A stretch of 64,000 bases of DNA from Nocardioides solisilvae (GTDB taxonomy: Bacteria; Actinomycetota; Actinomycetes; Propionibacteriales; Nocardioidaceae). This document shows positions 1 through 64,000 of this stretch, piece by piece. The stretch is taken from contig NZ_QHKX01000001.1 of NCBI RefSeq assembly GCF_003194625.1, positions 868,001 through 932,000 on the forward strand, written 5' to 3'. A program made the position numbers and the translations under genes. Each line of letters opens with the position of its first letter. The stretch's first letter is position 1. A model generated the notes under the pieces. The model made no database searches and was not told the origin of the DNA. It saw only the letters and a list, made by a program, of their open reading frames with translations.

Positions 1-2
1 AC

Positions 3-1076
3 ATCACCCAGCGCTACCTGATGGTCAGCTACCCGCAGAAGGTCGACGCGCTGACCCGCATCCTCGAGGTCGAGAACTTCGAGGGGATGATCGTCTTCGT
101 CCGCACCAAGCAGGTCACCGAGGTGCTCGCCGAGAAGCTCCGCGCCCGCGGCTTCTCGGCCCAGGCGATCAACGGCGACGTCTCCCAGCCCGTGCGCGAG
201 CGGACGATCAACCAGCTGCGCGACGCCAAGCTCGACATCCTCGTCGCCACCGACGTCGCCGCCCGCGGCCTCGACGTCGAGCGGATCAGCCACGTCGTCA
301 ACTTCGACATCCCCACCGACACCGAGTCCTACGTGCACCGGATCGGCCGCACCGGCCGGGCCGGCCGCAAGGGCGACTCGATCGCCTTCGTCACCCCGCG
401 CGAGCGTCACCTGCTGCGGGCGATCGAGAAGGCGACCCGCCAGCCGCTGACCCAGATGCAGCTGCCCACGGTCGAGGACGTCAACAGCACCCGCCTGAGC
501 CGCTTCGACGACCAGATCACCGCCGCGCTGTCCGACACCGACCGGATCGAGTTCTTCCGCGACGTGGTGGCCCACTACGTCACCGAGTACGACGTCCCCG
601 AGGTCGACGTGGCCGCCGCGCTGGCTGCCGTCATGTACGGCGAGACCCCGCTGCTGCTCGAGCCCGAGGCCGAGGTGCTGCACACCCCGCGCGAGCGCGA
701 CGGCTCCGACGGCCGGGGCCGGGGGGACCGGGACGACCGGGGGCCCAAGGGGCCGCGCCGTCCCTCCCGCGACGACCTCGCGACGTACAAGATCGCGGTC
801 GGCAAGCGGCACAAGGTCGAGCCGCGCCAGATCGTCGGCGCGCTCGCCAACGAGGGCGGCCTGGGCCGGGGCGACTTCGGCAAGATCGACATCCGCCCCG
901 ACTTCTCCCTCGTCGAGCTCCCCGCCACCCTGCCCTCGGGCACGTGGGAGGCGCTGAAGGAGACCCGGATCTCCGGCAAGCTGATCGAGCTGGCGAAGGA
1001 CACCGGCCCGCGCCGTTCCTCCGGCCCCCGCGACGGCGGCGGCTACGACAAGCGCAAGCCCCGTCACAAGGGCTGA
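3..1076 (+). CDS. deaD: DEAD-box RNA helicase, C-terminal part (DeaD/CsdA type)
   Basis: ATP-dependent RNA helicase of the kind used for ribosome assembly and mRNA unwinding. The reading frame is open from base 3, so the gene begins upstream of the window and the N-terminal RecA lobe (Walker A, DEAD box) is missing. What remains is the second helicase lobe with motif V ([10 protein letters not shown]) and motif VI ([10 protein letters not shown]), a helical linker, an Arg/Asp/Gly-rich spacer, and a C-terminal DbpA-type RNA-binding fold ([10 protein letters not shown] through LIELAKD). That fold is typical of DeaD/CsdA rather than RhlE. The tail is basic (KRKPRHKG). It converges on the yceI gene, with a hairpin terminator between. 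Confidence 0.93.
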
Positions 1077-1104
1077 CGCCTCGGCCCGGTGCGGGTGAAA
1101 TGAA

Positions 1105-1140
1105 CACCGGCCCGCCTGCGGGGGAACAGACGGGCCGGTG
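1105..1140. terminator. bidirectional hairpin terminator
   Basis: A perfect 10-bp inverted repeat (CACCGGCCCG / CGGGCCGGTG) lies between the convergent helicase and yceI genes. It has no long T-run on either side, as is usual in high-GC actinobacteria. Confidence 0.7.
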
Positions 1141-1171
1141 AGTCGGTGGAGGCGCGGTCGCGCCCCGGGGG

Positions 1172-1768
1172 TCAGGCGTTCTTGATCGCCGAGATGTCGA
1201 AGTCGAGCTTGATCTTCTCGGAGACGAGGACGCCGCCGGTCTCGAGCGCGGCGTTCCAGGTGAGGCCCCAGTCCTTGCGGTTGATGGTGGTGCCACCCTC
1301 GAAGCCGATCCGGGTGTTGCCGAAGGGGTCCTGCGCCGAGCCGGTCTCCTCGAACTCGATCGTGACGGGCTTGGTCACGTCCTTGATGGTCAGGTCGCCG
1401 GTGACGGTCCAGTCGGAGCCGTCGCGCTTGACGTCGGTGGAGACGAAGGTGATCTCCGGGTTGTTGGCGGCGTCGAAGAAGTCGGCCGACTGCAGGTGAC
1501 CGTCGCGGTCGGCGGAGCCGGTGTCGATGCTGGCGGTCTTGATGACGACCTTGACCGACGAGGCGGCCGGGTTGGCGGTGTCGACGTGGGCGGTGCCCTC
1601 GAACTCCTTGAACTGGCCGCGGACGGTGGTGACCATCGCGTGGCGGGCCGAGAAGCCGAGGCGAGTGTGGCTGGCGTCGATGGTGTAGTCGCCGGTCACG
1701 TCGTCGAGGACGGTGGTCGGGGCGTCGAAGGTCTCGGTCTTGTCGGACTTGCGGCTGAAGAAGTTCAT
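1172..1768 (-). CDS. YceI family protein
   Basis: 198-aa YceI-like protein. Family members form a lipocalin-like beta barrel that binds isoprenoid or other amphiphilic ligands. The hallmarks are visible: a YTIDASHTRLGFSARHAM start to the barrel, the strand TVTGDLTIKDVTKPV, and a C-terminal KIKLDFDISAI. There is no signal peptide, so a cytoplasmic protein is expected, unlike E. coli YceI. The ATG is preceded by GGGAGA at good spacing. An inverted repeat, GTTGA-N4-TCAAC, lies about 55 bp upstream and may be an operator. The gene is transcribed alone. Confidence 0.92.
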   Translation of the reverse strand: MNFFSRKSDKTETFDAPTTVLDDVTGDYTIDASHTRLGFSARHAMVTTVRGQFKEFEGTAHVDTANPAASSVKVVIKTASIDTGSADRDGHLQSADFFDAANNPEITFVSTDVKRDGSDWTVTGDLTIKDVTKPVTIEFEETGSAQDPFGNTRIGFEGGTTINRKDWGLTWNAALETGGVLVSEKIKLDFDISAIKNA

Positions 1769-1820
1769 CTGGGTCTCCCTGAGGCTTGGGTGCCGCCGGA
1801 GGTGGACCTCTGCGGCTTTG

Positions 1821-1834
1821 GTTGATTGTTCAAC
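1821..1834 (-). promoter_or_regulatory. candidate operator upstream of yceI
   Basis: Perfect inverted repeat GTTGA-N4-TCAAC in an AT-richer pocket of the yceI upstream region. Its position suggests a binding site for a MarR- or TetR-like regulator. No regulator gene lies next to it in this window. Confidence 0.4.
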
Positions 1835-1907
1835 TATCCAAACCGTACGGCACCCGGGTCCATTCCGGCAACCCCTGTGACGTGCCTCACATCAGCGGAG
1901 AACGACG

Positions 1908-1944
1908 AACGGCGGTGGACCCCGCGTGGGGATCCACCGCCGTT
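1908..1944 (-). terminator. hairpin terminator of the 46-aa gene
   Basis: Perfect 12-bp stem (AACGGCGGTGGA / TCCACCGCCGTT) that can extend into an inner CCCC/GGGG pairing. It starts 25 bp downstream of the stop codon of the small minus-strand gene. Confidence 0.7.
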
Positions 1945-1968
1945 GCGTTGGTGTGGGAGCCGGCCGCC

Positions 1969-2109
1969 TCAGGCGGCCTGGCGCGCCCGCGGCACCACCG
2001 GTGTGGCGGCCCAGCGCGCCTGCATCCGCACGCGGCCCTGCGCGTCGCGGACGGGGACCCAGCTCATGCGCAGGGTCGAGCGGTCTTCAGTCATCTTGCG
2101 GTCAGCCAT
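1969..2109 (-). CDS. conserved small basic protein (46 aa)
   Basis: 46-aa protein, MADRKMTEDRSTLRMSW and on, ending in PRARQAA. The ATG at 2109 has a good ribosome-binding site (AGAGGTG, 5 nt away) and an upstream TACCCT -10-like hexamer at 2141-2146. A longer frame to 2298 exists, but its extra N-terminus looks like translated intergenic DNA. The central SWVPVRDAQGRVRMQARW segment resembles small uncharacterised actinobacterial proteins. No catalytic or membrane features are seen. It stands alone with its own terminator, which supports a real gene. Function unknown. Confidence 0.72.
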   Translation of the reverse strand: MADRKMTEDRSTLRMSWVPVRDAQGRVRMQARWAATPVVPRARQAA

Positions 2110-2305
2110 GGGACACCTCTTGTTCACCTTCCGTTCACCTAGGGTAGCAGTCCCCCACTTGTGCACCACGCCGAGCGTGGAAGATCGCGTGTCTCCACCA
2201 CTCGGCGACCCGACTCGCACCCAACCATGACCCCATAACCAAAGAACCTGCCCGATTCCGGGCAGATCGTTGCGCGACGCGAGCCCATGTCCCCACACTC
2301 GTGGA

Positions 2306-2581
2306 GTGCCGCACCCGAACCACCCCGACGACGACCTCGTGCGTCACCTCGTGGCGACCACCGGACTCTCGCCGGCGGAGGCGCGGCGCGTGGTCGGCGA
2401 CGTCCTCGCCTTCCACGCCGAACCGGTGGAGGAGTACGTCCGGCGCCGGCACGCCCACCTGAAGACCTACGGCGCCAGGAACGCCGAGATCTTCCCGCTC
2501 CTCGCCGCCGAGCTGGCCACCCGCGTGGTGGCCGCTCCCCGGCTCACCGAGCGACAGCTGCGCCGCCTCGTCTACGGCTGA
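2306..2581 (+). CDS. conserved hypothetical protein upstream of glmS
   Basis: About 91 aa from the GTG at 2306; the frame could begin at 2270, giving 103 aa. The C-terminal part, with ARNAEIFPLLAAELATRVVAAP followed by LTERQLRRLVYG, looks like a short helical domain common in actinobacterial hypothetical proteins. No function is recognised. It ends 29 bp before glmS and is probably co-transcribed with it. A small hairpin (CTGCCCG-N4-CGGGCAG, 2248-2265) lies in the leader. Confidence 0.6.
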   Translation: MPHPNHPDDDLVRHLVATTGLSPAEARRVVGDVLAFHAEPVEEYVRRRHAHLKTYGARNAEIFPLLAAELATRVVAAPRLTERQLRRLVYG

Positions 2582-2610
2582 GGCGGCCCCACCCCAAGAA
2601 GGAGCACCCC

Positions 2611-4416
2611 ATGTGCGGAATCGTCGGCTACGTCGGCCCCCAGCAGGCCGCCCCGATCCTCGTCGAGGGCCTCGCCCGGCTCGAGCACCGCGGCTACGAC
2701 TCGGCAGGCCTGGCGGTCGCGGGCAGCAAGGGCTCGCTGCGGGTCGCCAAGGCGGCGGGCCGGGTCCGTCCGCTGGCCGACGCGCTGCCCAAGCGGTTCT
2801 CGGGCCACACCGGGCTGGGCCACACGCGCTGGGCCACGCACGGCCCGCCGACCGACGCCAACGCCCACCCCCACACCGACGCGGAGCAGCGCGTGGCCGT
2901 CGTCCACAACGGCATCCTCGACAACGCCCACGACGTGCGCCGCCGGCTCGTGGCCGAAGGGGTGGAGCTGGCCAGCGACACCGACACGGAGGTGCTCGCC
3001 CACCTGGTCGCGCGCTCCACGGCACCGACGCTGCAGGAGAAGGTCGTCGAGGCGCTCGCCCAGGTCACCGGCACCTGGGGCCTCGCCGTCGTGCACGCCG
3101 ACCACCCGGGCGAGATCGTCGTCGCCCGGCACGGCAGCCCCCTGATCCTCGGGGTGGGCGACGGCGAGATGTACGTCGCCTCCGACCTGGCCGCGATCGT
3201 GCGGCACACCACCTCGGTCGTCGTCCTCGACGACGGCGAGCTCGCGTCGGTGAGCGCCGGCGGCTTCACCACGACCACCGGCAAGGTCGCCTCGGAGGTC
3301 GACGTCGACCCCGCGGCGTACGACGCCGGGGAGCACGACTCCTTCATGCACAAGGAGATGCTCGAGCAGCCCGAGACCACGGCTCGGATGCTGCAGGGCC
3401 GGCTCGACGAGCGGTTCGGCACCACCCACCTGGGCGGGCTGCACCTCGACCCCCGCGAGCTGCGGGGGGTGCGCCGGGTCAAGGTGCTCGGCTGCGGCTC
3501 CGCCTACTACGTGGGGCAGATGGGGGCCGGGCTGGTCGAGGAGCTGGCCCGGATCCCCGCCGACGCCGAGCCGGCCAGCGAGTTCAGGTACCGCAACCCG
3601 ATCATCGAGCCCGACACCCTCTACGTCGCGGTGAGCCAGTCGGGCGAGACCATCGACACCCTGCTCGCCGTCCAGGAGATCCGGCGCAAGGGCGGTCGGG
3701 TGATCGGCCTGGTCAACGTGGTCGGCAGCGCGATCGCCCGTGAGGTCGACGGCGGGATCTACCTGCACGCCGGCCCCGAGGTGGCGGTGGCCAGCACCAA
3801 GGCGCTCTCCCACATGTTCCTCGGCTTCGCGCTGCTCTCGCTCCAGCTGGGCCGGGTCCGGGACCTCTCGGTGGCCGACGGCCGGCGGCTGGTGCAGGCC
3901 CTCGAGCGGCTGCCCGAGCAGGTCGCCGAGGTGCTGGCGCTGGAGCCGCAGCTGGTCGAGGTGGCCAAGGAGCTGGCCGTGGCCGACTCGCTCTTCTTCA
4001 TCGGCCGGGTCCGCGGCTTCCCGGTGGCCCGCGAGGGGGCCCAGAAGTTCAAGGAGATCACCTACCGGCACGCCGAGGCCTACCAGACCTCGGAGCTGAA
4101 GCACGGCCCGCTGGCGCTGATCAGCCCCGACGTGCCGACCGTGGCGATCGTCCCCGACGACGAGCTGGTCGGGCGCAACGTCGCGGCGCTGCACGAGGTC
4201 GCGGCCCGCGGCGGCCCGCTGGTCGTGGTCACCCACGAGGGCGTGGACCTCGGCGACCTGGACGTGACCCGGGTCGACGTCCCCCGCAGCGAGGTCGAGC
4301 TCGACCCCCTGCTCCTCACGGTCCCGCTCCAGCTGCTGGCCTACCACGCCGCCACCCACCTCGGCCTCGACGTCGACAAGCCCCGCAACCTCGCCAAGTC
4401 GGTCACGGTGGAGTAG
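2611..4416 (+). CDS. glmS: glutamine--fructose-6-phosphate aminotransferase (isomerizing)
   Basis: 601-aa GlmS, which makes glucosamine-6-phosphate from fructose-6-phosphate and glutamine, the first committed step to UDP-GlcNAc and the cell wall. The start is fixed by the nucleophile Cys directly after Met (MCGIVGYVG) and by an AAGGAG ribosome-binding site. Domain order: class-II glutamine amidotransferase (about 1-220, with LEHRGYDSAG and HTRWATHG), then two SIS sugar-isomerase domains (GCGSAYYVG, SQSGETIDT, STKALSHM), ending in the usual PRNLAKSVTVE. Full family length. No glmS ribozyme is expected or seen in this phylum. Confidence 0.97.
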   Translation: MCGIVGYVGPQQAAPILVEGLARLEHRGYDSAGLAVAGSKGSLRVAKAAGRVRPLADALPKRFSGHTGLGHTRWATHGPPTDANAHPHTDAEQRVAVVHNGILDNAHDVRRRLVAEGVELASDTDTEVLAHLVARSTAPTLQEKVVEALAQVTGTWGLAVVHADHPGEIVVARHGSPLILGVGDGEMYVASDLAAIVRHTTSVVVLDDGELASVSAGGFTTTTGKVASEVDVDPAAYDAGEHDSFMHKEMLEQPETTARMLQGRLDERFGTTHLGGLHLDPRELRGVRRVKVLGCGSAYYVGQMGAGLVEELARIPADAEPASEFRYRNPIIEPDTLYVAVSQSGETIDTLLAVQEIRRKGGRVIGLVNVVGSAIAREVDGGIYLHAGPEVAVASTKALSHMFLGFALLSLQLGRVRDLSVADGRRLVQALERLPEQVAEVLALEPQLVEVAKELAVADSLFFIGRVRGFPVAREGAQKFKEITYRHAEAYQTSELKHGPLALISPDVPTVAIVPDDELVGRNVAALHEVAARGGPLVVVTHEGVDLGDLDVTRVDVPRSEVELDPLLLTVPLQLLAYHAATHLGLDVDKPRNLAKSVTVE

Positions 4417-4437
4417 TCGCGCTGTCCACGGAGGTTT

Positions 4438-4481
4438 GCGGTGGATCCCGGTCACCAGGTGACTGCGATCCACCGCAGACC
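4438..4481. repeat. palindromic repeat, copy 1 of 2
   Basis: Nested palindrome between glmS and the DUF559 gene. The outer arms are GCGGTGGATC (4438-4447) and GATCCACCGC (4467-4476); the inner arms are GTCACC-A-GGTGAC (4451-4463). Bases 4443-4481 recur at 5506-5544 in the same orientation with one mismatch in 39. It sits 2 bp after the stop of the minus-strand gene and could also act as its terminator. Confidence 0.9.
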
Positions 4482-4483
4482 CC

Positions 4484-5419
4484 TCACGAGGGACAGGACG
4501 GACATCGACGCACGTGCCCGTCCCAGCCGCGCCGTTGCAGGAGGGTGCCGACCCGGTCTGCGGTCCGGCAGGGCGTGCCGACCACTTGTCCCCACCCGAG
4601 CCGGACGGTGTGGAGCCCGTCGAGTGCTGCGTCGAGGTCCCGGTCCAGGTCGGCATGGCGTGCCGCCGCGGTGTCGTGGAAGAGCCGTCCGTCGATCTCG
4701 ACGACCTGCCGGTAGCGCCGGTACAACACGTCACGGAGCACCGGTCCCCGGCTCGACCCGTGCACCTGGCGTTCGCCCCGGAGGAGCCCGTGGGCCCGCT
4801 CGACCCGCGCGAGGTAGACGTGCTCCAGCACGGAGCAGGCGCCGGCTGCGACGTCCGCGAGCACTCGGGCGAGGAAGTCGCGCCGCGGCAGGCGCTCCAT
4901 CGTCCCGAGCACGTGGAGGAGTCGCGCAGCGGTCGTCCGTCGCGACTGGACGGCGTTCGCCAGCACCTGCACGGCCTCGAAGTCGTCCCGTGCCCGGGCA
5001 GCGGTCCGCAGCACCGCCGGCTCGGTTCGGAGGCGCGGGGGAGACGCGTTCCACAGGGTCATCTCGTGCAGCCCCGTCACGCGGTGCAGCCGGGTCCCGG
5101 CGGGGGCGACGACTCGTCGCTCCCGGTCCACCGCCACGTGGATGACGCTTCCGGCCGGGCCGCCGGCGTTCTCCGAGGCGAGCAGGGCGGAGGAGTCGCA
5201 CAGTGCCGCCGGCCAGGCATGGAGCACGCCGGCCCAGGCGCGCTGCCGCCACGTCGGCTCCCCGGTGTGGTCGACGAGCACTCCGGGGTGGATCCGGCTG
5301 AGCTCGCGGCGGCGCAGCATGCGTCGCAGGTCGTGGTCCCCCAGCCCGGCCTCCAGTGCCTGTCGGCGGGAGACGACGCCGGACTGCTGAGCCAGGAGCC
5401 GCGCCAGGTTCTCGTCCAC
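4484..5419 (-). CDS. AbiEi-type N-terminal / DUF559 endonuclease-like protein
   Basis: 311-aa protein from a GTG start (VDENLARLLAQQ). The N-terminus (about 1-50, GVVSRRQALEAGLGDHDLRRMLRRRE) is the winged-helix type found in AbiEi antitoxins, followed by HPGVLVDHTGEPTWRQRAWA. The C-terminus (about 239-290) has VVEIDGRLFHD, a downstream DLDRD, and HTVRLGW, the DUF559 signature of a Vsr/PD-(D/E)XK-like fold. No AbiEii toxin gene is adjacent, so a classical type IV toxin-antitoxin pair is not present. The family is often multicopy in Nocardioides-type genomes, with unknown function. A 39-bp palindromic repeat flanks it on both sides. No convincing ribosome-binding site precedes the GTG. Confidence 0.82.
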   Translation of the reverse strand: MDENLARLLAQQSGVVSRRQALEAGLGDHDLRRMLRRRELSRIHPGVLVDHTGEPTWRQRAWAGVLHAWPAALCDSSALLASENAGGPAGSVIHVAVDRERRVVAPAGTRLHRVTGLHEMTLWNASPPRLRTEPAVLRTAARARDDFEAVQVLANAVQSRRTTAARLLHVLGTMERLPRRDFLARVLADVAAGACSVLEHVYLARVERAHGLLRGERQVHGSSRGPVLRDVLYRRYRQVVEIDGRLFHDTAAARHADLDRDLDAALDGLHTVRLGWGQVVGTPCRTADRVGTLLQRRGWDGHVRRCPSCPS

Positions 5420-5505
5420 CTGGCCAGCGTGGCGCGCCGGGCGCCCCCCGGCGCCCGTCCCCGGGCAGACCTGTGGATGACGCCCCGCAGCAGGGGATCT
5501 GTGGA

Positions 5506-5544
5506 GGATCCAGGTCACCAGGTGACTGCGATCCACCGCAGACC
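5506..5544. repeat. palindromic repeat, copy 2 of 2
   Basis: Second copy of the 39-bp element, in direct orientation with copy 1 and 38 of 39 bases identical. It keeps the inner palindrome GTCACC-A-GGTGAC but lacks the full left outer arm. It lies 86 bp upstream of the start of the DUF559 gene, so the two copies frame exactly one gene. Confidence 0.9.
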
Positions 5545-5614
5545 ACCGAAGCGGGCGGGCCCGGCCACGTCGGACTGTGCGCTGCGCCCGACGACCGGGG
5601 CGCACTGCCCGGCC

Positions 5615-5660
5615 TAGGGTGTGAGAAGACCCCGTGCCGCATGGGGTCGGCACGGGGTCT
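5615..5660 (+). promoter_or_regulatory. gabD promoter and leader hairpin
   Basis: TAGGGT (5615-5620) fits the actinobacterial TANNNT -10 element and would start transcription near 5627. There a perfect 13-bp stem begins (AGACCCCGTGCCG / CGGCACGGGGTCT, 8-nt loop). The transcript would have a leader of about 114 nt with this hairpin at its very 5' end. The hairpin may stabilise the mRNA or attenuate transcription; that is inference. Confidence 0.5.
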
Positions 5661-5740
5661 GGGAGGACCCTACCGGGGAGTTCGTCGTCGCCCTCAGGGG
5701 TACTCAAGGTTTTACCGTCGTGTCCGGACCAGGAGGCCAG

Positions 5741-7210
5741 ATGACCCAGCAGGAGAGCGCAGCCCACCAGGACCTCGCGGGCGTGGAGACGCGTCTGCTG
5801 GTCGGTGGCGAGTGGCGCGACGCCGAGGACGGCGCCACGTTCGAGGTGCTCGACCCGGCCGACGGCTCGGTGCTGGCCCGGGTGGCCGACGCCGGCACCG
5901 GAGAGGCGCTCGAGGCACTGGACGCCGCCGCGGCCGCCCAGGCCGAGTGGGCCGCCACGGCCCCGCGCAAGCGCGGCGAGCTGCTCCGGGCGGCGTACGA
6001 GGCGGTCAACGCCCGCGCCGACGAGTTCGCCCGGGTGATCAGCCTGGAGATGGGCAAGCCGCTGGCCGAGGCGAGGGGCGAGGTGGTCTACGGCAACGAG
6101 TTCCTGCGCTGGTTCTCCGAGGAGGCCGTCCGGGTCCACGGCCGCTGGATGGAGAACCCCGCCGGCGGCAGCCGGATGCTCACCATGAAGAAGCCGGTCG
6201 GCCCCTGCTTCTTCATCACCCCGTGGAACTTCCCGCTCGCGATGGGCACCCGCAAGATCGGCCCCGCGCTGGCCGCCGGCTGCACGGTGGTCGTCAAGCC
6301 GGCCAGCCAGACCCCGCTCACCATGCTGCTGCTCGCGCAGGTGCTGCAGGAGGTGGGCGTCCCGCCCGGCGTGGTCAACGTCGTCACCACCACCTCCTCC
6401 CGCGAGGTCGGCGAGGCGCTGATGGGCGACGAGCGGCTGCGCAAGGTCAGCTTCACCGGCTCCACGCCGGTCGGCCGCGGCCTGGTCAAGCAGTCGGCCG
6501 AGCACCTGCAGCGGGTCTCGATGGAGCTCGGCGGCAACGCGCCGTTCGTGGTCTTCGCCGACGCCGACCTCGACGCCGCCGTCGACGGCGCGATGGTCGC
6601 CAAGATGCGCAACATGGGCGAGGCGTGCACGGCCGCCAACCGCTTCCTGGTCCACGCCGACGTGGCCGACGAGTTCGCCGCCCGCCTCGCGGAGCGGATG
6701 GGGTCGCTCACGGTCGGCCGCGGCCAGGACGAGGGCGTCGACGTCGGGCCCCTCATCGACGAGGACGCCGTCAGCTCGGTCTCCCAGCTCGTCACCGACG
6801 CCGTCCACGGCGGCGCGAAGGTGCTCACCGGCGGCACGCCGCCCGAGGGCGCGGGCTGGTTCTACCCGCCGACCGTGCTGCTCGACGTCCCCGACGGCGC
6901 CGAGATCACCCGCGAGGAGATCTTCGGCCCGGTCGCCCCGATCACGCGCTTCACCGAGGAGGAGGAGGCGGTGCGGGCCGCCAACTCCAGCGAGTACGGC
7001 CTGGTCGCCTACGTCTGGACCCGCGACCTCGCCCGCTCGCTGCGGGTGAGCGAGGCGCTGGAGTTCGGCATGGTCGGGCTCAACACCGGCATCGTCTCCA
7101 ACGCGGCCGCCCCCTTCGGCGGGGTCAAGGCGAGCGGCTTCGGCCGGGAGGGCGGCTTCGAGGGGATCGAGGAGTACCTCGACACCACCTACGTGGCCAT
7201 TCCGCTCTGA
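5741..7210 (+). CDS. gabD: NAD(P)-dependent succinate-semialdehyde dehydrogenase
   Basis: 489-aa aldehyde dehydrogenase, most like GabD, which oxidises succinate semialdehyde to succinate in GABA and related catabolism. The ATG at 5741 is chosen because AGGAGG lies 4 nt upstream; the frame is open further up. Visible hallmarks are the cofactor-binding PWNFPLAMGTRKIGPALAAG, general base Glu262 in MELGGNAPF, and nucleophile Cys296 in MGEACTAANRF. The 34-residue spacing between the last two is standard for the family. The last 22 bp overlap the convergent glpD. Substrate is inferred from overall resemblance; a related semialdehyde is possible. Confidence 0.88.
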   Translation: MTQQESAAHQDLAGVETRLLVGGEWRDAEDGATFEVLDPADGSVLARVADAGTGEALEALDAAAAAQAEWAATAPRKRGELLRAAYEAVNARADEFARVISLEMGKPLAEARGEVVYGNEFLRWFSEEAVRVHGRWMENPAGGSRMLTMKKPVGPCFFITPWNFPLAMGTRKIGPALAAGCTVVVKPASQTPLTMLLLAQVLQEVGVPPGVVNVVTTTSSREVGEALMGDERLRKVSFTGSTPVGRGLVKQSAEHLQRVSMELGGNAPFVVFADADLDAAVDGAMVAKMRNMGEACTAANRFLVHADVADEFAARLAERMGSLTVGRGQDEGVDVGPLIDEDAVSSVSQLVTDAVHGGAKVLTGGTPPEGAGWFYPPTVLLDVPDGAEITREEIFGPVAPITRFTEEEEAVRAANSSEYGLVAYVWTRDLARSLRVSEALEFGMVGLNTGIVSNAAAPFGGVKASGFGREGGFEGIEEYLDTTYVAIPL

Positions 7211-8787
7211 TCCCCGCTCCGACCACTCCGCCGGGACGCCGCCAGCGCCAGCGCCCGCTCGGCGAGCGGCCGGGCGACCTGCCGGTCGGCCGTGACCAGG
7301 CCCACCCGGGTACGCCGGTCCAGCAGGTCGTCGACGTCGGCCGCGCCCTCGTGGGTCACCCCGAAGACGAGCTCGGCCAGGGTGACCGGCACCTCGGGCG
7401 ACGCCGGCGCCAGCAGCTCGTCGTCGCCGAGCCCGGTCACCTCCCGGGCCGTCGCCAGCACGAGCGCGGCGTCGGTGCCGTAGCGGCGGACCAGCCGCGG
7501 GTGCTCGCGGAGCGCGGCCAGCTCGGCGCGGGGAGCCGCGCCGGTGAGCGGCAGGGTCCGGGTGCGGCACGGCCCGGCGACCAGTCCGCCGGCCCGGACG
7601 GCGGCGTCCACCGCGTCCTCGGCCATCCGGCGGTAGGTGGTCAGCTTGCCGCCGACCACCGTGACCACCGTGGCGTGGTCGTCGCGCCCGACCAGGACGG
7701 CGTGCCGGCGGGAGAGGTCGGCGGTGGAGTGGGCACCGGTGACGGGTTCGGTGGACTCGAGCAGGGGGCGCAGCCCCGCGAAGGCACCGACCACGTCCTC
7801 GCGGCGCAGCGGGGTGGCGAAGGCGGCGGAGACGACGTCGAGCAGGAAGCCGACCTCGGCCTCGGTCGGCTCGGGCACGTCAGAGGGCGGACCTTCGACC
7901 GGCTCGTCGGTGAGGCCGACGTAGACCGTGCCGTCGGGCTGGGGCAGCAACAGCGCGAAGCGGCTCATGCTGCCCGGCACCGGGACGGTCACGGCGGTCG
8001 AGAGGCCGGGCAGGGTCGAGGCGCGCAGGACCAGGTGGCTGCCGCGGCTGGGCCGCAGTCGGACGTCGGGGGCCAGCGCGGGCGCCCACACCCCGGTTGC
8101 GTTGACCACCGCCCCGGCCCGGACGACGCGGGTCTCGCCGGTGAGCGTGTCGAGCAGCTCGGCGCGGCCTCCCCCGACCGAGACGGCGCGGACCCGGCTC
8201 CGCACCTGCGCCCCCTGCTGGGCGGCCGTGCGCGCGACGGCGAGCACCAGTCGCGCGTCGTCCTCGAGCTGGCCGTCCCAGGAGAGCAGCCCACCGCGCA
8301 GGTCGTCGGTGCGTAGGCACGGCACCAGCGCGCGGGTCTCGGTGGCGGTCAGTCGGCGGGGCGCCGGCAGGGTCTCGCGGGCCGTGCGGGCGCCGCGGCG
8401 CAGCAGGTCGCCGGCGGCCAGCCCCCAGCGGTTGACCTGCTCCTGCAGCCGCGGGGTCGTCGTGGTGAGCGGGATGAGCATGGGCAGCGGGTGGGTGAGG
8501 TGGGGAGCCGTGGTCTCCATGAGGATGCCGCGCTCGACCGCGCTCTCGTGGGCGACCCCGACCTGGCCGCGGGCGAGGTAGCGCAGCCCGCCGTGCACGA
8601 GCTTGGAGGACCAGCGGGACGTGCCGAAGGCGACGTCGTGGGCGTCGACGGCCAGCACCCGCAGCCCGCGGCTCGCCGCGTCGAGGGCGCAGCCGGCCCC
8701 GGTGATGCCCAGCCCGACGACGAGCACGTCGACCTCGTCGGCGAGGCCGGCGGTGCCGTGGCCGAGGCGGCCCGTGCGGTCGGTCAC
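7189..8787 (-). CDS. glpD: glycerol-3-phosphate dehydrogenase (FAD-dependent)
   Basis: 532-aa GlpD-type flavoenzyme that oxidises glycerol-3-phosphate to dihydroxyacetone phosphate at the membrane. The N-terminal dinucleotide fold is VLVVGLGITGAGCALDAASRG, followed by FGTSRWSSKLVHGGLRYL, typical of GlpD. The middle contains PSRGSHLVL, and the C-terminal cap has VVGGKLTTYRRMAEDAVD. The GTG start is 4 bp downstream of the tetR stop codon, so the two form an operon. The 3' end overlaps gabD by 22 bp. The neighbouring flavoenzyme and lipid kinase support a glycerolipid context. Confidence 0.93.
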   Translation of the reverse strand: MTDRTGRLGHGTAGLADEVDVLVVGLGITGAGCALDAASRGLRVLAVDAHDVAFGTSRWSSKLVHGGLRYLARGQVGVAHESAVERGILMETTAPHLTHPLPMLIPLTTTTPRLQEQVNRWGLAAGDLLRRGARTARETLPAPRRLTATETRALVPCLRTDDLRGGLLSWDGQLEDDARLVLAVARTAAQQGAQVRSRVRAVSVGGGRAELLDTLTGETRVVRAGAVVNATGVWAPALAPDVRLRPSRGSHLVLRASTLPGLSTAVTVPVPGSMSRFALLLPQPDGTVYVGLTDEPVEGPPSDVPEPTEAEVGFLLDVVSAAFATPLRREDVVGAFAGLRPLLESTEPVTGAHSTADLSRRHAVLVGRDDHATVVTVVGGKLTTYRRMAEDAVDAAVRAGGLVAGPCRTRTLPLTGAAPRAELAALREHPRLVRRYGTDAALVLATAREVTGLGDDELLAPASPEVPVTLAELVFGVTHEGAADVDDLLDRRTRVGLVTADRQVARPLAERALALAASRRSGRSGDQSGMAT

Positions 8788-8791
8788 GGTG

Positions 8792-9394
8792 TCACGGGGC
8801 CAGGTGCCGGGTGACCATGGTGTGCAGCTCGTCGAGGAGGGCCTCCTCGGAGAGGTCGTCCTCGACCATCGTGTGCAGGCTGAGCACGAAGCCGTGGCCC
8901 ATGAGCAGCATCGTGCGGGCGATGGCGCCGGGGTCGCCCGTCCGCACCTCGCCGAGCTTCTGCTGCTCCGCGATCCGGTGGGTCAGCGACTCGAGGATCG
9001 CCTGCTGGCTGCGGCCGCGGCGGTCGAGCAGGTAGGGGAGGAGGAGCTCGGGGTCGAGCTCGACGATCCGGGTGAAGAGCTCGTTGTCGCGCAGGTGTCG
9101 GACGACGGCGACGACGCCGTCGGCGATGGTCCCGGTCCGGACCCCGGCGGCCACCACGGTGCCCCACTCCCGGGTCATCAGGTCGGCCATGAGGGCGCGC
9201 ATGTCGGGCCAGGCGCGATAGATCGTCATCCGGCTGACCCCGGCCCGGCGGGCCACCTCGGTGAGCGTCGTACGACGCCACCCGACGTCGAGGATGCAGG
9301 CGCGCGCCGCGTCGAGATAGGGGTCGAGGCGGGGGTCCAGCCCCGCGGCCCGGGCGAGCTCGACTGCCAGAGCGTTGTGACGGAGTGACGTCAT
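8792..9394 (-). CDS. TetR family transcriptional regulator
   Basis: 200-aa TetR-type repressor with an N-terminal helix-turn-helix (about 25-70: AARACILDVGWRRTTLTEVA, then RAGVSRMTIYRAWPDMRALM) and an all-helical ligand domain. It heads an operon with glpD and is divergent from the flavoenzyme gene; only 17 bp separate the two ATGs. A 21-bp near-perfect palindrome covers both start codons and is the obvious operator, so it likely represses itself, glpD and the flavoenzyme/lipid-kinase unit. No ribosome-binding site fits upstream, so translation is probably leaderless. Confidence 0.92.
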   Translation of the reverse strand: MTSLRHNALAVELARAAGLDPRLDPYLDAARACILDVGWRRTTLTEVARRAGVSRMTIYRAWPDMRALMADLMTREWGTVVAAGVRTGTIADGVVAVVRHLRDNELFTRIVELDPELLLPYLLDRRGRSQQAILESLTHRIAEQQKLGEVRTGDPGAIARTMLLMGHGFVLSLHTMVEDDLSEEALLDELHTMVTRHLAP

Positions 9395-9413
9395 GTGTCA
9401 CACTGTAACACAT
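9393..9413. promoter_or_regulatory. TetR operator palindrome overlapping two divergent start codons
   Basis: ATGTGTCACA-C-TGTAACACAT: 10-bp arms with one mismatch around a single central base. The left arm contains the tetR start codon (complement of 9392-9394) and the right arm ends in the first two bases of the flavoenzyme ATG (9412). A repressor bound here would cover both transcription starts if the genes are leaderless. Confidence 0.75.
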
Positions 9414-11046
9414 GACCCCGGTCGACCCGTCCCGCGAGATGCACCCGACCCGGTGGGGGGACCCCGCGCGGGCCGCCGCCCTCCCCGACTCCGCACAGGG
9501 GCTGGTGGACCTCGCCTTCGGCCACCAGGACCGCGCCTCGGCGGACCCGACGGCCGAGGCCGTCATCCTCCCACCGGTGCGCCTGGATGACGAGGCCCTC
9601 GACGCCGTCCGGACGATGCTCGGCGCCGAGCACGTGCTCACCGACGCGACCACCCGCCGGCTCCGGACCCGGGGCAAGTCGACCCCCGACCTGCTCAAGG
9701 CGCGGATGGGGTGGTTCGAGGAGGCGCCCGACGCCGTCGTCCGCCCGGCCGACGCCGACGAGGTGGCGACCGTCCTCGCCTGGGCGACCGAGCACCGGGT
9801 CGCCGTCGTCCCCTTCGGCGGCGGCACCAGCGTGACCGGCGGCCTCGTCGCCGACCTCGCCCCCGGCGGACCCGGCACCCACCTGGTCGCCGCGGTCTCC
9901 TTGGACCTGGGCCGGATGCGGCGGCTGCTCGCCGTCGACCCCGTCTCGATGACCGCCACCCTCGAGCCGGGGCTCCGCGGCCCCGAGGCCGAGGCGCTGC
10001 TCGGCGCGCACGGCCTCACCCTCGGCCACTTCCCGCAGAGCTTCGAGCACGCCACGATCGGCGGCTTCGCCGCGACCCGCTCCTCGGGGCAGGCCTCGGC
10101 CGGCTACGGCCGGTTCGACTCCCTCGTCGTCGGCCTCACCGCCGTCACCCCGACCGGCCCGCTGACCCTCGGCGTCGCCCCGGCCAGCGCCGCCGGCCCC
10201 GACCTGCGCCAGCTCGTCCTCGGCTCCGAGGGGACCCTGGGCGTGATCACGTCGGTCACCGTGCGCGTCCGCCGGCGGCCCGAGGCGAGGGTCTACGAGG
10301 GCTGGCGCTGGTCGTCGTTCACCGCCGGCACCGAGGCGGTCCGCCGCCTCGTCCAGGCCGGGCTGGCCCCCACCGTGCTCCGCCTCTCCGACGAGGCCGA
10401 GACCGGCCTCAATCTCGCCGACCCCGCGGCGGTGGGGGCGGCCAGCGATGGCGACGGCGGTCCCTGCCTCATGGTCGTCGGCCACGAGGGCAGCACCGAG
10501 GCCGTGGAGGCCCGCGGCGCTGCGGTGACGACGATGCTCCACCGGCTCGCCGAGGAGCTCGGCGGTGCCCCGGCCGGCCCGGCGCCGGGCGAGAGGTGGG
10601 CGCACGGCCGCTTCGACGCGCCGTACCTGCGCGACTCCCTCCTCGACGCCGGCGTCCTGGTGGAGACGCTCGAGACCGCGACCTTCTGGTCCGGGGTGCC
10701 GCGGCTCCACGAGGTGGTGCGCGAGGCGCTGACCGAGGCGCTCGGCGAGGGCACCCTGGTGCTCTGCCACGTCTCCCACGTCTACGAGACCGGGGCGTCG
10801 CTCTACTTCACCGTGGCCTGCCGCCAGGGGCCCGATCCGCTGACCCAGTGGCACGTCGCCAAGCAGCGCGCCACCTCGGCGATCGTGGCCGCCGGCGGCA
10901 CCGTCACCCACCACCACGCCGTGGGCCGCGACCACAAGCCGTGGCTGGAGCAGGAGATCGGCTCCGTCGGGGTGGCCGCGCTGCGGGCGGTCAAGGCCGC
11001 GCTCGACCCGGCCGGCATCCTCAACCCGGGCGTGCTGGTCCCGTGA
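9412..11046 (+). CDS. FAD-binding oxidase, alkylglycerone-phosphate synthase-like
   Basis: 544-aa flavoprotein of the FAD-binding-4 / FAD-oxidase-C family. The FAD domain shows VVPFGGGTSVTGG, AAVSLDLGRMRRLLAVD and GGFAATRSSGQASAGYG. The C-terminal part has LCHVSHVYETGASLYFTV and THHHAVGRDHKPWL, which match the alkyldihydroxyacetonephosphate synthase branch better than glycolate or lactate oxidases. In eukaryotes that branch forms the ether bond of ether lipids; the bacterial role is unproven. The neighbours glpD and a DagK-like kinase suggest glycerolipid chemistry. The ATG lies inside the operator palindrome and has no ribosome-binding site, so it is probably leaderless. The stop overlaps the next start by 4 bp. 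Confidence 0.85.
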   Translation: MTPVDPSREMHPTRWGDPARAAALPDSAQGLVDLAFGHQDRASADPTAEAVILPPVRLDDEALDAVRTMLGAEHVLTDATTRRLRTRGKSTPDLLKARMGWFEEAPDAVVRPADADEVATVLAWATEHRVAVVPFGGGTSVTGGLVADLAPGGPGTHLVAAVSLDLGRMRRLLAVDPVSMTATLEPGLRGPEAEALLGAHGLTLGHFPQSFEHATIGGFAATRSSGQASAGYGRFDSLVVGLTAVTPTGPLTLGVAPASAAGPDLRQLVLGSEGTLGVITSVTVRVRRRPEARVYEGWRWSSFTAGTEAVRRLVQAGLAPTVLRLSDEAETGLNLADPAAVGAASDGDGGPCLMVVGHEGSTEAVEARGAAVTTMLHRLAEELGGAPAGPAPGERWAHGRFDAPYLRDSLLDAGVLVETLETATFWSGVPRLHEVVREALTEALGEGTLVLCHVSHVYETGASLYFTVACRQGPDPLTQWHVAKQRATSAIVAAGGTVTHHHAVGRDHKPWLEQEIGSVGVAALRAVKAALDPAGILNPGVLVP

Positions 11047-12026
11047 CCGGCGTCGGCGAGCCGGGGACCCGCGGCTACACCTTCCTGGTCAACCCCGCGG
11101 CGGGTGGGGGCGCCGCCCCGGCCGCCACCCTGCCGGTGGCCGCGCTGCTCCGGGAGGCCGGCGCGCGGGTCGAGGTCACGCAGTCGCCGGGCTCGGCGAG
11201 CGTCGACGCCCTGGTGGCCGCCGCCGTCGAGCGCGGCGACGTCGTCGTGCCGGTCGGCGGTGACGGGATGCTTCACTGCGTGGTGGGGCCGGTCGCCGAC
11301 CGCGGGGGCACGCTCGGCATCGTCCCGGTGGGCCGCGGCAACGACTTCGCCCGGATGGTGGGGCTGCCCACCGATCCCGAGGGGGTCGCCGACGTGCTGC
11401 TGCGGGCGCCTGCGCGCCCGGTCGACCTGCTGGAGGTCTGCGGCCCCGAGGGTCGGCACGTCGTGGCCGGCTCCGTCTACGCCGGGGTCGACGGCCGGGC
11501 CGCCGAGCTGGTCGCCGCGATGCGCCGCGTGCCCGCCCGGCTGCAGTACCCCCTCGCCGCGGTCCGCGCGCTCGCCACCTACACCCCCGCCCACCACGTC
11601 GTCCGGGTCGACGGGGAGCGCCACGAGTTCCGGGCCGCCACCGTGGTGGTCGCCAACTCCGGCTACTACGGCAGCGGGATGCTGATCTCGCCCGACGCGG
11701 TCGTCGACGACGGCCTGCTCGACGTCGTCGTGATCGAGGCGGCCGGGCGGTGGGGGCTGATCCGCTCGCTGCCGAAGGTGTACGACGGGGGCCACGTCGC
11801 GCTGCCCGAGGTCACCGTGCTGCGCGGGGTGCGGGTCGAGGTCGTGACCCAGGCGCGCGCCGGCGGCCCCGGCGTCCCGGTGGGCGGCGACGGCGAGCCG
11901 CTCGGCGCCCTGGACGCCGACCACGACCGGCTCGCGGTCGAGGTGCGCCCGGGCGCGCTGCAGCTGCTCAGGCCGGAAGGGTCTCTCAGGCCGGAAGGGT
12001 CCAGAGGAGCACCTCGGCCGCGGTGA
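11043..12026 (+). CDS. diacylglycerol/lipid kinase family protein
   Basis: 327-aa DagK_cat-type kinase. The nucleotide-binding loop FLVNPAAGGG (about 14-23), the catalytic VVPVGGDGMLH (the GGDG motif) and VGRGNDFARM are all present, as is the C-terminal beta-sandwich domain with ISPDAVVDDGLLDVVV. Members phosphorylate diacylglycerol or related lipids. Translation starts at a GTG overlapping the flavoenzyme stop (GTGA), so the two are translationally coupled. The 3' end overlaps the convergent pirin gene by 41 bp and carries an 18-bp tandem duplication that adds LRPEGS twice. Confidence 0.9.
   Translation: MTGVGEPGTRGYTFLVNPAAGGGAAPAATLPVAALLREAGARVEVTQSPGSASVDALVAAAVERGDVVVPVGGDGMLHCVVGPVADRGGTLGIVPVGRGNDFARMVGLPTDPEGVADVLLRAPARPVDLLEVCGPEGRHVVAGSVYAGVDGRAAELVAAMRRVPARLQYPLAAVRALATYTPAHHVVRVDGERHEFRAATVVVANSGYYGSGMLISPDAVVDDGLLDVVVIEAAGRWGLIRSLPKVYDGGHVALPEVTVLRGVRVEVVTQARAGGPGVPVGGDGEPLGALDADHDRLAVEVRPGALQLLRPEGSLRPEGSRGAPRPR
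11968..12003. repeat. 18-bp tandem duplication in the dagK/pirin overlap
   Basis: Two adjacent 18-bp units beginning TCAGGCCGGAAGGGTC (11968-11985 and 11986-12003), identical except at the last bases. Each unit supplies a TGA on the minus strand in the pirin frame, and together they lengthen the plus-strand kinase tail. Confidence 0.85.
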
Positions 12027-12708
12027 CGGCGGCCACCGCGAGGCCTTCCTCGCCCTCGGCGTCCCAGAGCCGGACGGCGTCGCCGGCCTCGAGCAGCGCC
12101 GGCTCGCCGTGGCCGCCCCCGAGGGAGGGCAGCCGCAGCCGCACCGAGCCGGTGGCGACGAAGAGGTGGTGCCGCGGGCTGACCGGCAGGGGGTGCTCGG
12201 AGCCGGCCTCCAGGGTGCCGATCCACAGGGTCGCGCCCCTCGTGCCGACCGGCAGCTGACCGCCCTCGCCGGCGACGGCGACCAGCCCGGGGCCGGCGAG
12301 GCCCGCCGCGGTGAACCGGGCCGGCGGCTCGCCCGGCTCGTCGGGGCGCAGCCACGACTGGACGAAGCGGGTGGGCTCGGCCGAGGTGTCGGCGTGCTCG
12401 GCGTGGGTGATCCCGGTGCCGGCGGACTGCACCTGCACCGTGCCGGCCGGGAGGGTGGAGGCGTGGCCCAGCGAGTCGGTGTGGACCAGCGTCCCGTGCA
12501 GCACCCAGGTGACCAGCTCGACGTCGGCGTGCCGGTGCTCCTCGAAGCCGGCGCCCCACGAGAGGTGGTGGTCGTCGTGGGCGACCAGCGGGCCGAAGGA
12601 GACGTTCTCGGGGTCGTAGAACTCGCCGAACGAGAACGAGTGGTGGGTGACGCGGTCCGGCAGCCGGGAGGCAAACCTTTCGGATCCGGCGTACACGCTC
12701 ATCTGCAT
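11986..12708 (-). CDS. pirin family protein
   Basis: 240-aa bicupin of the pirin family, iron-binding proteins with quercetinase or regulatory roles. The N-terminal cupin carries the metal ligands: DDHHLSWGAGFEEHRHADVE (His-x-His and Glu) and the later GTGITHAEHAD. Translation may begin at the first Met (12708) or at the third residue (12702, MSVYAGSERF). It is divergent from the glycosidase gene with only 17-23 bp between starts. No partner gene indicates a substrate. Confidence 0.9.
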   Translation of the reverse strand: MQMSVYAGSERFASRLPDRVTHHSFSFGEFYDPENVSFGPLVAHDDHHLSWGAGFEEHRHADVELVTWVLHGTLVHTDSLGHASTLPAGTVQVQSAGTGITHAEHADTSAEPTRFVQSWLRPDEPGEPPARFTAAGLAGPGLVAVAGEGGQLPVGTRGATLWIGTLEAGSEHPLPVSPRHHLFVATGSVRLRLPSLGGGHGEPALLEAGDAVRLWDAEGEEGLAVAAVTAAEVLLWTLPA

Positions 12709-12713
12709 CCGGA

Positions 12714-12725
12714 TATCGTCGCTGG
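12714..12725 (+). promoter_or_regulatory. leaderless-type -10 element for the glycosidase gene
   Basis: TATCGT (12714-12719, TANNNT) is followed by 6 nt and then the GTG at 12726. This geometry fits transcription starting at the start codon. Confidence 0.45.
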
Positions 12726-14093
12726 GTGACCAGTCCCAGCCAACACCGGGGGTCGGGGGAGTACCCCCTGCTGCCCGCCGGGTTCCACTTCGGGACCGCC
12801 ACCGCCGCCTACCAGCACGAGGGCGCGACCGCCGAGGACGGGCGCGGCCCCAGCGTCTGGGACACCTGGACCCGCGAGCCGGGCCACGTCGCCGACGGCA
12901 GCACCGCGGAGGTCGCGGCCGACCACTACCACCGGGTCGCCGAGGACGCCGCCCTGCTCGCCGAGCTGGGTGCGCCCGGCTACCGGTTCTCGATCTCCTG
13001 GCCGCGGGTGCTGCCGACCGGGTCGGGCCGCGTCAACGACGCCGGGCTGGACTTCTACGACAAGCTGGTCGACACCCTGCTCGAGCACGGCCTCGCGCCG
13101 ATGGCAACGCTCTACCACTACGACCTCCCGCAGGGTCTCGAGGACGACGGCGGCTGGCTCAACCGGGCGACCGCCGACCGGTTCGCCGAGTACGCCGCCG
13201 TGGTCGGCGAGCGGCTGGCCGACCGGGTGGCGCACTGGGTCCCGGTCAACGACCCCAACGTCGTCACGATGCTCGGCTACGCCGACGGCCGGCACGCGCC
13301 GGGCAAGACGCTGCTCTTCGACGCGCTCCCCGTCGCCCACCACCTGCTGCTCGGCCACGGCAAGGCGGCCGCGGCCCTGCGCGCGGCGGGCGCGCGGAGC
13401 GTCGGCTGCGCCAACAACCACTCCCCGATCTGGCCGGCCAGCGAGGACGTCGCCGACACCGGGATGAGCAAGGTCTTCGACCAGATGTGGAACGGGCTCT
13501 TCCTCGAGCCGATGCTGCTCGGCCGCTACCCGATCGACCTCGCGCCGATGATGGAGGAAGTCGTCGAGCCCGGCGACATGGCGCTGATCCGGCAGCCGCT
13601 CGACTTCTACGGCGTCAACTACTACTACCCGCTCCGGGTCGCCGCGGCGCCCGAGGAGCAGGAGAACCCGATCGAGATCGTCGACGTGGTCGGCCACCCG
13701 CTGACCGACGCCGGCTCGCCGGTCGTGCCCGAGGCGCTGCGGGAGTGGCTGATCGTCTTCCGCGCCCGGTACCGGGCGGCCCTGCCGCCGATCTTCATCA
13801 CCGAGTGCGGGGCCGCCTACGACGCGGAGCCCGACGCGGACGGGGTGGTCGACGACCAGGCGCGGATCGACTTCTACGACGCCCACCTGCGCGCCGTCTC
13901 CGAGGCCGTCAACCGCGGCGTCGACGTCCGCGCCTTCTACGCGTGGTCGCTGATGGACTGCTTCGAGTGGGCCAAGGGGCTCGAGCACCGCTTCGGCCTG
14001 GTGCACGTCGACCACACGACCGGTGTGCGGACGCCGAAGCGCTCCTTCCGCTGGTACGCCGACATGGTGGCCTCGCAGCCCGTCGACCGCTGA
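12726..14093 (+). CDS. glycoside hydrolase family 1 (beta-glucosidase-like), altered acid/base
   Basis: 455-aa TIM-barrel enzyme of GH1. It begins FHFGTATAAYQHEGA and has YRFSISWPRVLP, YHYDLPQGL and a GYADGRHAPG segment, all family landmarks. The nucleophile Glu360 is present in FITECGAAYD, although the usual ITENG is TECG here. The acid/base Glu of the NEP motif is replaced: the sequence reads VNDP with Asp176. It may therefore have weak or altered activity, act on activated substrates, or transfer sugars. No signal peptide is visible, so it is cytoplasmic. No sugar transporter is adjacent. Confidence 0.88.
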   Translation: MTSPSQHRGSGEYPLLPAGFHFGTATAAYQHEGATAEDGRGPSVWDTWTREPGHVADGSTAEVAADHYHRVAEDAALLAELGAPGYRFSISWPRVLPTGSGRVNDAGLDFYDKLVDTLLEHGLAPMATLYHYDLPQGLEDDGGWLNRATADRFAEYAAVVGERLADRVAHWVPVNDPNVVTMLGYADGRHAPGKTLLFDALPVAHHLLLGHGKAAAALRAAGARSVGCANNHSPIWPASEDVADTGMSKVFDQMWNGLFLEPMLLGRYPIDLAPMMEEVVEPGDMALIRQPLDFYGVNYYYPLRVAAAPEEQENPIEIVDVVGHPLTDAGSPVVPEALREWLIVFRARYRAALPPIFITECGAAYDAEPDADGVVDDQARIDFYDAHLRAVSEAVNRGVDVRAFYAWSLMDCFEWAKGLEHRFGLVHVDHTTGVRTPKRSFRWYADMVASQPVDR

Positions 14094-14118
14094 GGCCACC
14101 GGCCCGCGGGACGGCGGG

Positions 14119-15504
14119 TCAGGCCGACCTGGTCTCGCCCGCCCGGTCGTCGTAGGCCGCCACGACGTCGCCGTCCAGCGCGAGCCCGACGCGCGCCCGC
14201 AGGTCGAGCACCCCCGCGCGGTCGGCCGGGAGCAGGTCCTCGGAGGTGCCGGCCACGACGAGGTCCGCCTGCCGGAGGACCTCGCTGCGATGGGCCCGGG
14301 TCGAGGCGGCCGTCGCCGCGTCGCGCAGCAGCCGGAGCAGGGCGACCAGGACGGTCGGCTCCGCGGCGGCGTACCGGCGCAGCGGCCCGCACACCAGGTC
14401 GAGGTAGTAGCGCAGGTCCCGACCGGGCAGGACCAGGCGCACCACCTCGTCGTCGTCGGTCCGGGCGCGGGCTCCGAGGTGCCGACCGAGCAGGACGACG
14501 GTCAGGTCGCTCAGGTGGCCGAGGGCGTGCACCGCCGTGACCGGGTCGTTGATGCCCGGGGAGAGGGCCCGTCCCGCGATGTCACCGAGCTGGCGGAACC
14601 CGAACGCCGCGTCGTGCTCCATGGTGCGCTCGAAGCCGAGCGGCACCGCCCCCCGGACGGCTCGGGCCAGCTCCTCGGCGGTCTCCTCGTCGAGCACCGG
14701 CGCCGTCGCGGAGCCGCGGGCCCACAGCCGGGCCAGCGGGTTGCCCGCCACGACCAGGTCGCCCGGCACGACCGTGAGGTGGCAGACGAGGTCGTGGCGT
14801 CGGGCGAGGGCGACCAGCCGGGCGTGGTCGACGTAGCGGACGAACCCGCCGTCCCGGGAGGTGACCAGCAGGCCGTCGGTGCCGGGCGCCGGGGGCGGCG
14901 GCGGCCCGGCGTCCTCCGGGGCGGGGTGGACCAGCCGGACGGCCGAGGACGTCTCGCCGTGCACCCCGCTCATCACCGCGTCGACCCGCAGCGCGCGGGC
15001 GATGTGGGTGATGAAGCCGAGCACGGTGCCCAGCGAGACCAGCCCCATGAAGAACGCGGCCAGCACCGCCAGCGCCGGGGCCTCGTCCCCGAGCCGGAGG
15101 TTGCGCAGCACCGTGAGCGCGAGCACGAAGGTGCCGACCAGCACGGCCAGGACCGCCCGGGTGAAGGGGTCGCGGGTGAACTCCCGCAGCAGGCGCGGGG
15201 AGAACTGCTGCGAGGCCAGCTGGAGCGCCACCACGGTGAGGGAGAAGGTCAGGGTGGTCACCGTGATCGCCGAGCCGGCGACCACCTGGAGCAGGGAGGA
15301 CGCGGCGTCGATGTCGACGTCACGGGTCAGGCGGCCGGCGAAGCCGTCGGGGGCGAGGTCCACCTCCACCAGGACGGTCCCGGCCACGAAGGCCGCCAGG
15401 CCCGAGACCACGGGCCAGACCCACATCGGGCGCGCCTGTCGCTGGGCGAGGCGGGGGCCCGCACCGGGCAGGCGGGGACGGCGCATGGACACACGGTGCC
15501 ACAC
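14119..15504 (-). CDS. DUF2254 domain-containing membrane protein
   Basis: 461-aa DUF2254 protein. The N-terminal third has four predicted membrane helices (around residues 27-46, 74-97, 112-131 and 143-165), including the conserved SAITVTTLTFSLTVVALQLASQQFSPR. A soluble C-terminal domain contains RALSPGINDPVTAVHALGHL, a strong family signature. Function unknown. The start may be the internal Met at about residue 7 (MRRPRLPG). It is divergent from the sulfotransferase-like gene. Confidence 0.9.
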   Translation of the reverse strand: MWHRVSMRRPRLPGAGPRLAQRQARPMWVWPVVSGLAAFVAGTVLVEVDLAPDGFAGRLTRDVDIDAASSLLQVVAGSAITVTTLTFSLTVVALQLASQQFSPRLLREFTRDPFTRAVLAVLVGTFVLALTVLRNLRLGDEAPALAVLAAFFMGLVSLGTVLGFITHIARALRVDAVMSGVHGETSSAVRLVHPAPEDAGPPPPPAPGTDGLLVTSRDGGFVRYVDHARLVALARRHDLVCHLTVVPGDLVVAGNPLARLWARGSATAPVLDEETAEELARAVRGAVPLGFERTMEHDAAFGFRQLGDIAGRALSPGINDPVTAVHALGHLSDLTVVLLGRHLGARARTDDDEVVRLVLPGRDLRYYLDLVCGPLRRYAAAEPTVLVALLRLLRDAATAASTRAHRSEVLRQADLVVAGTSEDLLPADRAGVLDLRARVGLALDGDVVAAYDDRAGETRSA

Positions 15505-15526
15505 CGCCCCGACCGGGAGCGGCCAC

Positions 15527-15532
15527 TACGCT
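15527..15532 (+). promoter_or_regulatory. leaderless-type -10 element
   Basis: TACGCT (TANNNT) followed by 7 nt and the ATG at 15540. No ribosome-binding site is seen, so a leaderless transcript is likely. Confidence 0.5.
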
Positions 15533-15539
15533 GGCCCGC

Positions 15540-16646
15540 ATGAGTGCCGAGCCGAACGAGCCCGCCGAGCCGACACAGGCCAGCAGCCCCCGCCGCGTCG
15601 TCTACGTCGTCGGCTCCGGACGCAGCGGCACCAGCACGATGGCCGGGACGCTGCGCACCCTCGGGCTGCACGTCCCGCAGCCGGAGGTGGCCGCCGACAG
15701 CACCAACCCGAAGGGGTTCGGCGAGCCGCAGTGGCTGGTCGACACCCACGACGAGCTGCTGCGCCGCTCCGGCGTCCAGGTCTCCGACGCCCGGCCGCGC
15801 GCCTGGCTCGACGCCGGCACGGTCGGCGCCGACCACGCGGTCCGCGAGCGGGTGGCCGCGTGGCTGGGCGAACAGCTCGACGGGTCCGACGAGCTGGTGC
15901 TCAAGGACCCGCGCGCGGCCTGGTTCCTCGGCCTGTGGCGGGGCGCGGCGCAGCGCCACGACGCCACCACGTCCTACGTGACGATGCTGCGGCCGGTGAC
16001 CGAGGTCGTGGGCTCCAAGCAGAAGTACTACGACGCCCGTCAGGGCGGCGTCACCCGCACCGCGGCCTGGGTCAACATGATGCTCGGCACCGAGCGGGCC
16101 ACCCGCGGGGAGCAGCGGGCATTCGTCCGGTACGCCGACATGCTGGCCGACTGGACGGTCCCCGTCTTCGCCCTCGGCGAGGCCTTCGACCTGCAGGCGG
16201 TCAAGACCGCGATGGCGGCCGACATCGCCGCGGTCCACCGGTTCATCGACCCGTCGCTGCGCCGGGTCACCCTCACCTGGGACGACGTGCCTGTGCCCGC
16301 GTCGCTGCGCGAGCTGGCCGACGAGACCTGGCGGGTGCTCGAGGGGCTCGCCGACCCCGGCGGCGACACCCCCGAGGCGCACCGGACCTGCGACGAGCTC
16401 CGCACCGCCTACACCCGGATGTACGACGACGCCGAGGCGTTCGCCGCCTCCAGCGTCCTGGCCGCCCGCCGGGAGGGCGTGCGCCAGGGTCGCGACCAGG
16501 AGCGCGAGGAGGCCCGCGCGGCGGTCGGGGCGCGGGGCGAGCGGCTCTCGCGGGTGCCGCACCGGGTGCGCGCGCTGGTCCCGCCGACGGCGAGGCGGTC
16601 GCTGCGCAAGGCGCTCCAGGGCAAGAGCGCGGGGCGCGAGCAGTGA
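15540..16646 (+). CDS. sulfotransferase family protein
   Basis: 368-aa protein with an N-terminal P-loop (VVYVVGSGRSGTSTMAG, about 20-36) that matches the PAPS-binding loop of sulfotransferase-like proteins. The second landmark, a helix after LVLKDPRAAWF, corresponds to the 3'-phosphate-binding region. The C-terminal tail is basic and Arg/Lys-rich. The acceptor is unknown; a cell-surface glycan is plausible because a glycosyltransferase operon lies 3 kb away. The stop overlaps the start of the next gene (GTGA). Confidence 0.82.
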   Translation: MSAEPNEPAEPTQASSPRRVVYVVGSGRSGTSTMAGTLRTLGLHVPQPEVAADSTNPKGFGEPQWLVDTHDELLRRSGVQVSDARPRAWLDAGTVGADHAVRERVAAWLGEQLDGSDELVLKDPRAAWFLGLWRGAAQRHDATTSYVTMLRPVTEVVGSKQKYYDARQGGVTRTAAWVNMMLGTERATRGEQRAFVRYADMLADWTVPVFALGEAFDLQAVKTAMAADIAAVHRFIDPSLRRVTLTWDDVPVPASLRELADETWRVLEGLADPGGDTPEAHRTCDELRTAYTRMYDDAEAFAASSVLAARREGVRQGRDQEREEARAAVGARGERLSRVPHRVRALVPPTARRSLRKALQGKSAGREQ

Positions 16647-17584
16647 GCCGCCCGCTCGCCCGGGCGCCCCGCTTGCTCGCCGTCGCCGCCCTGCTCCTGC
16701 CGCTGGCCGCCTGCGGCGGGGGCGACCCCGCCGCCGGGGCCGACCGCGAGCTCGAGCCGGGAGACGCGGTCCGGGTCCTCGATGACACCCGGGTGGCCGG
16801 GCTCGGGGACGACCCCGCGCTGACGATGGCGCTGCCCACCGGGACGCTCGGCCTCGGGTGGTCCACCGACGCAGACCTGCTCGCCACCGTGACCGCCGAC
16901 GACGGGGCGTCGCTGACCGCCGCCGACGGCGCCGAGCTGGTCGCGCTCGCCTGGGACGTCGACACCACGCAGACCCAGGTCGACGGGGTCGCCGCCGAGG
17001 TCCTCGCCGGCACCGCCCCCCACGAGCTGGTCCTGGTCAGCGGCGACCAGCGCACGACGATCTCGCCCGAGGACGCCGCCGACGGCGAGCGGGCGGTGAC
17101 CGGGATGGCGGTGGTCGCGGTCGAGGACGCCGACGACCTGGCCCTTGAGGCGACCTTCGACGGGGTGACCCAGACGGTCGGTCCCGGTGCCGAGCAGCGG
17201 GACGTGCCCGACGAGGCGGCCCCGCTCTACGAGGAGGCGCCGGCGTTCTCCGGCTCGCTCGACTGCGGGGCCGAGGTCTTCTGCCGGGTCGACGCCGCGT
17301 GGCTGCCGTGGGTCTCCGGCGAGGGGTGGGCGGAGCCCGGCACCCTCTGGCCGGTGGTCCGGGTCGAGGGCCGCGTGCCTGGGGCTCGCGGCGAGGTCGA
17401 GGTGACGACCACGCTCGACGGCGTGGAGCCCCTGTCCGTGAGCGACCTCGGGGCCGGGGACGGCCGCTGGAACCGGCTGGTGGTCCTGCCGGCCACCGCC
17501 CCGGGCGGGTCGACCCTGGCCGTGGAGGCCACCGGTGACGGGGTGGACCCCGTCACCGGTGAGGTGGTGCTGACCCACCCCTGA
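16643..17584 (+). CDS. putative lipoprotein
   Basis: 313 aa. The N-terminal signal, with ARAPRLLAVAALLLPLAACGGG, ends in a lipobox (LAAC) with Cys at about residue 22, so the protein is probably anchored to the outer face of the membrane. The rest is acidic and beta-rich, with two cysteines close together (LDCGAEVFCRVD) that may form a disulfide. No domain is recognised. It is translationally coupled to the sulfotransferase-like gene. Function unknown. Confidence 0.75.
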   Translation: MSRPLARAPRLLAVAALLLPLAACGGGDPAAGADRELEPGDAVRVLDDTRVAGLGDDPALTMALPTGTLGLGWSTDADLLATVTADDGASLTAADGAELVALAWDVDTTQTQVDGVAAEVLAGTAPHELVLVSGDQRTTISPEDAADGERAVTGMAVVAVEDADDLALEATFDGVTQTVGPGAEQRDVPDEAAPLYEEAPAFSGSLDCGAEVFCRVDAAWLPWVSGEGWAEPGTLWPVVRVEGRVPGARGEVEVTTTLDGVEPLSVSDLGAGDGRWNRLVVLPATAPGGSTLAVEATGDGVDPVTGEVVLTHP

Positions 17585-17593
17585 GCGGGCGGG

Positions 17594-18499
17594 TCAGGCC
17601 GTCTGCCAGGGCTGGTTGATCTGGTTGCTGTCGAGGCTGGTGAAGTCGGGCCACTGGTCGTTCTCGAGGCCCCGGTCGCCCAGCATCGACTGGATGCCGT
17701 CCCAGTCTCCGGCCTTGCTGATGTTGACGTCGGCCCAGTAGCTGGCGGTGTCGGTGAGGATCGTCGACGCCCCGCTCGCGGCCGTGGCGATCAGCGAGAC
17801 GATCACCCCCGCGCCGGCGGTGGCCCAGTTGCCGATGTCGCCGATCTCGGCCGCCTCCTTGGTGATGTCGGCGGCGAGGTCGACCAGGTTCTGCAGCTGC
17901 TGGGTCCAGAACTGCACCATCTGGGTCGCGTGGTCGTCGAGCAGCTGGGCGGAGTCGTCCAGGGTCGCGATCACCCCCGCGAGCGCCGCCAGCTGGTTGG
18001 TGGAGGTGTTGCCGTAGGCGATGTGGGCCCGGCCGGTCCAGCTCGCCGCGACGTAGGAGTTGGCCGACTCCACCTCGCTCTTCACCTGGCCCAGCACGTC
18101 GATCGCCTCGCGGTAGTGGCTGGAGATCGACGCCATCTTGAGCGGGTCGCCGGTCATGCTCCCGATCGACTGGCGGATCGTCGAGGAGGCGGTGCGCCAC
18201 TCGACGTTGATCTGCTCGGCGCCCTCGTTGAGCCGCCCGATCAGCTCCTCGACGTAGGCCTCGGCGGCCCCGGCCGTGCCGCCGGCGATCGCGCCGGGAA
18301 CGCCTCCGGTGACCAGGCCCTTCGCCGCGCCCTTGATGCCGCCCCAGACGCCGCTCGGCGCCGCGGAGAGCGAGGCGATGGCGATGTTGAAGGCGTTGGT
18401 CGACTCTTCCAGGAACTTGTTGATCGCCTCCTCGACGGCGTCGATGGCGTCGTCGATCTGGGTGAGGAAGACCTCGGGGTCCTTGCTCGCGTCGGTCAC
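17594..18499 (-). CDS. ESX-like (WXG-type helical) secreted-protein candidate
   Basis: 301 aa from a GTG that overlaps the previous stop (GTGA). It is mostly helical with no signal peptide. The centre carries SYVAASWTGRAHIAYGN, a W-T-G turn between two helices like WXG100 proteins. Around it are a Gly/Ala-rich hydrophobic stretch (ATAGAGVIVSLIATAASG) and another near residues 55-80. The layout recalls long WXG100-like effectors of type VII secretion. No EccC ATPase or membrane core is in the window, so any secretion would need a machine encoded elsewhere. The exact family is not certain. Confidence 0.65.
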   Translation of the reverse strand: MTDASKDPEVFLTQIDDAIDAVEEAINKFLEESTNAFNIAIASLSAAPSGVWGGIKGAAKGLVTGGVPGAIAGGTAGAAEAYVEELIGRLNEGAEQINVEWRTASSTIRQSIGSMTGDPLKMASISSHYREAIDVLGQVKSEVESANSYVAASWTGRAHIAYGNTSTNQLAALAGVIATLDDSAQLLDDHATQMVQFWTQQLQNLVDLAADITKEAAEIGDIGNWATAGAGVIVSLIATAASGASTILTDTASYWADVNISKAGDWDGIQSMLGDRGLENDQWPDFTSLDSNQINQPWQTA

Positions 18500-18915
18500 T
18501 CGCCCGCCCTCCGCTCCAGCGTCCGGAACGGGGTCCCCTGCGAGGTGTCGGTCCCGGAGTAGTCGTTGGCCGTCTCGACGAGCCCGTCGGCGAGCAGGCC
18601 GGTGATGGCCGCCCCGTCGCCGCAGGCGTTGACCACGATCCGGTTGGCCAGCATGTGCAGGCGGCCGGCCGTGAACAGCGTGTCGTGCATCCCGAAGAGG
18701 CCGGGGTAGCCCCAGCCCTCCTGAGTCAGGTTCCACGCCTTGCTCAGGGCCTTGGAGACGTCGTCCCAGGCGCCGGCCGCGTTGACCAGGTCCTGCGCCT
18801 CGACGGCGTACCCGCCTCTGGGGGCGTGCGCCTGGCCGTGCCCGCCGGGCGCGCCGACCTCGGGCTTCTGCGGTGGGAGGAAGGGCCCGTAGTAGCTCCC
18901 CTGGTCCTGCGTCAT
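18496..18915 (-). CDS. ESX-1 secretion-associated-like small protein
   Basis: 139 aa. A Pro/Gly-rich N-terminus (about 1-35) is followed by a helical part, YAVEAQDLVNAAGAWDDVS and on, ending VETANDYSGTD. The helix-turn-helix length and the terminal TANDY-x-x-x-D resemble EspC/DUF2580-type ESX-associated proteins; that assignment is tentative. It is the middle gene of three with 4-bp overlaps at both ends (ATGA and GTGA), so the products are probably made in fixed ratio. Confidence 0.6.
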   Translation of the reverse strand: MTQDQGSYYGPFLPPQKPEVGAPGGHGQAHAPRGGYAVEAQDLVNAAGAWDDVSKALSKAWNLTQEGWGYPGLFGMHDTLFTAGRLHMLANRIVVNACGDGAAITGLLADGLVETANDYSGTDTSQGTPFRTLERRAGE

Positions 18916-19520
18916 CGGAAGGTGACCTCCTGGTCGGTGTCGGAGCGGCGCGCGGCGTCGGCGAAGGCCTCGCGCAGGGCGTGCCGCAGGAGGGTGGTGT
19001 CGGCCGAGGCGAGGAAGGCGTGGTCGACCGCCAGCTCCTCGAGGCCCCGGAGGAGGGACATCGTGACCCGAACCTCGTTCTCGCGGGAGACCCCGGTCCA
19101 GCGGCGGCCCCAGCGCTCGTCGGTCGCGTAGCCGGACGGCGCGACGGGATGGGTGGGGATCTCCACGGGCGGGCTCGGCTCGACCCGCGGCGGGGTCAGC
19201 GTGGTCCGGCCTGCCAGGAGATCAGCGGCCCGCTGCCGGCCCATCGCCGACAGGGTCCGGAGCCGGGAGTTCTCCAGCAGGTGCATGGCGGCGGCGGCGT
19301 CGAGCGCCCGGCGCACGGCCAGCTCCAGGCCCTGGGCGTCGCTCACGCCCAGGCCTCCCTCGGGGACCTGAACGTCGACGACCCAGCCGGTCGCGTCGAC
19401 GGTCAGCGTCAGTCCGGTCTCGTCGTCCGCTCCCTCGACGTCCACGGTGCTGGCGAACCACGAGTCGCCCCGCAGATGTCGCAGCGCGTCCATCCGTGCG
19501 TGCATGCCTACTGCCGGCAT
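18912..19520 (-). CDS. YbaB-like/ESX-associated hypothetical protein
   Basis: 202 aa. The N-terminal half contains LTLTVDATGWVVDVQVP and a following helix with GLELAVRRALDAAA, similar to the YbaB/EbfC beta-strand plus helix layout seen in EspL-like proteins. A Pro-rich linker leads to a C-terminal helical segment with VRVTMSLLRGLEELAVD. It is the first gene of the three-gene operon, with AGAGAGG upstream of the ATG. YbaB-like proteins are common partners in ESX loci, which supports the reading of this cassette. Function otherwise unknown. Confidence 0.6.
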   Translation of the reverse strand: MPAVGMHARMDALRHLRGDSWFASTVDVEGADDETGLTLTVDATGWVVDVQVPEGGLGVSDAQGLELAVRRALDAAAAMHLLENSRLRTLSAMGRQRAADLLAGRTTLTPPRVEPSPPVEIPTHPVAPSGYATDERWGRRWTGVSRENEVRVTMSLLRGLEELAVDHAFLASADTTLLRHALREAFADAARRSDTDQEVTFR

Positions 19521-19604
19521 GGTGTCCCTCTCTTCTGCTCGCTCTGTCGTCGTGCCGCAGTGACCCTTCCCCAGTCAGCGCGATCCCAATCCTTCACACG
19601 GTTA

Positions 19605-19610
19605 TAGGGT
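19605..19610 (+). promoter_or_regulatory. leaderless-type -10 element
   Basis: TAGGGT followed by 7 nt and the ATG at 19618. It favours that ATG over the in-frame GTG at 19609, which lies inside the element. Confidence 0.5.
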
Positions 19611-19617
19611 GCACCGC

Positions 19618-20580
19618 ATGCCAGCGCGCGCCGACGTCCCGTGCCTCGAGGGGATGGCCGACTTCGACGTGACCTGGCCCTGGTCCGCCGGCGTGCCGCT
19701 CGAGCCCGGGCTGACCTGCGTCTTCCGGGTGCGCAACGAGGCGCGCAACCTGCCCTGGGTGCTGCCGCCGATCCTGGCCGCGGTGCAGCACGTGCTGCTG
19801 GTCGACAACGGCTCCGATGACGGCACCGCCGACGTCGCCCGCAGGGTCGCGGCCGAGCAGGGCGCGGCCGACCGGCTCACGGTGCTCGACTACCCGCACC
19901 GGGTGGCGCGCGCCGGCGGCGAGCACCTCGCCACGCCCGCCACCTCGGTGCACTCGCTGACACACTTCTACAACTGGTCGTTCAGCCACGTCCGCACCGC
20001 CTACTCGATGAAGTGGGACGGCGACATGGTGCTGACGCCCGAGGGGTCGCGGATCCTCGCCGACCTCTCCTGGCAGCTCGAGGCGACGAAGGCGATCGTC
20101 GCGATGCCGCGCCACCCGCTCACCGTGGTCGACGACTCGACCGGCTGGCTCGACCTGAGCCTGCGCTTCCTCGAGCCGTGGGTCTACCCGATGGGCCCGG
20201 AGTTCACCTTCGTCAAGGCCTTCGACTGGGAGCTGCGCGAGTTCCCCGACGACGTCGAGCGCGTCGTGCTGCCGCAGGGCCTGGTCGTCGAGGTGAAGTG
20301 GCTGGACGCCGACGAGTACGCCCACTGGCGCACCGAGGGCGTCGACTTCACCCACACCCGGCTCTACCGCAAGCTGCGCGAGTTCGAGGTCGACCGGGCG
20401 ATCCGGGAGGGTCGCGCCGAGGAGCTGGGCGGGCTGACGAAGGTGGTGGCGCCGCCCGGCGTGCACGTCATCGACCACGTGACCCAGACTTGGCTGCGCC
20501 AGGCGCCCCGGCCCCTGGTCAGGCACAGCCTCCCCAGCTCCCTCCGGGAGCGGTCGCCGCGCGAGAGGACCCCCCGCTGA
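19618..20580 (+). CDS. glycosyltransferase family 2-like protein
   Basis: 320 aa, first gene of a three-gene operon. The fold starts LTCVFRVRNEARNLPWVLPP, then VLLVDNGSDDGTADVA (nucleotide-sugar binding) and SMKWDGDMVLTPEG, where DGD is the metal-binding DXD-like motif. This is a GT-A type enzyme, probably cytoplasmic, that transfers a sugar to a surface polymer. The acceptor is unknown. The ATG at 19618 is chosen because a -10 element sits 7 nt upstream. Confidence 0.83.
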   Translation: MPARADVPCLEGMADFDVTWPWSAGVPLEPGLTCVFRVRNEARNLPWVLPPILAAVQHVLLVDNGSDDGTADVARRVAAEQGAADRLTVLDYPHRVARAGGEHLATPATSVHSLTHFYNWSFSHVRTAYSMKWDGDMVLTPEGSRILADLSWQLEATKAIVAMPRHPLTVVDDSTGWLDLSLRFLEPWVYPMGPEFTFVKAFDWELREFPDDVERVVLPQGLVVEVKWLDADEYAHWRTEGVDFTHTRLYRKLREFEVDRAIREGRAEELGGLTKVVAPPGVHVIDHVTQTWLRQAPRPLVRHSLPSSLRERSPRERTPR

Positions 20581-22397
20581 TGCACTCCCTCGACTCCTTC
20601 TTCGCCAACTCCCCGGCCCCCGTGCTGGTGGTGGCGGGCGACGACCCCGTGGTGGCGGCGCTGCCGACCGGGTTCGAGGGGTCGCTGCTCGCGCTCTCGC
20701 AGGTCGAGCCGGGCAAGCCGGTCAAGCGCGGCTGGAAGACGGTGCTGCTGGTCGTCTCCGACCGGGCCGCGCTGCGGCGGGCCGCCTCGCTGGTGCCGCG
20801 GCTGGGCCAGTGCCGCACCGTCGGGGTGTGGCTCACCGAGGCCTGCGCCCCGCTGCTGCTGCACCCGCGCGGCGAGTGGCCCCTGATGACCAGCCTGCAC
20901 GCGCGGCCGCTGCACGGGCCCAAGGGCGAGCAGGACCCCGCGGGCTTCCTCACCGTCGCCCGGTTCGCCGAGCCGGTCGGCGCCCACCTCGTGCTCGCCG
21001 AGATGGCCCGCCAGGCCGTGCCCGCCGCCGACACCGCCCACCACGGTCTCGTGCTCGCGTACGCCGGCCGCCCGCCCGCGGCGGGGCTCGACCCGCGGGC
21101 GCTCCACCTCGCCGACGCGGCCGACGCCGGCGACCCGTCCCGGGACGTGCCGCCCGACGTCGTCCTGGCCGAGGGCGAGGCGGGCGCGGCCCCCGAGTCG
21201 CACCACGTCGTCGACCGGGCGCCCGCCGTGGTCCGCGCGCGGGCCCTGGACCCGGTCGACGAGCTGGTCTTCAACCCGATCGGCTGGCGCAAGACCTGGG
21301 AGAAGCCGCCTGTCGACCTCTTCGACCTGGCCCCCGGTCCCGCCGGCGTCACCGAGGCCGTCGTGGCAGCTGCGCGCGCCCACCAGGGGGTCAGGGTCGA
21401 CCTGGCCCGCGACGACGCCGCGCAGGTGCTGCGGCTGGCGATGGCCGGCGTCCCGCTGGTCGCCACCGGCCAGCAGCCGCACGACGCCCCCCAGCTCGCC
21501 CCGGTGCTCCGGGCCACCCTCGACGGCGCCGGCGACCTCGACGACCCGCTCGCCCGCGAGGAGCACGCCCTGCGGGTCCGCCGCGCCGCCTTCGACGCCC
21601 ACTCCACCCTCGTCTGGCGGGCCGGCCTGAGGGCAGCCGCCGGGCTCGACCCGGTGGGTCGGGCGCTGCCCCCGGTCAGCGTCCTGCTCGCCACCCGCCG
21701 CCCCCAGCAGCTCGCCTTCGCCCTCGACCAGGTCCGCCGGCAGCGCGGTGCCGAGGTCGAGCTGGTGCTGGCCACCCACGGCTTCACCCCCGACGAGGGC
21801 GAGGTGCGCGCGGCGCTGGGCGACGAGGTACCCGTGACCGTGCGGCCCCTCGGCGAGGAGACGTTCTTCGGCGACGTGCTCGACGCCGCGGCCGCGGCGG
21901 CGTCGACCCAGCTGCTGCTCAAGGTCGACGACGACGACTGGTACTCGCCCAACTTCGTCCACGACCTGCTGATGGCCCGCCGCTTCTCCGGCGCCGACGT
22001 GGTCGGGATGCCGAGCGAGTTCGTCCACCTGGAGGAGCAGGACGTCACGGTCCGACGCAACCACCCCTCCGAGCTCTTCAACCGGTTCGTCGCCGGCGGC
22101 ACCACCCTCCTCGGCCGCGACCTGCTCGACGACCTCGGCGGCTTCCGGCGGGTGCGGCGGTTCGTCGACACCCAGCTGCTCAGCGGGGTGGAGGCGGCAG
22201 GGGGCCGGATCTACCGGACCCACGGGCTGGGCTACGTGCTGCGGCGCACCGGCGACGGCCACACCTGGACGCGGGACGCCGACGAGTTCCGCCGTCCCGA
22301 GATCATCGACACCGAGTGGCCCGGCTTCCGGCCCAGCAGCGAGCTCGAGGCGGGCGACGGGCCGGGCGACAGGCCGGGGGACGGGGGAGCCGGCTGA
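20580..22397 (+). CDS. glycosyltransferase-like protein with C-terminal GT-A domain
   Basis: 605 aa; the ATG overlaps the previous stop by 1 bp (TGATG). The N-terminal 370 residues show no recognised domain but include KTVLLVVSDRAALRRAASL, suggesting a Rossmann-like half. The C-terminal 230 residues are GT2-like: PPVSVLLATRRPQQLAFAL, then LLLKVDDDDWYSPNF (a DXD-type motif), and GTTLLGRDLLDDLGGFR. The tail is acidic and Gly/Asp-rich. It may be a two-domain transferase for a repeating surface glycan. Confidence 0.78.
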   Translation: MHSLDSFFANSPAPVLVVAGDDPVVAALPTGFEGSLLALSQVEPGKPVKRGWKTVLLVVSDRAALRRAASLVPRLGQCRTVGVWLTEACAPLLLHPRGEWPLMTSLHARPLHGPKGEQDPAGFLTVARFAEPVGAHLVLAEMARQAVPAADTAHHGLVLAYAGRPPAAGLDPRALHLADAADAGDPSRDVPPDVVLAEGEAGAAPESHHVVDRAPAVVRARALDPVDELVFNPIGWRKTWEKPPVDLFDLAPGPAGVTEAVVAAARAHQGVRVDLARDDAAQVLRLAMAGVPLVATGQQPHDAPQLAPVLRATLDGAGDLDDPLAREEHALRVRRAAFDAHSTLVWRAGLRAAAGLDPVGRALPPVSVLLATRRPQQLAFALDQVRRQRGAEVELVLATHGFTPDEGEVRAALGDEVPVTVRPLGEETFFGDVLDAAAAAASTQLLLKVDDDDWYSPNFVHDLLMARRFSGADVVGMPSEFVHLEEQDVTVRRNHPSELFNRFVAGGTTLLGRDLLDDLGGFRRVRRFVDTQLLSGVEAAGGRIYRTHGLGYVLRRTGDGHTWTRDADEFRRPEIIDTEWPGFRPSSELEAGDGPGDRPGDGGAG

Positions 22398-23971
22398 TGC
22401 CCCGGCAGCCCGTCGTCCGGCACAACGACTACCGCTCCCTGCAGCCCCCGGCGCTGGGGGAGTGGGAGCCGCGCCTGTCGGTCTCGGTGGTCGTGCCGGC
22501 CTACAACTACCACCGCACGCTGCCCTACGTGCTGGCCGGCCTGGCCGGCCAGAGCTATCCGGCCCACCTGCTCGAGGTGGTCGTGGTCGACGACCAGTCG
22601 ACCCCGCCGATGGAGCTGCCCGAGGTGCGGCCGGAGAACACCCGCCTGCTGCGGGTGGAGTCCGGCTGGGGCCGTGCCAACGCCTGCCACCTGGGCGCGC
22701 AGGCCAGCGACGGCGACGTCCTGCACTGGTACGACGCCGACATGCTCCCCTACCGCGAGGAGGTGGAGGCGCACCTGCGCTGGCACCACCTCGTCGACTA
22801 CGCCGTCCCCGGCGGCGACAAGCGGTTCGTCGACCCCGAGTGGGTGCTGGCGCTCGACCCCGCCGAGGTCCGCGACCGGGTGGCGGCGGGCGAGGCCGGC
22901 GACTTCTTCCCGGGCGTGCCCCACGAGGAGCACAAGTGGGTGGAGGGCTACTGGCGCCGCACCGACGACCTGACGCTGGCCGGACCCCGCGCGCAGCGGG
23001 TGCACATCGGGATGACCGGCTCGGTGACCCGCGACCTCTACCGCGCCTCCCGCGGCTTCGACCCGATGCTGCGGCTGGGCGAGGACATGGCGCTCGGCCA
23101 CGAGCTCGCCCAGGTCGGCGGCGTCTTCGTCGTCGAGCGCGAGGCCCGCTCCTGGCACCTCGGCCGCTCCCAGGTGCTGCGCCGGGCCGACCAGGTCAAC
23201 CGCTACAACGACCCCTACCTCGCCAACCTCGTGCCGGCGATGCGGCCCAAGCGGCGCAAGCACGGGCGCAGCTACGAGGTGCCGTACGTCGAGGTCGTGG
23301 TGCCGGTGGCCGACCGGCTCACCGACCCGACCGTGGAGCAGGCCGCCGACGAGGTCGTCGCCTGCGTCGACGCCCTGCTCGACGCCGAGTTCAGCGACCT
23401 GCGGGTGCTGCTCGTCGGGCCGTGGGGCCGGGTCCACGAGGAGCGCACCCAGCCGGTCGAGGACCCGACGCTGGAGCTGCGGATCGTGCACCGCTCCTAC
23501 CGCGGCGAGCCGCGGGTGCGGCTGGTCGAGGCGATGCCGCCCTGCACCCCCGACGCGACCGACGCGGAGTTCCGCGTCGTCCTCCCCGACACCTCGCACG
23601 CCCCGCTGCCGCACGCCCTGCAGGGGCTGCTCGACGACCTCGAGCGGACCCACCACGGCCGCCGCACGGTCGTCTACCCCGGGGGCGCCGAGGCCCGCCT
23701 CGAGCGGATCGCCGCCGTGGCCCGGGTCGAGCGGGTCGCCCAGGTCGGCGACGACCGCGACGCGCTGATGGAGCAGGCCTTCGGGACGGGCACGTACGCC
23801 GCCGCCGAGGTCGGCTTCGTGCCGACCGAGGAGCGCGAGCTGCCGCGGTTCGTGCTCAAGCCCAAGCCCGCGATGGAGCCCGAGGAGTCGCGCGCGATCC
23901 TGCTGGGCGAGGAGCCGGCGCCGGCCGGCGCCGAAGCCGACCCCGGGCGCAAGCCCTGGTGGCGCCGCTGA
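22397..23971 (+). CDS. glycosyltransferase family 2 protein
   Basis: 524 aa, third gene of the operon, with 1-bp overlap. GT2 motifs are clear: SVSVVVPAYNYHRTLPYVL, VVVVDDQSTPP, HWYDADMLPYREE (DAD as the metal site) and GFDPMLRLGEDMALGHELA (the E-D acceptor-side motif). About 220 extra C-terminal residues have no recognised domain. The three enzymes together suggest synthesis of one glycan, perhaps later sulfated by the nearby sulfotransferase-like protein; the link is inference. Confidence 0.87.
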   Translation: MPRQPVVRHNDYRSLQPPALGEWEPRLSVSVVVPAYNYHRTLPYVLAGLAGQSYPAHLLEVVVVDDQSTPPMELPEVRPENTRLLRVESGWGRANACHLGAQASDGDVLHWYDADMLPYREEVEAHLRWHHLVDYAVPGGDKRFVDPEWVLALDPAEVRDRVAAGEAGDFFPGVPHEEHKWVEGYWRRTDDLTLAGPRAQRVHIGMTGSVTRDLYRASRGFDPMLRLGEDMALGHELAQVGGVFVVEREARSWHLGRSQVLRRADQVNRYNDPYLANLVPAMRPKRRKHGRSYEVPYVEVVVPVADRLTDPTVEQAADEVVACVDALLDAEFSDLRVLLVGPWGRVHEERTQPVEDPTLELRIVHRSYRGEPRVRLVEAMPPCTPDATDAEFRVVLPDTSHAPLPHALQGLLDDLERTHHGRRTVVYPGGAEARLERIAAVARVERVAQVGDDRDALMEQAFGTGTYAAAEVGFVPTEERELPRFVLKPKPAMEPEESRAILLGEEPAPAGAEADPGRKPWWRR

Positions 23972-23977
23972 GTGGTT

Positions 23978-24853
23978 TCACCCGCGGCGGAGAGCGACCA
24001 CCACCGCGAGGTGGTCGCTCGCGGCGAGCCGGTGCAGGCTCGCCTCGCCCACCGGCACGAGGCCGTCGACGAGCACGTGGTCGAGCCGGCCGACCGGGCG
24101 GCGGGCGGGGTACGTCGGCCCGGTCGGCACCCGCCGCAGGCCGGCGCCGCGGACCAGACGCTCCACGACGGGTGCCGGAAGGTTGAGGTCGCCGGCGAGC
24201 ACGAGCGGCCGGGGCAGGCCGCGGGCCCAGGCGACGAGCTCGCGCAGCTGGCCGGCCGCGCGCCACGGCACGAACGAGAGGTGCGTCGTCACCACGGTGA
24301 CCGCGCCACCGGGTGCCTCGACGCGGGCAGCGAGCGCGACGCGCTGCTCGTCGGGCACCACGACCAGTGGCTCGTCGGTCCACGAGGGCCGCGGCACGGG
24401 CACCTTCACCGCGGAGGGTGCCATCCGCAGCTCGTGCCACTCCGTCACCGGGTGCCGGCTCAGCAGCGCGACCCCGTACGACGGCTCCGCGAGGCGGGTC
24501 GCCGGCGCCGAGCGCATGGTCGTGATGTCGCCGGGGGTCCCGTGGACGGCGGCGGCGAACCGGGAGTGCCAGGCGTCCCCGCCGCCGCTCAGCGCCTCCC
24601 GCAGGAGCGCCGTCTGGTCGACACCGCCCGAGCGCGGCAGCAGGTGGTCGACCTCCTGCGCGGCCACCACGTCGACCGCCAGCGTGGCCGCGTCCGCGGC
24701 CCAGTCGGTCAGGTCGGGGGTGCTGGGCGCCCCGGGCCGGCCGTCGCGGCCCGAGGCCGCGTTGCCGGTCGCCAGAGCGAGCGTGGAACCCACGGTCATG
24801 CCTCGACGTACCCCCTGACGCGACTCCATGTACGGCGGGCGCGGCAACGACAT
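23978..24853 (-). CDS. endonuclease/exonuclease/phosphatase family protein
   Basis: About 291 aa (273 aa if translation starts at the internal Met at 24799, MTVGSTLALAT). The EEP fold is shown by VVAAQEVDHLLP (metal-binding Glu), YGVALLSRHPV, VTTHLSFVPW, LVLAGDLNLPAP (Asp/Asn) and LDHVLVDG ending in ASDHLAVVVAL (catalytic Asp-His). Substrates of this superfamily range from DNA to phospholipids, and nothing here decides between them. It probably forms an operon with the small membrane protein upstream. Confidence 0.87.
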   Translation of the reverse strand: MSLPRPPYMESRQGVRRGMTVGSTLALATGNAASGRDGRPGAPSTPDLTDWAADAATLAVDVVAAQEVDHLLPRSGGVDQTALLREALSGGGDAWHSRFAAAVHGTPGDITTMRSAPATRLAEPSYGVALLSRHPVTEWHELRMAPSAVKVPVPRPSWTDEPLVVVPDEQRVALAARVEAPGGAVTVVTTHLSFVPWRAAGQLRELVAWARGLPRPLVLAGDLNLPAPVVERLVRGAGLRRVPTGPTYPARRPVGRLDHVLVDGLVPVGEASLHRLAASDHLAVVVALRRG

Positions 24854-24883
24854 GCTGGTGGGAGGCCCTGACCCAGGGCTGAC

Positions 24884-25282
24884 CTAGGACCGCGCGGCCC
24901 GGGCCAACCGCCCGGCGTCGCGCAGCGTCGCCCAGACGGCCAGCAGCGGCGCGACGGTGAACAGGGTCCACGGCAGCTCACCCACGACGAGACCCGCGCC
25001 GGTCACCAGCACCCCGAACGCGGCGAGGGCCCGGAGCGCCCGGGACAGCGCCCTGGTGCCGTGGGCGCCCGTCGCCACGAGCGGGACCAGCGCCGTGATC
25101 CCGAGGCCCGTCGAGAGGATCGCCACGGCCGTCGGGACGAAGACCCCGACGACGTCGGACGGCTGGTCGCGTCGGAAGAGGAACAGGAGCCCCAGCGCGA
25201 ACAGCCCGACGCCGATCCCGAGGCCGACGAGCCCCCCGCGCAGGACCTCGCGCCGCGTCATCACCCGCTCGTCGTCCCCCAT
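24884..25282 (-). CDS. small integral membrane protein
   Basis: 132 aa with four predicted membrane helices (about 17-36, 46-69, 85-103 and 105-120) separated by short charged loops. No family is recognised. It starts at an ATG and lies directly upstream of the EEP gene on the same strand, so the two may be expressed together. Function unknown. Confidence 0.65.
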   Translation of the reverse strand: MGDDERVMTRREVLRGGLVGLGIGVGLFALGLLFLFRRDQPSDVVGVFVPTAVAILSTGLGITALVPLVATGAHGTRALSRALRALAAFGVLVTGAGLVVGELPWTLFTVAPLLAVWATLRDAGRLARAARS

Positions 25283-25408
25283 GGCGTGAGCCTCGCACGC
25301 TGGCCGCCCACGGACGGCTCAGTCCCGCGGGCGGAGACTCGCGCGCGGCGTGGGGTGTGGGCAGACCCCGACATCCTCGAACACCTGCGCGGCGCCCGAC
25401 CTCCTCCC

Positions 25409-25414
25409 TAGGGT
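25409..25414 (+). promoter_or_regulatory. leaderless-type -10 element
   Basis: TAGGGT followed by 8 nt and the GTG at 25423, giving a possible leaderless start. A GAGG also lies between, so a short leader cannot be excluded. Confidence 0.42.
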
Positions 25415-25422
25415 GAGGCATC

Positions 25423-27663
25423 GTGAGCCACGCCCCCGCGCGCCGTCCTGCCCGGCGACAGTCCCGGAGGGTGGGCGGAGCCTCGGCCGTCCTGCTCGCC
25501 GTCCTGCCGCTGCTCGCCCTGCTCGTCGGACTGCCCGCGCCGGCCCAGGCAGCCGCCGTACGGGTCCTGACCCTGACGGGCGTGACGTTCGAGGACGGGG
25601 GCCGGGCGGAGGGCACGGTGACGGTCGAGGCCGCCGGACTCACGCCTCTGTCCGCCGACATCATCGTCACGGGCGGCGACACCGGCACGTTCGGCTCGAG
25701 CCACACCTACGACACCGACGCCGGCTACGCGACGGGCTGGGCGGACAACCTCGGCGCGATCTGGGTGGGAACGCCGGACGGCTCCCGCTCGATCCGCTTC
25801 GAGGTGGGGCGAGCGGAGCTGAGCGCGGCCGGCCCCGGCGACCTCCTCTCCCTCGCCACCGACCAGACGGGCGAGTGCCTCGGCATGTGCGACACCTATC
25901 GCCGGGCGGTGGCCGGCGGCTCCCTGGCCGTCGCCGCAGAACTGCCGGAGACGACGATCAGCGTCGCGCCGCCAGCCCTGGTCAACGACCCCGACGCGAC
26001 CTGGGAGTTCACGGGGTCGGAGCAGGCAACCGGGTTCGAGTGCTCCCTCGACGGCAGCCCCTGGGCCTCGTGCTCCTCGCCGCACACCCGGACCCTGCCG
26101 CAGAACGCCACCTCCACGCTCCGCGTCCGCGCGGTCGACCCGTGGGGCCGGCCCGACCCCACGCCGGTCGACTCCACGGTCACGGTCGACACGGTCCCGC
26201 CGGACACGCGGATCCTCACGGCCCCCGCCAACGGCTCGTCCGTGAACAGCGCGTCGGCGACCTTCGTGATGGGCAACCCGGACGGCGAGCCCGTCACCTA
26301 CGAGTGCAGCCTCGACGGGGCGGCGTTCGCCGCCTGCGCGAAGACCACCCTCTACACCGGCCTGACGGAGGGCGCACACACCTTCGCGGTCCGCGCCGTC
26401 GACCTGGCGGGCAACCGTGACCCGGTCCCCTCCACCCGGGAGTGGACCGTCGACCTCACCCCGCCGTCCGTCACGTTCACCGCGGGTCCGTCCGAGGGCG
26501 CCCTCGTCACCTCGACCGACGCGGACCTGGCGTTCTCCGGGGACGCCGACGTGGCGTCGTACGAGTGCCGGGTCGACGGCGGCGCGTGGGCGCCGTGCGC
26601 GAGCCCGGTCGCGCTGACGGGTCTGGCCGACGGGGACCACACCCTCGAGGTGCGGGCCGTCGACCTCGCCGGGAACGCCGGCGCGGCCGTGTCGCGGTCG
26701 TGGACCGTCGACGCCACCGCACCGACCCTGACCGTGGTGCCCGCCGCCGGACAGCCCGACCCGGTCACCGGGGAGCGGGTCGCCTTCGTGGTCTCCGCCG
26801 ACGAGCCGGTCTCCGCGCCGCGGGTCGAGGACGTCGTCCCCACCGGTGCCGCGGGCGCCACCGCCGTCACCGTCGCGCGGACCGATGACCGGAGCTTCCG
26901 GGTCACCGTCACCGGGATGACACAGACCGGCACCCTGGGGATCCGGGTCGCTGGAGGGGCGGTGCGCGACGAGGCCGGCAACGGCAGCGCGCGCGCCGAC
27001 TCGACGCTGGTGTCCTGGCAGGCCCCCGCGAAGCCCGAGGAGCCGAAGCCCGAGCCGAAGCCCCAGCCGACGCCCCAGCCGACGCCCCAGCCGACGCCCC
27101 AGCCGACGCAGCCCGTCCCGCCCACCCGGACCCCGCGGCCGGCACTCGTGCCGGTCTTCGACCAGTCCTGCCGCGGCGACGTCGCCCGCCTGGCCGTGCG
27201 GCTCGACGACCTCGAGGGTGCGACGCTGACCGTGAGGTCGGGGAGCCGGCGGCTGCTGCCGACGTCGCGGGTCGAGGTGACCCGCGACGGCGACCGCGCC
27301 GTCCTGACCCTGCGCCCCCGGGCCGGGACGTCGGGAAGCGCCAGGGTCGTGCTGACGGCGACCGGGCCGACGGGCGAGGCGTCCTGGACGGTCCGCCTCC
27401 GGGTGGGCACCGCGCGCGCCGACCGGCTGGTCGGCGGCAAGGGGACCGACGTGCTGATGGGCCGCGGCGGCGACGACCGGCTCGAGGGCCACGCCGGCAA
27501 GGACCTGCTCTGCGGCGGTGCCGGGGACGACGTCCTCGTCGGCGGCTGGGGACGCGACACCCTGCTCGGTCAGCGGGGTGACGACTTCCTGGTCGGAGAC
27601 GAGGATCGGGACCGGTTCGTGGGCGGACGCGGGCGGGACCGCATCGTGGCGGCGACCCGCTAG
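25423..27663 (+). CDS. secreted multidomain protein with Cys-paired Ig-like repeats and RTX-type calcium repeats
   Basis: 746 aa. A signal peptide (hydrophobic core about 20-38, cleavage after APAQAA) is followed by a beta-rich domain. Three related modules follow, each with a Cys-LDG-x8-Cys pattern (ECSLDGSPWASC, ECSLDGAAFAAC, ECRVDGGAWAPC) ending near VRAVDLAGN and WTVD. Then come a bacterial Ig-like part, a Pro-rich linker (PTPQ repeats), another beta domain and a C-terminal calcium-binding block of GGxGxDxLxG nonapeptides (GGKGTDVLMG, GGDDRLEGHAGKDLLCG, GGAGDDVLVGG). Probably an extracellular adhesin or matrix protein folded by calcium. No sortase motif or membrane anchor is seen. Confidence 0.85.
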   Translation: MSHAPARRPARRQSRRVGGASAVLLAVLPLLALLVGLPAPAQAAAVRVLTLTGVTFEDGGRAEGTVTVEAAGLTPLSADIIVTGGDTGTFGSSHTYDTDAGYATGWADNLGAIWVGTPDGSRSIRFEVGRAELSAAGPGDLLSLATDQTGECLGMCDTYRRAVAGGSLAVAAELPETTISVAPPALVNDPDATWEFTGSEQATGFECSLDGSPWASCSSPHTRTLPQNATSTLRVRAVDPWGRPDPTPVDSTVTVDTVPPDTRILTAPANGSSVNSASATFVMGNPDGEPVTYECSLDGAAFAACAKTTLYTGLTEGAHTFAVRAVDLAGNRDPVPSTREWTVDLTPPSVTFTAGPSEGALVTSTDADLAFSGDADVASYECRVDGGAWAPCASPVALTGLADGDHTLEVRAVDLAGNAGAAVSRSWTVDATAPTLTVVPAAGQPDPVTGERVAFVVSADEPVSAPRVEDVVPTGAAGATAVTVARTDDRSFRVTVTGMTQTGTLGIRVAGGAVRDEAGNGSARADSTLVSWQAPAKPEEPKPEPKPQPTPQPTPQPTPQPTQPVPPTRTPRPALVPVFDQSCRGDVARLAVRLDDLEGATLTVRSGSRRLLPTSRVEVTRDGDRAVLTLRPRAGTSGSARVVLTATGPTGEASWTVRLRVGTARADRLVGGKGTDVLMGRGGDDRLEGHAGKDLLCGGAGDDVLVGGWGRDTLLGQRGDDFLVGDEDRDRFVGGRGRDRIVAATR
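27061..27108 (+). repeat. 12-bp tandem repeat encoding PTPQ linker
   Basis: Four near-exact copies of CCCCAGCCGACG inside the secreted-protein gene, encoding the Pro-Thr-Pro-Gln linker. Copy number could vary by slippage. Confidence 0.85.
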
Positions 27664-27809
27664 ACCGGGGCGGGCTCGGTCTCCGGCGGGTCGGGGATGG
27701 TGCCCGGGTCCTCGCCCGGCATGGGGGCGCCGGGATCCGGGGTGATCGCCGGGTCGCCGCTGGGGACGACCTCGGGGTCGGGCTGGGGCTCGAGCGGTGT
27801 CGTGGTCAT
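27660..27809 (-). CDS. small proline-rich acidic protein (49 aa)
   Basis: 49 aa, MTTTPLEPQPDPEVVPSG and on, ending in PETEPAPV. Nearly every third residue is Pro, with many Asp/Glu, so it should be extended and unfolded. The start is an ATG with only a weak AGGT upstream. The stop (TAG) overlaps the stop of the convergent secreted-protein gene by 4 bp. Similar short Pro/Glu proteins occur in actinobacteria without known role. It may be the last gene of the MarP-ANTAR group. It is too short for standard length cut-offs and easy to miss. Confidence 0.62.
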   Translation of the reverse strand: MTTTPLEPQPDPEVVPSGDPAITPDPGAPMPGEDPGTIPDPPETEPAPV

Positions 27810-27858
27810 GCCGACCTGTACCCGGTCGGGGCGTCGCGGAACCGCCGGCGGCCCCGGC

Positions 27859-28569
27859 TCAGTCGTCGGGAGGGTCGCCCGCGGCGTACATCTCGTTGGT
27901 GCTGTCCACGACCTCCTGCGCGATCACCCGCAGCTTGACGTTGCTGTTCTGGGAGACGCGGACGAGGAACTGGAAGGCGCGGTCGTCGTCGATCCGGTAG
28001 CGCTCGGTGACGATGCCGACCGCCTGGCCGATCATCTTGCGCGTCGCGACCGCCTCGTTGAGCTGGTCCTCGACCCGCACCCGGCCCAGGGCGATCGCGG
28101 CGTGGGTCGCGAAGAGCTCGGCGAGGTGGACGTCGTCGGGGTCGACCGTCGCGGCGGTCGAGGAGCAGAGGGTGAGCACCCCGAGGGTCTCCTCCTCGGT
28201 GTAGAGCAGCAGCGAGAGCTGGGCGCAGACCCCGCGCCGCGTGGCCTCCGCCGAGTAGCGGGGCCAGCGCCCGTCCCCGCCGCCCCGCTCCACCACGACC
28301 ACCCGCTGCTGCTCGATCGCCTCGAAGCTCGGGCCCTCGCCCAGCTCCTGCTGCAGCGCGTCGAGCTCCCAGACGATCTGGTCGGTCCCGCTCACGGTCT
28401 CGATCCCGCCCTGCCGGTGCCGGATGGAGATTCCGGCGTGGTCGAACGTCGGCAGGGCGAGCACCACGGTCTGCACGATCGAGTCGAGCGTCTCCTCGAC
28501 GGACCGGGCGACGTCGAGCTTCCTCGCGGCCTCGGCCAGGGCGGCGGCGACGTCGTGCTGTCGGCTCAC
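27859..28569 (-). CDS. GAF and ANTAR domain-containing regulator
   Basis: 236 aa. The N-terminal GAF domain (about 20-155) senses an unknown ligand. The C-terminal ANTAR domain (about 165-220: LNEAVATRKMIGQAVGIVTE, then DRAFQFLVRVSQ) is a three-helix RNA-binding module that, in known cases, stabilises antiterminator hairpins. It is a paralog of the next upstream gene: both share DVARSVEETLD, PDDxxLAELFATHAAIALGRVR and the ANTAR helices. The pair likely arose by tandem duplication and may dimerise. Confidence 0.92.
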   Translation of the reverse strand: MSRQHDVAAALAEAARKLDVARSVEETLDSIVQTVVLALPTFDHAGISIRHRQGGIETVSGTDQIVWELDALQQELGEGPSFEAIEQQRVVVVERGGGDGRWPRYSAEATRRGVCAQLSLLLYTEEETLGVLTLCSSTAATVDPDDVHLAELFATHAAIALGRVRVEDQLNEAVATRKMIGQAVGIVTERYRIDDDRAFQFLVRVSQNSNVKLRVIAQEVVDSTNEMYAAGDPPDD

Positions 28570-28659
28570 GGAGGCTCCTTGGGCGCACGTGCCCGGCGCA
28601 GGACTGCGCTGCGCGGGCGGGACGGGCGGCTCTGGTCGGAACCTGTGCGCACTCTAGCG

Positions 28660-29364
28660 TCAGTCGCCGGGTTCCCTCGTCACCTCTTCGTTGGTGCTGC
28701 TGACGAGCTCGCGCGCGACCTCGTGGAGCTTGGTGTTGGTGTCCTGCGAGACCCGCACGAGGAACCGGAAGGCCCGGTCCTCGGGCACCCGGAAGCGCTC
28801 GGTCACGATGCCGACGGCCTGCCCGATCACTCGGCGGGTCACCAGCGCCCGGTTGAGCTGGTCCTCGGTGCGGACCCGTCCCAGGGCGATGGCGGCGTGG
28901 GTGGCGAAGAGCTCCGCGAGCTGTGCGTCGTCGGGGTCGACGGTCGCCGTGGTGGTGGAGTACAGGTTGAGCGCGCCGAGCGTCCCGGCCTCGACGTAGA
29001 GGCGCAGGCCCAGCATGGAGCGCACCCCGGCGCGCACCGCGCCCGGCACGAACCGCGGCCAGCGCTGTGCGTGCCGGAGGTGCTCGACGAGCACGACGGA
29101 CTCCTCCTCGAGCGCGTCCACGCAGGGCCCCTCGTGCAGGTCGTACTGCAGCTCGTCGAGGTCGGTCACCAGCCGGTCCGTGCCGGCCATCGTCTCGAGC
29201 CGACCGTCGGCGTGGCGGACGGTGACACCGGCGTGCGTGAAGGCCGGCAGGGTCAGGACGACGTTCTTGACGACCAGGTCGAGGGTCTCCTCCACCGACC
29301 GGGCGACGTCCACGGCTCGGCTGGCCTCGGCGAGGGCGGCGGCGAGGTCGAAGGATGCGGTCAT
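28660..29364 (-). CDS. GAF and ANTAR domain-containing regulator (paralog)
   Basis: 234 aa from the ATG at 29364 (MTASFDLAAALAE). Same GAF plus ANTAR layout as its neighbour, with VVLVEHLRHAQRWPRF in the GAF part and ALVTRRVIGQAVGIVTERF in ANTAR. It lies 47 bp downstream of the marP-like gene and 90 bp upstream of the other paralog on the same strand, consistent with one transcript. The RNA targets are not identifiable by eye. Confidence 0.91.
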   Translation of the reverse strand: MTASFDLAAALAEASRAVDVARSVEETLDLVVKNVVLTLPAFTHAGVTVRHADGRLETMAGTDRLVTDLDELQYDLHEGPCVDALEEESVVLVEHLRHAQRWPRFVPGAVRAGVRSMLGLRLYVEAGTLGALNLYSTTTATVDPDDAQLAELFATHAAIALGRVRTEDQLNRALVTRRVIGQAVGIVTERFRVPEDRAFRFLVRVSQDTNTKLHEVARELVSSTNEEVTREPGD

Positions 29365-29411
29365 GCGCACCCGTACCCCTTCCGGCGGCGGGACACCGGG
29401 GCGGGGGCCCC

Positions 29412-30581
29412 TCAGCCGCCGCAGGTGGTCGGGCGGGGGTCGCTGCCGGCCCGGCGCGAGTCCTCCAGCACCCCGGCGACCTGTTCGCGGGTCAGGACGA
29501 AGCCGGTGCTGTCGTCGACCCGGGAGGAGGCGACGACCACGCCCAGCACCTCGCCGCGCGGGGTCACCAGGGGGCCGCCGGAGTCGCCGCTGCGGATCCG
29601 CCCGCGCACCGAGTAGGCGTCGTGCTCGTGGCGACCCTCGCCCCAGATGTCGGCCGACTGCCACGGCTGCCGGGCGCGGATCCGGGCCGGCTGCAGCTCC
29701 AGGGGACCGTCGGCCGGGTAGCCGACGACCGCGGCGGGGTCGCCGCCCACCCCGTCGGTGAAGGCCAGGACCCGGCCCGTGGCGCCGGGGACGTGCAGGA
29801 CGGCGACGTCCTGCCGGGGGTCGCAGGCCACGACCGTCGCGGAGCGGTCGCCCTCGGGCGTCTCGACCGTGATCCGCCTCGCGCCGCCCACCACGTGGGC
29901 CGCGGTCATCACCCGCTCGGGCGCGACGAGGAAGCCGGTGCCCTGCTGGGTGAAGACGGCCTCGTCGGCATAAATCTTCCACACCGAGCGGGAGGCGCGG
30001 ACGACACCCGGCTCCCTCACGACCCCCGGCCGGGGCGGGGGGACGTCGACGATCCGGGTCGCGGTGAAGACGTCGACGTAGCGGGGGAAGTCCGACTCCT
30101 CGCCGATCTCCGAGAGCCGGCCGGCCAGGCGGGTGCTCCAGGGCAGCGGCACCCGGTCGAGGGCGCGCAGCACGACCGAGCGGTTGGCCCCCGCGGCGAG
30201 GCTGTCGACGGTGGAGCCGGCCAGGGCCAGGCCGATCATCCAGCTCACCCCGAGCGCGACGACCACGCCGAAGACCAGTCCGCCGGGCCGGTCGAGCCAG
30301 TGCGGCGGCCGCCAGCGGGCGACCCGGCCGACGCGGCGACCGACCCGCAGCACCAGAGCGCGGACCACCAGCGCGGTGACGCCGACGAAGCAGAGGGCGG
30401 CCATCGCGGTCCAGACGGAGAGCTCCACGCGCACGAGGACGAGCGGGGCCGTGAGCAGCCCGAGGGCGGTGCCCAGCACCAGCCCCGAGTAGCCCCACAC
30501 CGCCCGCACCAGCCCCTCCGCCCAGCAGAGGGTGCCGACGCCCACGACGGCCGCCAGCACCAGCGCGTCGATGGCGTTCAC
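29412..30581 (-). CDS. MarP family membrane serine protease (CvpA-trypsin fusion)
   Basis: 389 aa, GTG start. The N-terminal CvpA-like domain has four membrane helices (about 5-25, 31-50, 58-80 and 103-125). The periplasmic trypsin-like domain carries His in MTAAHVVGG, Asp in PRQDVAVLHV and Ser in IRSGDSGGPLV. Two cysteines (VVACDPR and the terminal TTCGG) sit where the regulatory disulfide of M. tuberculosis MarP is found. MarP protects against acid and oxidative stress, in mycobacteria by activating a peptidoglycan hydrolase. That role is transferred by homology. Confidence 0.92.
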   Translation of the reverse strand: MNAIDALVLAAVVGVGTLCWAEGLVRAVWGYSGLVLGTALGLLTAPLVLVRVELSVWTAMAALCFVGVTALVVRALVLRVGRRVGRVARWRPPHWLDRPGGLVFGVVVALGVSWMIGLALAGSTVDSLAAGANRSVVLRALDRVPLPWSTRLAGRLSEIGEESDFPRYVDVFTATRIVDVPPPRPGVVREPGVVRASRSVWKIYADEAVFTQQGTGFLVAPERVMTAAHVVGGARRITVETPEGDRSATVVACDPRQDVAVLHVPGATGRVLAFTDGVGGDPAAVVGYPADGPLELQPARIRARQPWQSADIWGEGRHEHDAYSVRGRIRSGDSGGPLVTPRGEVLGVVVASSRVDDSTGFVLTREQVAGVLEDSRRAGSDPRPTTCGG

Positions 30582-30605
30582 TGCGTCCCCCCGAGAGGTC
30601 TCAGG

Positions 30606-31487
30606 TCACCGACCGCCCGCCAGCCAAGCCGGCAGGAGGCCGCTCCGCAGGGCGCCGTCGCGCAGGGGAGCGGCCAGCTCGAGGACCCGGCGGGTCCCGT
30701 CGAGGCCGAGGTGGCGCCACCCCTCGAGGGCGAGCCGGTCGGTCTCCCGCTCGAGCTCGCGGCGGAAGGCCGTGCCCTCCTCCGTCAGGCCGCCGTCGGC
30801 CATCCAGCCGCGCGCCGCCAGGCGGTCGGCCCCGGCGGCGTACTCCTCGTCGGTCCACCCGCGGGTGGCGCGCATGAACTCCGTCATCCCGGAGTAGAGC
30901 CCGTAGAGCACCACCGCCTCGACCGGGTCGAGGCCCGCTCGGACCAGCAGGGCGAGGTGGCCGTCACCGCGGTGCTCGCGGATCAGGGTGGCGGCGTGCC
31001 ACAGGGCCAGGCCACGGTCCTCGGGCCACGGGAGGCCGGCGTACGCCGCGTAGAGCGGCCGCCCGGGTGCCGACAGGCCGGCGCAGGCGGTGCGCAGCAG
31101 CGCCAGCAGCTCGTCCAGCCCGGCGTCGTCGAGGGAGTCCCCGGCCACGTGGGCGGTGACCTGGTCCATCACCGCGGTCATGGTCCGGCGCTGGGCATCC
31201 AGCACCTGCTCGGGCGAGGCGACCTCCCACGACGAGGGCAGCGCCTTGTCGAAGAGCCACGGCGCGAAGACGTAGAACGTCGCCGCGGGGAGCGCCGGCC
31301 CCACCGGGCCGAACGGGGCCGAGCGGGCGGCGAAGTAGGAGAGCCGCGGCCGCAGCCCCAGGTCGACGTACCCCTGCGTCACCGGCTCGGCGAAGTGGGC
31401 CAGCACGTGGACCGTCTCCAGCGCGCCCCACGCCTTGCGGGAGGCCTTGGTCAGCTCGATCTCGTCGGTGGTGGGGGCGTCGGTCAT
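30606..31487 (-). CDS. SCO6745 family protein
   Basis: 293 aa matching the actinobacterial SCO6745 family, with YFAARSAPFGPVGPALPAAT, then FYVFAPW, then LIREHRGDGHLALLVRAGL, and a C-terminal winged-helix-like part (RGWMADGGLTEEGTAFRREL) that looks like MarR-type DNA-binding helices. No DNA binding has been shown here. Function unknown. It lies 24 bp upstream of the marP-like gene on the same strand. Confidence 0.82.
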   Translation of the reverse strand: MTDAPTTDEIELTKASRKAWGALETVHVLAHFAEPVTQGYVDLGLRPRLSYFAARSAPFGPVGPALPAATFYVFAPWLFDKALPSSWEVASPEQVLDAQRRTMTAVMDQVTAHVAGDSLDDAGLDELLALLRTACAGLSAPGRPLYAAYAGLPWPEDRGLALWHAATLIREHRGDGHLALLVRAGLDPVEAVVLYGLYSGMTEFMRATRGWTDEEYAAGADRLAARGWMADGGLTEEGTAFRRELERETDRLALEGWRHLGLDGTRRVLELAAPLRDGALRSGLLPAWLAGGR

Positions 31488-31500
31488 GACGCGACTGTAC

Positions 31501-32166
31501 TCAGCCCGCGAGCCGGACCTGGACGACCTCGAGCCCGGACTCCTCCGCGGCGAACCAGACCGCTCCCACCTGCGGGCTCACGGGCCTGGTGCCCTCGGGA
31601 CCGACGGTGAGGTAGTGACCGAGGGCGGTCCGCCACAGGTAGCGGCCCGGGCCGACCTGGCGCACCTCGAACCCCGCGTGCGTCTTGGGCCGGTGGTTCC
31701 ACCGGGAGAGCGGCTGGGAGTGGTGGGTCCCCGTCTGCCCCGGCGGCCGGTGCTCCCAGGGGGTCGGGTGGTCGAAGTCGACCCGTCTCGACCGGCCGCA
31801 CGCCCAGGGGAACATGTCCCGCCCACCGGTGAGGAGCCAGACCCGCTCCTTGCCCCTCTCGGCGTGCTCGTAGCCCGTGGCGGCCACCGCCTCGGCCAGG
31901 TCGACGACGGGCTCCACCGCCACCTGGCAGGGGCCCAGCCAGTGGGCGACCTGCGAGGCCAGGACCGGCCCGCACTCCTCCACCCGCCCGACGGCCGACC
32001 GCGGATCGGCCATGCCCGCGACGGTGAGGTGGAGGTGGAGGACGGCCCGCGGGCGCAGCTGGGCCGGCTCGATGCTGCGCAGCGCGTCGAGCAGGAGCTG
32101 CAGCACACTCGAACACCTGCTCGAACAGCAGCCTTTGTCCACAGGGTGTCGCGCACAGGCTGGCAC
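31501..32166 (-). pseudogene. DUF222/13E12-family remnant (N-terminal part lost)
   Basis: The frame encodes the C-terminal half of a DUF222/HNH protein. LLLDALRSIEPAQLRP, VEECGPVLASQVAHWLG, DMFPWACGRSRRVDFDHPTP, PPGQTG, NHRPKTHAGF and GRYLWRTALGHYL align in order with the 13E12 family. The N-terminal DUF222 domain of about 250 residues is absent. The HNH site is degenerate: the usual H-N after QTG is HH, and the F-H-H is W-N-H. At the 5' end a SOS-like box is kept, with a GTG inside it at the position where intact relatives start. That GTG is out of frame with the body, so an internal deletion is likely. The open frame could still be expressed from 32166. Confidence 0.75.
32109..32124 (-). 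promoter_or_regulatory. LexA (SOS) box-like site on the DUF222 remnant
   Basis: TCGAACACCTGCTCGA on the plus strand matches the mycobacterial-type SOS box TCGAAC-N4-GTTCGA at 11 of 12 positions. It is retained at the 5' end of the deleted DUF222 gene. Confidence 0.55.
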
Positions 32167-32191
32167 GCACGGCTGGCAGGCGACCGACCGG

Positions 32192-33406
32192 TCAGTCGGA
32201 GCCGAAGAGGTCGCGGGTGTAGACGCGCTCGGCGACGTCCTCGAGTTCTTTGACGAGGCGGTTGGCGACGATGAGGTCGGCCGTGGTCTTGAACTCGTCG
32301 AGGTCGCGGATGACGCGGGAGCCGAAGAAGGTGTCGTCGGGCAGCTCGGGTTCGAAGACGACGACCTCGACGCCCTTGGCCTTGATCCGCTTCATGATCC
32401 CCTGCACCGAGGAGGAGCGGAAGTTGTCGGAGCCGGCCTTCATGATCAGGCGGTGGATCCCGACGACGCGGGGGTGGCGGTCGAGGATGTCGAAGGCGAT
32501 GAAGTCCTTGCGGGTGCGGTTGGCCTCGACGATGGCGGAGATGAGGGTCTGGGGGACGTCGGCGTAGTTGGCCAGGAGCTGCTTGGTGTCCTTGGGCAGG
32601 CAGTAGCCGCCGTAGCCGAAGGAGGGGTTGTTGTAGTGGGTGCCGATCCGGGGGTCCAGGCCGACGCCGTCGATGATGGCGCGGGGGTCCAGGCCGCGGG
32701 TGACGGCGAAGGAGTCGAGCTCGTTGAAGTAGGCCACGCGCATGGCGAGGTAGGTGTTGGCGAAGAGCTTGATGGCCTCGGCCTCGGTGGGGTCGGTGAG
32801 CAGGACCGGGACGTCGTCGTCCAGGGCGCCGGCCAGCAGGAGGTCGGCGAAGGTGCGGGCGCGGTCGGTGCGTTCGCCGACGATGATGCGGGAGGGGTGG
32901 AGGTTGTCGTGCAGGGCCTTGCCCTCGCGGAGGAACTCGGGGGAGAAGATCACGTGGTCGGTGCCGAGGCGGGCGCGGACGTCGTGGACGTAGCCGACGG
33001 GGATGGTGGACTTGATGACCATCACGGCGTCGGGGTTGGTGGCGGTGACGTCGCGGATGACGGACTCGACGGTGGAGGTGTCGAAGTAGTTGGTCGCGGC
33101 GTCGTAGTCGGTGGGGGTGGCGATCACGACGTAGTCGGCTCCGGCGTAGGCCGCGGGGCCGTCGTCGGTGAAGGTGAGGTCGAGGGTCTCCTCGGCGAGG
33201 TACCGGGAGATGTCGTCGTCGTGGATCGGCGAGCGGCCGGCCCTGAGGGTGGCGAGCTTGGCCGGGTTGATCTCGACCCCGACGACCGGGCAGTGCTGGG
33301 CCAGCAGCACCGCGACCGAGAGGCCGACGTAGCCCAGCCCCACCACCGCGATCCGGGGGCAGTCCTCGGGGGCGGGGGAGGCGGGGGTGTTCGGCTCGTC
33401 GGTCAC
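32192..33406 (-). CDS. ugd: UDP-glucose 6-dehydrogenase (short, E. coli Ugd type)
   Basis: 404 aa from a GTG ([10 protein letters not shown]). It oxidises UDP-glucose to UDP-glucuronate for capsule or glycan synthesis. NAD-binding motif [19 protein letters not shown]; dimer helix [16 protein letters not shown]; catalytic Cys269 in [20 protein letters not shown]-terminal [16 protein letters not shown]. The catalytic region is strikingly like the short Ugd of E. coli and Firmicutes rather than the longer actinobacterial UDP-glucose dehydrogenases. An unusually G-rich codon third position on this strand and the adjacent DUF222 remnant hint at acquisition, but that is inference. Confidence 0.93.
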
Positions 33407-33470
33407 GGGCGTGAGTCTAGGGAGGAAAACCGGTGGCGCGCTCCGCCCGTGCGGGGGTGAGGATGGGGGG

Positions 33471-34247
33471 ATGACCACCACCGCGACCGACCCGATCGCC
33501 GAGATCGTGACCCTGGCCGAGCGCCCGGGGCTGATGGACGTCTTCTGGACGATGCCCGACTCGTGGCCAGAGTTCATGAAGCACGACCCGATCGGCAACG
33601 TCTGGTACGACTGCCTGGAGCAGTTCGCCGAGTTCGTGCTCGTCTGCCTGGACGCCGACGGGCAGGTGGCCGCCAAGGCCTACTCGGCGCCGTTCGCGCT
33701 CCTCGGCGACGACGGGGACGAGGACGACGTCGAGCTGCCGCCCGACGGCTGGGACGGCGTGGTCCGGCGGGCGTTGCGCGGCCGGGTCACGGGCGAGCCC
33801 GCCACCCACGTGTCGGCGATCGAGATCGTCATCCGCCCCGAGCTGCAGGGCCTCGGGCTCTCGGGCCGGATCCTGGCCGCGCTCCGCGACAACGCCGGCC
33901 GGCTCGGCTTCGCCGAGCTGCTCGCCCCGGTCCGCCCCAACGGCAAGCAGGACGCCGCGGAGCCGATGTCGTCGTACGCCTTCCGGACCCGCGACGACGG
34001 CCTGCCCGTCGACCCGTGGCTCCGGGTGCACGTGCGGGCGGGCGGGCGGATCGACCGCGTCGCCCCGCGGTCGATGACGATCCCGGGCACGCTGGCGGAG
34101 TGGCGCGCCTGGACCGGCCTGCCCTTCGACCGCAGCGGACCCGTCGTGGTGCCCGGTGCGCTGACCCCCGTGCTGTGCGACGTCGAGCACGGGACGGCCG
34201 TCTACGTCGAGCCCAACGTGTGGGTGCGGCACCCGACGGGCGCATGA
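33471..34247 (+). CDS. GNAT-like N-acetyltransferase
   Basis: 258 aa. The centre has [23 protein letters not shown], the acetyl-CoA-binding motif A (Q/R-x-x-G-x-G) of the GNAT fold. The remainder is less conserved and includes [15 protein letters not shown] and a beta-rich end. The substrate is not identifiable. The ATG at 33471 has GAGG-rich DNA just upstream. It is divergent from ugd and followed by the small Lys-rich gene. Confidence 0.72.
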
Positions 34248-34277
34248 CCTGACCGGGCGGGTGGTACTGCTGGGGGC

Positions 34278-34415
34278 ATGAAGCTCTTGAGGACCGCAGC
34301 ACTGGCCGGCGTCGCGAAGAAGGTCTACGACGAGGCGCGCAAGCCCCACAACCAGGCCAAGATCAAGTCCGCCGTGGACCAGTTCAAGGCGAAGCAGGCC
34401 AAGAAGAAGCGCTGA
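34278..34415 (+). CDS. small lysine-rich protein (45 aa)
   Basis: 45 aa, MKLLRTAALAGVAKKVYDEA and on, ending KQAKKKR. It is strongly basic (about one third Lys/Arg) and predicted to form one or two amphipathic helices. The start follows a G-rich CTGGGGGC. It lies 30 bp after the GNAT gene and 3 bp before the convergent fadH stop. Its size and charge suggest a nucleic-acid- or membrane-binding peptide. No function known. Confidence 0.6.
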   Translation: MKLLRTAALAGVAKKVYDEARKPHNQAKIKSAVDQFKAKQAKKKR

Positions 34416-34418
34416 CCC

Positions 34419-36419
34419 CTACAGGCCCGCGGCCACCTCGGTGCCCTGCTTGATGGCGCGCTTCGCGTCGAGCTCGGCCGCGACGTCCGCTCCGCCGACG
34501 AGGTGCAGAGTGGCTCCGCGGTCGAGGGCGTCGTACAGGTCGCGCACCGACTCCTGACCCGCGCAGACCACCACGTGGTCGACCTCGAGCACTCGCGGCT
34601 CGCCGTCGACGGTGAGGTGCAGGCCGGCGTCGTCGATCCGCTCGTACGTCGCCCCGCTGACCTGGCGCACCCCCGACTGCTTGAGCACCGCGCGGTGCGC
34701 CCAGCCGGAGGTCTTGCCGAGGTCCTTGCCGATCGGGGTGGCCTTGCGCTGGACCAGCGTGACCTCGCGGACGGCCGTCCGCGGCTTCGCCTCGGTGAGG
34801 CCCCCGCGGTGCACCGACGGGTCGCCCACGCCCCAGTGCGACATCCACTCCTCCAGGCCGTGCTCGGCCGGGTCGTGGGTGAGGAAGTGGGAGACGTCGA
34901 CGCCGATCCCGCCGGCGCCGATGACGGCGACGCGGCGGCCGACGAGGACCCGCCCGGCCAGCACGTCGGCGTACGAGACGACCTTCGGGTGGTCGATGCC
35001 CTCGATCTCGGGCACCCGCGGCGCCACCCCGGTGGCGACGACGACGTGGTCGAAGCCGGCGATGTCGTCAGGCCCGGCCTCGGTGCCGAGCCGGACGTCG
35101 ACGCCGAGCACCTCGAGGCGGCGGGCGTAGTAGCGCAGCGTCTCGGCGAACTCCTCCTTGCCCGGCACCTGCATCGCGAGGCGGAACTGTCCGCCGATCT
35201 CGGGGAGCCGCTCGAAGAGGGTGACCGCGAGCCCGCGCTCGGCGGCGCTCACGGCCGTGGCCAGGCCGGCGGGACCGGCCCCGACGACGGCGACCGACTC
35301 CTTGCGACGGGCCGGCGACAGGACCAGCAGCGTCTCGTGGCAGGCCCGCGGGTTGACCAGGCAGGACGACGTCCTGTTGCTGAAGGTGTGGTCCAGGCAG
35401 GCCTGGTTGCAGGCGATGCAGGTGTTGATCTCGTCGGCGCGGCCGGCGGCGGCCTTGTTGACGAAGTCGGGGTCGGCGAGCAGCGGCCGGGCCATCGAGA
35501 CGAGGTCGGCGTCGCCGGAGGCCAGGATCTCCTCGGCGACGTCGGGGGTGTTGATCCGGTTGGAGGCGCAGACCGGCACCGACACCTCGGCCTTGAGCCG
35601 CGCGGTGAAGGAGCGCCAGGCCGCCCGCGGCACCTGCGTGATGATCGTCGGCACCCGCGCCTCGTGCCACCCGATGCCGGTGTTGAAGGCGGTCACGCCC
35701 GCCTCCTCGAGCCGGTGGGCCAGCTCGAGGGTCTCCTCCCAGGTCTGCCCGTCCTCGACGAGGTCGAGCAGCGAGATCCGGTAGACGACCGGGAAGTCAC
35801 CGACCAGCTCGCGGGTGCGGCGGACCACCTCGACGGGGAAGCGCATCCGCTTCTCGGCGCTGCCGCCCCACGCGTCGGTGCGGTCGTTGGTGCGGGCGGC
35901 GAGGAACTGGTTGATCAGGTAGCCCTCGGAGCCCATGATCTCGACCGCGTCGTAGCCCGCCTTGCGGGCCAGCGCGACGGACTTCGCGAAGTCGGTGGCG
36001 GTCCGGTCGACCGCCTTGGTCGACATCGCGCGCGGCGAGAAGGGGGTGATCGGCGACTTCCGCGCCGACGCGCCCGCGCTGAAGGGGTGGTAGCCGTAGC
36101 GGCCGGCGTGCAGCACCTGCAGGGCGATCGCGCCGCCCTCGGCGTGCACCGCCTCGGTGACCCGTTGGTGCCGCGCCGCCTGGAGACGGGTGGTCATCTC
36201 GGAGGCGAACGGCTTGAGCCATCCCCGCTTGTTGGGGGCGTAGCCACCGGTGACGATGAGGCCGACACCGCCGCGGGCGCGCTCGGCGAAGTACGCCGAG
36301 AGCCGGTCGAGGTGCCAGGGCGCGTCCTCGAGGCCGGTGTGCATCGACCCCATCACCACGCGGTTGCGCAGGGTGAGCGGGCCGAGGTCGAGCGGCCGGA
36401 GCAGGTGCGGGTAGGTCAT
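34419..36419 (-). CDS. fadH: NADPH-dependent 2,4-dienoyl-CoA reductase / OYE-family oxidoreductase
   Basis: 666 aa, full FadH length. The N-terminal old-yellow-enzyme TIM barrel (about 1-340) has LTLRNRVVMGSMHTGLED, then LQVLHAGRYGYH and AGYDAVEIMGSEGYLINQF. An iron-sulfur binding stretch follows (CIACNQACLDHTF, then SCLVNPRACHE; Cys-x2-Cys-x3-Cys and a later Cys). The C-terminal part is an FAD/NADPH domain (VAVVGAGPAGLATAVSAAERG, VAVIGAGGIGVDVSHFL). It reduces 2,4-dienoyl-CoA in degradation of unsaturated fatty acids. The ATG overlaps the padR stop (ATGA), so it is controlled with that regulator. Confidence 0.93.
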   Translation of the reverse strand: MTYPHLLRPLDLGPLTLRNRVVMGSMHTGLEDAPWHLDRLSAYFAERARGGVGLIVTGGYAPNKRGWLKPFASEMTTRLQAARHQRVTEAVHAEGGAIALQVLHAGRYGYHPFSAGASARKSPITPFSPRAMSTKAVDRTATDFAKSVALARKAGYDAVEIMGSEGYLINQFLAARTNDRTDAWGGSAEKRMRFPVEVVRRTRELVGDFPVVYRISLLDLVEDGQTWEETLELAHRLEEAGVTAFNTGIGWHEARVPTIITQVPRAAWRSFTARLKAEVSVPVCASNRINTPDVAEEILASGDADLVSMARPLLADPDFVNKAAAGRADEINTCIACNQACLDHTFSNRTSSCLVNPRACHETLLVLSPARRKESVAVVGAGPAGLATAVSAAERGLAVTLFERLPEIGGQFRLAMQVPGKEEFAETLRYYARRLEVLGVDVRLGTEAGPDDIAGFDHVVVATGVAPRVPEIEGIDHPKVVSYADVLAGRVLVGRRVAVIGAGGIGVDVSHFLTHDPAEHGLEEWMSHWGVGDPSVHRGGLTEAKPRTAVREVTLVQRKATPIGKDLGKTSGWAHRAVLKQSGVRQVSGATYERIDDAGLHLTVDGEPRVLEVDHVVVCAGQESVRDLYDALDRGATLHLVGGADVAAELDAKRAIKQGTEVAAGL

Positions 36420-36958
36420 CGGGTCTCTCCTGGGGTGTGGGCGTCGAGGTAGTCCTCGAGCCAGCCGACCCAGAACTCCTCCAGCCGGATGCCGCCGCGC
36501 AGCACCAGGAACTGGTCGAGCGCGTGGCCGGTCAGGGCGGCGGGGTCGTCGTAGGCCTTCTCGAGGCGGCGGTAGTGGTCGAGGCGGGCGAGGTGGTCGG
36601 CGAGGTTGGCGCGCAGCACCTCGAGGACGGCGGCGCGCTCCCCGAACGAGGCGCCCCGCATCTTGACCGCGACCTCGCTGCGCAGCTCCTCCATCGGGGT
36701 GGGCGCCGCCAGCCAGTCGGCGAGCGCGGCCGCGCCCGCGTCGGTGACGGCGTACACCTTGCGGTCGGGGGCGCCGGCCTGCGGCACCACCTCGACGGCG
36801 AGCCAGCCGTCCTTCTCCATCCGGCCGAGCACCCGATAGATCTGCTGGTGGGTCGCGTGCCAGAAGAAGCCGATCGACTTGTCGAAGCGGCGCGCGAGCT
36901 CGAGCCCGGAGCCGGGCTTCTCGCTGAGCGCCACGAGCAGGGCGTGTTCCAGGGCCAC
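36416..36958 (-). CDS. PadR family transcriptional regulator
   Basis: 180 aa from a GTG (VALEHALLVALSEKPGSG). The frame is open to 37030, but the PadR domain starts here. The winged helix (about 1-80) has FFWHATHQQIYRVLGRMEKDGWL and KVYAVTDAGAAALADWL; the C-terminal helices with LRGGIRLEEFWVGWLEDYL form the dimer. It is translationally coupled to fadH. A perfect 14-bp palindrome, TGCAAC-GA-GTTGCA, lies 22 bp upstream and is the likely autoregulatory operator. Confidence 0.9.
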   Translation of the reverse strand: MALEHALLVALSEKPGSGLELARRFDKSIGFFWHATHQQIYRVLGRMEKDGWLAVEVVPQAGAPDRKVYAVTDAGAAALADWLAAPTPMEELRSEVAVKMRGASFGERAAVLEVLRANLADHLARLDHYRRLEKAYDDPAALTGHALDQFLVLRGGIRLEEFWVGWLEDYLDAHTPGETR

Positions 36959-36980
36959 GCGGGGAAGGATGGCAGCGCTA

Positions 36981-36994
36981 TGCAACGAGTTGCA
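36981..36994. promoter_or_regulatory. PadR operator candidate
   Basis: Perfect palindrome TGCAACGAGTTGCA, 22 bp upstream of the padR GTG in the padR/racemase intergenic region. Confidence 0.6.
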
Positions 36995-37028
36995 AGGCCA
37001 TCCCACGGATCGGACGGCGCGGCACCCC

Positions 37029-37057
37029 ACACCGTGACAGTTCTCCTGTCACGGTGT
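37029..37057 (+). promoter_or_regulatory. operator/promoter palindrome of the racemase gene (MerR-type)
   Basis: Perfect 12-bp arms, ACACCGTGACAG-N5-CTGTCACGGTGT. The core GTGACA-N7-TGTCAC is identical in sequence and spacing to the core upstream of the thiolase operon (46948-46966). The right arm contains CACGGT, 7 nt before the ATG at 37063, where a leaderless -10 element would lie. Confidence 0.72.
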
Positions 37058-37062
37058 CTGCG

Positions 37063-38226
37063 ATGATGCCGGGCATGGTCTACGCACTCGGTCAGGGAAC
37101 GGGCCCGCTCAAGGGCGTCAAGGTCGTGGAGATCGCCGGCATCGGGCCCGGCCCGCACGCGTGCACGATCCTCGCCGACCTCGGCGCCGACGTGGTCCGG
37201 GTCGAGCGGCCGGGCGGCAACCCCCTCGGCGGCGGACCCGCCGACCTGCTCACCCGCGGCCGTCCCAGCGTCGCCCTCGACCTCAAGCGGCCCGAGGCCG
37301 TCGCCGCGGTCCTCGACCTGGTCGAGCGCGCCGACGTGCTCGTCGAGGGGATGCGCCCCGGTGTCACCGAGCGGCTCGGCCTCGGCCCTGAGGACTGCTG
37401 GGCCCGCAACCCCGCGCTGGTCTACGGGCGGATGACCGGCTGGGGCCAGGACGGCCCGCTCGCCCACACCGCCGGCCACGACATGAACTACGTCGGGCTG
37501 GCCGGCGTCCTGCACGGCCTCGGGCAGGACCCGGCCCGCCCGCACTTCCCCGGCAACCTGCTGGGCGACTTCGGCGGCGGCTCCACCTACCTGGTGATCG
37601 GGGTCCTCGCCGCCCTGCTGGAGGCCCGCGTCTCCGGGCAGGGGCAGGTCGTCGACGCGGCGATCGTCGACGGCACCGCCCACCTGGCGACCATGTACGC
37701 CGGGTTCCTGGCGATGGGCGTCCAGCAGGAGCGCCGCGCGGCCTCGCTGCTCGACGGCGGGGTGCCCTACTACGACGTCTACGAGACCAGCGACGGCGGC
37801 CACCTCTCGGTCGGGGCGCTCGAGCCGCAGTTCTACGCCGAGCTGCTGCGGCTGCTCGACCTCGAGGAGCTGCCGAGCCGCGACGACCCGGCCAACCTCC
37901 CCGCCATCCGGGAGGCGTTCACCGCCCGCTTCGCCGAGCGCACCCTCGCCGAGTGGACCGAGCACTTCGACGGCACCGACGCGTGCGTCGCCCCGATCCT
38001 CCCGATGACCGAGGCGGCGCGTCACCCCCAGGTCGCTGCGCGCGGCACGTACGTCGAGCGCGACGGCGTCCTCCAGCCCGCCCCCGCGCCGCGCTTCTCG
38101 CGGACGCAGGCCACGATCTCGATGTCGCCCCCGGCCACGGGCGGCCAGACCCGGGAGGCGCTGGAAGCCTGGGGCGTGGCCGGCGTCGACGAGCTGATCG
38201 CCTCGGGCGCCGCCGTCCAGGCCTGA
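37063..38226 (+). CDS. alpha-methylacyl-CoA racemase
   Basis: 387 aa from the ATG at 37063 (another ATG at 37075). It is a family III CoA transferase fold that epimerises 2-methylacyl-CoA esters so branched-chain and sterol-derived acyl-CoAs can enter beta-oxidation. Strong matches to M. tuberculosis MCR include VVEIAGIGPGPHACTILADLG and RMTGWGQDGPLA. Catalytic residues are His139 (AGHDMNY), Asp169 (GDFGGGS) and Glu254 (ALEPQFY). The spacings of 30 and 85 are exactly those of MCR His126/Asp156/Glu241. It is 19 bp upstream of ethA. Confidence 0.92.
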   Translation: MMPGMVYALGQGTGPLKGVKVVEIAGIGPGPHACTILADLGADVVRVERPGGNPLGGGPADLLTRGRPSVALDLKRPEAVAAVLDLVERADVLVEGMRPGVTERLGLGPEDCWARNPALVYGRMTGWGQDGPLAHTAGHDMNYVGLAGVLHGLGQDPARPHFPGNLLGDFGGGSTYLVIGVLAALLEARVSGQGQVVDAAIVDGTAHLATMYAGFLAMGVQQERRAASLLDGGVPYYDVYETSDGGHLSVGALEPQFYAELLRLLDLEELPSRDDPANLPAIREAFTARFAERTLAEWTEHFDGTDACVAPILPMTEAARHPQVAARGTYVERDGVLQPAPAPRFSRTQATISMSPPATGGQTREALEAWGVAGVDELIASGAAVQA

Positions 38227-38233
38227 GGCCCGC

Positions 38234-38239
38234 TACATT
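38234..38239 (+). promoter_or_regulatory. leaderless-type -10 element of ethA
   Basis: TACATT followed by 6 nt and the ATG at 38246, suggesting that ethA also has its own promoter besides read-through from the racemase gene. Confidence 0.42.
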
Positions 38240-38245
38240 CGCAGG

Positions 38246-39745
38246 ATGGAGAACGCGGACCGCACCCAGCACGTCGACGTGCTGATCATCGGGGCCGGGC
38301 TGTCGGGCATCGGAGCGGCCAGCAAGCTGTCCCGCGAGCTGCCCGGCAAGAGCTACGCGGTCCTCGAGCGTCGCCCGCGGATGGGCGGCACGTGGGACCT
38401 CTTCCGCTACCCGGGCGTGCGTTCCGACTCCGACATGTTCACCCTCGGCTACCGGTTCAAGCCGTGGCGCGGCGAGAAGGCGCTCGCCGACGGCGCCTCG
38501 ATCCTCGACTACGTGCGCGAGACCGCGGCCGAGCACGACGTCGACCGGCACGTCCGCTACGACCGGCGGGTGGTCGCCGCCGACTGGGACTCCGACGCCG
38601 CGCGCTGGACCGTGACGGCCGAGGTCACCCACGAGGACGTGGGCGGCGGCTCGATCACCGAGCGGGAGACCTGGACCTGCTCCTTCCTGTGGGCGTGCAG
38701 CGGCTACTACGACTACGACCGCGGCTACCTCCCCGAGCTCCCCGGCCTCGACCGCTTCGGCGGCCGGGTGGTCCACCCGCAGCACTGGCCCGCCGGGCTG
38801 GAGTACGCCGGGAAGCGGGTCGTCGTGATCGGCTCCGGCGCCACGGCGGTCACCCTCGTCCCGGCCATGGCCCTGCCGTCGGCCGAGGAGGGCGGAGCCG
38901 CTCACGTGACGATGCTGCAGCGCTCCCCGACGTACGTCCTGCCCGTCCCCGGCACCGACAAGATCGGGCTCGCCCTCAAGCGCGTGCTGCCCGAGAAGGC
39001 CTCCTACCGGGTGACCCGCTGGAAGAACGTCGCCCAGGCGACGCTGCTCTTCCAGGCCTCCCAGCGCTGGCCCGGCCCGGTCCGCCGGATGATCCGCCGG
39101 CTCAACGCCAGGATGCTGCCCGAGGGCTACCCCGTCGACGTCCACTTCAAGCCGACCTACGGCCCGTGGGACCAGCGGATGTGCCTGGTCCCCGACGGCG
39201 ACCTCTTCCGGGCGATCAGCGCCGGAAGGGCATCGGTGGCCACCGGCACGATCGAGACCTTCGACGAGACCGGGGTGCGGCTCACCGACGGCACCCACCT
39301 CGAGGCCGACGTGGTCGTCACCGCGACCGGGCTCAACCTGCTCGCCTTCGGCGGCATGGAGCTGAGCGTCGACGGCAAGCCCGTCGAGCTGGCCGAGACG
39401 ATGGCCTACAAGGCGATGATGCTGTCGGGGATCCCCAACTTCGCCTACACGATCGGCTACACCAACGCCTCCTGGACGCTCAAGGCCGACCTCGTCGCCG
39501 AGTACGTCTGCCGGCTGCTCGCCCACCTCGACGCCCACGGCCTGCGCTCCGCCGTCCCGGAGCGCGACCCGTCGATCGCCGAGGAGCCCTTCATGGACTT
39601 CGAGGCTGGCTACGTCCTGCGCTCGATCGACCGGCTCCCCAAGCAGGGGTCGGTCGAGCCGTGGAAGCTGCGGCAGAACTACGTCCACGACGTCAGGACG
39701 ATCCGCCGCGGCGCGATCGACGACGGGGTGCTCGCCTTCCGCTGA
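38246..39745 (+). CDS. ethA: EthA-type Baeyer-Villiger flavin monooxygenase
   Basis: 499 aa. The FAD Rossmann motif is VLIIGAGLSGIGAASKLSREL. It is followed by MGGTWDLFRYPGVRSDSDM and the NADPH motif VVVIGSGATAVTLVPAM. It follows M. tuberculosis EthA along its whole length, including ATGLNLLAFGG, PNFAYTIGYTNASWTLKADLV and the end VLRSIDRLPKQGS. EthA inserts oxygen next to ketones and activates thioamide drugs in mycobacteria. The natural substrate is unknown. Here it follows the racemase gene, suggesting a role in acyl or sterol side-chain catabolism. No EthR-type TetR is adjacent. Confidence 0.93.
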   Translation: MENADRTQHVDVLIIGAGLSGIGAASKLSRELPGKSYAVLERRPRMGGTWDLFRYPGVRSDSDMFTLGYRFKPWRGEKALADGASILDYVRETAAEHDVDRHVRYDRRVVAADWDSDAARWTVTAEVTHEDVGGGSITERETWTCSFLWACSGYYDYDRGYLPELPGLDRFGGRVVHPQHWPAGLEYAGKRVVVIGSGATAVTLVPAMALPSAEEGGAAHVTMLQRSPTYVLPVPGTDKIGLALKRVLPEKASYRVTRWKNVAQATLLFQASQRWPGPVRRMIRRLNARMLPEGYPVDVHFKPTYGPWDQRMCLVPDGDLFRAISAGRASVATGTIETFDETGVRLTDGTHLEADVVVTATGLNLLAFGGMELSVDGKPVELAETMAYKAMMLSGIPNFAYTIGYTNASWTLKADLVAEYVCRLLAHLDAHGLRSAVPERDPSIAEEPFMDFEAGYVLRSIDRLPKQGSVEPWKLRQNYVHDVRTIRRGAIDDGVLAFR

Positions 39746-39754
39746 CCCGGCCGC

Positions 39755-40069
39755 TCAGTGGACGAGCTTGAGCCCGACCACGCAGCCGATCAGCCCGAGG
39801 ATCAGCAGCACCCGTGCCACCGAGACCGGCTCGGCGCCGGTCGCCATCGCCCACGCGACGGTGAGCGAGGCGCCGATGCCGACCCAGACGGCGTACGCCG
39901 TGCCGACCGGCAGGTCGCGCATCGCCCAGGCCAGGCCCAGCATGCTCAGGACGACCGAGACCCCGAAGACCACCGAGGGCACCGGCCGGGTGAACCCCTC
40001 CGAACGGCCCAGGGCCGTCGCCCACACCGCCTCGAGGACCCCGGAGACCACCAGCACGACCCACGCCAT
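39755..40069 (-). CDS. sugE: SMR-family guanidinium exporter (Gdx/SugE)
   Basis: 104 aa with four membrane helices and the essential Glu at position 13 (VSGVLEAVWATALG). The sequence fits the SugE/Gdx branch of small multidrug resistance proteins, which export guanidinium by proton antiport. That assignment is supported by a guanidine-III riboswitch directly upstream, with a ribosome-binding site (AGGAG) touching its 3' end. It is a single-gene homodimer type; no second SMR gene is next to it. Confidence 0.93.
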   Translation of the reverse strand: MAWVVLVVSGVLEAVWATALGRSEGFTRPVPSVVFGVSVVLSMLGLAWAMRDLPVGTAYAVWVGIGASLTVAWAMATGAEPVSVARVLLILGLIGCVVGLKLVH

Positions 40070-40083
40070 GACACACCGCTCCT

Positions 40084-40128
40084 GGTGCCGTCTTGTCGCG
40101 TGGCCGGGTACGGCACCCCTCGTCCGGG
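40084..40128 (-). promoter_or_regulatory. guanidine-III riboswitch
   Basis: Read on the minus strand, the leader contains CCGGACGAGG, then GCCGTACCCGG and then GACAAGACGGC in the order and spacing of the guanidine-III (ykkC-III) consensus. The paired segments GGTGCCG and CGGCACC form the main helix. The element ends 14 nt before the sugE ATG, and AGGAG follows at once, so guanidine binding should control access of ribosomes to sugE. Known members of this class sit upstream of the same transporter. Confidence 0.9.
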
Positions 40129-40260
40129 AGCCCGGGAGCGGGCCCTGGTGACCAGTGTCGCAAACGCCGCGATGCCGCCGGAGGAGGCCCGAGGGGCTAG
40201 TGTGACGGGCAGACGCCTCGTCAAGTCTTGCCTCGAGCGTCCTGCGGAGCCCGACACGCT

Positions 40261-40353
40261 CGGTCCCCGCCCTCACTTCGTGAGGCACACGCAGCGGCCC
40301 GCTCGGGACCGCCAGCCCCGCCACCGGCGGAAGCGCGTTGGTGAGACACCAAC
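40261..40353 (+). promoter_or_regulatory. structured 5' leader of the DEAD-box helicase gene
   Basis: Three inverted repeats lie in tandem before the helicase ATG. CGGTCCC (40261-40267) pairs with GGGACCG (40305-40311) and encloses CCTCAC-TTC-GTGAGG (40271-40285). A third hairpin, GTTGGTG-AGA-CACCAAC (40337-40353), lies 14 bp before the start codon. Such leaders occur on cold-induced helicase mRNAs; a thermosensor or autoregulatory role is inference. Confidence 0.5.
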
Positions 40354-40367
40354 CGAAAGATCTCCAC

Positions 40368-41870
40368 ATGAAATTCGCCGACCTCGGCGTGCCCTCCGCC
40401 CTGTCCACCGCGCTCGCGGAGCGGGGCATCACGGAACCCACCCCCATCCAGGCCGCGACGCTGCCCGACTCGCTGGCGGGTCGCGACGTCCTGGGCCGGG
40501 GCCGCACCGGCTCCGGCAAGACCTACGCCTTCCTGCTGCCGCTGGTCGCGCGGCTGGACGCCGCCAAGCTGCCGGCGATGCCGCGCAAGCCCCGCGCGCT
40601 GATCCTGGCCCCGACCCGTGAGCTGGTCGGCCAGATCGTCGAGTCCCTCGCCCCCCTGGCGAAGGTCGCCGGCCTCACCACCCAGACCGTCTTCGGCGGC
40701 GTGGGCCAGGGCCCGCAGGTCGCGGGCCTCAAGCGCGGCGTCGACATCGTCGTCGCCTGCCCCGGCCGGCTCGAGGACCTCATGGGCCAGGGCCACTGCG
40801 ACCTCTCCGCCATCGAGGTGACGATCCTCGACGAGGCCGACCACATGGCCGACCTGGGCTTCCTGCCCGGCGTGAAGCGGATCATGGACAAGACCCCCAA
40901 GCGGGGCCAGCGGCTGCTCTTCTCGGCGACCCTCGACAAGGCGATCGACGTCCTGGTCAAGCGCTACCTGAGCAACCCGGTCACCCACCAGGCCGACTCG
41001 GCGCAGTCGCCGGTCGCCACGATGGCCCACCACGTGCTGCACACGCGGCGCGAGCAGCGGCTGCCGATCCTGGTCGACCTGACCAGCGCCCCGGGCCGCA
41101 CGGTGGTCTTCACCCGCACCAAGTACGGCGCCAAGGCGCTGGCCCGCCAGCTCAACAGCAACGGCGTGCCCGCGGTCGAGCTGCACGGCAACCTGTCGCA
41201 GAACGCCCGGGTCCGCAACATGGAGGCCTTCCACTCCGGCAAGGCCACGACCCTGGTCGCCACCGACGTCGCCGCCCGCGGCATCCACGTGGACGACGTC
41301 TCGCTGGTGGTCCACGCCGACCCGCCGTCGGAGCACAAGGCCTACCTGCACCGCTCGGGCCGCACCGCTCGCGCCGGCGCCGAGGGCACCGTCGTCACGC
41401 TGATGACCGACGACCAGGTCCGCGACGTGCGCGACCTGACCCGTCTCGCCGGGATCAAGCCGACCACCACCAAGGTCGACTCCGCCGGCCACCCGATCCT
41501 CGTCCAGCTGGCCCCGGGCGAGCGGACGCTGGTGCCGGGCGGCTACGCACCCCCCGCCCCGGCGGGCAACCGCACCGCCGGTGAGCAGGGCCAGGCCCGC
41601 AACGGCGGCGGCGGGCGCAACCGTTCCCGCGGCGCGCGCTCCGGCGCGAAGGCCGGCGCGCCGCGCGCGGGCGGCCAGAAGTCGGGCGCGAAGCAGGGCG
41701 CAGCCAAGTCCGGCGGCGCCAAGACTGGGGGCGCCAAGTCCGGCGGCCAGGGCGGCGGTCAGAAGTCCGGCGGCGGCCGTCGTCGCGGCGGGGCCGGCAG
41801 CAGCACCGTCTACAGCACCTCCACGGGCGGCTCCTCGCACAGCGCCGCCTCGTTCAGCGGACGCCGCTGA
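40368..41870 (+). CDS. DEAD-box RNA helicase (RhlE-like)
   Basis: 500 aa from the ATG at 40368 (MKFADLGVPSALS). All helicase motifs are present: Q motif (ITEPTPIQAATL), Walker A GRTGSGKT, PTRELVGQ, DEAD in ILDEADHMADLGFLP, SAT, and the second lobe with [13 protein letters not shown] and HRSGRTARAG. The last 110 or so residues are a low-complexity tail rich in Gly, Lys, Ser and Arg, probably for RNA binding. It lacks the DbpA-type domain of the helicase at the left edge of the window. A strong hairpin terminator follows. Confidence 0.93.
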   Translation: MKFADLGVPSALSTALAERGITEPTPIQAATLPDSLAGRDVLGRGRTGSGKTYAFLLPLVARLDAAKLPAMPRKPRALILAPTRELVGQIVESLAPLAKVAGLTTQTVFGGVGQGPQVAGLKRGVDIVVACPGRLEDLMGQGHCDLSAIEVTILDEADHMADLGFLPGVKRIMDKTPKRGQRLLFSATLDKAIDVLVKRYLSNPVTHQADSAQSPVATMAHHVLHTRREQRLPILVDLTSAPGRTVVFTRTKYGAKALARQLNSNGVPAVELHGNLSQNARVRNMEAFHSGKATTLVATDVAARGIHVDDVSLVVHADPPSEHKAYLHRSGRTARAGAEGTVVTLMTDDQVRDVRDLTRLAGIKPTTTKVDSAGHPILVQLAPGERTLVPGGYAPPAPAGNRTAGEQGQARNGGGGRNRSRGARSGAKAGAPRAGGQKSGAKQGAAKSGGAKTGGAKSGGQGGGQKSGGGRRRGGAGSSTVYSTSTGGSSHSAASFSGRR

Positions 41871-41880
41871 CCGACGTACG

Positions 41881-41916
41881 ACGACGCCCCCGCACCCCCG
41901 GGTGCGGGGGCGTCGT
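41881..41916 (+). terminator. strong hairpin terminator
   Basis: 17-bp perfect inverted repeat starting ACGACGCCCCCGCACCC, with almost no loop, 11 bp after the helicase stop codon. No T-run follows. Confidence 0.8.
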
Positions 41917-41985
41917 CGCGCCCGCCCCCCTCGTACAGTCGGGGTCGTGACGCGGCGCCGGCCGCGGGAGGGTGGGTGATCGGTC

Positions 41986-42672
41986 GTGCGGGCGTTCCTG
42001 CGACGGGCGCTGTGGGACGTCGTCCCGCGCGACCAGCGCGACACCGCCGCGGCCCTGCGCCGACGCCAGGTCGTCGTGGGGATCGTCGTGCTGCTCGGCG
42101 CCGCCCTGCTCGGCTGGTCGGTCCGGCTCGAGCCCGGCGACGACCTCTTCTACCTCGGCACCACCGCGCTCGCGGCGCTGTGGGCGGCCGGGTCGCTCGT
42201 CTCCGGCCGGCTCCACCTGGGCCGGATCGCCTTCCGGGACCGGCTCGCCCGGCCCGTGCTCACCCCGCTGGCGCTCGGCTTCGGGCTCGCCGCGGTCTTC
42301 ATCCTCGGCGCGCTGGTGGTGCGCCAGATCCCCTTCCTGGAGGACCAGGTCGGCTCGGTCCTCGACTTCGCCGACGAGGGATCGGTGCCGCTTCTCGTGG
42401 TGATCACGGCGGTCAGCGGGGTGGCCGAGGAGCTCTTCTTCCGCGGCGCCGCCTACGCGGCGATCCCGCGGCACCCCGTGCTCTGGACGAGCCTCGCGTA
42501 CGTCGTCGCCACGGGCGCCACGGGCAACGTCATGCTGACCTTCGCGGCCGGCCTGCTCGGGGTGCTCTGCGGGCTGCAGCGGCGCGCGTCGGGCGGGATC
42601 CTCGCGCCCGCGCTCACCCACGTGAGCTGGTCGCTGACGATGCTGCTGGTGCTGCCGTACCTGATCGCCTGA
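41986..42672 (+). CDS. CPBP family intramembrane metalloprotease
   Basis: 228 aa, GTG start. Several membrane helices (about 28-47, 58-73, 90-112, 131-155, 165-190 and 205-226). The CPBP/Abi motifs are AVSGVAEELFFRGAAYA (Glu-Glu-x3-Arg) and ALTHVSWSL (His). Members cleave prenylated or membrane substrates or act in bacteriocin self-immunity. The substrate here is unknown. It stands alone between the helicase terminator and a convergent gene. Confidence 0.87.
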   Translation: MRAFLRRALWDVVPRDQRDTAAALRRRQVVVGIVVLLGAALLGWSVRLEPGDDLFYLGTTALAALWAAGSLVSGRLHLGRIAFRDRLARPVLTPLALGFGLAAVFILGALVVRQIPFLEDQVGSVLDFADEGSVPLLVVITAVSGVAEELFFRGAAYAAIPRHPVLWTSLAYVVATGATGNVMLTFAAGLLGVLCGLQRRASGGILAPALTHVSWSLTMLLVLPYLIA

Positions 42673-42696
42673 CGCCTCCGGCGTCCTGCCGTGCGT

Positions 42697-43590
42697 TCAG
42701 CGGCCTCCGGCCTCGAGGGCCCGCCGGACCGACTCCTCGTAGCTCAGCGGCTCGAAGGGGAGCAGGTCGCGGATCGAGTGGTCGGTCACGACCACCTCGG
42801 TGCCCATCGAGTCGATGAGGTTGCGCCCGGTGGTGGCGTCGATGTCGGTGACGAAGGAGAGCCAGTAGGAGGAGAGCCGCGGGGTGAAGACGGGCACCGC
42901 GACGACCGGGACCGCCTCGCCGTGCATCACCTCGGAGGCGACCTCCAGCATCCGGCGGTAGGTGAGGACCTCGGAACCGCCGATCTCGAAGGTCCGCCCG
43001 AACGCCTCCTCGCGCCCGACCACGCCGACGAGGTAGCGGATCACGTCGTCCAGCGCGATCGGCTGGGTGCGGGTGTCGGCCCACCGCGGCACCACCATCG
43101 CCGGCAGGTTCTTCACCAGCTGGCGCGTGATCTCCCAGGAGATCCCGCCGTGCCCGACGACGATCGCGGCCCGGAGCACCGTCACCGGCGTGCCGGCCTC
43201 GGCGAGCAGCCGCTCCACCTCGCGGCGGCTGCGCAGGTGGGGGGAGAGGTCGCCGTCCTCGGCGCCGAGACCGCCGAGGTAGACGATCTGGCGGACCCCC
43301 GCGGCGGCCGCCTGCCGCCCGAAGGTGCGGGCCGCCTCGGCGTCCTCGGCCTCGAAGTCGTCGCGGTCCAGCGAGTGCACCAGGTAGACCGCCACGTCGA
43401 CCCCCTCCAGCGCCTCGGCCAGGCTGTCGGGGTCGGTGACGTCGGCGCCCACCGGGGTGCCCGGGCCGTCGTACTCCCCTGGGCGCCGGGTCATCGCCCG
43501 GACGTCGTGGCCCTCGTCCAGCAGGGCGGGGACCAGGCGGCTGCCGACGAAGCCGGTGGCGCCGGTGACGAGCACTGTGGTGGTGGTCAT
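42697..43590 (-). CDS. NAD(P)H-binding atypical SDR family protein
   Basis: 297 aa. The N-terminal Rossmann motif VLVTGATGFVGSRLVPALLDEGH is the atypical SDR TGxxGxxG. Then follow VYLVHSLDRDDFEAED, IVYLGGLGAEDGDLSPHLRSR and TVLRAAIVVGHGGISWE. It resembles the NmrA-like/complex-I NDUFA9-type group, with R-T-Q-P-I-A-L-D-D-V in the substrate part. Substrate unknown. It is divergent from the PNPOx-like gene. Confidence 0.83.
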   Translation of the reverse strand: MTTTTVLVTGATGFVGSRLVPALLDEGHDVRAMTRRPGEYDGPGTPVGADVTDPDSLAEALEGVDVAVYLVHSLDRDDFEAEDAEAARTFGRQAAAAGVRQIVYLGGLGAEDGDLSPHLRSRREVERLLAEAGTPVTVLRAAIVVGHGGISWEITRQLVKNLPAMVVPRWADTRTQPIALDDVIRYLVGVVGREEAFGRTFEIGGSEVLTYRRMLEVASEVMHGEAVPVVAVPVFTPRLSSYWLSFVTDIDATTGRNLIDSMGTEVVVTDHSIRDLLPFEPLSYEESVRRALEAGGR

Positions 43591-43636
43591 GCTCGAAGCC
43601 TAGGCAGGGACGGGTGAAGCCGGGGTCAGGCGCGAG

Positions 43637-43642
43637 TAGGGT
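43637..43642 (+). promoter_or_regulatory. leaderless-type -10 element
   Basis: TAGGGT followed by 7 nt and the ATG at 43650. A GGGAG also precedes the ATG, so both leaderless and leadered initiation are possible. Confidence 0.42.
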
Positions 43643-43649
43643 CGGGAGC

Positions 43650-44081
43650 ATGACCGAGCAGACCGCCCCCCGTGCGCTCGACGAGGACCAGGCCTGGGAG
43701 TTCCTGCGCTCCCACGAGTTCGGCCGGCTGGCGTTCCACCTGGCCGACGAGGTCCACATCGCGCCCATCAACTACGCCGTCGACCACCGCACGCTCCTCT
43801 TCCGCACGGCGGAGGGCAGCAAGCTGCTCGGCGTCGTGATGAACCCCGACATCGCCTTCGAGGTCGACGAGATCGACGAGCACGAGGCGACCAGCATCGT
43901 GATCCGCGGCACGGCCCGCCGCCTGGAGGAGGACGAGGCGCACCGCGCCGAGAACGTCCCCCTCCGGCCCTGGGTCGACGACCTCAAGTACGACGTCGTC
44001 GAGATCACGCCGACCGAGGTCACCGGCCGCCGGTTCCACCTGAGCCGGCCCTGGCTGCACCTGCGCCCCGAGCACGAGTGA
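43650..44081 (+). CDS. pyridoxamine 5'-phosphate oxidase-like flavin-binding protein
   Basis: 143 aa with the split-barrel fold of PNPOx-like proteins: LRSHEFGRLAFHLADEVHIAPINYAVD, LLFRTAEGSKLLGV and SIVIRGTARRLEE. Actinobacterial members bind FMN, F420 or heme; the cofactor cannot be told from sequence alone. The ATG at 43650 is preceded by a -10-like TAGGGT at leaderless spacing. It converges on the amidotransferase gene. Confidence 0.85.
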   Translation: MTEQTAPRALDEDQAWEFLRSHEFGRLAFHLADEVHIAPINYAVDHRTLLFRTAEGSKLLGVVMNPDIAFEVDEIDEHEATSIVIRGTARRLEEDEAHRAENVPLRPWVDDLKYDVVEITPTEVTGRRFHLSRPWLHLRPEHE

Positions 44082-44098
44082 CCGAGCGCGAGTGACGC

Positions 44099-44920
44099 TC
44101 AGGACTCCTGGAGCGCCTCCTCCTGGAGGGCCATGACGGGGTCCAGCCGCGTCACGGCGCGGGTCTCGAGGTCGATCATCACGGCCATGTCCTCGGGCAC
44201 CGGCGTCCAGCCGGGCTCGTCCAGCCCGCTGGAGACGACGGTGAGCCCCTCCTCCTCGGTGCGGTAGTCCATCGCGAAGTACTCGCTGAGGTGCCGCGGG
44301 GGCACGTCGTCCTCGTCGTCGAAGAGGTCGCGCAGGCCCTGGCGGGGCGAGGTGGCGCGGCTGTTCACGTGGATCGCGACCATGTGGGTCGGGGTGAGCA
44401 TGAGCGCGTTGAGGCTGCAGTCGGCGAAGTCCTTGAGCAGCCGGCCCAGCGCGTGCCGGAGGCCGGTCTCGAGGTCGCCGTGCTCGTCGATGCACTGCTT
44501 GACGAACCGGAAGTAGCGCTCGGAGTCGGTGTCGCCCACCAGCAGCGCCTTCGTCGCGGGCGTCAGCAGCGCCTCGAGGTCGGCGATGGGGGAGACGTGG
44601 CCGTTGTGGGCGAAGGCGTAGTCGCCGTCGGTGAAGGGGTGGGTGTTCTCCGGCCGGACCGGCAGCCCGCCGGTGGCCCAGCGCAGGTGGACGAAGCCCG
44701 CCTTGCCGAGCGGACGCCGCACCAGCTCGTCGTACCGCTCGTCGTCGGCGGCGGAGTCGGACGAGGTGACCGCGTGCGTGCCCTCCTCGTCGCGCCACGC
44801 CATCCCCCAGCCGTCGCCGTGCACGCGGGTGAGGGCGGTGAAGCCCTCCAGCCCCTCCTCCCCGAGGAGCTCCTCCACCGAGATCGGTTCCTGGCGCACC
44901 CAGCCCAGCAAGCGGCACAT
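44099..44920 (-). CDS. class II glutamine amidotransferase
   Basis: 273 aa with the catalytic Cys at position 2 (MCRLLGW). Other N-terminal-nucleophile landmarks are RVHGDGWGMAW, HLRWATGGLPV, THPFTDGDYAFAHNGHV and DTDSERYF. It resembles EgtC-like and YafJ-like enzymes that hydrolyse a gamma-glutamyl amide, but no ergothioneine genes (egtB, egtD, egtE) are nearby. It is divergent from the glutamate-cysteine-ligase-like gene, and the two may act on related gamma-glutamyl compounds; that is inference. Confidence 0.88.
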   Translation of the reverse strand: MCRLLGWVRQEPISVEELLGEEGLEGFTALTRVHGDGWGMAWRDEEGTHAVTSSDSAADDERYDELVRRPLGKAGFVHLRWATGGLPVRPENTHPFTDGDYAFAHNGHVSPIADLEALLTPATKALLVGDTDSERYFRFVKQCIDEHGDLETGLRHALGRLLKDFADCSLNALMLTPTHMVAIHVNSRATSPRQGLRDLFDDEDDVPPRHLSEYFAMDYRTEEEGLTVVSSGLDEPGWTPVPEDMAVMIDLETRAVTRLDPVMALQEEALQES

Positions 44921-45037
44921 CTGTGTGGTCTCCTCCTCGAAGCGACGGCATGACGGTCCACCGACCACTGTGCCCGATCGGGGGCGACGCATGAGTCGGG
45001 CGCATGGGTCCGGCCCCCGACGGGGTAAGAGGGCCGC

Positions 45038-46153
45038 ATGCGAGCGATGGGTGTCGAGGAAGAGCTGCTGCTGGTGGACCCGACGACGGGGGCGCCGACC
45101 TCCCGGGCGGCGGAGGTGCTGCGCGCGGCGGCGGTGCGCGAGGAGCGCGACCCCGCACCGGCGACGGAGAAGGGCGGGTCGCTCGGCCACGAGCTCCAGA
45201 AGAGCCAGGTCGAGACCGACACTCCCCCCGAGACGAGCCTGGCGAAGCTCGAGGAGGCGCTGCGCGCCTGGCGCGAGCGGACCCGGGTCAGCGCCCTCGA
45301 GGTCGGCGCGCGGGTGCTCGCCACCGGCACCTCACCGCTGGAGGGGGGCACCAGCCACCTGCGCACCCCGCGGTTCGACGCGATGGCCGCCCGCTACGGG
45401 CTGACGCTCGCCGAGCAGCTCACCTGCGGCTGCCACGTCCACGTCGACGTGGCCGACGACGACGAGGGCGTGGCGGTGCTCGACCGGATCCGCGTCTGGC
45501 TGCCGGTCCTGCTCGCGCTGAGCGCCAACTCCCCGTGGACCAGCGGGGTCGACACGGCGTACGAGAGCTACCGCTCCCAGATGATGGTGCGCTGGCCCAG
45601 CAGCGGGCCGACCCCCGTCTTCGGCTCGGTGAAGGCCTACCGGGCCCACGTGCAGGCGATGCTCGACACCGAGGTGCTGCTCGACGAGGGGATGGTCTAC
45701 AGCGACGCCCGCGTCTCGGCCCAGCACCCGACGGTCGAGGTGCGCGCCGCCGACGTCTGCCTCGACGTGCGCGACACGGTCCTGGTCGCGGCGCTCAGCC
45801 GCGCCCTGGTCGAGACCGCGGCCGGCGAGTGGGCCGACGGTCGCCCGGCCCCCGCGGCCGAGGTGCCGGTGCTCCGGCTGGCCACGTGGCAGGCCGGTCG
45901 CTACGGGCTCGACGGCCAGCTCGTCGACCCCACCTCCTGCCACCCGAAGCCGGCGCGCGAGGTGCTCGACGCGATGCTCGAGCACGTCGACGACGCGCTC
46001 GGTGCCTACGGCGACCGCGAGCTCGTGCACGCCGGCGTCGACCGGCTCTTCGCCGAGGGCACCGGATCGGTGCGCCAGCGCGCACTGCTCGCCGAGCACG
46101 ACCCGGCCACCGTGGTCTCCCAGCTCGCCCGGATCACCGCCGGCGAGGAGTGA
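45038..46153 (+). CDS. carboxylate-amine ligase, glutamate-cysteine ligase type 2 (YbdK family)
   Basis: 371 aa GCS2-family enzyme. Family motifs are VGVEEELLLVDP at the N-terminus, EVGARVLATGTSPL, TCGCHVHVDV (metal and substrate binding), and SANSPWTSGVDTAYESYRSQM. YbdK-like enzymes join glutamate to cysteine or another amine with ATP, usually weakly. Mycothiol rather than glutathione is expected in this phylum, so the true product is unclear. The start is ATG; a second ATG three codons later is possible. Confidence 0.88.
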   Translation: MRAMGVEEELLLVDPTTGAPTSRAAEVLRAAAVREERDPAPATEKGGSLGHELQKSQVETDTPPETSLAKLEEALRAWRERTRVSALEVGARVLATGTSPLEGGTSHLRTPRFDAMAARYGLTLAEQLTCGCHVHVDVADDDEGVAVLDRIRVWLPVLLALSANSPWTSGVDTAYESYRSQMMVRWPSSGPTPVFGSVKAYRAHVQAMLDTEVLLDEGMVYSDARVSAQHPTVEVRAADVCLDVRDTVLVAALSRALVETAAGEWADGRPAPAAEVPVLRLATWQAGRYGLDGQLVDPTSCHPKPAREVLDAMLEHVDDALGAYGDRELVHAGVDRLFAEGTGSVRQRALLAEHDPATVVSQLARITAGEE

Positions 46154-46156
46154 GCC

Positions 46157-46870
46157 TCAGCCGCGCTGCCGGATCTTGGCGCGGCGGGTCTCGTCCATGG
46201 CGGCCTCGTAGGCGGTGACCAGGGAGGTCACCGAGAGCGGCTTCAGCCGCTCGACGACCTCCTGGAGCCGTTCGGGGGTCATCCCCGACTCCTTGTACTT
46301 GGGCCAGACCATGGTGCGGAAGAGCTCGTAGAGCTCCTCGGCGATCTCGCGCCCGTGCCGGGCGTAGAGCGCGTTGGCGGCCTGCGCGGCCTCCACGGGG
46401 TAGCCCAGCTCGAGCAGCCCGAGGCCGACGGAGAGCTGCGAGACCGCGACGTCGTAGTCGCCGTCCGGGCGGGGCACCACGATGTCGAGCGCCTCCAGCG
46501 TGGCCAGGTCGTCGTCGGAGAGCTCGCGGGCGGCCCGCCCGCAGAGCTCCTCGCGACGCATCGCCACGGGGCGCTCCGACATCCACGGCGCGATCATCGA
46601 CCGGTGCAGGGCGATGTCGGCGGCCGAGGCGCCGGCCGGGACCGACTCGACGTACCGCTCGATCGCCGACAGCGTGAAGCCGTGGCTCTGCAGCTCCTGG
46701 ACCAGCTCGAGGCGGGCCACGTGGTCGGCGGTGTAGTACCCCGACCGCCCGCGTCGGATCGGCGGCGGGACCAGCCCGCGGGAGGTGTAGAAGCGCACGT
46801 TGCGCACGCTCATGCCGACCCGAGCGGTGAGCTCCTCGAGGGTGAGCAGGTCCGCGGGCGCGTGCTCCAT
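46157..46870 (-). CDS. MerR family transcriptional regulator
   Basis: 237 aa. The N-terminal winged helix (about 8-75) has LTLEELTARVGMSVRNVRFYTSRGLVPPP and SGYYTADHVARLELVQELQ, typical MerR. A long C-terminal effector domain of about 160 residues has no recognised ligand site. RBS GGGAGGGAG precedes the ATG. It is divergent from the thiolase-FadB operon, whose promoter has a 19-bp spacer filled by a palindrome, the classic MerR target. The same palindrome core precedes the alpha-methylacyl-CoA racemase, so it probably controls both loci in response to an acyl-CoA. Confidence 0.92.
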   Translation of the reverse strand: MEHAPADLLTLEELTARVGMSVRNVRFYTSRGLVPPPIRRGRSGYYTADHVARLELVQELQSHGFTLSAIERYVESVPAGASAADIALHRSMIAPWMSERPVAMRREELCGRAARELSDDDLATLEALDIVVPRPDGDYDVAVSQLSVGLGLLELGYPVEAAQAANALYARHGREIAEELYELFRTMVWPKYKESGMTPERLQEVVERLKPLSVTSLVTAYEAAMDETRRAKIRQRG

Positions 46871-46938
46871 GCGTCTCCCTCCCGGCGCGGCGCCGCTGTG
46901 TGTCGTGGATCACAGGGGGCCAGGATCTGCCCGGCCCT

Positions 46939-46971
46939 TGACGATTGTGACAGCAAGAATGTCACAATCGA
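46939..46971 (+). promoter_or_regulatory. MerR-type promoter and operator of the thiolase-fadB operon
   Basis: A -35 TTGACG (46939-46944) and a -10-like CACAAT (46964-46969) are 19 bp apart. Between and over them lies the perfect inverted repeat CGATTGTGACA-N7-TGTCACAATCG (46943-46971). MerR activators bind such over-spaced promoters and untwist them. The core GTGACA-N7-TGTCAC recurs at 37034-37052. Confidence 0.78.
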
Positions 46972-47040
46972 CGCACACCCAGCCACGACGGACGCCCGAC
47001 GGCGACCCGACCGGCACCACAGGCACGAGCAAGGACGGTC

Positions 47041-48252
<1,212 letters not shown>

Positions 48253-48266
48253 CCCTCCCTCTCCCG

Positions 48267-48305
48267 GTGGTCGAGGAGGTCGCCCCGCGACCGTCTCGAG
48301 ACCAC
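48267..48305. repeat. imperfect palindromic repeat between fadA and fadB
   Basis: GGTGGTCGAGGAGGTCGC, then a CCCC spacer, then GCGACCGTCTCGAGACCAC. The arms are complementary apart from small gaps. From memory, this kind of element is scattered between genes in Nocardioides-type genomes. Only one copy is seen in this window. Confidence 0.65.
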
Positions 48306-48326
48306 GCGAACCGAAAGGCACAACCC

Positions 48327-50534
48327 GTGAGCAGCACCCAGACAGACCAGAGCGCCGTGCGCTACGACAAGGACGCCGACGGCATCGTCACCCTGACCCT
48401 CGACGACCCCAACCAGAGCGCCAACACGATGAACGCGCTCTACCAGTCCTCGATGGAGGCCGCCGTCGCGCGCCTCCTCGAGGAGGGTGACTCCGTCACC
48501 GGCGTCGTCGTGGCCAGCGCGAAGAAGACCTTCTTCGCCGGCGGCGACCTCAAGCTGATGTCGAAGGCCACCAAGGCGGACGCCGCCGACCTCTTCGCCT
48601 CCACGGAGTCGATGAAGGCGACGCTGCGCCGCCTCGAGACCTTCCCCCGCCCCGTGGTCGCCGCGATCAACGGCGCCGCGCTCGGCGGTGGCCTCGAGAT
48701 CGCCCTCGCCTGCAACCACCGGATCGCCTTCGACGGACCCAAGGTGCAGATCGGCCTCCCCGAGGCGAGCCTCGGCCTGCTGCCCGGTGGCGGCGGCGTC
48801 ACCCGCACCGTCCGGATGCTCGGCCTGCAGACCGCGCTGATGGACGTCCTCCTCCAGGGTCCGCGCTTCAAGGCCGCCGACGCCAAGGCCAAGGGCCTCG
48901 TCGACGAGCTGGTCTCCGACCTCGACGACCTCGTGCCCGCCGCCAAGCGGTGGATCCTCGAGCACAAGGACGACGAGACCGCGGCGAAGCAGCCGTGGGA
49001 CCGCCCCGGCTACAAGATGCCCGGCGGCAACCCGAAGTCGCCGGCCCTGGCGGCGTTCCTGCCCGCCTTCCCAGCGCTGCTCCGCAAGCAGCTCAAGGGC
49101 GCCGACTACCCGGCGCAGAAGGCGATCCTCTCGGCCGCGGTCGAGGGCGCGAGCACCGACTTCGACACCGCGTCGCGGATCGAGTCGCGCTACATCACCA
49201 GCCTGATCGTCGGCCAGAACTCGAAGAACATGATCCAGGCGTTCTTCTTCGACCTGCAGGCCATCAACTCCGGCTCGCTGCGCCCGCAGGGCGTGGAGAA
49301 GTTCACCGCCACCAAGGTCGGCGTGCTGGGCGCCGGGATGATGGGCGCTGGCATCGCCTACGTCTGCGCCCGGGCCGGGATGCAGGTCGTCCTCAAGGAC
49401 GTCGAGGTCGCAGCAGCCGAGAAGGGGAAGGCCTACAGCGAGAAGATCAACGCCAAGGCCGTCTCCCGCGGCAAGCTCAGCCAGGAGAAGTCCGACGAGC
49501 TGCTCGCCCGGATCACCCCGACCGCGGACCCGGCCGACCTGGCCGGCTGCGACCTGGTGATCGAGGCCGTCTTCGAGGACCCGGCCCTCAAGGCCAAGGT
49601 CTTCGCCGAGGTGGCGCCGCACGTCAACCCCGACGCGCTGCTCTGCTCCAACACCTCGACCCTGCCGATCACCGAGCTGGCCAAGGGCGTCGACCGCCCC
49701 GCCGACTTCATCGGCCTGCACTTCTTCTCGCCCGTCGACAAGATGCCGCTGGTCGAGATCATCCGCGGCGCCGAGACCTCCGACGCCACCCTGGCCAAGG
49801 CGTACGACGTCGTGCAGCAGATCCGGAAGACCCCGATCGTCGTCAACGACAGCCGCGGCTTCTACACCTCGCGCGTCATCGGCACGCAGATCAACGAGGG
49901 CCTGCGGATGCTCGGCGAGGGCGTCCGGCCGATGAGCCTGGAGCGGGCGGCCACCCAGGCCGGCTTCCCGGTCGGGCCGCTGCAGATCAGCGACGAGCTC
50001 AACATGGAGCTGATGAAGAAGATTCGGATCGCCAACGAGGCGGCCTGGAAGGCCGAGGGCAAGGACGTCGCCGCCGACCCCTCGACCAAGGTCGTCGACA
50101 CGATGCTCGACCTCGGCCGCCCCTCGCGGCTGGCGGGCGCCGGCTTCTACGACTACGACGAGTCCGGGAAGCGCGCCGGCCTGTGGTCCGGGCTGGCCGA
50201 GACCTTCCCGCCCGCCGAGGAGCAGGTCCCGTTCCGCGACGTGCAGGACCGGATGCTCTTCATCGAGGCGCTCGAGACCGCCAAGTGCTTCGAGGAGGGG
50301 GTCCTCACCTCCGCCGCCGCGGCCAACATCGGCTCGATCATGGGCATCGGCTTCCCGGCCAACACCGGCGGTGCGGCGCAGTTCATGACCGGCTACGAGG
50401 GCGCGGACGGGTCGATCGGCCTGGCGGCCTTCGTGGCGCGCGCCGACGAGCTCGCGGCGGCCTACGGGGAGCGGTTCGCGCCCACCCCGCGGCTCCGCGA
50501 GATGGCGGAGAAGGGCGAGTCCTTCCCCGCCTGA
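48327..50534 (+). CDS. fadB: multifunctional enoyl-CoA hydratase / 3-hydroxyacyl-CoA dehydrogenase
   Basis: 735 aa from a GTG ([11 protein letters not shown]) with GAAAGG upstream. The N-terminal crotonase domain (about 10-200) has the oxyanion-hole region [13 protein letters not shown], then [20 protein letters not shown] and [17 protein letters not shown]. The dehydrogenase starts at about residue 330, with [21 protein letters not shown] (NAD binding), [12 protein letters not shown] and [17 protein letters not shown] (catalytic His). The C-terminal 3HCDH repeats end the protein. It performs hydration and NAD-dependent oxidation in beta-oxidation and pairs with the upstream thiolase as a trifunctional set. 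Confidence 0.95.
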
Positions 50535-50570
50535 CGCTCGCCCCCCGCTCCAAGTAACGCGCTGTGACCA

Positions 50571-50606
50571 CCACTGCCCACCCGGTGATCTCCGGGTGGG
50601 CGGTGG
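50571..50606 (+). terminator. hairpin terminator of the fadAB operon
   Basis: Near-perfect 15-bp stem (CCACTGCCCACCCGG / CCGGGTGGGCGGTGG, one G-T wobble) with a 6-nt loop, 36 bp after the fadB stop codon. Confidence 0.78.
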
Positions 50607-50667
50607 GGGCGGGGGCGGGTCGGGGCGAAAGCCCGCGCGGGAGCGGCGGAACGACGAGAATCGCCGG

Positions 50668-51414
50668 GTGACCGCATCCGTCCCTCCCGCCGCCGTCCTG
50701 GTCGAGGACCTCCACGTCCGCTTCGGCGAGGTCGAGGCCGTCGCGGGCGTCTCCCTCACGGCGTACGCCGGCCAGTCGACCGCGCTGCTCGGGCGCAACG
50801 GGGCCGGCAAGTCCACGACCATGCGGGTGCTGGCCGGCGTCGTCCCGCCCACCACCGGCCGGGTGTCGGTGGCCGGCCACGACGTGGCGCGCGACCCCCT
50901 CGCCGTGAAGCGCGCGGTCGGCTACTGCCCCGACGTGGGAGGCCTCGTGCCGCGGGCGACGCCCTGGGAGCACCTCCAGCTCGCGGCCCGGCTGCGCCGG
51001 CTGCCGTCGGTCGCCGAGGCCGGTCACGAGGCCGGCTGGGAGACCCGCGGCCGGGACCTGCTGGAGCGGTTCGAGCTCGGCGGCGTGGCCCACCGGGTGA
51101 CCGCCGGGTTCTCCCACGGCATGGGCCGCCGGCTCTCGGTGGTGCTGGCCGCCTTCCACCAGCCCGACGTCCTGCTGCTCGACGAGCCGTTCGACGGCGT
51201 CGACCCGCTCGGCGTCGAGGCGACCTTCGACGTGGTCGCCGACGCCCGCTCGCGCGGCGCCAGCGTCCTGCTCTCCACCCACCTGCGCGAGCTGGCGATC
51301 CAGGTCTGCAGCTCGGCGCTGGTGCTGCGCGGCGGCGAGCGGGTCGCGACGCTCGACGCCACCGAGCTGCTCGGGGAGGTCGGCGCCGATGCCTACCGCG
51401 CACTCCTGGACTGA
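50668..51414 (+). CDS. ABC transporter ATP-binding protein
   Basis: 248 aa from the GTG at 50668 ([15 protein letters not shown]). Walker A is GRNGAGKST, the Q-loop region is YCPDVGG, the signature is FSHGMGRRL, Walker B is [12 protein letters not shown] and the H-loop is STHLRE. It belongs to the ABC-2 exporter group. The last 26 bp overlap the start of the permease gene, so the two are translationally coupled. Substrate unknown. Confidence 0.92.
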
Positions 51415-52915
51415 CCTCGTCGTCCGCCCGGTCGTCGACACCGCGCACCTCGTGCGCTTCCGGGGGGCGACGGTGCGCCGCCCCCGCGTCGCGCGGATCG
51501 CGTGGGGGACGATGCTCGGGATCACCGCCGCGGTGGTGGTGGTGCCGGCCCTGGCCCCGGGCGCGGGGGCGCCGACGGGCCGGGCCTTCGACGCGCTGCT
51601 GCTGCTGCCGACCTTCATGGCGGGCTTCCTGGTCCTCGCCCTGGTCTCGGCCGTGGCCTCCGGGGGCGGCCGCGAGCTGCTGCCGCACGAGCAGGCCGTC
51701 GCCCATCCCGTCAGCCCGACCACCGACCACCTGGGCGCGCTCCTGCTCGCCCCGCTCAACATCGCGTGGCTCCTGCAGGCGTGGTTCCTCCTGGGGTCGG
51801 CGGCCTGGGCGAAGGGGCCCGACGGGCTCCTGGCGCTCGAGGTGGTCCTGCTGGTCTGGCTCGCGCTGGCCACCGCCCTGGCCCAGGTCGTGGCGTGGAG
51901 CGTGGAGGCGGTACGCCGCCGCAGCCACGGCGTCGCCGTCGTGCGGACCGCGGGGGTCGCCCTGGCGCTGGTCGCCCTCTGGCTCCAGCTCACCGACCGC
52001 TGGGGGCCGCTCCTCGACGCCCTGCCCACCCTCGAGCTGGTCGTCGCCGGCCTCGACGGCCACTCGCCGCGCTGGTGGGCGACCGTGGCCGGGATGCTGG
52101 TCGCCCTCGTCGCCACCGTGGCGCTGGGAGCCTGGCCGGCGCACCTCACCGCCCGGCGGCTCCCGCGGGACGAGCAGCGGGTCGAGAGCGCCAGCCACGC
52201 GGCGCGGCCCACCCCGTGCTCCGAGCTCGGGATGCTGCTGCGGCTCGACCGCGCCTCGGTGTGGCGGGCCGTGCCCATGCGGCGGGGGCTCGGGGTGCTG
52301 GCCGTCGGGCCCGGCCTCGTCGCGCTCGCCGGCGGGCTGACCTGGGACATGGTCGTGGTGCTGCCCGGTCTCGTGGTCAGCGGCGGCGTCCTGCTCTTCG
52401 GGGTCAACGCGTGGTCGCTCGACGGCCGGGGCGGGCTGTGGCGGGAGAGCCTGCCCGTCGACCCCGCCCTCGTCTTCCGCGCGCGCAGCCTCGTGATGGC
52501 CGAGTGGCTGCTCTCGGCGGCGGCGGTGACCGTGGTCCTGGCCTCGCTGCGGGCCGGGGTGCCCGACGCCTCCGAGGCCGCCGCCCTGCTCTGCGCCCTC
52601 GTGGTGGTGACCGCGCAGGTCGTGGCCGTCGCCATGACCTGGTCGATCCGCCGTCCCTTCTCGGTCGACCTCCGCTCCGCCCGGGCCACGCCCGCCCCTC
52701 CGGTCGTGATGGTCGGCTACTCGGCCCGCCTCGCGACCAGCACGACGATCACGGCGATGGTCTTCTCGGCCCTGTCGTGGACGGCCCCGTGGTGGGTCAG
52801 CGTCGCGGTGGCCGCGCCGTTCCTCGCCTGGTCGGGCGTGCGCTGGCGGCGCGCGCAGCGACGCTGGGTGGACGCCCCGACCCGGGCCCTGGTCGTCACG
52901 ACCGTCGCCGCCTGA
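51389..52915 (+). CDS. ABC-2 type exporter membrane protein
   Basis: 508 aa with roughly 11-12 hydrophobic segments spread along the length, starting with ITAAVVVVPALAPG and LLLLPTFMAGFLVLALV. Short Arg/Asp-rich loops lie between. No ligand domain is visible. It partners the ATPase directly upstream. Probably an exporter of a lipid-like or peptide substrate, but nothing in the neighbourhood identifies it. An unrelated lipoprotein gene converges on it. Confidence 0.82.
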   Translation: MPTAHSWTDLVVRPVVDTAHLVRFRGATVRRPRVARIAWGTMLGITAAVVVVPALAPGAGAPTGRAFDALLLLPTFMAGFLVLALVSAVASGGGRELLPHEQAVAHPVSPTTDHLGALLLAPLNIAWLLQAWFLLGSAAWAKGPDGLLALEVVLLVWLALATALAQVVAWSVEAVRRRSHGVAVVRTAGVALALVALWLQLTDRWGPLLDALPTLELVVAGLDGHSPRWWATVAGMLVALVATVALGAWPAHLTARRLPRDEQRVESASHAARPTPCSELGMLLRLDRASVWRAVPMRRGLGVLAVGPGLVALAGGLTWDMVVVLPGLVVSGGVLLFGVNAWSLDGRGGLWRESLPVDPALVFRARSLVMAEWLLSAAAVTVVLASLRAGVPDASEAAALLCALVVVTAQVVAVAMTWSIRRPFSVDLRSARATPAPPVVMVGYSARLATSTTITAMVFSALSWTAPWWVSVAVAAPFLAWSGVRWRRAQRRWVDAPTRALVVTTVAA

Positions 52916-52936
52916 CGCGACCCCGTCGACCCGCGG

Positions 52937-53515
52937 CTAGCCGGGCGGCGCGACGCGGTTGGCCTCGAGCAGGCAGGAGTCCTCGGCGGCGCGGACCGTC
53001 TCCCACGCCGGCCCACGCGGCTTGCGCAGCAGCGCGGCGCGGGCGGCGGAGCGGCTCTCGTCCTCGCTGACCTTGCGGCCGTAGCAGGCGGCGTAGGCCA
53101 TCACGTCGACCCGGCCGTTGGTGGCGAAGGTCTGCGCCCGGGTCGCGAGCTTGACGTAGTCGATGCAGTCGAACTGCGACTCCACCCACGGGTCCACCAT
53201 CCGCTTCGGGAGGCGCGGCAGCATCCCCTCGATGTTGGCGGGGTCCAGCACGCCGGCGCGCTCCAGCGCCTCCTCGCCCACCTCGCCCACCAGCTCGTCG
53301 GCGAAGCAGCCGCCCTCCTCGACGTCCTCCGGCGAGGGGTAGGCGCCCACGACCAGGTCGATCAGCCGCTGGCGGACCGAGGGGGGACCGGCCGCCTCGG
53401 GGCTGGCGGCGACCGCCGGGTCGGTGGGCGGGGGCGCGCTCGTGCACCCGCCCACGGCCAACGCCAGGGCGAGCAGCAGTGCGCCTCCCGGCACGGTCGG
53501 CACGGCTCTCGACAC
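52937..53515 (-). CDS. putative lipoprotein
   Basis: 192 aa. The signal peptide GGALLLALALAVGGC ends in a lipobox Cys at about 24, so it is likely anchored on the outer membrane face. The mature part is helical and acidic, with four further cysteines (GGCFADELV, FDCIDYVK, AACYGRKV and DSCLLEAN) that could form two disulfides. No domain is recognised. GTG start with GAGGGGAG upstream. It is transcribed alone toward the ABC permease gene. Confidence 0.78.
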   Translation of the reverse strand: MSRAVPTVPGGALLLALALAVGGCTSAPPPTDPAVAASPEAAGPPSVRQRLIDLVVGAYPSPEDVEEGGCFADELVGEVGEEALERAGVLDPANIEGMLPRLPKRMVDPWVESQFDCIDYVKLATRAQTFATNGRVDVMAYAACYGRKVSEDESRSAARAALLRKPRGPAWETVRAAEDSCLLEANRVAPPG

Positions 53516-53638
53516 GGTCGCTCCCCTCGACCCCCGCTTGCGCGGAGACCCGGCCGACGCCTCCCTGCGCGGACGGGCTTCTCCCTGGGTCGGGAGGTTA
53601 CCTGTTGGTACCCGTCCCGGGAAGGGCCGTCCGGCCCG

Positions 53639-54421
53639 TCACACCAGACGGCGGAAGAGCGGCAGCGGCGCGAGCCGGATCACCCGCGCCAGCGGCGCCC
53701 ACGGGAGCCCCGGCACGTAGGCGGAGTCCCGGCCCGCCTCGATCGCGGCGACCATCGAGCGCACGCCGCGCTCGGTCGAGGCCATGAGGGGCGGCGGGGT
53801 GGCGGACGGGCCGGTGGCGTTCATCTCCGAGGCGATGTAGCCGGGGTAGAGGACGGTGAAGGTGTACGGCGAGCCGTGCAGCTCGGCCCGCAGGCCCTCC
53901 ACGAGGTGGGCCACGCCGGCCTTGGTCGCGGCGTAGGTGGCCATCGACTTCGGCATCCCGCGGACCGCCGAGATGCTGGAGACCATCACGAGGTGGCCGC
54001 TGCCCTGCTCGCGGAAGAGCTCCATGGCGGCCTCCGTCTGGGCGAGCGCCCCGACGAAGTTGGTCATCGCGGTCTCGCGGTTGGCGTCGAACCGTCCGGT
54101 GCCCAGCGGCGCGCCCTTGCCGAGGCCGGCGTTGACGACCACCCGGGCCAGCGGGTGCCCCTGCGCGGCGAGGTCGTCGCGGAAGCCCCGGAAGACCTCG
54201 AAGACCTGGTCGTGGTCGTTGACGTCCAGGGCGCGCAGCAGCACCGGGTGGCCCGGGTGGCGGGCCTGGATCTCTGCGCGCAGCTCCTCGAGCCGGTCGG
54301 TCCGCCGCGCGCAGAGCGCCAGCGGGTGGCCGAGGGCCGCGAGCTGGCGGGCCATCTCGGCACCGAGGCCGCTGCTGGCCCCGGTGACGAGGGTGGCCCG
54401 GACGCCGGGGGTGCGGCTCAC
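53639..54421 (-). CDS. short-chain dehydrogenase/reductase
   Basis: 260 aa classical SDR. Cofactor motif ATLVTGASSGLGAEMARQLAALG (TGxxxGxG); NAG in VVVNAGLGKG; catalytic Ser in MVSSISAV and Tyr-x3-Lys in TYAATKAGV. The tail ends ARVIRLAPLPLFRRLV. The substrate is unknown. The GTG start overlaps the stop of the DUF4282 gene by 4 bp (GTGA), which links the two in one operon. Confidence 0.9.
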   Translation of the reverse strand: MSRTPGVRATLVTGASSGLGAEMARQLAALGHPLALCARRTDRLEELRAEIQARHPGHPVLLRALDVNDHDQVFEVFRGFRDDLAAQGHPLARVVVNAGLGKGAPLGTGRFDANRETAMTNFVGALAQTEAAMELFREQGSGHLVMVSSISAVRGMPKSMATYAATKAGVAHLVEGLRAELHGSPYTFTVLYPGYIASEMNATGPSATPPPLMASTERGVRSMVAAIEAGRDSAYVPGLPWAPLARVIRLAPLPLFRRLV

Positions 54422-54885
54422 GGGCGGAGGCGGTGGTGGATGTCCTCGCTCATCCGGACGACGGCGACGTAGAACTCCAGTGTCATTCGGATCAGGCACA
54501 GGTAGAGGACCAGGATGAGCGGGCCGACCACGAGGACGCCGATCCCCGCGGCCGGGCTGTCGATGAAGGCGGCCAGGACGAAGAAGAGCCAGAAGAGCGT
54601 GAGCAGCCCGACCGAGAGGGCGTAGACCGCCTTGACCACCGTGGGCGTGATGAAGCTGCTGAAGGAGAAGTCGAAGAGGCTCGCGAAGAAGCCCTTGGCC
54701 TGCGGACCCTGGGGGACGCCCGGGTCGCCGTAGCCGCCGCCGTACGCCGCGTAGCCCTGGCCGCCGTCGCCGTACCCGCCGCCGTACTGCTGGGGCTGCT
54801 GGCCCGGGTCGCCGTAGCCGTAGGGCGATTCGCCCTGGCCGCCCTGGCCGTAGGGGTTCTCGGGCGGGTTTCCGTAGCCGGACAT
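54418..54885 (-). CDS. DUF4282 domain-containing membrane protein
   Basis: 155 aa. The first 60 residues are low-complexity Gly/Tyr/Pro/Gln (YGQGGQGESPYGYGD and so on). A DUF4282 domain follows with two membrane helices (about 85-108 and 112-133, GLLTLFWLFFVLAAFI and GVLVVGPLILVLYLCLI) and the end LEFYVAVVRMSEDIHHRL. Function unknown. RBS GAGAGGGAG. First gene of the operon with the SDR. Confidence 0.86.
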   Translation of the reverse strand: MSGYGNPPENPYGQGGQGESPYGYGDPGQQPQQYGGGYGDGGQGYAAYGGGYGDPGVPQGPQAKGFFASLFDFSFSSFITPTVVKAVYALSVGLLTLFWLFFVLAAFIDSPAAGIGVLVVGPLILVLYLCLIRMTLEFYVAVVRMSEDIHHRLRP

Positions 54886-55027
54886 CTCTGTGCTCCCTCT
54901 CCCGGTCTCCCGGGTCCTCGTCGACCACGCTGCTGACGCGTGGTGGCTGCGCGCAGCCTAGTGAACGACGCCCCTCCTGCCCCGGCGCGTCCGCCCGCAA
55001 ACCTGCGCCGAGGGTTGCCGCGCCACT

Positions 55028-55055
55028 GCATACGCGGTATACATACCCGGTATGC
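55028..55055. promoter_or_regulatory. PadR operator and promoter of the ABC exporter operon
   Basis: GCATAC (55028-55033) and GTATGC (55050-55055) form an inverted repeat around GGTATACAT, which can serve as the -10 region. It lies 33 bp upstream of the padR start, as expected for autoregulation. Confidence 0.6.
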
Positions 55056-55088
55056 GGCGCACGCGGGCGCCGCGGGAGGGGGGCCGCG

Positions 55089-55646
55089 ATGTCGGTCAAG
55101 CAGGCGCTGCTGGCGCTGCTCGAGCAGGGGCCGAAGTACGGCTACCAGCTGCGCACCGAGTTCGAGGAGCGCACGGGGTCGACCTGGCCCCTCAACATCG
55201 GGCAGGTCTACACGACGCTGTCCCGGCTGGAGCGCGACGGTCTCGTGGTCGCCGGGGGCGACGACGGCGAGGGCCACGTGGTCTACCGGACGACGGAGGC
55301 GGGTCGGGCGGAGGTCGACGCGTGGTTCGGCTCGCCCGTGCCGCGCGACCAGCCGCCGCCGCGCGACGAGCTGGCGATCAAGCTGGCGATCGCGATCTCC
55401 TCGCCCGACGTCGACGTCGAGTACGTCATCCAGCAGCAGCGGACCGCCACGATGCGCGCGCTGCAGGAGCACACCCGGCTCAAGCGCAGCGGCCGGGCGG
55501 CTCGCCCCGAGGCGCCCGAGGACCTGGCCTGGAGCCTCGTCCTCGACGCCCTCGTCTTCGAGGCGGAGGCCGAGATCCGCTGGCTCGACCACTGCGAGGC
55601 GCGGCTGGCGCGCCTGGCCACCACCGGGGGAGGGACCCACTCATGA
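55089..55646 (+). CDS. PadR family transcriptional regulator
   Basis: 185 aa. The winged helix (about 1-85) has KQALLALLEQGPKYGYQLRTEFE and NIGQVYTTLSRLERDGLV, with the wing VVYRTTEAGRAEVDAWF. The C-terminal helices form the dimer. RBS GGGAGGGG. It leads a three-gene operon with an ABC ATPase and an FtsX-type permease, and probably senses the exported compound. The ATG of the ATPase overlaps its stop (ATGA). Confidence 0.92.
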   Translation: MSVKQALLALLEQGPKYGYQLRTEFEERTGSTWPLNIGQVYTTLSRLERDGLVVAGGDDGEGHVVYRTTEAGRAEVDAWFGSPVPRDQPPPRDELAIKLAIAISSPDVDVEYVIQQQRTATMRALQEHTRLKRSGRAARPEAPEDLAWSLVLDALVFEAEAEIRWLDHCEARLARLATTGGGTHS

Positions 55647-56377
55647 CCGCACGACAGCAGCACGCCCTGCTCGCGCTCACCCACGTCAGCCGCGTCCACG
55701 GCACGGGGGCCACCGAGGTGCGCGCCCTGCGCGACGTCTCCTTCGAGGTCGCCCCCGGCGAGCTCGTCGCCCTGATGGGTCCGTCGGGGTCGGGCAAGTC
55801 GACGCTGCTCCACGTCGCAGGCGGGCTCGACCAGCCGACCGGCGGCTCGGTCGCCGTCGACGGCACCGACCTGTCGAGCCTGGGCCAGGCCGAGCGGGCC
55901 CGGCTGCGCCGGACGACGATCGGCTACGTCTTCCAGGACTTCAACCTCATCCCCGCCCTCACGGCGGAGGAGAACGTCGCGCTCCCCGGCGAGCTGCACG
56001 GCCTCCGGTCGGGCGAGGCCCGGGAGGCGGCCCGCGCCGCGCTCGCCGAGCTCGGCGTCGCCGACCTGGCCGACCGGTTCCCCGACGACCTGTCGGGCGG
56101 GCAGCAGCAGCGGGTGGCGATCGCCCGCGCGGTCGCCGGCGAGCGCCGGCTGATCCTCGCCGACGAGCCGACCGGGGCGCTGGACACCAGCACCGGCGAG
56201 CAGATCCTGCGGCTGCTCCGGGAGCGCTGCGACGCCGGCGCCGCCGGGGTGCTGGTCACCCACGAGGCGCGGCACGCCGCCTGGGCCGACCGGGTCGTCT
56301 TCCTCCGCGACGGCGTCGTCGTCGACGAGGCCGACGCCGGTCTGACCGGCCTGGCCGGCATGACCGGGGCGCGCTGA
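55643..56377 (+). CDS. ABC transporter ATP-binding protein (MacB/LolD-like)
   Basis: 244 aa. Walker A is GPSGSGKST, the Q-loop is FQDFNLIP, the signature is DLSGGQQQR, Walker B is RLILADEPTGALD and the H-loop is VTHEARHA. These match the MacB/LolD branch (type VII ABC systems). It partners the large permease directly downstream and is coupled at both ends by overlapping start/stop codons. Confidence 0.93.
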   Translation: MTARQQHALLALTHVSRVHGTGATEVRALRDVSFEVAPGELVALMGPSGSGKSTLLHVAGGLDQPTGGSVAVDGTDLSSLGQAERARLRRTTIGYVFQDFNLIPALTAEENVALPGELHGLRSGEAREAARAALAELGVADLADRFPDDLSGGQQQRVAIARAVAGERRLILADEPTGALDTSTGEQILRLLRERCDAGAAGVLVTHEARHAAWADRVVFLRDGVVVDEADAGLTGLAGMTGAR

Positions 56378-59004
56378 TGGGTGCGTGGCTGCGCGGCTGG
56401 CGGCCGCTGCTGCGGCTGGCGTGGCGCGACGTGCGACGGGCCCGGGCGCGCAGCGCGCTGGTCCTGGCGCTGGTGGCCCTGCCCGTGCTGGCCGTGACGA
56501 CTGCGCTCGTCCTCACCGCCACCGCCGACGTCACCGGCGACGAGGCGCCCGAGCGCCGGCTGGGCGCCGCCGACGCCAGGATCCGGGTCGAGGGGCTCGC
56601 GCGGGTCGGGCAGACGGCCGACCCCGACCGCGGCAGCGCCTTCGGCGAGGGCCTGCGCGACGACCTGACCCTCGCCGGGGTGGGCGACGTGCTGGGCCGT
56701 GAGGTCCGCGGCATCGAGTGGGAGTCCACCGAGCTCTCCGTGCTGGTGGACGGACGAGGCGTCCGGGCCGCGGGGGAGTGGATCGACCTGCGCGACCCCC
56801 TGACCACCGGCCTCGCCACGCTCGACGAGGGCCGCCTGCCCGAGGCGCCCGGCGAGGTGATGGTCAACCGCGCGCTGGCCGACCGCGGCCCGGGCGTGGG
56901 CGAGACCCTCACCCTCGTCGACGGGAGCACCCTCGAGGTGGTCGGCGTGGGCGAGGACGCCGAGAGCCGCGCCTTCCCCCACCTGTGGTCCCCACAGCGT
57001 CCCGACGGCGTGCCCGAGGCGCAGGGCACGACCTGGCTGGTCGAGGCCGGCCCCGTCACCTGGGACGAGGTGCGCGCGCTCAACGACCGCGGCGCCTTCG
57101 TGCTCTCGCGGGCGGTGCTGGCCGACCCGCCGTCCGCGGCGGAGCTCCACCCCGAGGTGAGCGACGGCGAGGCGGACGACGCCCTGGTCGCCGCCGTCGT
57201 CCTCATCGTGGTGATGGTGCTGATCGAGGTGGTGCTGCTGGCCGGGCCGGCGTTCGCCGTGACCGCGCGGCGGCAGGCGCGGACGCTGGCGCTGATGGCG
57301 GCCGTCGGCGCGACGCCGGCGCAGGCCCGCCGGGCGGTGCTGGCGGTCGCGGTGGTCCTCGGCGGCCTCGCGGCCGTCGGCGGCGTGGTCCTCGGGATCG
57401 GGCTGGCGGCCGCGCTCCTCCCGTTCCTGGCGCGCTGGAGCGGCTCCTACCCCGGTCCCTTCGACGTGCCGTGGGCGCTGGTGCTCGGGGTGGCCTGCTG
57501 CGGCCTGCTGGCCGCGCTGCTGGCGGCCGCCGCCCCCGCCTGGCTCGCGTCGCGGGCCGACGTGGTCGCCGTGCTCGCCGGCCGCCGCGGCGACGCCGCG
57601 CCCTCGCGCCGCTCCCCGGTGCTCGGCCTGCTGCTCTTCGCCGCCGGCGTGGCGCTCGCGGTCGCCGGCACCCGCCAGGACTCCTACGGCGAGAACTGGG
57701 TGGCGCTCGCGGCGGTCGTCTGCGTGCTCGGGATGGTCCTGCTCGTGCCGGTCGTGCTCGGGCTGCTCGCCCGGCTGGGCGCGCGACTGCCCCTGCCGCT
57801 GCGGTACGCCGTCCGCGACGCCGTCCGGCACCGCACCCGCACCGTCCCGGCGGTCGCGGCGGTGGCGGCCACGGTCTGCGGCGTCGTCGCCCTGGGCATC
57901 AGCACCAGCAGCGACGCGGCGCAGAGCCGGGAGACCTACACGCCGCAGCTGCGCCACGGCGAGGCGGTCCTCGTCGCCTCGGAGGCGACGCCCGAGCAGT
58001 GGGAGCGGGCCGAGGAGGTGCTCCGCGCCGAGCTGCCGGAGGCGGACGTCAGCGTCGTCACCGGCGTCCCGGCGCCGACGGGGGAGGGCGACGTGCACGT
58101 CGCCTACCGCCCGCCGGCCACGAGCGAGGACACCTGGTTGCTGGGCGGCGTCGGCTCCACCCTGGGCACCACCGACGTCGTGGCGGAGCGGATCCCGGCG
58201 GCGCTGCGGGGGCTGGACGCGGCCGGGCGGGCCCGCGGCGACGCGGCCCTCGCGCAGGGGCGGGTCGTGGTCTTCACCGACGAGCCGGTCGAGGCCGACC
58301 GGGTCGTGGTCACCGCGACCTCCTACGACGGCCGCTCGGGCGAGGAGGAGGTGCTCGCGGACGAGGTCACCCTGCCGGCGGCGTACGTCGTGGTCGCGGA
58401 GGACGGCGGGACGCCGTTCGCGGTCCTCCCGCCGGCCTCCGCCGAGGAGCTCGGCCTGCCGGTGGCCACCACGTCGCTGCACGTGGCGGGCGCGGAGCTC
58501 GACCGTGACCGCGAGCGCGCGGTCTCCGAGGCGGTCGCGGCGACCCTGCCGTGGTCCCACCTCTACGTCGAGCGCGGCTACTTCGCGGACGACTTCGACG
58601 AGCTGGTGGCGTGGGTGCTCGGCGCGCTCGGCGCGGTGCTGATGGTCGGTGGCACGCTGACCGTCACGCTGCTCGCCCTGAGCGACGCGCGGCCCGACCT
58701 GGCCACGCTCTCCGCCGTGGGGGCCTCGCCGCGGACGCGGCGGGCGGTGGCGGCGTCGTACGCCCTGGTGGTCGGCGGGACCGGCGCGGTGCTGGGGGCG
58801 CTCGTCGGCTTCGTGCCGGGGGTGGCCGCGGCGGTCACGCTGACCCGGGACTCCTACGCCGGGCCGCAGCAGGTCGTCGGCCCGTTCGTCGAGGTGCCCT
58901 GGCTGATGATCGCGGTCGTCGTGCTGCTCCTCCCGCTGCTGACCGCCGGGGTGGTGGCGCTCGCCACCCGCTCCCAGCTGCCGCTGGTGGCGCGGGTGGA
59001 CTGA
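56377..59004 (+). CDS. FtsX-type ABC transporter permease
   Basis: 875 aa with the double FtsX layout: an N-terminal helix (about 24-46), an extracytoplasmic domain, three helices with an FtsX motif (about 275-400, TARRQARTLALMAAVGATPAQAR), a second single helix and extracytoplasmic region, and a last three-helix FtsX block (about 740-865). Such proteins act as mechanotransmission pumps that expel peptides or lipoproteins. The PadR regulator suggests inducible export of an antimicrobial or similar stress compound. Confidence 0.9.
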   Translation: MGAWLRGWRPLLRLAWRDVRRARARSALVLALVALPVLAVTTALVLTATADVTGDEAPERRLGAADARIRVEGLARVGQTADPDRGSAFGEGLRDDLTLAGVGDVLGREVRGIEWESTELSVLVDGRGVRAAGEWIDLRDPLTTGLATLDEGRLPEAPGEVMVNRALADRGPGVGETLTLVDGSTLEVVGVGEDAESRAFPHLWSPQRPDGVPEAQGTTWLVEAGPVTWDEVRALNDRGAFVLSRAVLADPPSAAELHPEVSDGEADDALVAAVVLIVVMVLIEVVLLAGPAFAVTARRQARTLALMAAVGATPAQARRAVLAVAVVLGGLAAVGGVVLGIGLAAALLPFLARWSGSYPGPFDVPWALVLGVACCGLLAALLAAAAPAWLASRADVVAVLAGRRGDAAPSRRSPVLGLLLFAAGVALAVAGTRQDSYGENWVALAAVVCVLGMVLLVPVVLGLLARLGARLPLPLRYAVRDAVRHRTRTVPAVAAVAATVCGVVALGISTSSDAAQSRETYTPQLRHGEAVLVASEATPEQWERAEEVLRAELPEADVSVVTGVPAPTGEGDVHVAYRPPATSEDTWLLGGVGSTLGTTDVVAERIPAALRGLDAAGRARGDAALAQGRVVVFTDEPVEADRVVVTATSYDGRSGEEEVLADEVTLPAAYVVVAEDGGTPFAVLPPASAEELGLPVATTSLHVAGAELDRDRERAVSEAVAATLPWSHLYVERGYFADDFDELVAWVLGALGAVLMVGGTLTVTLLALSDARPDLATLSAVGASPRTRRAVAASYALVVGGTGAVLGALVGFVPGVAAAVTLTRDSYAGPQQVVGPFVEVPWLMIAVVVLLLPLLTAGVVALATRSQLPLVARVD

Positions 59005-59022
59005 CGGGTGGCGGGAATGTCG

Positions 59023-59049
59023 CACCGGGCCCACGGGGTTGGCCCGGTG
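59023..59049 (+). terminator. hairpin terminator after the PadR-ABC operon
   Basis: Perfect 9-bp stem CACCGGGCC / GGCCCGGTG with a 9-nt loop, 18 bp after the permease stop. It overlaps the upstream candidate GTG start of the next gene, which favours the later ATG. Confidence 0.65.
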
Positions 59050-59078
59050 TGACTGCCCCCGCCGAGCCCGCTCCCGCC

Positions 59079-60110
59079 ATGCCCGCCCTGTCCGTCCTCG
59101 ACCTGGTCCCGGTGCGCAGCGACCAGACCACCGGCGACGCCGTCGCCGCCTCGCTGGCGCTGGCCCGGACCGCCGACGAGCTGGGCTACACCCGCTACTG
59201 GCTGGCCGAGCACCACAACATGCCGGCCGTCGCGGCGACCAACCCGCCGCTGCTGATCGCGATGGTCGCCGCGGCGACGTCGCGGATCCGGGTGGGCAGC
59301 GGCGGCGTCATGCTGCCCAACCACTCACCGCTGGTGGTGGCCGAGCAGTTCGCGCTGCTCGAGGCGGCGTACCCCGACCGGATCGACCTCGGCATCGGCC
59401 GGGCGCCCGGCACCGACCCGCTCACCCGCTACGCGCTGCGGATGGGCGCCGGCGGCGGCGAGGACCCGGTCGCGCAGTTCCCGACCTACGTCGACGACAT
59501 CATCACCCTGATGTCCGAGCACGGCGCCGCGATGGAGGTTGCAGGCCGGCGACACCCGCTGCGAGCCACCCCCAAGGCCGCCTCGACCGCGCCGGTCTGG
59601 CTGCTCGGCTCCTCGGACTACTCCGCCCGGCTGGCCGCCGAGCGGGGCCTGCCCTACGTCTTCGCCCACCACTTCTCGGGGCAGGGCACCGCCGAGGCGC
59701 TCGAGCTCTACCGGTCGTCGTACCGGCCCTCCGAGCGCTTCGCCGAGCCGCGCACCTTCCTCACCGTCAACGCCTGCGTCGCGGAGACCGAGGAGGAGGC
59801 GCGCCGGCTGGTCCGGCCGCAGGTGCTGCAGATGCTGGCGATCGTCACCGGCGGCACGCTGACGCCGCAGTCGCTGGTCGAGGAGGCGGAGCAGGTCGAG
59901 ATCGCCGAGGGCCAGCAGGGGATCGCCCGCGGGATGATGAACCGCTGGGTGATCGACGACGCCGCCGGCGCCCGCGCCCGGATCGCCGAGCTGGCCGCGA
60001 CCTTCGGGGTCGACGAGGTGATGGTCCACCCGGTCGCGGGCTCGTACGCCGGCACGCCGGCCGCCGCGACCCCCGCGCGCGAGGAGACGCTGCGCCTGCT
60101 CGCCGGCTGA
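59079..60110 (+). CDS. LLM class flavin-dependent oxidoreductase
   Basis: 343 aa from the ATG at 59079 (353 aa if the GTG at 59049 is used). Luciferase-like TIM barrel: LSVLDLVPVRSDQTTGDA, YWLAEHHNMPAVA, RIRVGSGGVMLPNHSPLVVAEQF and DLGIGRAPGTDPLT. These match the bacterial MsnO8/YhbW-type group. The enzyme should use reduced FMN. Substrate unknown. The ATG is preferred because a terminator hairpin covers the GTG. Confidence 0.88.
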   Translation: MPALSVLDLVPVRSDQTTGDAVAASLALARTADELGYTRYWLAEHHNMPAVAATNPPLLIAMVAAATSRIRVGSGGVMLPNHSPLVVAEQFALLEAAYPDRIDLGIGRAPGTDPLTRYALRMGAGGGEDPVAQFPTYVDDIITLMSEHGAAMEVAGRRHPLRATPKAASTAPVWLLGSSDYSARLAAERGLPYVFAHHFSGQGTAEALELYRSSYRPSERFAEPRTFLTVNACVAETEEEARRLVRPQVLQMLAIVTGGTLTPQSLVEEAEQVEIAEGQQGIARGMMNRWVIDDAAGARARIAELAATFGVDEVMVHPVAGSYAGTPAAATPAREETLRLLAG

Positions 60111-60473
60111 CTAGCCCCGGCGCGCCTCCCGGCCCGCGTCCCGGCGCGCGTCCCTGGCGAGCCGGGCGCCCAGGCGAAGTGTCGAGGCGGCGAGCCAGAG
60201 GGCCAGCGCCGCGCGCGCGACGTACGTCGCCACCACGCCGACGAGGAAGCCGACCAGGGCGCCGGGCGTGCCGGCCACCAGCCCGCCGACGAGGACGGGA
60301 GCCAGGAGCGCCACGAGCATGACGGCGACGTAGGCGCCGTCGACCACGACGTTCCCGGCGAGGTCGCGCCGGAACTGCCGGCCCAGCCTCCGTCGCGGGG
60401 TCGACGGGGTCCGCAGCTCGCGGGCGAAGTGTCCCCAGAACCCGCGCTCGTCCTCGCTCACGCGGCCCATCAT
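60111..60473 (-). CDS. small membrane protein, hypothetical
   Basis: About 120 aa. A charged N-terminus (MMGRVSEDERGFWGHF, then RRRLGRQFRRDL) precedes two long hydrophobic stretches (VVVDGAYVAVMLVALLAPVLVGG and TPGALVGFLVGVVATYVARAALALWL region), then a basic tail (ARDARRDAGREARRG). No family is recognised. Its stop codon directly follows the convergent LLM gene. Start position is uncertain (ATG at 60473 or 60470, or a nearby GTG). Confidence 0.6.
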   Translation of the reverse strand: MMGRVSEDERGFWGHFARELRTPSTPRRRLGRQFRRDLAGNVVVDGAYVAVMLVALLAPVLVGGLVAGTPGALVGFLVGVVATYVARAALALWLAASTLRLGARLARDARRDAGREARRG

Positions 60474-60523
60474 CGCGTGGTCGGGGGCCGGCTGACCGGG
60501 GTGTCCAGCCCTGCTGTCCCCGC

Positions 60524-61981
60524 TCAGGCCGCCGGCTTGGCCGGGGTGTCGAGCCAGGCGTCGAAGAGGGCGTCGAGGTCGCGGCCGGAGACCCGCTGCG
60601 CGAGCCGCCGGAAGTCGCGCGTGCCGGCGGTCCTGCCGCCGTACGTCGTCACCCAGGCGCGGGCGACCGCGCGGAACGCCTCCTCGCCCACCGCGAGCCG
60701 CAGCGCGTGGAGGGTGGCGGCGCCGCGGTCGTAGATCGCGTCGGCGAAGAGCCCCGTCGGACCCGGGTCGGAGACGACGGTGGTCCAGAACTCGTCGTCG
60801 GCCGGGCGGGCGAAAACCGCCTCGTAGGCCTGCTGGGCGGTCGTGCCGCCGCGGGCCTCGGTCCACATCCAGGTCGCGTACTCGGCCCAGCCCTCGTTGA
60901 GCCAGATGTCGGCCCAGCGGCGCGGGCCGACGTGGTTGCCGGTCCACTGGTGGGCCAGCTCGTGCAGGGCCGTGCCCTCGCTGGCGACGCGGCTGAAGAA
61001 CGAGCGGGTCTGGGTCTCCAGCGCGTAGCCGACGGAGTCGTCGTCGACGATCGCGCCGTAGGAGACGAACGGGTAGGGGCCGAAGAGGGCCTCGAGGAAG
61101 GTCGCCATCTCGCCGGCGAGGGCGAGGCTCGCCTCGCTGCGGGTCCGGTCGGCGGGCCGGAGGTCCTCGTCGAGGAAGTCGAGCAGCGGGACGCCGGAGG
61201 GGGTCCGCGAGCGCCGCAGCTCGAAGTTGCCGACCGTCGCCGTGGCCAGGTAGGCCGCCATCGGGTCGGGGGCGTCCCAGGTCCAGGTGGTCTGACCGCC
61301 CCTGGTGCGGGAGCCCACGAGGTCGCCGTTGGCGACGGCGGTGAGCCCCTTCGGGACGGTGACCGCGAACCGGTAGGTCGCCTTGTCGGTGGGGTGGTCG
61401 TTGACCGGGAACCAGGTCGCGGAGCCGTCGGGCTGGCTCACGACCATCGCGCCGTCGCGCGTGGTGACCCAGCCGTAGAGCGCGTCCTCGACGTCGGTCG
61501 GCCGGCCCGTCGCGCCGCCGTACTCCACCACCACGCGCGACTTCGCGCCCCGGCGCAGGGGACGGCGCGGGGTGACCACCAGCTCGTTGCCCTGGGTCTG
61601 GCTGAAGCGGGCGGGGCGGCCGTCGACCGTCACCGAGGTCGCCTCCAGGCCGCGGAGATCGAGGTTGAACCGGCGCAGCGCCTGGGTGGCGACGAGCTTG
61701 ATCCGCGCGACCCCCCGCAGCTGCCCGGTCAGCGGTGCGGGCTCGGGCGCGGGAGGGGTGTAGTCGAGCGCCAGGTCGTAGTGCTCGACGTCGTAGCCGC
61801 CGTTGCCGGCGAGCGGGAAGTACGGGTCGCCGATGCCGGAGGACCCGACGGCCCTGCGCTCGGGGGCTGTCTCACTGGGCGCTGTCTGACTGGGCGCTGC
61901 CTGGCTGGGCGCGAGGGAGGGAAGGACGAGTGCGCCGAGGACGAGTCCGGCGGCGAGCCCCGAGCGGCGAAGGGTCGTCAT
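60524..61981 (-). CDS. secreted M1 family metallopeptidase
   Basis: 485 aa from the ATG at 61981 (MTTLRRSGLAAGL). The signal peptide LAAGLVLGALVLPSLAPSQA is followed by short APSQ/APSET repeats. The peptidase has the beta-rich N-domain, DPMAAYLATATVGNFEL, the substrate-side GYALETQTR (in place of GAMEN) and zinc motif HELAHQW with NEGWAEYATW. This is a short M1 enzyme lacking the long C-terminal helical domain of aminopeptidase N. Probably an extracellular aminopeptidase. It is divergent from the DUF222 gene. Confidence 0.92.
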   Translation of the reverse strand: MTTLRRSGLAAGLVLGALVLPSLAPSQAAPSQTAPSETAPERRAVGSSGIGDPYFPLAGNGGYDVEHYDLALDYTPPAPEPAPLTGQLRGVARIKLVATQALRRFNLDLRGLEATSVTVDGRPARFSQTQGNELVVTPRRPLRRGAKSRVVVEYGGATGRPTDVEDALYGWVTTRDGAMVVSQPDGSATWFPVNDHPTDKATYRFAVTVPKGLTAVANGDLVGSRTRGGQTTWTWDAPDPMAAYLATATVGNFELRRSRTPSGVPLLDFLDEDLRPADRTRSEASLALAGEMATFLEALFGPYPFVSYGAIVDDDSVGYALETQTRSFFSRVASEGTALHELAHQWTGNHVGPRRWADIWLNEGWAEYATWMWTEARGGTTAQQAYEAVFARPADDEFWTTVVSDPGPTGLFADAIYDRGAATLHALRLAVGEEAFRAVARAWVTTYGGRTAGTRDFRRLAQRVSGRDLDALFDAWLDTPAKPAA

Positions 61982-61987
61982 CCGGCG

Positions 61988-61993
61988 ACTGTA
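61988..61993 (-). promoter_or_regulatory. leaderless-type -10 element of the M1 peptidase gene
   Basis: TACAGT on the minus strand, 6 nt before the ATG at 61981. Confidence 0.45.
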
Positions 61994-62107
61994 GACCCGC
62001 GGGCGCCCGTTGGCACCGCCCATTCAGGGGAGGGTGTGGAGCGCGAGACTCGGGTGACAGTCGGACGCGTGCTCCTGCGAGACACGAGGACTGTCGGCGG
62101 TGCTGAC

Positions 62108-62128
62108 TATTCTCGAACACATGATCGA
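62108..62128 (+). promoter_or_regulatory. -10 element and LexA (SOS) box over the DUF222 gene start
   Basis: TATTCT (62108-62113, TANNNT) is followed by 7 nt and the ATG at 62121. Overlapping it, TCGAACACATGATCGA (62113-62128) matches TCGAAC-N4-GTTCGA at 11 of 12 positions. Bound LexA would cover the transcription and translation start of a leaderless mRNA. Confidence 0.65.
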
Positions 62129-63515
62129 GACGGGGGAAGCGAGTGGCCCCACGGGGCCCGGGGCGGCGGCCTGGTCGGTCGCCGAGCTGGAGGGGTTGGT
62201 GGCCGAGCTGGCGTCGAACGTGGTGCCGGAGGTGGATCCGCGGGCGTGTCTGGCGCAGGTGGAGGTGCTGGAGGCGATGAAGGCGGCGTTGGCGGCGGCG
62301 CAGGTGCGTGCCACGGCGGCGTACGCCGCCGCGGAGGTGCGGCGGCTGGAGGAGTGTGCCGAGGAGGCTCGCCGGGCTGGTGCGGTGTCTGGGCGTGGCC
62401 CTGCTCCGGTGGCGGTGGTGGCCGCCCAGGTGGGGCTGACCAGGCGGGAGTCGCCGGCGCGTGGCAGGGCGTGGGTGTCGGCTGCGTCGGCGTTGGTGGC
62501 CGACCTGCCGCGGACGTTGGAGGCGCTGGGGCGGGGTGTGCTGACCGAGGAGCGGGCGATGGTGATCGTCCGGGAGACCGCGGACCTGACCGCGGAGGAC
62601 CGGCGGGCGGTGGATGCGGAGCTGACCACGCCGGTGGGGCCGCCCGACGGGATCGACGACCAGGGCAACCCCCGGTGGGACGACCCGACCGGGGAGGGTC
62701 AGGTCGCGGGACTGGGGACGGAGGCGCTGCGCCGGTTGGTGCAGAGACTCGCGCTGCGCCACGACTCGACCGAGGTGGCGCGGCGCCGGGAGCGGGCTCG
62801 GGCGCGGCGTCGGGTGAGCGGCAGGTTGCTGGGTGATGGGACGGGTCGGATCACCGCGGTGGTGAAGGCCGAGCACTATGCCCACGTCATGGCGGCCCTG
62901 GGTGCGGCGGCCGCGACCGCCCGCAACGAAGGCGACGCACGCAGCGGTGACCAGGTGCGGGCCGACACCCTGGTGGCCCGGGTGACGGGGGTCGACCCGA
63001 CGGCACCGGTGCCGGTGGAGCTGCACCTGGTGGTCCCGGCCACGGGCCTGCTCGGTCAGCCGGGTGCACCGGCGGAGCCGGGCTGGATCCTCGGCAGCGC
63101 GGGGGGAGCGGTGGTGCCGGCGGGGATCTGCCGGGACCTGTTCACCCAGGCTGCGGAGGCTGGGGTGGCGGCGGTGCGGCGGGTGTTCGCCGACCGGGTG
63201 GACGGGCGGCTGGTGGCGATGGAGAGCTCGAACCGCACCTTCACCGGGCTGCTGGCGAGGTTGATCAGGATTCGCGACGGCGGCACCTGTCGCACCCCGT
63301 GGTGCGACGCCCCGGCCAAGCACGTCGACCACGTCGATCCCGCCGCCGAGGGTGGCCCGACCAGCGAGGCGAACGGGCAGGGGCTGTGCGAGGCGTGCAA
63401 CCAGGTCAAGGAGGCGCCGGGCTGGTCCCACTGGGTCGGGATCGGGGGCCGGACCCACGTCACCACCCCGACCGGGGCCACCTACACCAGCCGGCACACG
63501 CCGCTGGCCTCCTGA
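62121..63515 (+). CDS. DUF222 / HNH endonuclease (13E12 family)
   Basis: 464 aa from the ATG at 62121; an in-frame GTG at 62100 with GAGGA upstream is an alternative. The N-terminal DUF222 domain (about 20-340) is helical and Ala-rich (VEVLEAMKAALAAAQVRATA). The C-terminal HNH domain has zinc cysteines and catalytic residues: GTCRTPWCDAP, HVDHVDP, and ANGQGLCEACNQVKEAPGW. Mycobacterial relatives (13E12 repeats) are multicopy, and several are induced by DNA damage. A LexA-like box overlaps the start here, consistent with that. Activity and biological role are unknown. Confidence 0.88.
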   Translation: MIETGEASGPTGPGAAAWSVAELEGLVAELASNVVPEVDPRACLAQVEVLEAMKAALAAAQVRATAAYAAAEVRRLEECAEEARRAGAVSGRGPAPVAVVAAQVGLTRRESPARGRAWVSAASALVADLPRTLEALGRGVLTEERAMVIVRETADLTAEDRRAVDAELTTPVGPPDGIDDQGNPRWDDPTGEGQVAGLGTEALRRLVQRLALRHDSTEVARRRERARARRRVSGRLLGDGTGRITAVVKAEHYAHVMAALGAAAATARNEGDARSGDQVRADTLVARVTGVDPTAPVPVELHLVVPATGLLGQPGAPAEPGWILGSAGGAVVPAGICRDLFTQAAEAGVAAVRRVFADRVDGRLVAMESSNRTFTGLLARLIRIRDGGTCRTPWCDAPAKHVDHVDPAAEGGPTSEANGQGLCEACNQVKEAPGWSHWVGIGGRTHVTTPTGATYTSRHTPLAS

Positions 63516-63558
63516 GCAGGCGCGCGCGGCGCGGACGGGATGTCGAGCGCCAGTTAAA

Positions 63559-63588
63559 GTCAGGCTTGACTGTTTGTTAGTTCCTGAC
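63559..63588 (+). promoter_or_regulatory. candidate operator/promoter of the terminal TetR gene
   Basis: GTCAGG (63559-63564) and CCTGAC (63583-63588) form an inverted repeat enclosing a TTGACT -35-like hexamer (63566-63571), in the only AT-rich stretch upstream of the tetR start. Probably autoregulatory. Confidence 0.4.
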
Positions 63589-63601
63589 GCAGGATGTGCC
63601 C

Positions 63602-64000
63602 GTGAGCAGCCAGCCGACCCGTGTGCCCCAGGAGGAGCGGACCCGCGTCATGCGTGCGCGCCTCCTCGAAGCGACGATCGACTGCCTGGTGGAGTACGGC
63701 TTCGCGGCCACCTCGACCACCCTGGTCTCCAAGCGCGCGGGCGTCTCCCGGGGCGCACAGCTGCACCACTTCCCGACCAAGAACGACCTGGTCGTCGCGG
63801 CGGTCGAGCACCTCACCGCCAAGCGGGGCGCCGAGCTGGCCGCCGTGCTGGGGGAGGACGCGCGCCGCGAGCACGGCACCCGAGCCGTCCTGGGCACGCT
63901 GTCGGACCACTTCACCAGCCCGGTCTTCACCGCGGCGCTCGAGCTGTGGGTGGCCGCGCGCAGCGACGTCCAGCTGCTCGCCGCCGTCCAGCCGCTCGAG
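63602..64000 (+). CDS. TetR family transcriptional regulator (partial)
   Basis: First 133 codons; the gene runs off the window end. The TetR helix-turn-helix (about 12-60) is clear: RARLLEATIDCLVEYGFAAT, then TLVSKRAGVSRGAQLHHFPTKNDLV. The GTG at 63602 has AGGA 7 nt upstream. The ligand domain is incomplete. An AT-rich inverted repeat lies just upstream as a possible autoregulatory site. Confidence 0.88.
   Translation, partial: MSSQPTRVPQEERTRVMRARLLEATIDCLVEYGFAATSTTLVSKRAGVSRGAQLHHFPTKNDLVVAAVEHLTAKRGAELAAVLGEDARREHGTRAVLGTLSDHFTSPVFTAALELWVAARSDVQLLAAVQPLE

Follow-up and report, generated by a model that had tools for sequence, protein, structure and literature searches.

A gene for a DUF222-like HNH nuclease in Nocardioides solisilvae is probably driven by a single fused DNA-damage promoter, at which PafBC and LexA would together form an AND gate. 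The promoter lies in a 64,000-nucleotide stretch of genomic DNA, the whole of which we refer to as the window, and its architecture (elements, spacing and conservation) is well supported. The AND logic, the binding of LexA, the action of PafBC and the nuclease activity of the product are predicted from sequence.

On the plus strand, the site begins with the RecA-NDp/PafBC element cTGTCGGcg (62,091–62,099), whose TGTC occupies -29 to -26 counted from the ATG, followed by a spacer of 8 nt, the consensus length (62,100–62,107), and the -10 hexamer TATTCT, a TAnnnT (62,108–62,113). The final T of the hexamer is also the first base of a LexA box (62,113–62,128) centred between 62,120 and 62,121, and the ATG start codon (62,121–62,123), where transcription presumably starts, takes up box positions 9–11. 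An earlier note on this DNA had described the box as one base away from TCGAAC-N4-GTTCGA with the ATG inside it, and had placed a TANNNT -10 seven nucleotides upstream; both descriptions are borne out by direct reading of the sequence, with a T to A change in the right half (TCGAACACATGATCGA against TCGAACNNNNGTTCGA) and seven bases between TATTCT and the ATG. The RecA-independent (PafBC) promoter is quoted in PMC5656591 as tTGTCRgtg-8 nt-TAnnnT; the available text of other reports has PafBC acting through this motif (PMC6789036, PMC8223512), places the PafBC element at -26, has single-stranded DNA activating PafBC and also describes SigA adaptation (PMC11804915), and states that both motifs occur at several genes (PMC8223512). 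Here, the TGTCR core is present and cTGTCGGcg ends exactly eight bases before TATTCT (62,091–62,113), while the two differences between the window 9-mer and tTGTCRgtg, both at weaker positions, count against a fused promoter.

A chance origin of the box was rejected: within one mismatch of the LexA palindrome there are two places in the window, where 100 dinucleotide shuffles gave 0.08 on average, and 31 in the genome (four contigs, 3.58 Mb), where the reversed pattern gave 6; in addition, the composite TGTC-N12-TANNNTCGAACNNATG occurs once, exactly, in the window, where 0.01 occurrences are expected. The second place in the window (32,109–32,124) falls at the beginning of an HNH-type relative that is broken. 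The 31 include sites in front of lexA, recA, an AlkB-like 2OG-Fe(II) oxygenase gene and a gene judged uvrA-like by visual inspection of its N-terminus, and since the lexA, recA and uvrA-like boxes carry one mismatch each, the window box, which matches the palindrome of the actinobacterial LexA/SOS box with one mismatch, is of ordinary quality. The box is confirmed as a real element and a putative LexA site. Additionally, the RecA-NDp consensus with at most one mismatch was found at 17 sites of the genome against 1 for the control, a list to which the window site, with its two mismatches, does not belong. A GTG at 62,100 was rejected as an alternative start, since the sequence just 5' of the ATG, the GTG included, is not conserved in relatives. 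From spacing and conservation, we infer a leaderless mRNA with its 5' end at the start codon.

Aligning the window gene with two paralogues from its own genome and with relatives from two other genomes (G028 and G007) left as invariant columns essentially TGTCGG, the -10, CGAAC, CATGA and CGA, with TGTC at the same exact offset in all five and the right-half variant GATCGA retained in relatives at 57–58% protein identity. The PafBC element sits at the exact spacing required and shares the best-conserved part of the site with the -10, the ATG and the left half of the box, so release of LexA alone may be insufficient for induction; likewise, a loss of LexA binding by itself would be compatible with induction by damage, because PafBC could still drive the promoter. 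The previously suggested LexA site over a leaderless start, with induction by DNA damage, appears well supported, both by this conservation and by analogy with the 13E12/HNH precedent in M. tuberculosis, but the suggestion was incomplete in that it overlooked the PafBC element. We compared 32 relatives of the window protein, from its own genome and others: a box with up to two mismatches stands at 20 of them, and seven of the 20 add TGTC at -21 from the box. Of three plasmid regions read, one, from Rhodococcus (L268), carries a one-mismatch box, and TGTC at -21 was seen in none. The only relative found in named genome contigs comes from Nocardioides mangrovicus. Between the window gene and its 87% identical paralogue, whose LexA box has two mismatches, DNA homology extends from 31 nt upstream of the ATG as far as the stop codon with nothing beyond, and the promoter and gene thus behave as a single unit.

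The gene itself (62,121–63,515, plus strand) encodes 464 amino acids, with an HNH domain at residues 396–430 (63,306–63,410, plus strand; PF01844, 29 bits against a cut-off of 21.4). Its initial description as a DUF222-HNH gene held for this domain, but DUF222 (PF02720) scored 17.7 bits, under the gathering score of 24.4, which is why we call the gene DUF222-like. The 87% paralogue reaches 26.7 bits for DUF222, above the cut-off only when neighbouring stretches are added. A second close paralogue in the genome is 57% identical, and ten further DUF222 matches were found there, the eleventh match being the 87% paralogue. For the window protein, PADLOC gave no family, NCBIfam nothing but a sub-threshold IscB match (E 0.17) and the PDB no meaningful solved relative; an AlphaFold model of the protein with one relative (mean pLDDT 40) was not used. 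We rejected the idea that the gene itself came from phage, 5 phage records and likewise 7 plasmid records containing partial matches only.

In two more distant HNH-like genes of the same genome (L012 and L014), a box free of mismatches spans a GTG start; a Pfam search at E 0.1 gave no family for either, and only weak C-terminal similarity (best E about 1e-5 to 1e-6) ties them to DUF222 proteins. A remnant of a gene of this type occupies 31,501–32,124 of the window on the minus strand. There, the box at 32,109–32,124 and its GTG are joined out of frame to the C-terminal third, which points to an internal deletion with frameshift.

Outside this genome, we examined 102 DUF222 genes in a sample of the phylum, defined as matches starting at model position 31 or earlier; later-starting matches and two at contig ends (G074:C200 and G097:C173) were left out. 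Within 350 nt upstream of the domain match, 53 of these genes have a box with at most one mismatch, 31 of the boxes being perfect, compared with averages of 0.08 (at most one mismatch) and 0 (perfect) and maxima of 2 and 0 for 179 permuted palindromes. One genome, G073, supplies 20 of the 102 genes; without it, 33 of 82 have such a box, 11 of them perfect. An in-frame ATG or GTG falls on box position 9 in 33/53 cases and on position 7 in 3/53. TGTC stands at -21 from 26 of the 53 boxes, and without G073 at -21 in 6/33 and at -23 in five, every other offset being seen at most once. When boxes with up to two mismatches are considered, 26 of 34 position-9 genes have TGTC 29 nt from the start, and four of six position-7 genes have it at 28–29 nt. 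Such constancy, despite a 2-nt shift of the box relative to the ATG, is as expected of a leaderless start fixed by the promoter, and the start codon therefore appears to be set by the promoter, with the LexA box in either of two registers. Counted against our proposal, 49 of the 102 genes have no box with at most one mismatch, including all nine examined in G065 and all nine examined in G088.

The 2.5 Mb Actinomycetota genome G073 contains 30 composite promoter sites, and all 20 of its DUF222 genes examined have a perfect box over the ATG together with TGTC at -21. A second layout is common to six DUF222 genes of the Nocardioides genome (L001, L003, L004, L006, L009 and L010): a degenerate box, TCGAACNNNTGTCCAN, is followed 48–49 nt to its 3' side by a TTGTCGGTGG-like element, and TTGAGT replaces the -10.

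We also searched Actinomycetota genomes at the DNA level only, with the query TGTC-N12-TANNNTCGAACNNRTG, of which the right half of the LexA box is not part. Matches were found at 78 sites in 31 of 396 genomes, against 2 for the reversed control. At 30 loci examined, the right half is present with at most two mismatches in 24 and with at most one in 19; five of its six bases are free, the G being forced by the start codon, and chance would account for about 0.10 per locus, or about three of 30. Twenty loci encode DUF222/HNH-type proteins on the same strand, 16 of them by Pfam scores over the cut-off, one (L253) by a sub-threshold HNH match and three (L251, L254 and L255) by similarity only, the frames of L251 and L254 being broken or displaced. 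The others comprise L258, with a DUF222/HNH-type gene on the other side of a shared palindrome; L250, which ends near a contig edge; L256 and L257, of unknown family; L229, a PD-(D/E)XK nuclease; L234, with no clear gene; and four similar genes that look Streptomyces-like by eye (L244–L247, from G080, G185, G250 and G426), the one scanned being an MFS transporter. These four combine a PafBC-like layout with a left half-box over the ATG and lack the LexA right half. Absence of the right half, in 6/30 loci including the four Streptomyces-like ones, counts against a fused promoter and means that the left half can occur without the LexA palindrome.

In viral contigs, the full composite was found in eight stretches, compared with none for a spacer one base shorter and none for a permuted CTGT. 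Six of the eight precede Peptidase_M78 (IrrE-type) genes that start at the box ATG, namely the IrrE/ImmA-type metallopeptidase loci L259, L260, L261, L263, L264 and L266, and a DUF222 match was found in none of the eight. Because most of the viral composites precede IrrE-type genes, the composite is a promoter type and not a property of DUF222 as such, and its position there could make prophage induction answer to both damage sensors. At 101 viral-contig sites having a -10, a box and an ATG, TGTC stands at -21 in eight, at -22 in two and at -29 in one. A recurrent 81-aa protein (L272, L274, L275 and others) also starts at the ATG of a LexA box, with the -10 present and TGTC absent at -21.

The genome encodes lexA (241 bits, cut-off 111) as well as recA. 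Candidates for PafB and PafC are two tandem WYL genes (C4:277270 and C4:278280) downstream of pafA, with a frame that by eye resembles a peptidyl-prolyl isomerase between the pafA fragment and the pair; the two WYL genes were assigned by WYL domain and position, NCBIfam having matched no pafB or pafC model. In an undamaged cell, LexA would occupy positions -8 to +8, with the start in the middle, and obstruct RNA polymerase, and PafBC, without its single-stranded DNA ligand, would give the polymerase no help. Damage would produce single-stranded DNA and RecA filaments, leading to LexA self-cleavage, and PafBC would be activated too; only after both steps would RNA polymerase start at the ATG and make a leaderless mRNA. 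Two sensors reading one signal at one promoter would form an AND gate that keeps a potentially harmful nuclease tightly off. We predict this logic because LexA on this box would stop RNA polymerase at precisely the promoter that PafBC would activate.

One rival is an SOS promoter under LexA alone, as in the earlier note; sigma-A would read the -10, LexA would sit on the start, and the TGTC would be there by coincidence. Boxes over the start without TGTC at -21 do exist, at 27 of the 53 DUF222 boxes and 93 of the 101 viral-contig sites, and the perfect boxes of L012 and L014 have no RecA-NDp match; however, the exact, invariant TGTC offset in the window gene and its four aligned relatives, set beside the 0.01 composites expected, counts against this rival, and we consider control by LexA alone improbable. 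Control by PafBC alone, with the palindrome a decaying remnant that does not bind LexA and GATCGA as its altered right half, would fit the one mismatch in the window box and the two in the 87% paralogue, and also the Streptomyces-like genes, in which the PafBC layout and left half are combined and the right half is absent. Yet the same GATCGA is kept at 57–58% protein identity, the lexA and recA boxes of this genome are likewise one base off, and the right half persists at 24 of the 30 composite loci, so we consider a mere remnant improbable.

Both proteins might also bind under a different logic, with LexA merely damping a PafBC-driven promoter, or with basal sigma-A sufficing after LexA leaves. 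Published recA, at which either route can act according to the available text of PMC11804915, is in keeping with this, but the window LexA box overlaps the -10 and start of one promoter, whereas the LexA box and RecA-NDp motif in the recA region of the same genome lie 67 nt apart, and we regard a logic other than AND as unlikely. A fused promoter requiring both PafBC activation and LexA release remains our probable reading.

A broader version is more tentative. A compact AND gate of the form TGTC-N12-TANNNTCGAAC-NN-ATG-TTCGA, with the LexA operator centred on a leaderless start and PafBC required, could exist across the Actinobacteria and be kept mainly for genes that are harmful if leaked, such as chromosomal DUF222-HNH nucleases and viral-contig IrrE/ImmA-type proteases; we see this as possible, with doubt slightly prevailing. 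If true, prophage switching would be tied to the same two sensors. The window promoter would join two mycobacterial-type damage pathways that are mostly described side by side, and the composite suggests that DUF222/13E12-like products stay silent until damage is certain. As a DNA signature, it picks out HNH genes of the DUF222/13E12-like kind, a large family whose function is unknown, with no need of protein sequence.

LexA regulation of M. tuberculosis 13E12 genes is known (Davis 2002 and Smollett 2012, via PMC5005354 and PMC4181829), and five putative HNH endonucleases of this species are described, in the accessible part of PMC8151990, as induced by mitomycin C in a RecA-dependent manner. 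The portions of the literature searched contained no description of a PafBC element and a LexA box merged over a start codon and no link between PafBC and 13E12/DUF222, which does not prove absence from print. LexA control of 13E12 genes and dual PafBC/LexA control of some genes are known, and the fused single promoter appears to be new. The M. tuberculosis LexA regulon, as far as the available accounts describe it, shares the TCGAAC(N4)GTTCGA box at DUF222/HNH-type (13E12) genes but is described by the LexA box alone, whereas the window promoter adds a fused PafBC element and an ATG inside the operator. RecA-NDp/PafBC promoters, as outlined in the available text on them, have the TGTCR core, 8-nt spacer, TAnnnT -10 and an element at about -26, and the window promoter differs from them in having a LexA operator that overlaps the -10 and the start. 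Dual control of recA is alike in placing one gene under both damage pathways; it relies, in the text seen of PMC11804915, on two separate promoters (P1 for PafBC, P2 for LexA), a difference that counts against a fused reading, whereas in the window both elements meet at one promoter over a single start codon.
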